From assembly GCA_000310025.1 (NCBI GenBank), contig FN648370.1:85903-149902 (forward strand): DNA of 64,000 nt, written 5' to 3'. Made by a program: the position numbers and the translations under genes. Origin of the DNA: Ectocarpus siliculosus (taxonomy: Eukaryota > Sar > Phaeophyceae > Ectocarpales > Ectocarpaceae). The notes below the pieces were generated by a model. It was not told where the DNA came from. It searched no databases and worked only from the letters and a program-made list of their open reading frames with translations. Shown in pieces: positions 1 to 64,000 of the stretch (within the stretch, counting starts at the first letter, position 1; every line of letters begins with the position of its first letter).

Positions 1-301
1 GCCGCGTATGTGTACGTACCTAGAGGGGAATGGCAGCTAGTTGCACCGCTGAATTGCAATGGAAGACTGTATACAGATTTGTTATTTTTTGCTTTGTGGT
101 TCGTTCGCTGGGCTCTTCGAGCACAAAAACTCAGCTGTGTGAGCTGTTCGAGCTTGAGAAAAGTCACTGATGGCCGCTGGCAGCTGATTCACACCAACTG
201 CTTCATCTTAATCTTGCATGACGCCATCATGACACTACTACTACACTCTGATGAGCCCGCTGCGGAGGCGCGCCTCGTAATGATGATAGAAATGAACCCA
301 C
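1..301 (-). other. Intron of the alanyl-tRNA synthetase gene (left edge)
   Basis: This stretch follows the donor GT at 301-300 on the minus strand, directly after the last AlaRS exon visible here. No exon-like segment resembling the rest of AlaRS (the remaining editing-domain motif and the C-terminal domain) can be seen in it, so those exons lie beyond the left edge. Confidence 0.7.
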
Positions 302-11253
<10,952 letters not shown>

Positions 11254-11749
11254 TTCGCTGCTGCACAGAGGCTGCAATTATCTCGACACCTCTACCGCTA
11301 TGCAGATGTGCCTGGTTCCTAAGCTTGTTGTGGTTCCCTGCGTGTGCGTGTTGCGTTGTCTACATGTGGTCCACGCGCGCCCGTTCCCAGAACGCCGCAG
11401 CGGGGGTACATCAGATTGCATTTTCGCATCCATTCGGAGGGTATACGTTAGGGGCGGAGGAATCAAGTATGATGAATGACGGAACCCCGAAAAAGAATGA
11501 AGTACAACGACAAAACAACAAGGGTTGATTTTTCCCAAATAATCTGAAAAATTCATTGACGTGATTTGTGTGCACTTGGAAGGTTACCAAGCCCGTTGTG
11601 GAGTCAGTCGTAGATTCTTCCCCACACGTCCGTCACCTGTCCAATTAGAAAAGGCCGGCTGTGTTTTGGTTGCGCCCCTCTTTTGATTGGCTCTTGAGAA
11701 TCTGGTGTTGTGCGACACAGCTTCTTGGAGCATCTCGAGAGTCGAGGCG
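11254..11749. promoter_or_regulatory. Divergent promoter region between AlaRS and myosin
   Basis: A 496-bp interval between two divergent start codons, so it must hold both 5' UTRs and promoters. Visible elements are a CRE/bZIP-like TGACGTGA at about 11557-11564, a CCAAT at 11641-11645 and an inverted CCAAT (ATTGG) at 11686-11690. No TATA box is evident. Their use as regulatory sites is inference. Confidence 0.5.
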
Positions 11750-14700
11750 ATGCCGCCCCATGTGCCAGCACGAGGAATAACAAGCCAGCCGAGTGTCTCC
11801 ATGAATCTACTCCGTGCAGACACGATGCCGTCGGGCACCGAGATCTGGGCGGAGGATGAGGCCGATGGAGGAGATGAGGTTTGGATGCTTGCGGAGGTCT
11901 TGCGGCAAGATAACACTATGCTTACTGTGCGCAAGAAGAGGACAGGAGAGGAGCTTGCGATCGATTTGGTGAGCTCATATTGTAAATAAGGCAGGCGTCA
12001 CCTGCGGATGAACCGTGCATACGCTCCTGCTGTGGCGAGTGCCCGTTCGGACATGAGATGCGTGGTTGAAGATATTGGGTTGGGGGGTGGGGCTTTGCAG
12101 TATGATAGAATGCTGCTGCCAGGTGTTCGCTCGGTTTTGGGAAGGCAACGTGTGATCGGGGAATTGCGCTGTTGTTGCACATGCGGAGTAGACTACAGAG
12201 TATGCGTATGCATGGCGAACCATGTCCCTCTCATCCCTTTGTTGGTCACGAACATGGTGTCCTTTCTTTCTTGCTTGCTTTGTGTTGGTCACGAAAACGT
12301 AGCCCACTTGGCAAGCGACACCACCCTCCCTAAGTTTAAAGAGAGCGAAGTTCCGTAATGGGGACCTCTTTTTTCTGAAAAGACAAAACGTATGACATCA
12401 GCGGAGATGAGATGAACATGACATCTGTGTCTGTGTGTTTTTGGCCCGGAGACCAACCGACGCGCGGAAGCCAAACTCAAATCCCTTCCATTTTTCTGCC
12501 AAGACACACAGCTCGGCAAATGCTACGCAATTCGGCACTGCCACTGGTATCATAGCTACAGCGTGTACGCTTCAAATTTCGTCGTCATTCGTATTTCCGC
12601 CGTGTTGCCGCGGTGTGGAGACAGAGTCTACAACCAACATTTTCGCCCCAACTTCCGAGACCCCAGACAGCAGTAGATGCGCCCAATATGGCGTCTGTGT
12701 CGAACGCGGAACATGATGCTCCAGGCTTCGCAACCCAGACAACAGCAGTAGACAACACATCTCCGACGTATGTCGAAGGTGGAAACATGTATGCCTCGCT
12801 GCTGCTGTGTGGTAGAGGTATGATGTGTGTTGCTCCATCTACATGCGGTAAAGACTATTAGTGACAGCAGCAGTAGCGTTTCGCCGCAACTGCTCCTTCT
12901 ACTCGCCATAGAATCGTAAACTCCCTGTGGAATATACCGTAAACTCTCCCGTTGTTGCCTCCCGTATGCATACGCAGCGGGCGCTATAGCCGGCTTTACA
13001 CAAGGGAGGTGTTCACAACGAAAATTGGGTCTGTTGAGAGTGGTTCCCAATGAGTTGTTGCTGGTCTTGTACGCAGGTTCCTCTGCTGTTGGGGAGAAAG
13101 ACCCAACAGCTGCTGTAGACTCGCTTACCCCAGGCACAGCTCAAGGCCGCTGAAGGGAGGTGTACGCCGAGTCACGGTAGTGTTGATCACACCTTGGCTG
13201 TTTGTTTTTGTGTGTTTTCTAAAGCAGAAGTCGCTATGGTACACACCTATCGTCTTGGTTGTTGTTGTCTTCAAAACAAAAATTAACAACCGTTCCGATC
13301 TCTCCATCCTGTACCTTCATCTGTCCGTACTGATTAACACTTGACGCTGTCGATTCCCGTGGTCAGATACTAACTAACCCAGAGGGTACATGTATACTCA
13401 AATATATTGACCCGAAGAGTCCCCAAGACTGTAAAAAAACAGAGACAGATAGTCTGGGCCCCTCCGCTCCCCTCCCCACGCTATGTGAGGTTGAATGAAA
13501 GTTGAAGTCAACATTGCGGCCGGAGAGAAACATCCCCTGGTTCAATCTTTGTACCCCTTGACTGCCGGCGGGGTGTGCCGTGCCGGGTTCTCGTATGGAT
13601 TTGCGAACGAAAAACATTCGCAGTCGGAGTTGTGTCCGCTGGTGTTTGCGTGTGCACTTCTGGCCTTCTGGTAGTATTTCGGTACCGACGCTCCAACAGC
13701 ACCACAATTGATCTCGTGCCGCACATGACCCCCACTGCTTTGAAGGTCTTCCATATCTGGCATAAATCCTTTTCGCAGCTTCAAAAGTGATGGCGATCGT
13801 GATCGCGTGTCCCATTTGATTTTTTCTGGGGGGTACCTTCTCCACCACCCCATCTTGCCCCAAATCGATCCTCACCAGTCGAAATGTCTGTACATTTCGA
13901 GATAATAGGCCCCAACCAGCACAGAGAACAGAGAAGAGGAGAAAAAAAAGCCGTTCCGACTCGTCTCAAGGTCAAGGCCAACCTCTCGCCCTCAGGTTAA
14001 AGTGTCAAGGTTGACCAACCGGCATTGTGTGGTTTGCGTGTAAGACCATCGACAACGCTTTCACCGGGTATGTACCGTTTTTTTGTTTCTCCCAGTCCAG
14101 ACATGACCTGACCCAAGATCCAACCCATGACCACAGAGTAGCGCTCCTTTCCCACCGTGCCACGGCCTTGATTGGTACCGCACGCCGGTTAAGCCCTCTT
14201 CCTGTAACCGGCTCGCATCGATTTTCGCATACGCTCTATGACCTCCCCCCTGGCGTGTTATGGTCGCACCACCATGTATTGCATCCATCCTGACCGAGAT
14301 CCGGATGCGCGAATCTGATGTAATGTGATTTTCGATATGTGCTCACGCTTTCGGCGGGTCTGCGCGACACCTCCTTTGATAGCTGCTCTTTCTCGCGACT
14401 CGTAGCGCCAAGCTGATGTTGTACCCCGGTGCTCTCTATGTACTCATGCTCAGGGCTTCGGAGAGACGTACCCGCCGAACCCGAAGGTGGTGGCGGACAT
14501 GACGTCCCTGCACCACATTCACGAAGCTGGTATCCTTCACAACTTGAGGGAGAGATCTAAACTTCAGGATCAACGACCGTACACCTTCATGGTGAGTGTC
14601 TCCATCGCCTTGGAAGGTTGTGCTGTGGTCAAGACTTCCGTTTGTATTCTGGACAGCGAGCGATCTTTTCTGGTGCACTTCTTTGCCGGGTGCTGTGCTA

Positions 14701-17700
14701 TGCTGTTCTGTGTTGTGTTGTGTTGTGTTGTGTTGTGCATGCGAGAGTGGAAGCGGCGCCTTGTCGTCGGAAGTGCTGCGTGTGCGATTGACTCCTCACC
14801 GGCAACTATGTCATGGACCGGTACAACATTGGCACACTGAAACCACAGGATGTTAAAACAGCAGATAGGTTTTGCGAACGGGCGTCGTCTAATGAGGCGG
14901 CGTGTCGTATCGTGGTGCCCTTCTTGTATAGTCCATCGCGTAGAAGACCAATACCTGCCGGCCAAACAACGTTCGGCTGCAGGTCTTCCAACCCAGGAGT
15001 ATTGCCTTTGTCATCGGTCCTGCTCTCTCAACTCTGTTTCCCCTCAGGGCACTATCCTGATTGCTGTTAACCCGTTGCGGAGAGTGCCGAACCCGGAAAT
15101 GACCGACTACATGGATCGCTCCCTCAATCCAGAGACTCCGCATCCTTACGCTATCGCTGAGGTAAGCGCCACTCAGCATCGGGAACATCTATGAAAGATC
15201 AAAATATTCCCGTTGCGTTTGTCGGGTTTCCTGGGACGTGGTTTTCGGATAGCAGCAATGAGGACCCGTCCAGTGTGTCGAGGAGACGACACCCAGCATT
15301 TGCCGGATTGTACTCGGCCCATGGCCATCCGTGACTCTGCCAGCAGTGCTTGGGCGACATCAGTTTTGCCCCGACCGCCTTGTATTGTGGTTGCAAGACA
15401 ATAGGCCGTGACACCGTTTGTTCACCTGTGTCCCCTGTTGAACGTGTTTTGGTCTTGCAGCTGGCCTACCACCAGATGCGCCTCGGTGCCGGCCGTAAAG
15501 TCGCCAACCAGTCTATCGTGGTGTCGGGAGAGAGCGGCGCAGGAAAGACTGAGACCAGCAAGATTATTCTCACGTGAGTGCAAAGAGAAGGAAGCTACGT
15601 AGACGCGCAGTTTCAGCGACAGCATGTGACTTGTGTGGCTTTTGATGTGTGGTACATTTACACGTTCGGACAGTGAGGTCGTGTTCTGCTGCACAGCACC
15701 AACACATGGATGTACCACCCTGGTTACAGCATGTTCCAAGCGTTCTTCGGTTCTGCTGGAGGCTGCTGCGTTGGGCATACGGTGTTTATGTGCGACTGGG
15801 CTTACAGTCTTAACAAGCCGGTTCATGCGGGGGGTGGATGTAGTCGAAATTTGACTCTTGACTTGTCCTTGGTTCACTTGCGTTATACATGAGGCGGGAG
15901 GTCTACCTCGATCGTGGCGTTTCCCTGGGATGCAGGTAGCGTCTTTTTAGCCTTTGGTGGCAAAACTGGCTTCCGTAGCTGATCTCACCGCAACCCGTAG
16001 GCTGTGCTAAAGATCGTTCCCAGCGGTTGAAACCTTTTTCGTGTTGCATCGGAATCGACCGCCTCGTGTGATCCTGAACCTGGCCGTTCCCTTGACGACT
16101 CCTCCAGCTTCCTGACACACCGATCAGTGGGGGGCGTGGCGAGCTTGGACCAGAAGGTGGTGGACTCTTCTCCGATCTTGGAGTCTTTCGGTAACGCTAA
16201 GACCCTGAGGAACAACAACTCGTCGCGGTTCGGAAAGTTCTTGAAGCTGCAGTTCACCAAGGACAAGTACCGCCTAGCGGGGGCGTTCATCGAGACCTAT
16301 CTGCTGGAGAAGAGCCGCGTGCTTACCCAGGGCAAGGTGTGTTGCGTTTGCTTGCGTTGGAGACTCTTCAGAATACCCTCCTGTTGTGTGGGTGTGTTGA
16401 GGCACATGCCCAGCATTTTTTTCTTTCCTGTGGCGTTCATCCTGCACTCGTCGTGCTGACGCCGACGCTACTCGCGTTGTCGTCCTCTTTTGTTTTCTGG
16501 TAAACGGTAGGGCGAACGGAACTTTCACATCCTCTACCAGCTGGTGGCCGGAGCTTCGGGCGTAGGCATTGATCTCAAGGTAAGTCTGTCAAACCCTGCC
16601 TGCACTTTAGGCGCCTTGCTTGTTATACGTTACTTCGAGGGTTGAATGTTTAGATAAGGTATACTATGGTGCGGGTTTAGCATGGGAAGAATAGGCCGTC
16701 GGCGTTTTTCTGCGGGACGTCTTTGTTGCTCCGTGCCAGTGACGCGCTTGTCGGTGTTGGTGATGTGCGGGTTTGCTTGCCGTTGTGATGACCTCATCGT
16801 ATGCGTACAGCTGCAAGACGTGGAGTCGTACAAGATCCTCTCCCAGAGCGACTGCACCACCCTGGACGACGTAGATGACGCGGCGGAGTTCAGGACGGTA
16901 AAAGGCGCGTTCGACACGATTGGGATGGGCGAGGAGTCACAGCTGCAGGTCTGGCAAATGCTGGCATCGGTGCTGCACCTGTCGAACGTGGAGTTCGACA
17001 AGGTGGACCACGAGCAGGGAGAAATCGCCACCATCTCTGATCGCGAGGTGAGCTACTTGCAGAAGCATTCATTCATTCTACGTTTTCCAAGCCTCTGCAA
17101 GCTAGCTAACATATAGGTGTGCGAGGTATCGCTTCGCCCCGTCGCAAGGGTGATAGTAGTGCACACGTTGTGGTCTCCTGATATTGGGAACGGGACGGTG
17201 TGCCTGTATCTATCTTTCTCGGCTCGTGCCACGGAGTGGTTCAAGAATTGATTCATGCGCCCCAAATTTTCATTCCCGCAGGCCCTGTCGACGCTGGCAG
17301 CGCTCCTCGCCGTTGAAGAGTCGGCACTGGAGGCGATGCTCACACAGAGGGTGGTAGTTACCCGGGGGGAGACTTTCACCAAGCAGCTGAGCGCGGCGGA
17401 CGCCAACCTGACGCGTGACGCTATCGTCAAGTCGCTCTACGAGGTACGGGCACGGGTAGAAAGTTCCTGGAGAGTTCTTCAACTCCCAGGTCGAGACAGT
17501 AGCAAGGGGCCGGTGTCTTGCGGGTTGCGGAGAGAGAAATAGACACTGTAGGTGAAACCTTTGGTGCGCCACTTAGACTCGTCACGTCGAGTCGGTGAAA
17601 ATCACAATCACCCGTTTGACCTTCACCGTTTGACCATATTTTTTTTTATCCCGAGCTACATTTGGTGACTTGTGCTCGTCGCTTGTGTCTCCACCTGCTT

Positions 17701-20700
17701 CTATGCCGTGCTGCAGCACTGTTTGCGTATTGAGTGTGTGTGGGCAGGTGTTGTGTGGACGATGTGCTGCTTGCTGACCAGGAGCGACTGCACTCAATCT
17801 GATTTGTTACATTTTTCATTTTTTCTTGTGCCAGGCCTTGTTCTTGTGGATTGTGTCGGTCATCAACACGTCCCTGGGCAAGGGCGAGGACAGCTTGCCA
17901 TTTATTGGGGTGCTGGACATCTTCGGTAAGTTGTCGCACGGGTACCTTGTCAATTTATCTGTTGTTGTATAATGTAGCGTTTGGTGGCTTGTAGCGAGGT
18001 AGGGCTCTGGAATTTTTCTTGCTGGTTGTGTCGATGCCCGCGCCTTGCAAATGCACTCGTGTCCTTTCGCTGTTTTAACTAGTGCTCAAGATATTGTGCC
18101 GCCATTGATGAATTGACAGGTTTCGAGAACTTCGACACCAAGAACGAGTTCGAGCAGCTGCTCATCAACTTCACCAACGAGAGCCTCCAGGACACCTTCA
18201 ACAAGCAGGTCTTCAACAACGAGCTCAAGCTGTACGAGGAGGAGGGGATCGACGTGGTCGTATCCACTTGCCCCGACAACGCCGAGTGCATCTTGATGCT
18301 CTCCACCAAACCCAAAGGCATCATCCCCAGGTGCCTTTAGCACTCAAGAGTGCGCGGCACTTGGCAAGTGTTGCAGCGTATGCATACCATTTGGGTACCC
18401 TTTTGTGTGCCTTTTTTGTGGTTTATGCTTGCATGCATTCCATACCGTGCCGTCGATGTTTTCACCGACCGTGTGCTCAACTCAACCGCTTCTTGCCCGC
18501 TCCCTTGCGCTGTCCTCTACACGGGCGCAGCTTGGATAATGTGTGTGCCGAGCCCAACCCCAGCGATGCCCGATACCTAGACGGGTTGCACAAGACCTAC
18601 GCGCGACACCAAGACTTCCCGCGGACCCAACCGAGGGACATGGTGAGTGCTGTACAACACTGTAGCGGTGAGGACTGACCACTCTGAATTGAGTTGAATT
18701 GAATTGGTGTTAGGTGAGTCTGTCACCTCCGAAAGATGTGTTGGCCATGCCCTTGTTTGGGGGGTGACGTACCTCCCTTGTGGATTCAGGATCGCGCTGT
18801 CAAATATGTCGAGGTTGGAGAGCTGGCCGGGGGAGTTGTCGTGTCGTGTCGTGCGCAGAGGGGCTGTCGTGAAGCTTCGTGAGAGAAGGATGCTGCCTCA
18901 GGCCAAATGGATTGTGACGCAGCCGTTCAATGTACCGTTTTGCGAAGTTCGGTGTTTCCGTGAGGGCACTGCCAGCTGAGCCATCGCGAGCGAGGGTCAC
19001 GTTCCCAGCCTGTCCGAAACACCTCTCTCTCGTATGTCCTGTACCGCCTGGGCGTTGCAGCGCGAAAACTTTTGGGTGAAGCACTACGCCGGCAAGGTGA
19101 AGTACACCGTGGAGGGGTGGGTCGAGAGGAACATGGACCGCATTCCAGAATCGTTCGGTGGCACTCTGGCTGCCAGCACGCACGCGGTGAGAAAGGACAC
19201 TCCACGTTTTATGCCTACATTACGATGACGTTTGTGAATGCAGCTACTCTACGTAGGCATTGTGCGAAATGTAATATGTTGCGCAAGCCGAAAACTGCTT
19301 GATTTATAGTTGAAAAATGGACTGGGATGTGGCTCGAGGCTCTAGTGCGTTCCTCGTCCTTTACGTTTTTGTCGGTGACCGGGCTTAGTTTCGTGTTGGT
19401 GTTCGTTTGCAGGTGGGTGAAGTGTGGTTGTAGTCTTTTTTCTTGTAGCGTTGTCGCAAGAATGCATTGGTTTTCAAATTTCCTCACCAGATGAATATTT
19501 CCCTTTCCACCTACCCGTCGCGTTTCCTTTTCACGTGGGATGTGTGAACAGGTCGTAAGGGCATCGACCAGCATGTATGGCCAGCCCCCGACCGGCGCTG
19601 CTGCCAAAGCAAAGCCCACACGATCACGCAAGGTGCGACATCGATTCGTGTCCTGCATCGTTGAAGATGTTGCTGAAGAAATGGGTCGCCCAGCATATGT
19701 GTTTTGGTTCCCACGTAGCCATTGGTTTTAGCTACCGTGGTGACGTGTCCTTGAAGAACCGTGTTGAACATGTCAACAATCTCATTTGTCAATTTTAACC
19801 GATGCCATCATTATGACCCATGAATAGTTGCCCTGGTTGTGTCCAAAGCTGTGCTACAGTAGTATCCCAAGGCTATTGTTGAAGTTGTACGACCACCCGT
19901 GACCGCTGGCTGGCTGGCTATACCTTGCAGACCCTAGTGAAGCCGACCGTGGCCAAGGCTTTCCTGGCATCCATGCAAGACCTCAACATGACGCTGCTCA
20001 GCACCACCTGCAACTTCATTCGCTGCATCAAGCCCAACGCGGCTATGAAGTGCGGCGTGTTCAACAACAGGTGAAGAACAAAGGGCAGGAAAGCGCATGT
20101 ATTGCATGCTTTAGCATGATGTTTACAGGGAACATGATATAACATGGGGCAAAGCGCTTTGTTGCTGGTACATTGGAATCATGCTCTATTTTGGTGTACG
20201 AAACGTGGCCTTGCCCTCTAACTGCGATCTATTTGTCGGCGATGCCTTTGCCCGTCTGGCGTAACGACTCACCCCCCACTATTGATTCATTCAGGTATGT
20301 TGTGGAGCAGCTTCAGTGCCTGGGTATCCTTCAGACGTGCGAGGTGCTCAAGGTCGGGATGCCCACTCGTGTAACGTACACCGAGCTCAAGGAGGTGAGT
20401 CGGGAAAAAATGGCGGTATGGAAAAAAAGTGTTGTAAGGAGTGGTAGTTTTCTCAAGTGCTAGCCTTGAGTAGCTTTGATGATGGACATGCTTACCAATT
20501 CTCCCTTTTTTGCCACATTGCCGCAACACGGCGGAATCGACCGTTAATGGCAGGTCCTAGGAGAAAACGCTGCACAGGCGGAGAAGCTGTTCGAGGGAGA
20601 GCCGGAGACCGCCTTGATCGCGGGCATCCTGTGGGCATTCGAGGTATGTATGTACCTGGTCTGGCTATGGGCCGCGTTTTGTCGGGCGGGCTGTGCGGCC

Positions 20701-23700
20701 ATTTTTGAAGGCGTTTCCGATTTCCTGGTCTGCAACCGGGTGCGAGCACCTGGTCGGCAACATGTTCGCCGTGTCCTTTTGGAACCACCGCAAGGTTCTT
20801 GAACGTGCGTGCTCGATTCACGCGGCAATATCTGTCTCTGTGGGTGGCATCGCAGGTCCCTTCGGAAGTGTTCCGGTTGGGCAGGACGCGCGTCTTCTTC
20901 CGCGCGGGTCAGATCTCCACCCTTCAGAAGATTCTCAACGAGACCGGTCCGGAGAAGGGCCCCTGGATCTTCGATAGGCTGCAGCAGGCTCTGGCCAACA
21001 GGCACAAGGCCAAGAAGGCCGCCAAGGAGGCTAAGGTACTCCCAAAGCCTCAACGCCGCTATAGGGTTGCTGTACCAGTAGGTTTTGTCTTGGGAGGCGC
21101 ACGGGCCTGGTGCTATATTTTGCTGAAGTCTCGATCAACGCTCACGTCTTGCGTCGTCAGTCCGTGTTCCATGAACCATGAACTCTAAGATGGACCTCCC
21201 GTTGGACAAACCACGAGCCCACTGAACGATGGCATTGTTCGTTTTTTCGGAAAGCGGTCACTTTTCCTATCTCGCCAAGCCTGCCGCGTGAGGTGTCATG
21301 TTCCGTGCTTGCTAGCCCTTGTCCCACGTCCCCGTCCCCCCTCCCGCCTCCCTAAATGTTATCAAATCGAAAGGCTGCGGTGGATAGCGCCTTAGCGGCA
21401 GTCATGGAGGCGCAGGAGATGACCACAAAGGCCATCGGGGCGGAGCAGAAAGATGAAGACGGGGCGGCTACCCGCCCCCCACCCGAGTCCATCTTGAGCG
21501 ACGACGATGAGTACAAGCTTGAGTCGGCGGTGAAGAAGGCTCGCATCGCGGGCAACAGCATCCCGCAGGTGAGCTAAGGCCGGCAACATAGAACGGCCAG
21601 GGGTTTGGGTCGAGATAAGGAGATGCCCCGGCCTTGGTGGATTGTTGGTGTTGATGTTACCCGTTATTTGACAGCCTACGCTGCCAGCGGTTTCGTGCGT
21701 AGGAGACAGCTGAGTGCCTTGTTTTGTGTGGAAGTAGACTACGCAGATGTGGATGTAGTCTTGTTGGAGTCAGGGAGACGTGAGCCCCTCCGTGATGACG
21801 GAGGCAACGGGAGCTCTTTTGCCTACATATACATGCGTGTTGTCCGTTTTGTTTCTCACCCTCCTGTGTTGCGGCGGTGCGCGTGCTCTGCGTCATCAGG
21901 TGAAACTGTTGATCCAGGCAGCGAAAGAGGACGAGATCGGCACGTACGTAGTGGGGGCCTTCGAGCGCGTGATGACTGCGTCTGAGGAAGCTACCAAGAC
22001 CATTCAAGCATCGTCCACCAAGTAAAAGCCTTATTTTATCTTGTTTTGTTTTGTGTTTGTGGGCACCAAAAACGTAGATTGTGAAGGTCACATGACAGTA
22101 GTTGCGCGAGGCAACCTCCAAAGGTTGTGTTACGGGGAATTTTTTTCGATCGAGCCTATTGCGACAAGGCGTTTGAACAGACCATCAGTAGTGGAACGCT
22201 TGTATCAGCAGACAGCTGTCGTTGCATCTGGCACCCAGCTGCCTGTTTTCACCTCTCTTTGTACATAGCGCCGCTTGTCGGCAGCACAGTTTGTTTAGCC
22301 AGTACCCAGGGCTGATGCATTTCAACCCAGCATCCTGTCTAGAACTGAGCCAACACGTTGGATGTTGTTGCTTTCCTCTTGTGTTCTTTTCGTTTTTGTC
22401 TACTATACAGGGCCGAGGAGCTGGATGTGTTAACGCGTACGGCCAAGGGAGGCGACGCGGCCCAGGAGATCCGGAAGCTGGAAGACTCTCTCAAGCGACT
22501 CCGCCGATCGTTCCAAGAAACCAAGGATTTAGCCACCGGCGCAGAAGAGGCTGCAGCCAAGTGCCAGGTGGGTGCACGTCATGTCGCAGTTGCTATGCGT
22601 GGCGCGGAAAGCTTCGTCTGCACCTGGGATCTTAGCACCTACGAGTACTTGTTTTTCGGCCAATCAAGAATTGTTGCCGCTGTTCTGTACGCTTGTGAGA
22701 AGATCACGGGGTTGCATTTCCAACGAAGGTATAGGTGCGGAGCAGGGGAACGTCCAAGTTCCTGTATCGTGTTTGGGAACGGTCGCCAGTTTTCTAGTCA
22801 CCAACTTGTTCTGCGGAGGCCACAGGCGACTAGCCACACGGACACTTTTGCAAGTACCTCAACGTATTTCTCTCCGCTCGTGTGGTGTCTATGATACCAG
22901 CCAACCAGCCCGCGGTTTGATGTTCCACCGCAGTTTGGCTCGTGGTGGCTCTTGATGCACCCACCCACCCACCCCACCCCGCGGGGAACCTCAGGTAGAA
23001 AAGACACAGGAGCGTGTGGAGGAGACGAAGCGGAAGGCTTCTGGTGTTGCCGTGGAGGCTGCTGCCGTGGTGAGCGGGGCCAAGGGTATCGCGCAGGCTG
23101 CCGAGCGACAGCTTCAGGCCTTGAGCAAGGCCAACGATTTGCTTCCGAGCGTCAATGCCGCGACGGAGGAAGCCCTGACGGCCTTCAGGTGCTTGCTTCC
23201 TTCTATCAACGTCGTGTTTGTACAATGCCATGTTGATGTTGCAGGAGTAGCTGTTGTGTGACGGGCTATGGTCAGAGGCAGTAGCGAAGCGAGACTATCG
23301 CTCATGCCGTGTCTGGCTTGCCAAGAACGGTCGTCCTGGCTATAACCTCTGCCCCTGGAATATGACTTGTTTTGCGTTGCTTTGTGTGCTGCCAGGACAC
23401 GTCGCACATGTTCTCGCCGCCACTTTCGTGTTGTAATGACGTAAATTTTATTGCCCGGCAGCACATCCTAAGCTAGAAACCATCTCTAAGTTCCTCTCGT
23501 AGAGACGTTTGCGGGGTCTTTCGAGGTCGTTACAGTACGTGACCACCGCGACTTGGTCTGTCTCTACAGCTCGTTCAAGAACTTGATTGCCGAAACAAGC
23601 AAGAAAGAGACGGCGGCGAAGGAGGCTAGCGATGCCAAGGCAGAGGCAGAGGCCGCAGCCAGAAGGCAGCAGGCAACGGCCAAGGCCAGGATGGAATCTA

Positions 23701-26700
23701 CCAAGTCATCGATGAAGGTATGTTGATTTTTGGGTCTCATCGCGGTGTTGTTTACTTGTACCGTGTTGCGGTATTGATGTGTTGACACGAGTTGGTGGCG
23801 TTGGTGGCGGATGTCGCGTGTGCTTAGCACGCTGTCATTCCGTCAACCGCAGCCGGCGTTTTTTATCAATCCGTGCGCGGTGCAGGCTAAGCAGTTAGTT
23901 ATCGGCAACAGAATGGAGCCGTCCCACTGCTGTGTGTAAGTCTGTTGATCATTCGTCACGTGGTGGGTGTGATGTAGTGAATGAAGAACATCGCATGCAT
24001 TCGTTTTGCGTCCAACCCTAACAATACTCTGGCGGACGTGGCTGCTCTTGACTCATGCGGATGGTGGTGCAATGGTCACCGAATGTTTCTACTTGTTATC
24101 TTTCTGTTTCAGAACCTGTCGCTCAGCGCGAGCGACGCAGACGACCATTTGGCAGCCTTGCCATCGGCGGCTCCAGGCAGGGGCCAGCGCGGCCGAATGC
24201 TGAAGAAGCAGGCCTCACAATCTGTCAAGAATCTTCTCGACACCGTCGGCACGCCGGACACGAGGTATACACTAAATACTATGTACTTGTACTGCTGTAT
24301 CGAGTCGATTCCACTCTTTTCCAGTGCATCGCAGGGACGAAACAAATTGTCATTGCCTGTAGCCTGCCCGGATGTTTGGATGGAGAATACCACCCCCCCC
24401 CCATCTCTTTTGCTCTCTGTGGCTCGAGCTTTGCCGTGCTGTGGTATTCCGGTCTGGAGTGCAGTAGGTACACTAGGTGGCGCGCGTCCTTATCAAGACA
24501 GAAATTTATTATAGTGTGTTGTGTCTCAAATGCTGGAATGTCGAAAAACTGGTTGTTTCTCTTGTGCCACTTTCATGCCAGAATGCAAGAAAAGGGGCAT
24601 TTACGTATCACTCTGGAGTTTTTTGTTGCGCTTTTCAAAGCGATCGAGTGGTGAACGGCACGTCTCCGCTGGGAGAAATGGGAGCTGCAAGAGCTTATCA
24701 ATCGTCTGCCTCGCGCTTGACCCCGCGGCTGCGCTCTTCTGTCTTTCAGTGTGTCGCCCAACCGTAAGATGAAGAGCGACGAAGACAACGTAAGCGGGCC
24801 GGCTGTGGTGGGGCCGGGCCCCGGTGGGATGATGTTCGGCGGCGGTGCTCGGGCGTTCAAGGAGATGTTCGAGGAGGCAATGAAAGGCGGATGTGTCGAG
24901 GTGCGACAATCTTGTTGTGGGACTAATTTCTTCCAGATCGTTGAATGCATGGCGATTCCTCGCCCACCGTGCCTCTTTCTTTCTGCTTGAGTTTGTGCAA
25001 GGAGCCTGGCAGTTTGCCCTGTGCCGCGTGAAAAGTTTGCCGCAGTTCCTGCGGCGTTTCTTTTTTTAAGGAAAGATACTGCTTTGCTCGCCTCGTCTGA
25101 CGTGGGAAGTTGGTCGTGAAGGGCGAGTTTGCCGGCAAGTCTTTCTTGTGCCGTACGTAACGGTACAATGGTATAATAGTGATGTTTGTGTTTGGCTTCT
25201 GTCCCTCGGTTACGTGACTTTCTGATGGATGAACTGTTTTTTTGTAGTCCTTGCATCGAACTGGCAATGATATCCATGAATCGTACGAGGGGGCGCTATG
25301 ATTTATTTCCTTCAACCTTTTGTGTTGTTGCTGGTGTAAACGACGCGGGCATCATCGCAGGGTCACCTGATGAAGCAGAGCAAATACTTCTCTCGCTGGA
25401 AGCCCCGCTACTTCCGACTCGAAGACGGGTACCTCACCTACTACGACAAGAAGTCGTTGGTTGGAACGAACAAGAACAAGGTATGAACGATAGACACCGA
25501 GCCATGCTAAGCCGGCCTAGTCGATCGAGGTTGTCTGCTGCTCTTTTTGTTTTTATGCATCACGTTTCTGGGGCTGCTCACTGCGTCTGGCCGTGAAGTA
25601 GCTAGCCGCCCGATGACGTTGGTTGTTGCCGGGAGTGTCGTGGAAAGGAGGCGTCGAATGCGCGTCGTGCCTGCAGCAACATGTGGTCCATTTTCTTGCT
25701 CGGTGTCCTCTCGATTTTCCCTTGCCGTCCCGTGCGAGGTAGTTGGCGCCTCTCTTTGGACAGATAGGTCGGGTCTGTTTTGTGTTTTTGTTTTTCACAA
25801 GCCTGTTATCAATCCTGTTGTGTGTCTTCCACGCGTGTGATTTCATTGTGCAGGGTATGGAACTCACGGCGCATTCCATCACGTCTTACACCAACACCAA
25901 GAACTGCTTCTGCGTACGCACCGGAGAGGCTGTTTGGTTCCTCCTCGGGAAAGACGAGCTGGCCTTGAACAAATGGTACGTACCGACAACAGTAGCGTCA
26001 TATTGTTATCCTCGCGGTAAATGTCGAGGCGTAGCAGTCTGCGATGGTATTGTGGTACACTTGCAATCTTGTCTGGTGTTGTGGTTGAGTCGGACATGTT
26101 TGCACATTACAGGCATACGGGGGATGGCGCTACAATATAAGCAGGGGTTTGCACCCGACTGGAGTGGGAGGCAAAGTTTCAGGCTTCGTTTGACGCTTGA
26201 AACTATAACCATCGACAACAACGCCGTCTTCACAAACTGTACGGAACACGGTGCGACAAATTGCACACGTAGTATGTACCACAATAGCTCAGGTTGAAAC
26301 GTTGACTGTTATGCTCTCTTTCTTCTTGCTCTCTCTAGCTACTTCCATCTTTCCATTGCCGTCGGTGCCATGGACGGCGTTGTGCTACTTATTATTGCTT
26401 TTCCCTCAATAGGTCGACGTGCGATTTGTGACATGCAGTTTGTGCCATGCATGCCTCGTTATGACATTTAAAAGATGGCATAACCCGAAACGTGCCAAAC
26501 GACGTTTTTTTCTTTCAGGATGACGGCCATCAACGCACAAATCCACGGCCTGTTCATCAAGCTCTACAATGTGCCCGAGGACAACTACTGGAGCCAAGGG
26601 TAAGACAAGACAGGACAAGACAAGACACAATGGCGTGTGACTCTGCCCTTTGCTGCCAGTTAGTTCTCCGGAAGCATGCTATGATAGCACGGTGACCCCG

Positions 26701-28491
26701 AAAGTGTGTGCTGTTGATACCTGGCGGTTGGCGTCATGTGGAGCGGAATGGTCCCTTGTAGTCATCGATATGTCAGGTCAAGCGAAGGTGTCATGTTACT
26801 GCAGATGCCAAGAGATTTGCACTGTTGTGCCCGCCCGTCTGTTTGTGGCCAGGACGAATGGCCGCTTCTTCTACCGCATGGTGGATGATGCGCTGCCGCA
26901 GTGGATACGAACATACCCTGAACAGGCGGCGCCCCGGACCGGGGATGGATTGTTCCCGGGAGAGGTCATCGAAGTCGCACAGGTGCAAAGAAGTATGCAT
27001 AGTGCTATCTATGCGTGGCATGCGCTTGTGGTGCTTGGCAGGCATGAGTTTTTATTCTAACGTCCCGTGTGGTTGTGCACGTTTGTTGAGGACACGATGT
27101 TTTGTTTTGTTTTTAAGACGTGGCATAGCCCATGCTCGTTGCTTCGAAGAAACGCTATCACAAGCCAAGACAAGGCGGCAATTGGGATTGCAGCAGCTTT
27201 CAGCACGGCTCCGACAAGAGAACAACGGGTCCGATCCATCCCTTTCCGACTGGTCGGTCGTTGTGTTGACCTTGTGTTGACCAGACACTCACCAACAAGG
27301 AGACAGAGTTTCTGCGCATTGGCAACGATCGAGGATGGACGTACGCCAAGAACCCGGCGGATGGCTCCACCCTGTTTGAGGAGATCGATGGCGAGGTTGT
27401 CCCAGACACGTGAGTTCTTTACTCCCTGCTGTTGCGCAGCCCTTGAAAGACTAGGATTCCAAGCTCGGCACCTCTCGCAGCACGTGTCCCGCGCCAGCCA
27501 TCTGCCAGCTATCGCTTCCGTGTGAACTGCAAGTCATGTGTTTCTTTTCACAACATTGTTATTCAGCGTGTGACGGAGGATGCCTTGTTTTCCGCTCTAG
27601 TGCGGCACGTTGGTGTCGAGAGTGAGTTGAGAGACTGAAAATGTTACATGCCTTGTCTAAGTTGCAAGTGGAGAGAGGACCGGGCACAGCATGGCGACGT
27701 ATTTCGTGTTGCATCCGCAAGAGAAATTGCAGGTACCAGGCACAGTAGTCGTGCTTGCTTTTGTTTTCGCCAGGCCGATCATAAACCTCAATCGAGTTGC
27801 TCTTCTCGACGTCATGCGTTATTTATCGTACCGTATGGTATCGTTATGTTGGTTTTGTTCTTGTCTTCCTTGTGACTTGACATTTCCAGGAGAAACTATG
27901 GCTTCCCCCCTAGCGCCAAGGACCCCATCCCACTCCTCTTCGGGCCCGGCCTAGAATCCCAACAGACGGTAAGCGATACGGCGATCTTCCTCTCCCGCGA
28001 CACGCGGAGGTTGCTCCCGCTAGGCACGTTCTAGTCGTAGCGAACCTCGCGTTTTGCTGCTCATTTTTTTTTTTCGTGTGTATCATGAAGACGAAGTTTT
28101 GCTGCTCAACATGTAAACATGTGTATCATGGACAATACTCTTGCCGGCTTTTGTGGGGCAAATACTACCCGGTTTGTTTGTTTTTGGCGGTGGCGAAGCG
28201 GAAGCTTGGTGGCCACGAATCCCGTTCTTTTGATGAACCCGCGTGATGACTGGTGATGAGTGATGGGCCCTTGACAAGCAAGTTGACTGGTGATTGCTGT
28301 TGGGCGTTCAATCTGCCTCGCCCACCCGTCAGGGCGAAGCACTTATCCCGGGAGAACGAGCGGAAGCTATGGAGCGCTTCACACCCGGGGACGGATCGGG
28401 CGTGGTGTTCATCAAGTTGAAAGACGGTCGAGGTTGGGTTCCAGTGAGGAAGAGGAACGGATCCTTCGGTGTCACCCCCACCGAACTCTGA
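11750..28491 (+). CDS. Unconventional myosin heavy chain with PH domain and SH3b-like tail modules
   Basis: Actin-based motor. Exons: 11750-11968, 14454-14591, 15048-15161, 15461-15573, 16108-16336, 16511-16579, 16811-17047, 17282-17443, 17835-17925, 18120-18330, 18531-18642, 19061-19186, 19552-19632, 19931-20070, 20295-20394, 20554-20643, 20856-21035, 21374-21568, 21900-22021, 22411-22567, 22995-23188, 23570-23717, 24113-24264, 24750-24900, 25361-25480, 25854-25975, 26519-26599, 26853-26982, 27285-27409, 27890-27968, 28333-28491. All phases agree: 1,448 residues, TGA at 28489. SH3-like N-domain about 27-73; P-loop GESGAGKT 180-187; switch [11 protein letters not shown] 230-239; switch II DIFGFENF 455-462; actin-site NFIRCIKPN near 660; converter [10 protein letters not shown] near 755. 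No IQ consensus follows the converter. Residues 790-1170 are Ala/Lys/Glu-rich and helical; PH domain about 1178-1270, probably lipid-binding; two SH3b-like modules end the tail. The first in-frame ATG was chosen; 11801 and 11825 are alternatives. The class is not assigned. Confidence 0.95.
11969..14453 (+). other. Myosin intron 1 (2.5 kb) with two coding-like patches
   Basis: Exon 1 joins exon 2 directly in phase 0 and gives a normal SH3-to-motor linker, so this is an intron. Two stretches on the plus strand look compositionally like coding sequence: about 12620-12800 (Thr/Ala/Pro-rich frame) and about 13075-13141 (bounded by CAG and GT-like ends). They could be alternative first or cassette exons, or chance. 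Nothing else is recognised. Confidence 0.4.
14710..14737 (+). repeat. Pentanucleotide microsatellite (TGTGT)n
   Basis: About five and a half perfect copies of TGTGT inside myosin intron 2. Confidence 0.85.
26601..26628 (+). repeat. Imperfect (ACAAG)n microsatellite
   Basis: Short ACAAG/ACAGG repeats start right at the donor site of myosin exon 27, whose GTAAGA overlaps the first unit. Confidence 0.6.
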
Positions 28492-30004
28492 GTAGTATAT
28501 CTGCGCAAAAATGCCCACCCTTTTCAGAAACATTTTTCGTTTCGATGCTGCGGCTCCATCGCGGTGTCCCCGGTTGCGAAGTGCCAAGTCGCAACTCTCG
28601 ACATGTGGAGTTCCTATTTGTTTTCCCACGGCGCCGCAGTGGCTTGTGTAAGTGCGCGGCATACAGTATTTTAGACGTGGTACTCGTGGGGTGGGAGGTG
28701 TGTCGGCAGGGGACGGGGTAAGGGAAGAACAGAGGCGGTAAGCCTCGAATTATCTTCAGCATGGTTAATAGTGATTATTTTTCGCGACACAGGTAGTGCG
28801 TTTTCGTTGCGCATGTCAGCACGTAGTTTTTTCCTGGTTCGCTGCGTGAAGTGCTGGCTGGCATGGTGACGTCACCGATGTGCACCACGTAATTGTATTT
28901 TGAAAGACGGTGGTTGCATTCTGCCTGATGCGATGATGGGAAAGCATGTGGTTTTGAGTTTTGCTTGCGAATAAACGAAAGTGTCATTTTTGGTTGTCCA
29001 TGTTCTTTCACGTCCTATGTTTTGTTGCAAGGGTGGGGCAGGCTTCGTCGAAGCGAGCCTGTCATCTGTTCGTTTTGTGTTTGATGTGGTTTTGCTTTGC
29101 GGCGTGAACCTTTGCTCTTGTAGGTTTTGGCCGGTAGAGATACGCGTTAGTTGTTTATGGGTACTTCCTTGGTTCGAAAGTGCGAAAAAGAGCGCCCTCC
29201 GGTTGTTGGTTCTTGGAAGGGTATTAATATGTAGCAGAAACGGGGTGCGACGTACAGATCAGTATCACCTCAGATAGATCCCAAAAACCTGTGATTTTAG
29301 GTATTTCCCCGATATGGCGGTCTAATGGGTAACCTTGTAAACCTACTAGTAGCAGGTTGTCGGTGTTCGAGTGTCTCTCGGGAGTGAAGACTTTAAAGTT
29401 GTGCGGTGGCAAACAATTGAAGCCGTGAAAACAAAACATTAGAGGGGAGGGACTGCTGAACCCTTCTCGCGTTGAAAATCGAAGGCAAGCACCGCAGGGG
29501 GGGGGTGGGAGAAGAATAAAACAAGCAAGTTCCCGTTTTACCTTGCTCTTGTGTGATCACCCCGGCTGATACGTCAAATGGTGCCAGGTTAGGCGGGACG
29601 AAAACATACAAAAAACACCAATGCATATCAAGTGTTGAATCATGTTGCTGTCGACGCTCTCAAACACCGTAAACCTGTCGCCGATATCGCCTCTGCCTGC
29701 AAAATGCGTCACGACCGACGCATCTCTCCACACCAACCAACGTGAGGCGAGTCTAATCCGTAGTGTCGAGGTGCATACGCAGTGCAGCAGGACATGTGCA
29801 CGAAACATCACGCCCCTTCGGCGTTGTTCTTTGAAAAAAAAAAAAATGCGGCCAAAATACTTCGAATTTTTTAGAAGAAGCCCACTCGTCGCTGTACAAC
29901 ACGTCACTCAGCCTCAGCTTCAGCACTACCGAAGAACTTCCAGCAACATATTCATCGCAAACCTCCTCGTACAAAAAAAAAAAGCCTATCGCCTGCTTAT
30001 CGAA
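28492..30004. other. Convergent intergenic region between myosin and CTP synthase
   Basis: 1.5 kb between two stop codons facing each other. It must contain both 3' UTRs and polyadenylation sites. An AATAAA on the plus strand near 28971 could serve the myosin transcript, but brown-algal poly(A) signals are not well defined. No exon-like or RNA-gene-like segment was recognised. Confidence 0.5.
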
Positions 30005-33000
30005 TCAACTCGATTGATCTGCATCATCGGCGTATCGGCCCGCCGCTCGCAGGAGGCCAATGAAGAGCGGAGAGGGGTGCTGTGGTCGACTCTTGAATTC
30101 TGGGTGGTACTGAAATGGAGACAGCATAAAGGGGTTCGACAAAGGGATGAACGGGCATTTTCTTTTGATGTTGGTGATGAGCTAGGTGTGGAAGGGTACG
30201 CAGCTTGCTCTCGACACAGATACATTGCGTCTCTTTGGCGCGCACAGCATGACAACAGCGTTCTTAGACTCCTCACTGCCAACTCTCCTTGGTGTCCTGT
30301 TGTCTAAAGCAGTCCACGTACACGGCGGAGGGAAGGTGGAGAGGAGAGAGGAAAGAATGAACGCACGTGCAAACCCCGTGCGTCCAAACATAGATACATC
30401 GACAAGTTTGATTTTGGCGCCCCTAGTGGATTGAGTTGGAGGTAGGACAAACACTACACCAGATAGTTGTGCACCAGTCCAATGCCGCTTGCAAATATAC
30501 ACAAAAAATCTCAGCAGTTCTTGCACGATTAACTTGAACCGTGAAGTTTGCACAACCAACTAGTCGTTTGGTTGCTCAGTCTTGCAAATTTCTCCAGTAG
30601 AACTTGCACGTGGCAGAAATCACATGCATCGCCCATAGCTATCGTGATGCTCGATACTTGCAGAATTGAAGTGATGTCGCTTCGTTGGTGGATTGCCGAC
30701 GACGGACCCACAAAACCCGACACGTACACTAAGTTCGTCTTCTCCGTCAGCCGGGGGTGGTTGCTATCCTGTGGTTCGCATAATACTTGCGTGCTACGCG
30801 CGGCTACATATTTTGCACGGTAGAACCACCTGCACTTGGGTCGCAATCGAGAAACCGCCAAGCTCGCGCCTGCAGTCGTGGCGGCAGTTTGGTGTTTCGA
30901 GGGATGAGCCCCATCACGAGGACGCACAACAACGCAACGTTCCATCAGCAGGACACCTACTAACACGCACTAGATCGATCACGCTCTCACAAACCTGTGC
31001 TCCCATGAAGTAGGGGTGAGCATCTTTCTCCAGCTCTAGCACCTCCATACGTTCTCCCGTGCCGTCGTTGTTCCTACCCACCAGCTTCATCCCCGACTTC
31101 TCCAGAGATGCCACGACGGAAGGATTTACCTCGTAGCGATGTCGGTGCCGCTCGTGCACCTGGAAATGGTGGGAGAACATCACTGGCTGAAATCGTGAGA
31201 ATTGCAAACAAAATTGGTTCACAACAGCTTTGTATGAAAAACAGTCATCTAACAAAGGACACCTCATCATTAAGCGTATGAATGGTATTAGGGTACCTGT
31301 CTGACGATACATGTACGCGTACGAGGAAAAACACGTTTGAGACTTAAACTGTGACAATAGAGCGGGCTCCCCATAGCTGCCATACGCCGTGTAGACAGCA
31401 TCGGAGCAGGAACAAGACAAGAAACGAGCCACTGGCGGTACCAAGAAGCAAGGTTAGTCGATGGGTAAATGCACGGAATTTTGAATGCCAGCGAAGTTCA
31501 GATGTTAATGAAATGCTAGGAAGAGTTAGTTCCCTTGGAATATTTATATTTTGACATTGGCAATTCCTAAAACATTGAAACATTCGGTTATCGCGCCAGT
31601 GCCACGTAACAGTCGTGCCGAGAGCCTTACAGCTTCAACTCCAGCTGCAACGGTGCAACGTGGACAGGAACGCGTCGTATCCCCTACCTCTGTACCCCTC
31701 AATTGGCGTTGGATGTTTGTCGTGTATTGTCGTGACGCTGACGTTTTCTCTTGCTGCATCTCTGATAGCGGTCATCTACTGGATGCCATCAAGCTGGCAG
31801 CATTCCAACGAAAACAGTGTGGGACCACGCCAAATACCATACCATTCCATACCATTCCATTTATTACAGGTTAGTTCGATCGAACTTCAATGTATCGCAT
31901 ACTCCGACAGCGCACCTCAAGCTCCTCCGTTCCCTTTCCGCCGTACAGCTCGAATGCTCGACTGCCTGGTCTCAGCACGGTCACCCTACTACCAAGCCGC
32001 ATGGTGCCCCCCATGCGAGTCCGGTCCCCCTCAGGCATAAACACAACCACCTGCACCGCAGTTACCGGATGTGAGTTTAGGGTGAACAGGGGTTGGCACA
32101 TATGCAGGAGGCGAGAGTCGAAACGATTCAGCGCTATAAAGCACTTTGGCAAGTCTGACGTTGACTTGTGACCTAGCCTAGCAGTACACAGAGAGTATCG
32201 ACATGACACAAACACGAGAGTGTGTATCGATCGGTACCGCGACCAGCATGCTATGCTGGGAGGCAACACACACTAAGTCACACTAGTCTACCATCTCGAG
32301 CCCCTCGCAAAAAAATACAAGCACAAACACGTCAATCTTACCTCGTCTTGAGGTGCGAGGCCTTGCGCGAACTCGGCGCTGTTGGCGTTCTCGCGGCCCA
32401 GCTTAGCCCTGCGTTGATTAGATGCATTAGATACATTAGCTGCAGGCCAAGTGACGGCAGCGTTTGCATCCGTGGACCCCATGTACGCTTGATGGCTATG
32501 CTGCCAAGAATTTAGTGTTTGTATCGTTGGTGTCAACATAAACTACAGATGGCAGCATTCGTCGCTCTTGACACCCCAGAACCTACCTACGCGAAGAGTG
32601 GCATCACATCACATCACATCACATCACATCACATCACATCAACAGGAATACATACGGAGCGGACGGTTTGATGTCGGGAAAACAGCGCAATGATAGTCCT
32701 CACCCCCCTAATGCCAGTCCAACCCCAACCCCCAACCCAAATTCGAAAAACATGTAAGCCCTGTTCGGAGCTTTGGCCAAAGAAACGACAGCTGGACAGT
32801 CAGCACGACGACAAATAGAGCACCAACTACCTCCAGACTGAAAGTCCAGTGCTGTACATGACTTCAGCCGAACGTCTCAAAACACCGCTCCCCCTCACCT
32901 CGCGAATTCTATCACAGCGGCCTGCATCCCCAAGCAGATGCCCAGGAAAGGCACCCGGCACTTCCTTCAGGACAACGATGAGTAGCCGTAGTACCAAGTA

Positions 33001-36000
33001 GCACCGGTCGCACCACGCGAAGCCAAGGATGTCGTGTTTATTTCAAAGGGACAGGCAGACAGTCGGACAGACAGGCACGAAGCGTCAGCGTCACATCATC
33101 GTCATCGACACCATCACCACCAATCAGCATGCAGCCTTCAAAAGTTCGGCAAAAGCCCCAACATGCCAAGCGGCACTGCGTCGTCGTGGTTTCCGGACAA
33201 GTGAGCCTTCGTTTGCCTCCGAGCCTAGTGTGGCTTCGTTACTACTCTAAGGTAGAGCGAGCCACGCTATGCATACTTGTAGATTGGTACAATTCGTAGA
33301 TGTCTTCCCCAAACCCAAAATACACAAACACCAACATGACATGAATCAACTACATCTCTTGACTGTTCCGTTTTGGTTCGGAATGTCCTCCTTGAGTATT
33401 GTCTAGAAGGTAGACGATAGCCAACATCGCGATTCGTACCTGATATTGAAGCATGTCACACTATCAGAAAAAAGCAAGAACTGAATGCGTTCACAACACC
33501 CAGAAGTGATGCCACGAAGCCAATTCCCTAACAAAATACAAAAACTTGCGCCTAGATGCCGCACCATCAATTTCAATCTGCGCGCAACGACCCACCTTGC
33601 GTATTTGATGGCTTGTATTTTCCCTTCCAAGCCTCGCGATCCGAACCCGCCCGGCACGAGAACTCCGTGGCATGATTTTAGCTCTGCCCATGCTTTGGCG
33701 TGCTTCGACGGGTCCTACACAGGAAAACAGACACGATGCGCCAGAATTATGTGTCGAAACCATGACCATGCACGATGATATATGACACTGCTGAGTTATC
33801 GCTCATGTCAGACCCAAAAAGTAATGACAAGAAACACGACAATGGAGGAAAACAGGAAACGACGAAGAGAGCTTTCCACTCCCGTCGCGGGTGCACCAGT
33901 ACGCTCCTTGGGTGATATGAATGAGATGACAAATATTGAACAATGTTGGCCTACAGCAGTATCGTATTGTTGACGCCTCACCTGGAATGTGACCATCATC
34001 ATCTTGTTGCCGTCGACAAAAACTAACTCGTACAATGGATGCCTTGTTAACCGTCGATCGCAGTTCTGTCTACCCAACGGCCTTGCCTCTTTCACTCAAG
34101 ACATCCGATGCGGGGTCACATAGAACAATTCCTCATCTCTAAAGTGAATGAAGTACGCTGCCGAGCCATACGATGACATGAGGCATGAGGTCCTCAGCAA
34201 CAACACACTGACGAGGCCAACAATCATAAAATAAAAACAGAGCGATCACCCATTTACCTAATGTCCAATATAGATCTTCTTGTTTTTACGGAGGCCGACG
34301 TTTTCGGTCCTCCCTTGCGTGGGGGCACGGGAGATGGTGCTTGGCCGTCATTTTACCTTGTGCTGCTTAGCCGTGTCCAGGGCCGAGCTGTCGATCCACT
34401 TCACCGTCAGTTTCCGCTTGCAGTGCAGAGACGCATGCAACAAGGCCTTCACAACGGAGAGGTACGTGTCGTGTAGCTCCGTGTACTTACCCACCAGCCC
34501 GATCACCGCTTCGTCCGACACTGAATGAACATCATCACGATCATCGTCACCATCATAGTCGCGGCAGCATTCATCATCCGTACAGTCGTGGCAGTTGAGA
34601 GCAGGCAGCACGGTGGAGGAGGTTTGAGACAAACGAGTATCGAACATCAGTCCGCAATCGGCATATCCTACATTCTTCCAGTGTACCCGATATATCGTAA
34701 GTCGAGTAGTGCACTACAGTAGCAGTGCGCTACGGCCTGGCAACCAAACAACAACAGCGAACACGTGTACTGCGCGAATATTCGCACTCCACCTCAATTC
34801 CACAGACTGCGTGAATTCGACGCCGGAGACTGCGCGCGAATGATAAAAAAAGAAGGCACACCCAAAATTACTTACTATCTATGACGTTGAGACAACATGC
34901 TTGCTGCATGGGGTATGGGTCATTGCTCTCTTGGTCTCCGCAGGCAGCCCAAGCTGATCGTCTACCGTTCGCCCACCTCAAAATGGCTATAATAGCATAA
35001 CAAATCGTGTGTCGAATATTTCTGACATTGGCAACCCATACACTCGCCATCGTCGTGCCTCCTCGCGAGATCCTCCCATCGCTTAAGACTCGCACGATCC
35101 AACCGGACTGCCGATGCCTCACAAGCCTCGGGAGAGTGCCTTGGTCCCATCCGAAGACGCTGTGCGAGAAGGGCTGGAAAATCTGTTGAGCGACGTCAAA
35201 AGGCAGCAGGAAAAAACACGTCACCGAACCATCCATCAAACAAAGCATGAACCCAACTGTACTAGGTATGCATACGAGATACTATATGGTCGCCCAAAAC
35301 AGCATCTAGAGAGTTGGACTTTAGCATGCAAAACAGTCGACAAAGATCTTTTTTCTTTGGGAATTGTAATCGAGGAGATCACAAAACTGCTACTCGTCAT
35401 ACACCACACAATGATCTTCCACACTGACACTCGTAGCCGATGTACTAACAACGTGTTGCTATTGGGCCGCTCCAACCAAAGCAAGCTTGGGTCCAGACAA
35501 AATACCCAAAATTTCAGACAAAGGTGAGGAAAAGGTTAGCGGCAATATCGAGACCTGCGCAATGGCGGGTCGAAAGAAGAAAAGGGTCGAGAGCTGAAAC
35601 AACGTTACTCACGATTTCGTGCATGACTGCTCAAATTATTGCTGGCTGTCCATTGCTGTCGTACAGCAGTTACCATTAGCAGTGGCTACTACCGAGAGTC
35701 GAAAGCATTGCACTTCGTTCACCCAGACACTCACTCTGCTCCAGCAGCAGCAGAGGCACGTGATAAATGTTGGACACGTCATGCACCGACACCACTCTCT
35801 CGGGCGGGACCTGCATTGAGAGAGGTGTGCACACGGGTGATTCGCAGTGTACACCACAAGGTAATGACACTCCTTATCAGCATCTGCCCGAACAGCGTGG
35901 AGCTGGCTGGCAGGGTAGCGTACCCTCAACAAACCTTTCTTGATGCATTCTTGTCTCATAAGGTAAACACTATATATGTACGACTGTAACACGCAGCTAC

Positions 36001-39000
36001 GGGAGTAACTCACCGTAAATCACCTCGTTTCGAATGAACAGCTCACCACATGCGTGTTGAAACAGCACGCGCAACGGCGAGGCACTCTGTAAAAATTGTG
36101 GGGCCTTATCGGCGCACACCGGCCACATGAACAACCACCAACACCACCACATACCACACCCCGTTTGGTAGTGATTGGATAGACTCATGTAAAGCACCGA
36201 TCGAAACTGCTGGATTGTTGTGGCGGGTGAAACGGACCGTACCTGGCAAAACATGGACAACTTGTCCCTTGCCCCCTCTACGACAGGCTTGCCCCCCCTA
36301 CACATCAGGAAGTCCGGGGCTAGGCCTGCGCCATGGAAGGACGGAAGAAAGCACGTGCACACAATGAACGGGCAACAGGTCAACATGAGAACATGACACC
36401 GTACAAATACAACAACAGAAGAGTCCGCAGATACCCAATATTTCTTCATGGTCCGGCTAGGGCTGCTGATGAGACAGACATGAACAGGAGTCATGGTGCG
36501 CTCTGGCAAGGACAAAACCAACCTTCAGCAACTTTCAGCTACAGGGGTAGGAGTTGAACCTCACCGAGAGCCCGCATCTGCTTGATGGAATGCTGCGTGG
36601 GCTTGGTCTTCTGCTCTCCCGGCGAGCCGAGCGAAGGTACCAGGCTAACATGCACGAAGCAGCAGTTCTTGTACCCAACCCTGAGAGGGTAACATCAAAA
36701 CCCGGCAAGGGGAGAATCACAAACGTGGCGGAGTGAAACGTGCTTAACGTTCCTACGTTCCTACTCTATGCGTTGCGGGTTCAGGGGGAGGCCACACAAT
36801 GCCAACACCACCAGCAATCGGACAAAATATGAGACATGCTGGTGTACTTGATTGCGAAGCCATCGCTACGAGAAAACAGAACAGACTGGCGATGTTCACC
36901 CATACCAACACAAGAATCGGCACCACCACCAGTATCTTGTCAATCTCCACGAGTGACCCGGGTAGCGCCAAGACAAGCACCACGCATCGTACGGTAGCAG
37001 TGGAACCAGCATGCACTACTACTATTTATCACTTTCACCTGTCTTGGAGCTGCCTCAAAGCCTCCACGAAAGGCATGCTCTCGATGTCCCCCAAAGTTCC
37101 ACCCAGCTCGATGATGCACACGTCGGGCTAACGCAATGCACAAGCCAACACAGGCATACAGACAGAGGTCAATCAAACAGACTCGGTATACACGATGGCG
37201 ATATAGAGAGTAGCGTTGGCATCGTAGAGAGTATGATACACTACTAGCAACGTTCAGAGCCTGCCTGTGCTGCGGATGGATAGTAACACCCTCGATGGCG
37301 AAATACACATACACGATCGTCCAAGACAAGTTTCCTGCACCCATTGTTACTCCTTTTGGCACATTCCAAGAATCGAGAGTAAGTAAGGTGCTTTCTGCGC
37401 TGCTACGATGTCGAAGGCAAGCGTACGACAAAGCTTTGGCAAATGATTTCGGTTCAGTAAAGACACGCAGAACTTTGAAGCACTTGCAAGTGACGTTGAA
37501 TTTAAAGCCACATTAGTCTATAGGCCGATATTCTGGAATCCAACAACAATCGTGCACCAAGAGAGCAAGGTGGTGGGGTCAAGGGTGGTGAGTAGAATGT
37601 AACAACAGCGCAGCGTCACAAACAAGAGAAGCACAAAGAGCAGGTAGGTGTTCGTAAAACGTAAAAGAGAAGTGCAACTACCAAATCATGGTATACCTCC
37701 TGGTCTGAGTTATCAACAGGCTTCTTGCTCACGCCGACGATCCAGTCCTGAAGTGCGTCCGTGATATGCGGCACCACCTGCAAGGAAGGAATTGCAACAA
37801 GATTGAACACTATTGTGAAACTGAACAAAAGGTAGGCCATACGAAAAGGTGAGATCGAATCAATCAGCATCATTCTTGACAGCATTAAGGAAGCCAGTCG
37901 ACATCAAACGTCGAACGAGAAACGTCTCAACATACTAAACAAACAAGCGAACACGACCTGACACCACATCAAACAATCATGCAAGCAAGTAACCTGTTCC
38001 AAAAAGAGCCGATGTACGCGCGCTCGGCAACTAAGTTTGTTCGCCCTGACATGAGAAGTGGAAGCCACCTTAGATGCCATCTATTCAGGAATATGCCCGA
38101 ATACAGACATGCGGGCAAGGAGGCAGTTCAGCGACAGACCAAACTGCGCTGCATAAACATACAAGCACGAGAGCGGAAATTTCATGCAGAGGTTTGAATG
38201 TGACTCTGTCTGACGGGAAAAAGGAACAAAATAGATACCTCCAAGACGACAATGAGACATGTATCAAGAAGCAATACGAATGTCAACGGCCACTTGTCAC
38301 TGGCAAATTTTCAACGGCCACCAGAAGTTGAAGCCAGAGTAGCTATGCACCTGCACGGTCTTCCCAAGGTAGTCTCCTCTCCGTTCCTTCTCGATAACGT
38401 ACTGGTAGATCTTTCTGCCAGTTTATGCGACACCGACAACAAAGACGGTGTACCAATAGTGAGCCCCCCTATCGTTGCAAAAGCCGCTATTTGCAACATA
38501 TCCCTATACAGATCTTGCCCCCTCGTACAAAGTGCACATACGCTCTGTTGAATTGCTCATCAGTGAGGAGCGAGTGAACAACATGAACCGTCTCTGCGTT
38601 ACGTGGGTGTTCGTGACGGATGCGATGGCTCAACCTCGTTTGCTATGGTACATATGAATGTTATTTTCCAGGGCGGCGCACGCAGGCGTACCCGTCGGAC
38701 AAACGCGGCACGTCAAACGGGATGAAGACTTGGCACCCATGCACGCCAGCCGGCTAGGACGGCACCATATCCACTCTCAGCGCTGTATTTCCATTGCAAT
38801 ACGTAGCGTTGTTCTCTACGGGAGAGTAGACAACCAATCCGTGTACGTACGTACCCTGTCGTGAGGTTGGACTCATTCCTGAGGTTGACGCCCATAAAAC
38901 GCTCATAGTTTCCCAGATCCAGATCCGTCTCTCCGCCGTCATCCAGCACGAAAACCTTTTAGCAGGAGAAAGAAAGAGAAACGTAAAAAACAAGACCAAC

Positions 39001-39952
39001 TCCCGCACCGACAACACAAGCAGCATCAACAACGATCGCATATAGCACGAAACTCAAAACATACCTCGCCATGCTCAAACGGAGACATGGTGCCAGCATC
39101 GACATTCAGGTACGGGTCAATCTTGATGGCCGTGGGTCTCAGCCCCATCATCTTGCACAGCACTCCAATGCTCGAGGCCGTCACCCCCTTGCCGATGCCG
39201 CTCAAAACCCCACCTAGTCGGCCGTATTTATAAACACATAGGCAGGGAAAGCAAATGTCGTGCAGAGTGGGACGCCGAATCAATGGACTACCACACCACA
39301 CTACTGCGAATGGTATGAGACGAACACCGTGTGTATGACTACTCCGTGAGCAAACGATCTCTTGCGACCACCGCATTAGTAATCATCATGGACGATTGCC
39401 TTCTTTCAAGACAGGTTCTGGCGGCAGCTACCTCGTAGGCTACTCACATGGCACACGGTCCTTGTCGACATCGGGTGTGGTGGTGTCTGCCAAGTGGTGA
39501 TGTTCAATGCGGTCATGAACAATCTGAGGGACTACCTCATGCCAAAGAAACCAACACATCTGATGTGGTGGGTGTAACGGCTTAGCGGGCGCAGCTTGCT
39601 TCGTGTAACCGGGTATTTGCTGTGCGCACAACTCACCGGTGACAACAATGAATTTGCACTCCTGTTTATGGTCGCCCCGAAACCTAGCCATGACGTCGAG
39701 TACACCTTCATCATCACCAGAAACAGCAGAACCACCAACGTCGATATCGACGTCGCTTCTGCTGTCCTGTTCGTAGTCGTGCATATAATCGAGTTCCTTA
39801 TCGCTTGAAGATTCTTGAGACGCTTGAGACTCTTGAGATTCTTGAGACCCGAAAGGTGGTTCAACCTGTCCAAAGTCCTTCATCGTCCTTCCTCTTCCTT
39901 TTCCCTTCCCCCTGTCCTTCCCCTTGCCACTGCCGCCACCCCGAAGTGCCAT
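30005..39952 (-). CDS. CTPS: CTP synthase (glutamine-hydrolysing), 18 exons
   Basis: Makes CTP from UTP, ATP and glutamine; last step of pyrimidine ribonucleotide synthesis. Exons on minus: 39952-39637, 39213-39065, 38955-38855, 38414-38351, 37777-37697, 37127-37039, 36680-36565, 36325-36243, 35810-35735, 35626-35613, 35159-35042, 34520-34357, 33714-33596, 32964-32899, 32408-32342, 32050-31916, 31159-30995, 30109-30005. One frame, 675 residues. N-terminal amidoligase: [13 protein letters not shown] with the P-loop at about 110-115, [21 protein letters not shown]-terminal class I glutamine amidotransferase: GICLGMQ with nucleophile Cys507, and YHPEF with catalytic His643 and Glu645. Human and E. 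coli enzymes begin almost at the KYV-VTGG strand; here about 95 extra residues precede it, Gly/Lys/Arg-rich then SQE-rich and acidic. The ATG at 39952 was chosen, but ATGs at 39964, 39970 and 39976 and farther upstream are in frame, so the start is uncertain. Confidence 0.95.
32602..32641 (-). repeat. Pentanucleotide microsatellite (ATCAC)n
   Basis: Eight perfect copies of a 5-bp unit lie in CTP synthase intron 14, between the exon carrying the glutaminase cysteine and the next exon. Confidence 0.9.
35613..35626 (-). other. 14-nt microexon of CTP synthase
   Basis: Exon 9 ends in phase 1 with one A before GTGAGT (35735), and exon 11 starts in phase 0 at 35159. A 14-nt segment with AG just upstream and GTGAGT just downstream bridges them: it completes an Ile codon and adds Met-His-Glu-Ile. 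This restores the helix after LLLLEQ, where bacterial and human enzymes have similar residues. No other segment in the intervening 575 bp fits both phase and family sequence. Confidence 0.8.
36014..36086 (-). other. Possible cassette (poison) exon in CTP synthase intron 8
   Basis: A 73-nt segment is open in phase 0 and has a pyrimidine-rich tract ending CAG upstream and GTGAGT downstream. The CTPS family has no residues at this position, and inclusion would shift exon 9 out of frame and reach a stop quickly. It is therefore not part of the protein model. It may be a nonproductive alternative exon or chance. Confidence 0.3.
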
Positions 39953-40970
39953 TGATCTCCACATCACCATCGACATCCATGGCGCTTTCTCTGAGTGCCC
40001 GCTCGCTTTATGCAGGCGCGTCGGCAGTGATTGCGGGGAGGCAGATACTGGCATGAGGCAACACATTCGTCCATCGCTATTGTTGCGAATGCGTTGACTG
40101 CCGTCAAGACGAGTATGTATGCGAATGACATCGCATAACGCCATACGGTACGCAAAAACAGCGTCAACACACCAGACCATCACATGGTAATCAAGTACAC
40201 AGCAATAGGGCGTGGGTCTGGCCCAACCAAGATGTTGGGTCGCCGCCACGAGATTATCAGCGCTCCTGCGGTTGACGTACACCCGGCAGCGGTTGGTGTT
40301 TCGATAGACAGCATGGCGCACGGATCAAAGTGCCACACATGACCGTACAATGTAAAGCGACTGCTGTTAGTTTATGCATCAATGCTCTCACCGCAATCGT
40401 CTGCAGCGTGGTGTGCGCCCTGTTTGTGGCCGCCAACACCAACCTCGTCGGCAAGTGTAGGATTCGGACCTGCGATTGCCCTTTCCTCTGTGTTGCTTTT
40501 ATCGCTAGTCCTGCGACTCAGTCGCCGGTTCAAACCCTTCCACCAACCAGCAAACTCAGGCGATGGCCTGCTTCTGTAGCTTCCACCACTATTGCGCGAA
40601 GAAGAGGCTGTGTTGCGAACGCCAGCAGCGGCGGATCGTCCAGTAGTAGTAGCGGTCGATATTTTGCACTGGGTCAGCAGCACAGCAGTGAGGCCCGCAA
40701 CGAAGGCCATCAAAGCATGTATACTACGTCGCCGATTCATAGGAGAGCTTCCGGCACCACAGCGAGGTCTGTCCCTACTGCCCTCTTGCCCCACCGGTCG
40801 CAGCTCATAGGCTGTTGTCTAGTTCATGATCCATGCGGCGCAATCAGAGGTTCAAACCACGGAGCCCCATGCTGCACGCTGACGGGACGCCGGCTCATGT
40901 CATGTGTGTCTCATGTGCGGCTGTTGAGAGACACACACTGCTGACTGCTGTGAGGACGACTGCGCGCACC
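39953..40970. promoter_or_regulatory. Divergent intergenic region between CTP synthase and the trigger-factor-like gene
   Basis: About 1.0 kb between two divergent start codons, expected to hold both promoters and 5' UTRs. The CTPS reading frame stays open upstream to about 40321, so part of this may be N-terminal coding sequence if an upstream ATG is used. No clear TATA box or known operator is seen. Confidence 0.4.
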
Positions 40971-43900
40971 ATGGCGAGACAGGCTTTAGTCGCAATACTT
41001 GCGAGTGTACTGACGGCCTTATGCTGCTCCCAGGCGTTTGCGTTCGTGGGAACGGGCATCAACCTCGTGAGTAAACACAAGCCTGATACGGGACGGCTCT
41101 TGTGACATGTAGACAGAGAGAATGGCAGGTGTCATGACATGTACGAAGCTGTACTATTCACAGCAGTAGCATGAAACCAGCTCGATGCCAGGCATACGTG
41201 GACTAGTCGATGCGAGCAAAGTGAAATCTAGCTTTTTTGCATGCACCATGTCGCATTTGACTGCTGACTCTACGCTGTGAACAAATCGGCGACATACTCC
41301 AGTACGAAGGCACGGCAGCGTTGCTTGTGTGCACGTGTGACAAGGACCATGAACCAGCTGTAGGCTGCTGTGGGCTATATGCAGGGGGATTCGTTGATAA
41401 AATACCCGAATGTACATACTTCTCTCCCATGTTGCGCCCATCTTGATCAAGAACGCTTGAGTTTAACGTTGTCATCCGTCGATTGATAGCCGACGGTGGA
41501 TATGAGCAAGTACCGCCGTTAACCTGACAGTCTCGTGAGTTCCTACCGACAGTGAAAGCTGGAATGCTGGAATAATAGTACAGCCCTTGTGAACGTTCCG
41601 AAACACAGGTTGCGCTTTTTTAATCAGGTTATAATGTTGATGCAATGCATGGGACATGTAGGAATGACTCCTGATCTGCATGCAGAGTGCGTTCAGGTTC
41701 AGTGCAATCAATGCGTACATACGTAGGAAGTCTACATACTCTACCAAGGACACGAGTTGTGGATTATCCATCTTCTTTTGCATACCAGGTTTGTTATTAC
41801 GAAGTACACCACTTCGGTCCTCACGGTATGTTGCACGCACGCTCTTTGTAGGAGAGACTGACGGGTGTAACAGTCCATATGTACCTTCTTTAAACCCGCC
41901 GCCGTTCTTACTGCAGCCTTCGTATGGCACACAGCCGAGGCGCCCCTGACGAATGAACTGCTGCAGGACGTAATCTCTCTTTCCTCTTGTTTGCCGTGAC
42001 GGCACTTGGTTGCCCAAAGAAATGGGGACGAGGAGAGTCCTTGTGATACGTGTAGTTTCGTGTGCGAATGTTCCTGGAAATTGTTTGGAACATTTCCTGG
42101 ACCGGTCGGCATAATACAACAGTATCTCCGTGACCGTTTATTCTTCCCCTATAGTGTGGGATAAGACAGTGGCTTCACCTCCCGCCGCTGGTGAAGTCAC
42201 CCTTTCCCTGAGCTTTATTGTAGAATCGATTTTCGCGAAAGTCCCCTGCACTGGGGCACCATTGTCCTGCGTAGTTGCCGCATTTCGTCCGCATGTCCGC
42301 ATCCTGGACAGCATGTCTCGAACCAGCTGAATGCATGACGTCTGTGTATTATACTGCTTTTGTAGTCGAAGTGGGGAACGACAAACAGGTTAACATGTAC
42401 TGGAATTTTACACGCTCTTGTTTGCTCAGGGTACAGACACACAGGCACCAGTGCTTTGACGCCTGGTATATCCCACGGTGAAGTTGGTACTGGAACATCA
42501 CGTATTCTTATATACCTAACTATGTTGGAATCGCACTTTGTTCGGGTCTGCTCTAGACTATACAGGTCAATGCTCATATCATGACCTTTAAACAAACAAC
42601 CGTTCGTCCTTCAATCTCAGCACTCTACGCGATGGAACAGCTGTGGCACGAGGGGCATGCGCATGGAGGTGGAGGAGCTTGAACAACTCAATCCAGCCAT
42701 CAAGGGCAAAAAGCTGGAGATCGTCGATGAGGTTCGAAACATGTACAAATACCTGTTGGAACATATTTCGTAGGTTACCGCTGCGTCGATATGACAGGGA
42801 GACTCAAACGTGCGCTGGGCAACCTCTCAAGCCGTGGATTCGAACATGCAAACGATGACGTGTACTATTGTTTTATTGTTGATTTATTGGAGCCCATACG
42901 TGCGTTGTGTCGCACCATAGCAGAGTTGGACGCCTGGTCAATATTTCAAGAATGTCAAGCTGGAGCCCTGCTTCACCCAAGCATCGCCCAACTCCAGGGA
43001 AAAACTGCCCAACATGATCGTTTCCAGTGAGAAAACAACGACACCTGTGGAAAATGACATTTTATCGTCCTTCCCGGTTTGATATGGCCACAGAGGTGAT
43101 TCTATTCTTTGACAGCGATACTGCAAATTGAGTTCTGTGTTTCTGCGGCTTTGCTCACAGCGATCTGCTTCCAGACCTTTTCGCCCACTAGTAACGAGGG
43201 CGGTGAATATCAGTACGTGTAAACTGGTCGGGGAATTTGGCACATTGACTGTTCGTTTAGTTTTGGTGTTTGAACGAAACGGAGCTTTTCTGTTGTGATC
43301 AGAGTTTCCGGTCATGTAGTAGAGCTGTGGGTTCGTCCTGAATAGACTGTTCTGGGTGCCAGATCTACACCTTGTCTGCCGCATCAGCCGGGGTTACACA
43401 CGAGAAAGAAGTTACATGCAAACATTGCTTTTTGTTTACTCTGTCTTCCCGCATGCGGTGGTTGCGTTTACCATTGAACGCGATAAGGGTTTAGCATTTC
43501 CTTCCCTCGTTGTGTGGTTGCTCTCGACTTTGCGTTTTCCACGCCTAACTTGCGATTTCAGTTCCAGGGAGGTTAGAAACTGCATCCAGAGCATCAAAAG
43601 GTTTCTAAACTTCATGGGCAACCAGGTGCTAGCTCGGTAAAAAGCTCGATATGGAGCAATTTAGGAGTCTGTCGTTTGGTTATGGTTTTCGCGACCATTG
43701 CCCGCCTCTCTTTCGCCGAGGACCAAGCGTAACGACTCGTACTGTACACGGGCACCACTCAAGTTCAGAGTCCTGGTCCTCTGCTGTGTTGAGTTTTCGA
43801 TGCGATCGATACTTTTACCATCAGTCCTGGCTCGCCTCAAATTTGCCCTATCGTTGCTCTCACATACACACAGATGTCTCCGCTCAGTCTTATATTCCTC

Positions 43901-45880
43901 GTTTGCTTTCGTTTGGTGGCGAGAGGGTGTGGGCGTTCTCGTTCAGGTACAGAAGTTGGACGGCTGATTTTTTCGGTTTTAGGGTTTGATGGGAAGTTCG
44001 AAGCTGACGTACTAGGTTCTGTTTGAGACGTACGCCCAAACAATTTCTTCCTCGAACTGGAAGGCCTTCGCACGAAGGTCACAAACAATCGGACTTCTGA
44101 CAAATGATCCCTGAAGAGAGGTCGAAACATGCTGCTAGGTAGCGTATTTGGCTATTTAGTAGACGGAACATTCTTGGTAGGGCCTTTTCAGGATGGTAAT
44201 AAGGTCGAGCAACCACTGGATGAACAACGACAGCCTACGGCAGCACCACGTTTTGTGCTTTGTCCATTCGCTGTGTAGATGCCATGTGTGATCCCTTTGA
44301 TGGGACCTCTGGTACAAAAACGTTTTTGCTCTCCTCTCCGCACGATACGTTTCACGGCAAGCTGACGATGCCAAATCTTGCTACTATGGTTCTTGACGTG
44401 TGTACGCAACCAGGCGGAAGGGGTTTGGAAATATGAGTTCGACATTGAAGCTCCCGGACCTAGGACGCAATCTCTGCACCATCGAATCCTGCGAGAGATC
44501 AAGAACAAGTCGGATTTTCCAGGCTATCGTAAGGGAGAGGTGAGGAACAATGATCATTTTCTTTGGAATAGGCGCACAGGCGTACACACTTTGAGGAAAA
44601 TTGCAGTGCACCACTGATCCTTGCTCTCCCTCCGTGAAATTGTCTCGTATTCGGTTTGAATGCTTGCAAACCTATTTCACCAAACACGAAGACTTGACGT
44701 TTATTTTTTTACTTCTTCCCTTCCTAAAGTGGTTGGTTGTTTTGTTGTTCGTCCGCCGTACCGTGTCGGACGACAAACCGTTCCGCATGACGATCACCGG
44801 CATACTTCGTGCTGGCGCTGTACTGGCACTGTTGGCGCTCTGTGGCGCCGTGAAAGATTCCTCCGCGACTTATGCCAGAGGCTACCAAGGTCAGACACGC
44901 GGTGTTTGGCACTTGCCGAAGGCGTATACTTTCTTTAGGATGCATGCCCCCCAGTGCATTTTTTCTGACTGTTTATTGTGCGGACCCACGTGCATGGGCG
45001 TGCTTCAACAGCGTGGGTTCTGGGTTGTGCATAACAGTGTTCCCACGCAAGACTCGTCTGAACGTGACTTGCTGCCGATCCGCACGAAGATACACTGTGT
45101 ACTGCTTTATGAAATGCTAATGCTTACACGCAACACTACGGCTTTCCTATATGGGGTAGTCTCGCCCTCCTTGTTTTTCGTGCTGCATGTATGTAGCCTA
45201 ACTGTGGTGTTCTTTTCGTCTTTCCTTTGTCTTCTACTGTTCACCGTACACCCAAACTAGTTGTGCGTATCACTGGGCTAGTCTGGATGATATCACTTGT
45301 TTTTACAACGCTATCTCTCTCATGTTCTTCTGTTGTCATGAGACAGTATGTGATTGAGGAAGTCATGAACGAAGGTCTACAAACAGCTTTGGCTACATAC
45401 AACCTGGTTGGAGCGAAGGGAGATGGGAGTGAGGCTGACATCAAGAACGACATTGAAGACATGCTCAAGGTGGGTGACCGCAAAGACTTGCCAAGGTCGT
45501 GATGGCTGTGTCCGGTGTCTGTTTAGCATATCCACGTGTGATACTTCCGTCGATCATCAAAACCCGCTGTTTTTGTGGTCGATGGCTTGTTACGATCTTG
45601 GAAAGACTCTGCTCCCATCGTGTGGTTGTGTACATGATGAAATTACCGCGGTGCAGCTTAGCACTCATCGTTGCGTACAACGTGCTTCATTTATGTCTTG
45701 CTCTGCTCTTCACTCTGGTGCCGCCGGTTGTTGTTGCCGCTCGTTGTACTCTACTGATTTGAACAGGTATTCAAGCCGGGAAAACCTCTGTCGTTCAGTT
45801 GCACGTTTGATGCGAAACCAAAACCTGAAGATGAAGACGGTGGCCCAGATGATGATGCGGCAGCAGTGGACGCTGCCTAG
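40971..45880 (+). CDS. Plastid-targeted trigger-factor-like ribosome-binding protein
   Basis: Probably a nascent-chain chaperone or relative in the plastid. Exons: 40971-41066, 42621-42769, 43562-43625, 44414-44539, 45347-45469, 45767-45880; one frame, 223 residues, TAG at 45878. The start ATG sits in CACCATGG, an ideal context. Residues 1-24 form a signal peptide ending SQAFAF, with Phe in the cleavage region, as in heterokont plastid presequences; a Ser/Thr/Arg-rich transit-like segment follows. Residues 104-145 match the trigger factor N-domain, with the signature FPGYRKGE at 138-145. Residues 146-220 fit the rest of the domain (YVIEEVMNEG, then VFKPGKPLSF). There is no PPIase or C-terminal chaperone domain, as in short plant-type TF-like proteins. 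Most relatives have about a dozen residues containing PP between RKG and the next helix. These are missing here, so a small phase-0 exon between 44540 and 45346 may have been overlooked. Exons 2-3 are less certain than 1 and 4-6. Confidence 0.75.
41472..42119 (-). other. Unassigned 215-codon open frame inside TF-like intron 1
   Basis: A 648-bp open frame on the minus strand, opening with TTG rather than ATG at its 5' end. It contains no motif I recognise and lies wholly in a 1.55-kb intron of the plus-strand gene. It is one of the longer frames not explained as a shadow of coding sequence, but it could be chance. Confidence 0.2.
44601..45260 (+). other. Open frame with an internal signal-peptide-like start in TF-like intron 4
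   Basis: A 219-codon open frame. The ATG at 44788 begins a classic signal-peptide-like stretch (basic residue, then an Ala/Leu-rich core), followed by a Ser/Thr/Tyr segment. It could be an alternative first exon giving a second leader to the downstream trigger-factor exons, or chance. The GTCAGA after it is a weak donor. Confidence 0.2.
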
Positions 45881-46111
45881 TCTAGTAGTGCTTGCGCAGT
45901 GAAGGAGAGCAGGTTCAATCAGCTTTTGAGTAGCCATCAAAAAGGAATCCATCCTCGTCTACCATCGATTTATTCCTTCGCAAAGACGTGTTTTGTCCTG
46001 CCATGGAGATGTTCGACCCGAAGCGTCTCCCAAGCGACTTCTTGCAAACGATTGCCTTGTTTGACCATATGTGGAACTCCAGGTTTCGTAGATGAACGAG
46101 TGGTAAAAACA
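45881..46111. other. Short convergent interval after the TF-like gene
   Basis: 231 bp between the TAG of the plus-strand gene and the stop of the minus-strand frame at 46112. It presumably carries overlapping 3' UTRs. No feature was recognised. Confidence 0.4.
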
Positions 46112-46321
46112 TCAGCGTGACGTACCCTGCTCTCTTTTGGCTCGGAGCTTGCGATTGGGCGCCCTAGAAATTGGAGGGACAAAATAATGTTCCGGGTCCT
46201 CTGATGTAGCTCTTTCGTACTCCGAGTATTTGCTCTTTAACGTTCGCAAGACTTCACGAACACGGTCGTCCCTCCAGACGGCTACCGCGATGAGCTTCCG
46301 ACGTTTCGCAGCGCCTGCCAT
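46112..46321 (-). CDS. Small basic ORF; possible terminal exon of the CCDC13-like gene
   Basis: A 69-codon frame from ATG at 46321 to TGA at 46114-46112, rich in Arg/Lys with a helical middle (DDRVREVLRTLKSKYSEYER). An in-frame TGA stands directly before the ATG. It could be an independent small gene. Alternatively it is the last coding exon of the coiled-coil gene upstream, entered through an AG at about 46292, which would continue phase 0 with LIAVAVWRDD. That acceptor has a poor pyrimidine tract. I do not recognise the protein. Confidence 0.35.
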   Translation of the reverse strand: MAGAAKRRKLIAVAVWRDDRVREVLRTLKSKYSEYERATSEDPEHYFVPPISRAPNRKLRAKREQGTSR

Positions 46322-47812
46322 TCAGAGCATGCAGAGGGATATGTTTGTCGGCAGGACGACTTTGTTCAAATCGCATTAGAAACTTTTGGCCTACCCCAGA
46401 CATCGACTGACGTGCATGCGTCAGCCTGACGGGGCGCATTCCGTGTCGACTCGTGAAATTGGATACAAGGAGAAACCGTGTATGTTAGATGAAGATTTAT
46501 CCACTATGCTACTCACACGTACACGCTAACTACTTTATCAGCAGCGTGTGGCAAGCGATCCGGCCCCGGAGATCCCGATCATCCAATGATCCAGCTGGGA
46601 GGCTAAGAGCCTACAAGTATATCTTTTGTTAGCAGTAGCGTAGCGGATAAGTCTTTTTCTAACAGTGTACGCATGGTTAATGAACGAAGGACCACGAGAA
46701 TCTTCTATGAACTAAAAATGGTGGGCGAGGCAAAGGAAGCAGAATTAGTCATGAACTAGACTGCTGGTGACCAAGATAGAACACGTCAGTGAAGTTTCGT
46801 TTGTCTACGATACGTACTTCCCAGGAAACAAGAATGCTTACATTGGGATCGTCTCAGAGTAGGCGCGTTTCCCAACTTAGATCGCACCTATCATTCACTC
46901 AGGTATTCAAATCAGCACATTGCTTCAGCACGGGGAAACCACAGGAAATGGGGAAGCGTTTTGTCCAACCCACACAGGTTGAAGGTTTACTTGTTTGAAC
47001 GCCTGCAAAATCACTTGACTGTGCAATGTGTTAATTGAGCTGGTGACCCTACCCGACCATCTGGTGCCACTCATGACCATAATGCATCCATCCTTATCTG
47101 ATTTGGCGCTCGAAACTTGGCAGGGGTTTTGTTCATGACAAAGCGGAAGTTTTCGCCCCGTGTTCCTTCCGAGAAATAACCCGGGCAAATAGTACAAAAA
47201 AAAGATGACCTCCTCAGCTGTCCGCGAGGGAATAATCGAAATCTCGAGGACGGGTCCGGGTTTCGCTATTAATTATTCCCTGATGACGATCCCTAACAAA
47301 TTCTTGACGTCATATTCTAAGGGATGCACCGAAAAAGTTTTCTTTACCTCCCCTTGTTTCAGCCAAATTAACACTGGTGCCATGCAGTCCCAACCATCGC
47401 ATTAGAAAAGCAGAGCCTAACAAATGCAGCCAGACAAACCTCAAGACGATTGATTATAATTTCCGGGCCGCAGCACGCAATGCAAATATATCTAGGATTA
47501 ATAAATACCCTAATGGTAATACCTCTTCCTGTAACGCATTTTTCCCGGTTGTCCCATACGAGTACACCCGCACTACCACCGCTGCTCGGCTTGATGTCCT
47601 AGCAGAGAACTAATGCCAAGGTCAGGCGAACGCATCATCAGGTGTTCTTGTATAGCCGCAGGAAAACTCGTTGAGTATTTAAGATCGACCCTGTGAAAGT
47701 TCCCTCGGCATAAAGACTACAGCATGCCAATGTCTATACATCTGCAGCCATTACCTCAGCGCAAGAGGAGTAAAAGGCGACCGCACGAGCCAAAGGGTTC
47801 CGAGGCACTCAC
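46322..47812 (-). other. Unresolved 1.5-kb stretch at the 3' side of the CCDC13-like gene
   Basis: It lies downstream of a confident donor site (47812-47811, GTGAGT), so it begins as an intron. The C-terminal coiled coil expected of CCDC13 relatives was not found here. Much of 46480-47640 looks more AT-rich and less gene-like than the surroundings and could be an inserted degenerate sequence. No terminal repeats or transposase motifs were seen. Confidence 0.3.
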
Positions 47813-50800
47813 TTGTACTTCTTTCCGCAGGGCATCCACCAAGCGATCGTCGGTGTCTGACTTTGCCAGGAGCATCTTGGCACGGTTTCGGATCTGCATG
47901 TTCGTTTTTTCTAGGCCGGCGACCCTGTTAGGATGAAGATATCCACAGGACAGTGTGCCCGTGCCTCAGATATTTGGGGACGCTACAAAAGTAGTCGCTC
48001 TCATTGTGAACATCTGGGAGGCTCATGTTGAGTCGTATGCCTGTTCAGAACCAACGGTGAGGCCAACGAACTACGGCGTGCTCTGTTGCACACCTACCTC
48101 GCTCCCTTCGCCACCAACTGACCCCGCAAGGCCTCTGCCTCTTCTTGCCGGGCATTGCATTTTGCCTGTTAGGACATCAAAGGAAGAAAAAAAACGTGAA
48201 ATGAAAGTAAGTGGCATTTTGTGTATGTGTCTTTCGTCCTAGCGCTAAGCGACGCCTTCGTTCCATTTATACCCCAAAAGAGCCCAGAAGGAACAAAGAA
48301 CCGAGGGTCACGACATTCAGCCCGATCTCCCCGACCTCCCATCCATACCGAACAGCGTTCTTGGGGAAAAAAATGTGTTGTGTGTGCTTTCGTCCCATCT
48401 ATTCTGGGCGCCAATGAAGACCTTTCGGTAGCTTTGACGCACCAGCCGGGGTCACGCAAATGTAGCATGCATCTACTATTTTGGGATGATTTCGATTTGT
48501 TTGGCCCGTTCTAGAGGCAGTCGGCCAAGAGAAAGATACAGTGAGGTCCGGCAGAGAGAGCATACATACATGCACACATATTTCGTGAAAAGTATTGATT
48601 CTGGGCTGCCACCTCGAACAAGAAGGAACACCTCTGTCTACGCTTTTTTCTCGCCTCCAGCTGCTCGATTGCGTGCCCACGATGCCGTTCCATGTAGTGG
48701 ATCTCCTCTTGCGCCTGGCTGTCAACGTCCTTTCGCCCTTGCTTGCTGCGGGTTTCGCCAGATTGCCCAGGGTCCTGGAACATTGTTATCATAGCATTTT
48801 CTGAAAAGCCTTCAAGTTTGCGCGACACAAGTAAACGACCAGCAGGCGCTTCTAACGTTTGTCAAGCAACACAATTTATGAACAACCACGGTGACCTCCA
48901 ACTCACCCGTCCGTTCCGAAGCTGTGTCTGTAGCTGCTTCACCGTTGCCTTCAACATCACTATTTGCTGAGCGCGCCCCTTCCACCCGCCCGTGTCGTTC
49001 AAAGTCCGGCCTAGCCCCAAGCTGGTTCCTCCTACTTCTTTCGATAAAGCCCTGTACGTTTTTTTAACCTCCTCTTGTGCCTCATGTAGTTTGTTCCTCA
49101 GCAGCACGATCTGTTGTTTTGCGGGTGTGCACGTTCCTCGCATCAGCTTATGGTGGTATGTCTCGATGGTGCTGGCTGGTAGTAAGAAAGAGTTTGAACA
49201 AGAAGTGCGGGCGCGCGTTGTTCTCCCAGCGATAGCACGCTGATGGATTGAACTTCGATGGTAGGTCATGCAACGATAGCTCTAACGATGCCTTTACAAT
49301 TGTTGATTGGCGCAGCCGACGCAACGCTATTCTTTGGATGGATACAACGCGTCTTTCATGAAAATCAGGATATATTTCGTCAAAGGGGAATAGTGTGTCG
49401 GGGAGGATGTTCCACATGACTTCTCATGTAGCGCATTAGTTGGCTCGTTCGCCAAACTCGAAAGCAGCAAGATCACCTGCTGTCGAAGGCGTTCTTCGTT
49501 TCCATCGATCCGGGCTGAAGACGAGACATCCGCCGGCTGGGTATCCTGGATGTGACACAAGGTATTATTGCCAGGAAAAAATGTGCCGGGGTAGCACATG
49601 TACTCAGCGAAACACTCATTTCAGCGAGGAGTACTGCTGCGCGCAAGCAAGAAGCTTACACGCAGTTGACATATTGCACGAGCATCTAACGCCCGCTCTG
49701 GTTTTAATAACATTGAGTGCTGCCCTTTCCCTATATCTGCGCACCAACCGAGGTCGAGCGGATGACACGATCTCCAGCTGTCTTCGACACGCCATTAGCT
49801 CTTTCGCCAAGACGTCCGCCTCTCGACGCGCTTTCAGGCAACTGTGAAAAGCAAGATGGAATAGAAACAGGCGAATGAACAATACCTCCTGGTACAGGGG
49901 TGAACAAAGAGATAACCCCGCCCCGCACAATCACTTTTACGAAAGAATCGAAACGACCCTCGCCGTTGCCATGAAAAATTATACGAAACGTGAACCATCG
50001 CGTTGTTCCTGTGTGTTCCACAAAAAAAATTGCTGATATTCTCAACAACCATCCTCCATACAACGAAGACTAAGCCATCCGATTCAACGTATCGGCGTCC
50101 AATATGTTTCCGTGTGTGGATAAAAGTGACAACTTCAACGATTCATGACGCCAATCCCGCCCACCTTGCCCTTTCTTTCTCCAGCTTCGCATCTCGATCC
50201 CGGATACGCTTCGCGAGTTGAATTATCTTGACATCTCTATAATCGAGGTCCTTCCCCCTATCTGTGTCACCTCCACAATGGAGTACTGAGAGAAAGGCGT
50301 TGGGATCCAGGCCGGGCACGGGTTCCAAAGCCTCGACCAAAGTACCCAACTCTAACACCTGGAAGGGTGCAAGTGGACAACGTTTGGAAATCAGACACCT
50401 GTTGCAGGTAGGATTGTTTTCAGGCAAACGCCCAGTGCGTCCAACCCCAATTCCCTTCTCATCAAATCACCTACAGTCAGGCCTACTTCTCATCACATAA
50501 TTTCTTCGAATTCCAAGCAGAAGACCTTCACCTCACCGATTGGAAGTACTACATAGTTGCAAACGGAATCCAATACGCCGTGTATGCACATAATGATGAG
50601 ACGAAGATTCCAGCTGTACGTAGTTGTAGTTGGCGGGACCTATCTGCACCTGTCGGCTCTTTTCCTCTACCGCTTCCAGGAGCATGGCGTTCTGATTTTG
50701 AAGCTTTTGAAGAGCGGCCGCCATTCCACCCGACAGTCGTGCAACGTTGTCGCCTGCGACATCACTCGGAGCTGGATCTTCAGGTCGTGAGCAACCGTTG

Positions 50801-51949
50801 ACGCCCGGGACTACAGCATGACATAAATTGTGCGCGGCGAGGTATTGGAATATCATGATTCTCTCCAATAAGTCACCCCCCGTTAATCATTGCCAGTCGA
50901 GCAACCAGATCACTTTACTTCGAAGTATTTGCAACGATTCAAATCAAGCGGCATTGTAGACTTGTGCCCCGACGTAACTGCCACGCATCACAGCTTGCCC
51001 GCCGAAAATAACTTCCAGCGTCATCTATATAATATCCTGTATGTACAGCACCGCGACTTTTCGTCCCAAACAAAGGAAGGAGTACAAGTCCCGCACAGGA
51101 TATATATCTAACGTGGCCTCACCGATATCTCCATTGTTGCTGTCGCTGCTATTGTCATCTAATTCTGAGTCCAGCACACCCCCTTCAACGCCGTACTTTA
51201 ACGCCAGTCCAGCTGGATCATACTCTAGCTGAGAAGCGGTGCCACACGTCCAAAGGCAAAGGTTGGAACGGATTGTCAACAACGTTGCCAGTTCAACGAA
51301 TTAAGACGGGACGACGAAATCAACAGTCCCCGCGGACGTGTCGGAGTGGCTGATAGTTTTGTGCTCTCCGGCATACGTACCGTATCCGACTTGCAAGAGA
51401 GTGGGGATAACATGAACAGTTGCTTCAATAATCAAGTTAGTCTGGTCAACCAGCGTCCGTCGACCCCGACCACTGCAACCGCTGAATATTCCACCAGTAA
51501 TATCTAAACCACGGGGGTCAAAGGTCAATGGTATCGTGTAGAGTTAAGCATGTGTTGTAGCATGCAAATATTATAGTGTATTTTACACTGTCGTACGGCT
51601 GGCAGTACATAGATACCGTGCACACCTCGGTCACAAACATAACGACCCCCAGATTGCGGTGGCAGCACCTCACGTCCACGAGAGAAAGAAATGGATGTTT
51701 GCTCACACACTCTGTATCCAGTTGCGCGGGTCCAGTGTGAATCCACGTGATCGAAACCCAACTGTACATATGCATGGCCGTACATGCGCACAAAAACACA
51801 ATCAAATTCAAGATAAGCATAAAAGATTGCAAAACAAAACAATCTGCTACCATACCAGCAGCAGCAGTATAGTCTATGTACCACGAAGTACAAGAGAGGC
51901 GAACACACACCTCCATGACGCTCGACGCCGGTTGCTGTGCTTGCTCCAT
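47813..51949 (-). CDS. CCDC13: Coiled-coil protein related to CCDC13 (3' end unresolved)
   Basis: The vertebrate family is linked to centriolar satellites and ciliogenesis. Exons on minus: 51949-51911, 51228-51123, 50777-50650, 50358-50165, 49841-49745, 49545-49477, 49110-48907, 48774-48613, 48165-48098, 47924-47813; in frame for 393 residues, open at the end. The ATG at 51949 has A at -3 and G at +4. The first 60 residues are acidic and disordered; heptad-like helices follow. The diagnostic block in exon 7, ALSKEVGG then WKGRAQQIVMLK, matches human CCDC13 (LAREVGED then WRGRAQQILVLQ) as I recall that sequence. In exon 10, DDRLVDALRKEVQ matches its DDELIDALMDQLKQ. The splice choice RLRQQ|IVLLRNKL between exons 6 and 7 is strong. 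The donor of exon 8 (GTGGCA) is weak but is the one that keeps frame. The 3' coding part is missing; the frame at 46112-46321 is a candidate end. Confidence 0.7.
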
Positions 51950-53878
51950 GCTCGACTCGTCGGACAGAAAGAGAAAGATATTACAAATGAATGGATTTGT
52001 TTGTGTGGCAAGATTGGGTCTTTTGGTTTGCTGCTGTGGTGAAGATCCGGGCCGGTACGGCAGAACTGTCAAAGATTCAAAATCTTTTCTCAGGGGGCGC
52101 AGTATTTCCATCTTGTTGATCGTGTCGTGTGTCTTGCCTTTCCTGTCAACCCTCCGTGTACCCCCTTTGTTGAACGTGTGTGTGTGCAGAGTGGAGTGGG
52201 CGAGCGTGTCGTGCGAGGTGTGTGTGTACCGCGTCAAGAATAAGGTACCAAGAGAGAGGCGCAAGGGGCTTGACAGAGAACGGTAAGCACCGGAGACACT
52301 TTCGAGCGCCAGAAAGCGAGCCTTCTGGCCGTGCCAGACGGTGAGGCTATAGGTACCTTGATTCCTTTAGGAGCCAGAAATGGAAGTCAGAACATTGCTC
52401 CGCGCGCGACGTAGATACCCCACCTGCGTCGTGCGGGTCTGCTGTTTCCAAAAGGCATGGCATCATCCTTCATAGGGTGCGTTAAACCCACCTCTATTGT
52501 CATGAACCCGATACGTGCCGTTATGATGTTTCCACACCCTGCTCATTATGGCTCTACTTCAATTGTTCCCTGGTTTTCGATACATTGCTAATCGACAACA
52601 GCAGCAAAGTGCAAAGTGTTGTGTTGGGCGGATGGGGTATTTACGTATTTACCATCCTTCAAGGAGGAACGTCGTGTGACGTTTGCCATTTTGGCGATGG
52701 GAGGTGACGACATCCTCCGAATCTAGACCAAGATTACGAGAAGGCCCGTAGGCATCAAAACAACAGCATGTGCCTCGACTTGGGACAGCGTTTTCTTTTT
52801 GCTGGGAAAGAGTGATATCTACACAGGCAGGCAGGGATCTACAGCAGTACACACTACCTGGTACATATAATAGATGCAACTATTAATAGTTCAGCACGAC
52901 AGAGTTTGCACTTGTACTGCTTGAAGGATATTCCTTCCTCGCAGTAGTACTGACGTGCAAGTTGTCCTCACTTCTTTTCGCTTTTCGCTGCCTGCCCGTC
53001 GCCGCCTTTATCAGAAGTGTCATGCAATTTTGTTTCAATTGTTTTTGAGCTACACCTCAAAAGTACCGTAGCTTTCGGCGAGCTGGGCTTGACTACTGCT
53101 GTAGGTTCAGGCGAGCAACTGGAAAAGGGCAGTCGGATGATTTTCACGCTTTGACAAACGAGAAATCAGTTCATTTTTTTTCCAAGTAAATAGTATGCAA
53201 TCGTGGCCACAAGGTTTTTCGGTGCGCCCCGAACGACTTTTTGCTGAGCGAGCCGCAGAGCAAGGAATATTAGGATGCGCTGCGGGGTGTGCGGGTACAG
53301 CTACCTCAGGCTTGAATTCCTCGTCCGTGCGACATGCCGGAGATGTTTGCCCGTGGGCGGGTGGGCGGGTGCGGGGGCTTTTTCATGGTGCGGTTTGTTT
53401 GTCCGGCTTTCGACGGAACTGCTGTGTTTTCGCAAGGCGCTTTCAGGACAATCTTCGTCGAAAGTGGTTGGTACCCATGACACCTGCTAGAGTGGTCCAA
53501 AACCGTCAACGTTGGGTAATGCTCAATACTCCGAATATACATACATGTAGCAGTTTGCGAGGAGCGATCTCATGGACCTCGCCTTCGCCGTGCTATGCAT
53601 ATGAGTGAAACTATGCATATGTACTTGTAGCACCACGCGCCTGCACCGTTGTTTCATCCTGCCGCAAAGAAACAAAGGGTACCCGAATGTAGCTCATGAC
53701 CTCTTGCGTGAGTATGACGGGAAAGTAGAAAATGCCCGTTTGGTGACATCATACTTCGGATCTGCCACGCAAAACGCCCAAAACCCGCGACAGAGCCACG
53801 ATTCGACTAAAGACTGTCCCCTAAATGGCCAGGAACCCTCTTTGAATGCGTTCTTGCAACACGCAGGATCGAGACGCG
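51950..53878. promoter_or_regulatory. Divergent intergenic region between the CCDC13-like and kinase genes
   Basis: 1.9 kb between divergent start codons. Contents noted: a 7-bp perfect hairpin (GCCAGAA at 52308-52314 with TTCTGGC at 52323-52329), and two copies of CTATGCATATG. Open frames at 53195-53608 on both strands have no recognisable domain. The minus-strand frame remains open upstream of the CCDC13-like ATG to about 52264, so an upstream start is possible. Confidence 0.4.
53593..53621. promoter_or_regulatory. Twin CTATGCATATG motifs upstream of the kinase gene
   Basis: Two identical 11-bp copies at 53593-53603 and 53611-53621, 18 bp apart start to start, each containing the palindromes ATGCAT and CATATG. 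They lie about 260 bp upstream of the predicted kinase ATG. The spacing is near two helical turns. A binding-site role is inference only. Confidence 0.3.
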
Positions 53879-56800
53879 ATGTTTTGGCTCTGCGGAGGAG
53901 GCAGCAGAAAGCATAGAACAAGGAAGGATTTCGTCTCGGCAGTAGCAGGTTTGTTTGATGTGTCACCCGCTTTCTGCTTCATTCATACGCGCACACACAC
54001 ATTCGTGCCATCGGAAACGTTGAATCATATGTATTCCCATTTTCTTTTGACTACCGTAGTAGTGCTTTGTGATGGCACCTATCGGGGTTTCGTACCCATC
54101 TAAGTCATGGCACGGATATCCTGTAGATGAGCAAGACCGGTATTTGGTATTGCCGCACCCTGGTGCGATTGCACCGATAGGACCCCGCTTCGGGATTGTC
54201 GTTAAAGACGCACTTCGAGTGTGAGTTGCGTGCTACCGTGGAGTGGCTCCGGCTGCTTTTCAAGCTACCTCCGTACCTCCGACTACAATACCGTTTGATA
54301 TGCAGGCGTTGCCCAATGCGCCCCAACATGTTCTGTCAGGTTATGAGGGGATCGTCGAAGGCAGTAGCATTAGCCGCAGTCCCAGCGCTACCCACGGTGG
54401 GCGTAGGCAGGACGACAGGACTGCTACCATCGAGGATAGAGATGGGGATCCGGGGCAACATCTGGCGCCCCGATTGTCCGAGACGCCCCCGCCGTATCGC
54501 GAAGCTTTAGCGGTGAGTAATCATTGGCTTATGTCTGTCCGCAGAAGTTGCTCAATCCGAGAGGAGCGCTTCTGTCTTACTTCAACTGCAAGTAAATTAT
54601 CCTGACTTTGTCCGGGGTCCAGCACCAGACGGACAGTCATATAACTTTTCTACATGCAAATGTCATTTTCGGCAGCACCGACTCACAAGCCCTTTTCTTC
54701 TCCTGCTTTGACCTCTAACACTGCCTGCATGTTCAGAGGAACGGGTCCTGCGAGGACCATTCTCAAACACCACGGACGGCCCCGGGGTTGATCCCCAAGA
54801 TCTCTGAGCTGACCAAATCGATGCCCTCGAGTCAGCAGACATCGATGCCGATGCTGGTATCCCCTGAAGGTTCTGAGTGCTTTGAAAGCGTTCGTGACGA
54901 CGACACACTTTCGCAACGGCCAAATTGGATCAACCAGCCATACTCTGAGCACAAACCTAGCGTGCTGGATGCGGAAAAGGCGAAGGTGGATGCGTTCCAC
55001 AGATCTGAACAGGCTGGTTGGGACGACGACCGCTCCGCAAGGCGACGCTGGATGGACGCACCGATGCCTATGGACGCACAGCAATCAGCGCGGTCTAGTT
55101 GGACCAATGAGACCGATTCCGTGGCCGCACAATCTGCTCAACTTGGCTGGATGGAAACCAGATCCGTAGATGCACCCTCTACTCGACCTGGCTGGATCAA
55201 CGAAGAGGGATCGGTGGGCGCACCATCCACGCGACTTGGCTGGAATGACGACACCGGATCCATAAATGCACAGTCGGAACAACCCGGCTGGAGTAACGAC
55301 ATGGCATCGGTAACGGACGACCCAGGGTTCAGGCGCCTTGGTTTGGTACACGATACCGCATCCGTGGGCGCTCAGTCGGTACGACCCGGCTGGATCAATG
55401 AAACCTCATCGAGAATGGACGACACAGAGTCCGTCGGGTTTCATGCTCGGCAATCCAGCTGGTTGGCCAAGCCCGACTCCGTGGTACATGAATCCGAGTT
55501 AGCGCGACCTGATCGGATTCAAGGGGAGGCAAGGTCGCAGTCACCCGGATGGGTCAACGGAAAAAAGGCCTTCCCTACGTCGGGGGGCCGACTGTCAGGG
55601 TGGGATTCTCCGAAGAACACGCAGGAGGATCGTGTGGATGGCCACGAGATGACGATGGGGGGACAGTCCAGTTCTGAAGGCGCTGCAAGGTGAGTCGTAT
55701 GTACGGGGTACCTTGTGTGGTGTCGCTAATCACTTTGGTGTGCAGAAGGTTGAACCGTGGCTATGCTGTCTTTTGTTGCGCCTAGAAGCACGCTAGTATA
55801 CCTTTCCTTTCGTTATGCCTCACATCGACCGGCATTTGTTGTCAGCGCTGTGTCTCGTGGTGATATGCCCTCTTGTTTGTAGTAACCCCACCTCCACCCG
55901 CTTCCGCCCCCTCCCTTTGTACAGGCCCCAGAGCGAGTTGGCGGAATCCCCACCAACAATTGCAAAACGTGTGACTGGAGGGGCAGCGCGTGATATGTCT
56001 GGAAAAGCCCATCACGGTGATGGTGGTAGCGACATGAGCGACGAGGGCGGGCTGCTGGGTCTGATCATGGAAACCAACAGAGAGGAAGCCATCCGTAGGA
56101 GAACAGCGAGGTTGCGTAGCACGGAGCGTGCTCGTCGCGTTTTCTCGTCTTCCCCGCCCGAGCGGACCTCCAAAGAGATGGGAGACTCGCCGAGGCAGCA
56201 AGCCCCTCGACAGCCAACTGCTGAGGTGCCAGCGGCTAAGATCACGATCTTACGTTCAAACACTTCGCCCCCGTCTGAAAGTGTGTCTACGCCGACCCAA
56301 AGAGCCGTTAGAGCAAAGCGATCGCTTACTCCTACTGCGCGATCGAATTTTGGCGAAGGTGTTGCAACTTCGAGCCCGCCCGCAAGGCGAGACATGCCTA
56401 GTTTGAATGGCAATGACAGAGCGCGGGAGTACGGGGGGAGGGGCCGGCGAGACGGGACAAACAAGATCTCTTCAATCCGGCGCAATGCTAGTAGCGACAG
56501 GGCTGATGCGATCGAAGTAGGCGCTAAGGAGGCCAGGCGTTTTTCGTCGGGGGTTTCGCGTGTTTCTTTCGAAGGTCTCCCGCACAGTGATTCTCCGCGG
56601 AAGATAGGCAAGAAGGCGTCTTCCCCCGCACGGGATCCAACGACAAGACCCCCCATTCCGGCGCCGGTGGTGCAACGTGGTTCCGGAGTTGCGGTGTTAC
56701 CAAGGACTGACGGCGGGGTAAGCAGCGAGCGGGAAATGATCAGTGGTTCCACTCCTCGAGGAAAGCCTCCTCTTCCCTCGGAAACGCCCGACAGTGCCGG

Positions 56801-59800
56801 CAGCGAAAATAGGTGAGCAGGTTTTATGTCCATGTTTTCCACCTTCGTTTTCCTGTCCCCATCGCCATACAACTCGTAGCCCCTTGCGGCGATCTTAGCA
56901 AGAATTGTGCATATCACCGTCAAGTCGGCGATGTACTCCCCAGGCATATGTTGCACTCGACTGCTCGTTGTCTGACCATATGTCGCGTTTCTTCTCTGTA
57001 CAATGTACGTTGCCCGAGTCGCTGTCGGTGTCACACTCGCATGCTGACTAATTTCGCCGACGTTCGGCGGATCGATTAACCAGCGCGCTGGGAGGAAAAC
57101 CCGTCGACCCGGAATTCCGGGGCAGCAAGGGGCCACAGTCTTCTCCACGCAAGAAACCGCCGACGATGCCCGAACGCACCTTGAACATGCCGCCCCTGCA
57201 AGTGGTAATAAGTGTCAGTAGCCCTGCGCACAAACCACGCGACACTCGGAAGCGTGGAGGCAGCAAGTCCCGCAAGCCTAAAGAGAGTGCGGACGGCTCC
57301 TCACGCAAGTCGAATAACGACGAAGCCCGTCCACGTAGATCCTCTGAAACGAGCAGCACGAGCAGCTCAGACAGCGCAAATCACGGCAACGGGAACACTC
57401 GACGTCGAGACCGCCTGCGATCGTCAGAGGTGGCCGCGGAGGCAGTAGATTTGGTGCGGGGCAGGACTTCTCTGGATCAGCCTCCAGCTCAGCCAACCCC
57501 GGGGAGGAGGGCCTCATCAACGAGCGCGCCTTCTGCCCCTAAACGAGAGATCAAGATGTGGAACAGCAAGGACCCCGCTGGTGCGGCTGCGGCAGCTTCG
57601 TCTGCTTCGGCTGCTGCTGATGCTGACGGAGCTGCGGAACCCGAGGCGCTTGCACCCGCCCTTCAACTAGCAGTAGGGCACGCGCAAGGAGTGGTTCTGC
57701 CCTTGTCCAAGCAGATATTGCCGACAGGGCGAAGAGTCCGGGGACAGCAGCCTTTCAAGTGAGTGCCCCCTCCTGCATACCGTTTGGTACAGCGTCATGT
57801 ACAGGTGTTGATTGTGGATAACGCCAAGTAGAGGGTTTGTGCAGCTGCTGCCGTGGACGGGTTACAGTACAGTACACAACAATGCTCGTTTTTTGGATAA
57901 CTGCTGTGTAGTACTGGTGACATCTTTCTCTTTCAATGTGCGCCATGCCTTTTTTCCCCTCGACCCCTTGATGAACAAACATGGAGGCTGGGCACGCCGA
58001 GAGAGCGCAAGACGACACGAAACCCTTCGCGAACACGCATGCGAATCAGGTCTGACTTGCCGCCATTGGAGGAGGAAGTAGGCATCCCCACGAGCCCCGT
58101 CGCAACGTAAGTGACAGAGAGAGAGAGAGAGAGAGAGAGAGCTGCAGGCGTGACGACATCGGTTTGACCACCGCTTACCATTTACGCTAGGTTCAAAGTC
58201 TCTTGCGGGTCGGTTCCCTCGAGACCTTGGCAACCCCATGATACAGCCCCTAAGTGCACCAGAATACCCTTTCAGGGGCACGTTCATGGTTTCGGTAGGT
58301 GGAAGATTTTGTTGTCGAGCACTCTCGTGCATGGGCGCGTTCTGGCAGTCCGTGTGCTGCAAAGTGCTGGTGTATACAAGAATTGTTCGTTTTACTTTTT
58401 TGCTGTTGCCGGTGTTGGTTCAGAGGGTGTTTGCATCCATCCCGCTCTCTCCTTTTGTGCATCCACTGATGTTCAGCAGCATCAACGTCCGGTGGCCCGG
58501 CGATTTTTCGGGGTCTGCTCATGCCGACAAGAATCATACTGCGATGGGCAGCGACAAGGACTTGGCCGACAGGTAAAGCTGTCGTGGTTGCTTTTGATGT
58601 TGTTCTGAATATGTCTAGGCTCTACGTGTCTCGAGACGGCTAGGGAAAACACTGGACCAACGATAGTCGAGGGAAGACAACAAATTGTTGGGGCTCACAC
58701 CATTGCGACCGTTTTCTGAAACAGCGAGTAGGCGGTGTGAGGCTTGATGTGCGTCAGAAATCTACAGCACGCTGGTAGATTGGGAAAGTCGGCGCATCTG
58801 GTCACACTAAAGCCGTTGGAGATTACATATTCGCAGACGTGGCTATTTCGTGAGGGTCACCTCGTGTGATTAAACGCGCGCCCTTCCTTTTGAAATGAAT
58901 GTCCTCGGATACAATGTAGGAAGTTTGTCAAGAGAGAGGGGAGGGTGCCATGTTTCATACCGCAACGGAATAGTAACAGCAGAACGCAGTAGTTACCTAT
59001 GCACGGTCTACGAAGGGTGCACTTTTTTACGCTCTGTTCAATGAACAACACTTGACAGGCTGCTTGCGGAAAAGCTCGGAAAAGCTCTGCATCACGGCGC
59101 TCCTATTACATCCCCTGGGACCCTCCCGAATAGCACTGCCAACAGGTATTGAAACGGTTCAAGACACCACAGCGTTGCATGATGCGACAGTGTATAAGGA
59201 GGTCAATGAGAGTCGAGAGTGCTAACGTTTGTCAGATCGGAGTGGATTTTTGCGCCCGCCTAGTACTCGCAGTTGTTACAAGGAGACATGTTAGTCCTTG
59301 TACCTCGAATATTGTAAATCAATGATATGATAGGACATGATGGTGGGGTCCGTTTGTTTCATTTCTATGCAACCGTAGTTGAAATAGTTAGCTACTACAG
59401 TACGTGCAACGCATCACGCAAACCCGCGTTTGGGAGTTGGAGAGCCACAGCGCGTCAGGTATTCAGACAACAGCCAAAACGAGGACGGTCGGAACAGAGG
59501 GACAGACAGACAAGGGGGGGCCGGCGGAAACACAAGCAGGATGCACACAACCAGCCGGAGCTTTGCCCACTCCAATGTATCATTGACATTGACAAGCGCG
59601 ACAAGCGTGTTTGTTTGTGCACCTTCTATACGTAACTTGTGCCTCTTGCTTTTCTGCAGAGACCAGGCGCAAAGAGGAGGATGAGGAGGCAGGGAAGAAA
59701 AACAAAGCAGAAAAGAGCAAGGCAAAGGGAATAGAGGCACAACAATCCAAAAGATAACACACAGAACGCCCTCCCACGGCACGGAAGAATTTGAGTGGTG

Positions 59801-62800
59801 GTGAGGGTTGCTTGGTTTTTCAATCGCACAATGCACAGATGCAACACCTTCAGACATCCAACAACCGGATCTCCTTTATCACACCAGAGTGCACAGACAT
59901 GTTGTGGGTGCGTACTGTTGTGTTGCTTCTGCTCGCTCAGCTTTCAATGGTGACCTGGAACTTTTGTTGTTGTAGAATCACCTAGTATACCAATACCGGT
60001 ATGTTTTTTTTGTTTCAAGCGTCCCTGTCACACTTCGTTTTCAATCAACGGCCTTGACACAGGCTCTCTCGAGGTGACGCTATACACTGTACTTGTGTAG
60101 ACAAAATTGACACTGTCGTCGCGTCGCGTCGCTAGCTAACGCTTCTTGAAGCGGGGTCCGTCCCACAGAATACACATTTTCATATCCATCTAAAAGACCG
60201 CTTACAGCCACTACAGAGGTCGCAAGTCCGTTGTCTTTTTCAGAACCCATTCAAACCTCTTCAAACCTCGATTCGCTCGGGGTTCGTCATGAAATTGCAC
60301 GTATCGAGGGCAAGCGCTTCCCGATTGCCGACGGTTGTATTCGCAGTTCAATCCTACCCCAAAATAATTGGTGCGTTTCTCCTGTTTCCGTTGAATGTCT
60401 GCCTTTTCTGGCGTTGCCACAACAGTCTCCCGCTGGAAGTGGCGGCAGCAAGTGCCACGAAGACACAGAGGGACGCAGAGCACCGCAAGCCTAGTGCTAG
60501 AGCGCCCGACAAGGACGAGGCGGCCAAGAGCTGGCTCAACCGCCGCGCCCAACGCCATTCGGGCAACCTGTAAGTTCACCGCACTTCGCGTAGTCCACCA
60601 CGCTGTTTTTTTGTTCTTCACGTATCACGCATGGCAGCACATGCTGTCATCCGAAGTGAAGCAAGCAACTTCCGTTCTAAGAACCCTGTGTCGGTGGCTG
60701 CTGTCTGTTGCTGCTGTCTGGCCGAGTTGTTGCTGAAGACCCCCACCTCTCCTCACGTAGTGTAGTGTAGCACCCTTCCACATGCTGCTTTGGTTCAATA
60801 ACGATTCCTGTTCGGCAGCCGTACAACGGCATAATTGACAGAATCGTGTTGGTAAACGTATCTAGGTACGCTCACGTAATTTTATCTTACTCTCCCATAC
60901 CATGCATGTCCTGCTAATGTTTCGGTCTTCAGGAGTCGAGATGATTCATTCAGGCGCAGAGGGTCGCAGCGGTTGTCAAGGTCGTCCAGCTGGGATGACC
61001 TCAGCTGTAGCAGCTTTGGCCAACGGGCGATGTTCAGGTGCGCACGATGTGGGGTTGCTTTTACTTGTTGTAGTGGGCATCTGTTTTCACCCGGGAAACA
61101 ATGAGCAGCTCGATTAGGTATAAATTTTGGCTCCCATTATTTTTCCTGAGTGAGATGAGGGGTGTTGACTGCTTCTTATGCATATATTCGCGGTACATCG
61201 GCCTTGGTTGGCCTACACTACAAGCCTGCAAACGAGTGTTCGTGGCTGCAGCACGCGTCTCACTTGACCATGTATGTACTCCGTTGCTCACGACCCTATT
61301 CCCTTTTTTGTGTCCACTTACTCTCCTCTCGGCCTCCTTACTCAACCAGTCCCGGCAGGTTCAACCCTACCGCTGGCGCGCTGAGCTGGGTCGGAAGTGT
61401 GGACGACAGCTGGTGTGACAGCTCTGTACGCAGGTGGGGGGCAAAACTTTGACAAGGACAAGTGATCCCAAACAGTTCGACATGCGCGCACAGGTAGTTC
61501 AAGTCCAACATCGGCGGTGGCAATAGGGTCGGGCTTGCCTTGGTCTACCCACTCTGTAGTTCGATGCATTCCACATTCTGTAAACCTGATTGAGTGTGTG
61601 CCTACACACTGCAGAAGTTGGTCAGTTGGCTTCCGCTCCCACCACGCCGTCGAACCGTGGTCGCTGTTTCCTTCACATTTGAACTTCGTTCGGACCACTA
61701 CTATCCAGCGTTTTAACTTCTACTGCCTAAGGTAGCTTCATTCAAAGCAGAACTTGTTTCGGTCGCCACGAGCTCTTCGTGAACCCAAAGTAAGGACATG
61801 TGTATGATAACCGGAAGACCAGAGGAAGTCCCTCGAATGGCAAAACAGCCCCTAGAGATGAGCAATGAGAGGAAACAGGGAAGGCAACCAATGTACCTCT
61901 TCCCTTGCTCCCTTGCTTTCTGGGCTTTTAGCGCCATGACCGCTGGCACGCGCAACTCATCGACCACCAGTCTCAGCGCAAGAGGACTTTCAGACCGCAA
62001 GCTCGTCACGCCACAGCTTTCCAAGGGCGAAAAGCAAACTGTCGAACGGTATGTACTGGTATGGTACATGGTTGGACTTTATGACAAACACGTTTGCGTC
62101 GTCAACTCTTGAAACGTAGAATAGAACGGTGAAGATCCTCAAGGCTATTCACACGTATGGTATCTCGTATTGACGTTGTGACGAGAGGCCAGTATAGTAG
62201 CAACATTGAAGGCACCAGCATCCGCTCAGGTTTTGATAATGCCCGTGCTTCGTCTCTGTCTAAGGGTTGGAGAAATATATATTTTTCTATCACGATTGGT
62301 CCCGCCAGTCGCCGCTGCACGCTTTGTACTGTAGCTTCAGTGGAAAACCGTGCGCGCGTAGTCGCAAGCGTTTTTTTGTTTTATTGCTAACTCGCGTGGC
62401 TGGTTGGTTGCCCCTGTGGCGCATCCCAGGCTCAAGATCAAGCGATCAGACGTCCACTTCGGTTACCGCCCTCTTGAAGGCAGCGACAGAGTGTACAAAA
62501 TCGAGCTGAACGGGGAGATGCGCGCGGCAAAGGTAAGGGAGGTTGTTCCTCTCTGTCGGTTATGGTTTGATGTCACGGTCGTGGAGCGACCTGCAAGATC
62601 ACATGGAGCAGGAAAGTGGTAGCAGTAGCAGGCTTGATTAAGTTGCAAGCTGCCGCTCTTTCTACTACTTCAAAATCTATGCTCCACGTATTTGCGTAAT
62701 GATGGTCGCTTCTTTGCACACTTCTTCGTTCAATTCAAGTAGTTTATTACCCACTGCTGTGCGTTGCATGAAGACATGGGAACGATGCCCCCCGTGCAGA

Positions 62801-63557
62801 CCCCGAACCGGCGCCGTTCGCGCTCTCGTGGAAGCGACTTGCATCGTATCGCATGTTGCTGCCCTGATCACCGGCGAACACACCTGTATCGCCGTGGTTG
62901 GCTTGCGCACGGCAGGTGTTCGACACCTTGGGAATGAGCAAGGAGGAGATGACGGAGGTACTCGACACTTTCGACGCGGAACTCTTGGCTCTTTCACGCC
63001 TGAGCACCCCCCACATCGTCCAGGTACACACATCCCGCACAGCCTGTTCGAGTGAGATGGCTGTTGGTTGTGCCGGTATACACGAGAAATCGTGGAGGGT
63101 GGCGCATCAATGCATCAATGGAGTGTCGCGAGTTTCGTGGAGAAGCGATACGGCGATAAACGAAGTTTTAGTTTTATTTTTCCGAAAGGGAGACACTTGT
63201 CCTGCCCAAATCCCACTCCCAACGGGGACAGAGCTGCTCAAACGACCCGGTTCGCCCTTCTTGATGCGAAGATGCTACAGGAACGCTGGAGCTGCGTATG
63301 ACACAGAGGGATTCCGAGGTAGCGTGTATACGGCGATCTATGTTGGCAGTATATACCCCGCTCGCTGACTTACGATTACCTTCCCCGCGCTCCTGATTTT
63401 TGGTTGACTTGCACGAACATACCCCGTCCTTGTCGTCTAAGGCGTACGGTGCGTCTGTGTCACCGGCCGAGATTATCATGGTGTCGGAGTTTGTGGAGGG
63501 AGGTGTTCTACGCCGTCTCCTCCACAACCCCCTCAAGCTCAAGGATCTCACGCAGAG
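53879..63557 (+). CDS. Large protein kinase, TKL-like, with tryptophan-repeat disordered N-terminus (3' end outside window)
   Basis: Exons: 53879-53948, 54244-54512, 54737-55689, 55925-56812, 57084-57758, 58050-58106, 58477-58572, 59059-59145, 60426-60569, 60933-61037, 61359-61433 (or from 61350), 61932-62048, 62430-62532, 62916-63023, 63442-63557. One frame, about 1,287 residues so far. The first exon (MFWLCGGGSRK) joins in phase but its GTTTGT donor is weak; an internal start at 54300 is the alternative. Residues about 24-1180 are Ser/Arg/Pro-rich and disordered, with a PPPY motif near 107 (a WW-domain ligand), a tandem tryptophan repeat at 235-371, and an Ala/Ser-rich tract. The kinase domain starts near 1185: VHFGYRPLEGSDRVYK, with few of the usual loop glycines; the AAK lysine is residue 1213; the helix C glutamate is about 1235 (FDAELLALSRL); the hinge reads MVSEFVEGGVLRRLLHN. 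The catalytic loop and DFG lie beyond the window, so activity cannot be judged. The substrate is unknown. Confidence 0.8.
55100..55509 (+). repeat. Protein-coding tandem repeat, about eight 16-residue tryptophan units
   Basis: Within kinase exon 3. Successive units begin with Trp (one has Leu) and follow W-x-N-D/E-x-x-S-V-x-A-x-S-x-R-x-G, for example WINEEGSVGAPSTRLG. Most units are 48 bp; two are longer. Degenerate units extend upstream to about 54925. The DNA copies differ at many positions while the Trp, Ser-Val and Gly positions hold, which suggests conservation at the protein level. Confidence 0.85.
58116..58141 (+). repeat. (GA)n microsatellite next to a splice donor
   Basis: Thirteen GA units begin nine bases after the GTAAGT donor of the small kinase exon at 58050-58106. 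It is purine-rich intronic sequence of a kind that can act as a splicing enhancer, but that is inference. Confidence 0.8.
59459..59734 (+). other. Possible alternative terminal exons in the kinase gene
   Basis: A segment at 59459-59576 continues the frame from the exon ending at 59145 and ends with GTATCA. A second, from 59660, continues in phase 0 with a very basic tail to TAG at 59732-59734. Using them would give a truncated protein of about 1,095 residues without the kinase domain. The main model skips both, because only then does the frame continue into the kinase exons. Confidence 0.3.
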
Positions 63558-64000
63558 GTGTGTATATGGCGAAAACATTGGAGATATTTGTCACATGGCA
63601 CATTATCCACGTCACGAGTTCGACATGGACGGTAGTGCGCATCAACACCACAGCAAAAAGTCCGTAAATAGGGTCTTGAGCACGTGAACTGAACGAGGGA
63701 ACGGCACCCACCAGAGATGCTCTGTACAGCAGTTGACAGGGTATTGACGTGTTGACCATCACACGGAAGCATGTGCGGCATGTGCTGCATTCACCTGTTA
63801 CAGAGAAGAGGTCGTGTGTTATCAACGAATGCGGGTCTGTCGAAAACGGGCAGCGTCGCGTCACTGAACGACAACAAAGCCTTGGAATTGTCGGCGAATT
63901 GTAATCTTGTTCGTGTCACAATATGCAGTACCGGTGGATAGTCTCGGTATCACATATTTGTCTTGGCAAGCAGAAAGTGGCGAAATACACCGATCTTGTG
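63558..64000 (+). other. Intronic sequence of the kinase gene at the right edge
   Basis: Begins with GTGTGT after the hinge exon. No segment resembling the next kinase subdomains (HRDLK, DFG) appears before the window ends, so this is probably one long intron or an intron with an exon I could not place. Confidence 0.5.

Follow-up and report, generated by a model that had tools for sequence, protein, structure and literature searches.

AGO-hook or GW-repeat proteins (GW182/TNRC6, NRPE1, SPT5L and SPT6L), kinesin W-acidic motifs and TKL pseudokinases are the described systems closest to the locus reported here. In the accessible part of PMC10991848, AGO hooks are characterised as disordered, with variable repeats and conserved Trp residues that lie mostly in GW and WG dipeptides, and are recognised by having three or more motifs with a Wsearch score of 6 or higher. 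W-acidic motifs carry Asp or Glu flanks, often with Leu or Met at position W-2 (section of PMC5450233 available to us), and a pseudokinase is defined by the loss of at least one of three residues, the beta-3 Lys, the HRD-Asp and the DFG-Asp (PMC4718504, in the portion consulted).

A stretch of 64,000 nucleotides of the Ectocarpus siliculosus genome, referred to below as the window, carries a predicted gene with features of all these systems. In common with the AGO-hook proteins it has a probably disordered region, many Trp residues in GW and SW dipeptides, multivalent spacing and variable repeats, and an Argonaute is encoded in the same genome; unlike them it lacks WG, follows a longer 16-residue pattern that includes S-V and A-x-S, is fused to a predicted pseudokinase and is known from sequence alone. 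With the kinesin motifs it shares a Trp linear motif and acidic residues close by, but Asp or Glu stands at W+1 in just 3 of the 17 Trp and at W-1 in none. As in TKL pseudokinases, a PF07714 domain keeps the beta-3 Lys and has lost the HRD-Asp and DFG-Asp, whereas the long N-terminus bears a Trp array that is unmatched elsewhere in the genome (save for a duplicate on contig C458) or in PDB.

The predicted gene and its kinase-like domain

The eleven exons placed in the window (A-H and K1-K3, Table 1) join through AG acceptors and GT donors into one frame of 1,132 codons with no stops, and all eight introns from exon A to exon K1 are in phase 2. Exon boundaries were picked by eye, and the phase match is less telling for exons E, F, H, K2 and K3, because each of these is open in more than one frame. 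That the array and the kinase domain form one continuous predicted gene is supported but not proven. Adding the exons beyond the window would bring the predicted product, counted from exon A, to about 1,300 residues. A candidate exon near 59666-59757, which ends in a stop, was rejected on account of an early stop in the phase following exon D.

The kinase domain matched PF07714 in Pfam (E 1.9e-43) and, as its best match in PDB, the CTR1 kinase (E 1.6e-31); MLKL and PTK7 were also among the 60 PDB matches listed. In the alignment with CTR1, HRD is changed to HRH, DFG to GVG and the catalytic-loop Lys and Asn to Ser, while the beta-3 Lys is kept. Since the HRD-Asp and DFG-Asp are lost, this TKL-like domain is predicted to be a pseudokinase by the criteria of PMC4718504 (in the portion consulted). 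The sequence-only reading of this DNA had placed the array in a kinase, which holds as far as the array lies in the same frame as the kinase domain, but the residues of that domain suggest that it is catalytically dead. No second copy of the domain was found in the genome, where other kinase exons showed 28-44% identity.

An AlphaFold model of exon A, computed from a two-row alignment of its two genomic copies, had a mean pLDDT of 39.8, with 30-39 in the array blocks; its single helix (residues 77-90) does not overlap the array. Such low values are weak evidence of disorder, because a two-row alignment itself lowers confidence. The array region is probably disordered, and the earlier description of the N-terminus as disordered is consistent with this model without being proven by it.

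Table 1. Features of the locus, in window positions unless another contig or sequence is named
Feature	Position	Strand	Remarks	Basis
Duplicated block	53667..58095	+	Copy at C458:259453-263849 (L012 3654-8050), 92% identity, without kinase exons	
Possible upstream coding exon	54225..54512	+	Joins exon A in phase 0; 4-base gap in C458	inferred
Low-divergence tract	54703..55631	+	Between window and C458 copies	
Exon A	54737..55689	+	Open, array-bearing	
Wider Trp-rich stretch of exon A	54926..55651	+	12 Trp; outlying degenerate units on both sides of the core	
Core Trp-repeat array	55100..55510	+	Units 1-8 (six fair, two degenerate)	translation, self-match, unit alignment
Exon B	55925..56812	+	Without Trp	
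Exon C	57084..57758	+	One Trp (MWNSKD)	
Exon D	58002..58106	+	C458 duplication ends within it (about 58085-58095)	
Exon E	60426..60569	+	Trp motif SWLNRR	
Exon F	60933..61037	+	Trp motif SSSWDDLS	
Exon G	61350..61433	+	Trp motifs LSWVGSVDDSWCDSS	
Exon H	61932..62048	+	Linker to kinase domain	
Predicted pseudokinase exon K1	62430..62532	+	Gly loop unaligned to CTR1; beta-3 Lys kept	
Predicted pseudokinase exon K2	62916..63023	+		
Predicted pseudokinase exon K3	63442..63557	+		
Kinase domain past the window	L015: 538-658		HRH catalytic loop	
Kinase domain past the window	L015: 2405-2629		GVG replacing DFG	
Kinase domain past the window	L015: 3016-3171		Stop	

The Trp-repeat array and the age of its units

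The array units follow the consensus W-x-N-[DE]-T-x-S-V-x-A-x-S-x-[RQ]-[LP]-G. Units 1-6 start at 55100, 55148, 55193, 55241, 55289 and 55343 and are 16, 15, 16, 16, 18 and 16 residues long, whereas the Trp codons of exon A are found at 54926, 55019, 55049, 55100, 55148, 55193, 55241, 55289, 55391, 55460, 55550 and 55601, unit 6 having Leu in the Trp position. Unit 7 (55391) contains an insertion, unit 8 (55460) is degenerate, and the units become worse towards both ends. When the eight units were registered by eye, with four residues of unit 5, seven of unit 7 and two of unit 8 omitted to fit 16 columns, Ser7 and Arg/Gln14 were present in all eight, Trp, Asp/Glu4 and Val/Ile8 in seven, and Ser12 and Gly16 in six. 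Two different codons are used for the invariant Ser7.

The protein sequence matched itself best at a lag of 16 with a score of 104, against a maximum of 53 for any of 56 lags after 500 shuffles of the residues (0/500), and when the array alone was shuffled its observed score of 95 was reached in 0 of 1000 trials (maximum 57). The array is thus confirmed as real, as claimed in the sequence-only reading. Of the about eight regular units described there, six are fair, units 7 and 8 are poor, and one of the six, unit 6, is without Trp.

That reading had also recognised no named repeat family, and the searches agree with it. Pfam gave no match to three exon frames at E up to 1; at E up to 10 there was only a sub-threshold DUF4597 match to the array (E 0.95) and none to exon A. 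A PDB profile search with a six-row alignment of unit pairs (four from the window, two from C458) returned nothing at E up to 10. Viral and prokaryote contigs yielded 4 and 25 pattern stretches, respectively, none of them confirmed, in a search by exact peptide patterns that distant relatives could escape. In the genome of the alga itself (189 Mb, 492 contigs), copies of the array were found in this gene and in one partial duplicate on C458; matches on C26 (E 0.37) and C27 (E 0.90) were rejected as low-complexity or another repeat, and further weak matches, with E about 2, lay on C16 and C232. A literature search turned up no published account of this repeat.

Exons A-H together encode 17 Trp in 1,023 residues, the longest Trp-free run being 484 residues. 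Eight of these Trp form GW and six SW, with no WG; the 14 of 17 preceded by Gly or Ser (background 0.225; binomial P 2.8e-7) and the 15 of 17 followed by Asp, Glu or Asn at +1 to +3 (P 3.6e-5) are enrichments whose P values assume independent Trp, an assumption that tandem copies violate. One of the two Trp without a nearby Asp, Glu or Asn is located in exons E-G and the other in the array. Separate exons close to the pseudokinase domain carry the same class of motif: four of the five Trp outside exon A come after Ser, and three of the four in exons E-G satisfy both rules (Gly or Ser before, Asp, Glu or Asn within three after). Steps between Trp are 15-34 residues from 55100 on, and the closest pairs, short of or marginal to a ten-residue spacing, are model residues 95/105 and 970/978.

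Pooled over the 15 pairs among units 1-6, to which the calculation was confined, pS was 0.57 and pN 0.32, with pS above pN in 14 pairs, although registration of the units by their amino-acid pattern biases pN downward and favours this outcome. Identities at the three codon positions were 0.80, 0.60 and 0.44 among these units, and 0.73, 0.54 and 0.46 at a fixed 48-base lag (unit 3 to unit 4 plus the start of unit 4 to unit 5; 26 codons). Tandem Repeats Finder, at a minimum score of 50, detected no DNA tandem repeat in the array exon; for this reason, and given the third-position identity of 0.44 among units 1-6, a DNA minisatellite was rejected. Because pS exceeds pN between units 1-6, the array appears to be old rather than a fresh minisatellite, and the data point to old units whose similarity has been maintained at the protein level. 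The conservation at the protein level proposed in the sequence-only reading is therefore borne out between units, under amino-acid registration, but not between the two genomic copies of the array, which differ mainly by nonsynonymous changes. Its suggestion of phosphosites in the unit drew no support from the analysis.

The partial duplicate on contig C458

No kinase match was found on C458. Beside the duplicated block there are smaller pieces, one on its right with 85% identity to window 56280-56532 and an intron piece at its left edge with 72% identity to 54508-54648, and no collinear match was found left of the block. At the right end, the alignment to C458 breaks off inside exon D; C458 then runs on into another, incomplete copy of exon B, to which its exon D is apparently fused in frame. 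Exons A-D of the duplicate comprise 842 stop-free codons, and the three donors and three acceptors checked are intact. Under a random-substitution model, the 110 exonic substitutions would be expected to create 3.8 stops if all were unconstrained and 1.9 if half were, the probability of zero stops being 0.02 and 0.15, respectively. All 6 exonic indels, compared with 2 of the 11 intronic ones, have lengths divisible by three (Fisher P 0.002), a count from which the 4-base gap at the candidate upstream exon is excluded. An antisense open frame of 400 codons (window 56012-57214, minus strand), which runs across exon B and intron 2, is probably no gene, because in C458 it would be disrupted by a 1-base indel within intron 2. 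Further left of the C458 copy, TPR-like exon units were noticed on reading the sequence by eye.

C458 retains each of the 12 exon A Trp. Three nonsynonymous changes fall within units 1-6 (L/P, I/V and D/E), all to residues already seen at those columns, and unit 7 of C458 has altered one Asp, one Ser and one Gly position. Between the copies there are nine nonsynonymous and two synonymous changes in 55019-55603, and six and none in 55100-55459; with this excess, the array as a whole gives no sign of recent purifying selection. The dN/dS ratio between copies was 0.74 for the whole of exon A, about 0.72 for exon B and above 1 for the compared part of exon C.

The array exon is also unusually similar between the copies, with 15 differences in 867 bases at 54737-55603 versus 55 in 879 in exon B (Fisher P 1e-6) and 15 in 177 in the intron left of exon A (54513-54690; P 2e-5). 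Outside this tract the copies are mostly 5-13% different, and the tract edges are sharp. Synonymous changes number 2 at 140 sites in 55019-55603 and 18 at 230 sites in exon B. Since synonymous divergence is low too, gene conversion explains the tract better than protein selection does, and the repeat exon was probably the centre of a recent conversion event.

Possible roles of the array

We lean towards the reading that the array is a multivalent platform of Trp linear motifs on a TKL-type pseudokinase scaffold. A motif of roughly [G/S]-W-x-N-[D/E]-x-x-S-V would be repeated along the N-terminal half of the pseudokinase, which is long and probably disordered; there, an exposed Trp, with a small residue before it and an acidic or amide residue after it, would most likely enter a Trp-accepting pocket of a folded partner. 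The pitch of about 16 residues might allow one chain to fill several pockets or to gather several partners, and the pseudokinase domain may serve for binding or regulation without catalysis. The C458 copy, without the kinase exons, would then supply the motif-bearing part alone. Translation, docking into Trp pockets, the scaffold role and the identity of any partner are what we infer.

Among the alternatives, the one with the best prospects, unlikely as it is, would be that the array is a neutral relic, in which a minisatellite that arose long ago in a disordered exon decays and serves no function. The decay of units at both ends, the Trp lost in unit 6 and the insertion in unit 7 fit such a history, as do the preponderance of nonsynonymous changes between copies in 55019-55603 and the confinement of the array to this gene and its duplicate in the genome, with no relative in the PDB, viral and prokaryote searches; however, pN is below pS between units, the motif class appears again in separate exons E-G, the duplicate has in-frame indels and zero stops, and the changes inside units 1-6 remain within the consensus classes, with every exon A Trp kept in the copy. 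A shade less likely is an Argonaute-hook-like platform, a lineage-specific GW-repeat protein that would tether Argonaute to the pseudokinase scaffold, its GW and SW motifs binding the PIWI Trp pockets of a single Argonaute. The 8 GW and 6 SW dipeptides favour it, as do the Trp steps of 15-34 from 55100, compared with ten or more for TNRC6 (available text of PMC9262622), but WG is absent and the conserved S-V and A-x-S are unexplained by Trp pockets alone. A Piwi family search located one Argonaute locus in the genome (C2:6872705-6877263), the PIWI exons of which match human AGO2 at 2.9e-101. When residues are numbered as in AGO2, by counting chain positions along the alignment, P590, K660, C691, L694, E695 and P700 have their equivalents kept, while the equivalents of R688, F659 and V591 are changed to E, A and T, and we take the positions compared other than C691 and P700 to have Trp-pocket roles as well. 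C691 and P700 are pocket residues according to the same portion of PMC9262622. The pockets are reported to be highly conserved among mAGOs, whereas those of PIWI-clade and fungal Argonautes vary and pocket 2 is less conserved in fungi and plants (PMC12477606, as far as its text was accessible), which also counts against this assignment.

Ectocarpus is reported to have one Argonaute and no GW182 homologue in the part of PMC4513859 available, which favours a hook, and a germline role of its Argonaute is reported in the accessible part of PMC12867755. The more elaborate proposal of a GW-type Argonaute platform in this lineage, which would possess a single Argonaute and lack GW182, where the pseudokinase scaffold would gather several Argonautes, the duplicate would do so without the pseudokinase domain, and the 16-residue motif would have an origin separate from that of the AGO hooks of animals and plants, is somewhat more doubtful again. 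Recruitment of CCR4-NOT through Trp pockets of CNOT9, instead of Argonaute, has a slim chance of being correct. The genome has one strong CNOT9/Rcd1 match, and one study reportedly describes W pockets in CNOT9. GW182 is also stated to recruit CCR4-NOT (PMC10991848, accessible part), but no sequence feature separates this possibility from the Argonaute one. Slimmer still is the chance that these are W-acidic motifs binding TPR domains of the kinesin-light-chain type: acidic residues do follow Trp in GWDDD and SSWDDLS, and TPR-like exons, in the by-eye reading, adjoin the C458 copy, but such adjacency is no evidence of interaction, and the class was rejected because its flanking pattern, [LMIV][DE]W[DE], occurs at 0 of 17 Trp. 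Docking of the motif onto Argonaute or CCR4-NOT, should it occur, could close a gap in Ectocarpus, for which no GW182 homologue has been reported; even otherwise, the favoured platform on a pseudokinase scaffold would present a testable multivalent Trp motif joined to a dead kinase and later duplicated without it.

Elsewhere in the window, dispersed repeats at 64-280 and about 41968-42207 each have many matches in the genome, with about 73-96% identity among the matches listed.
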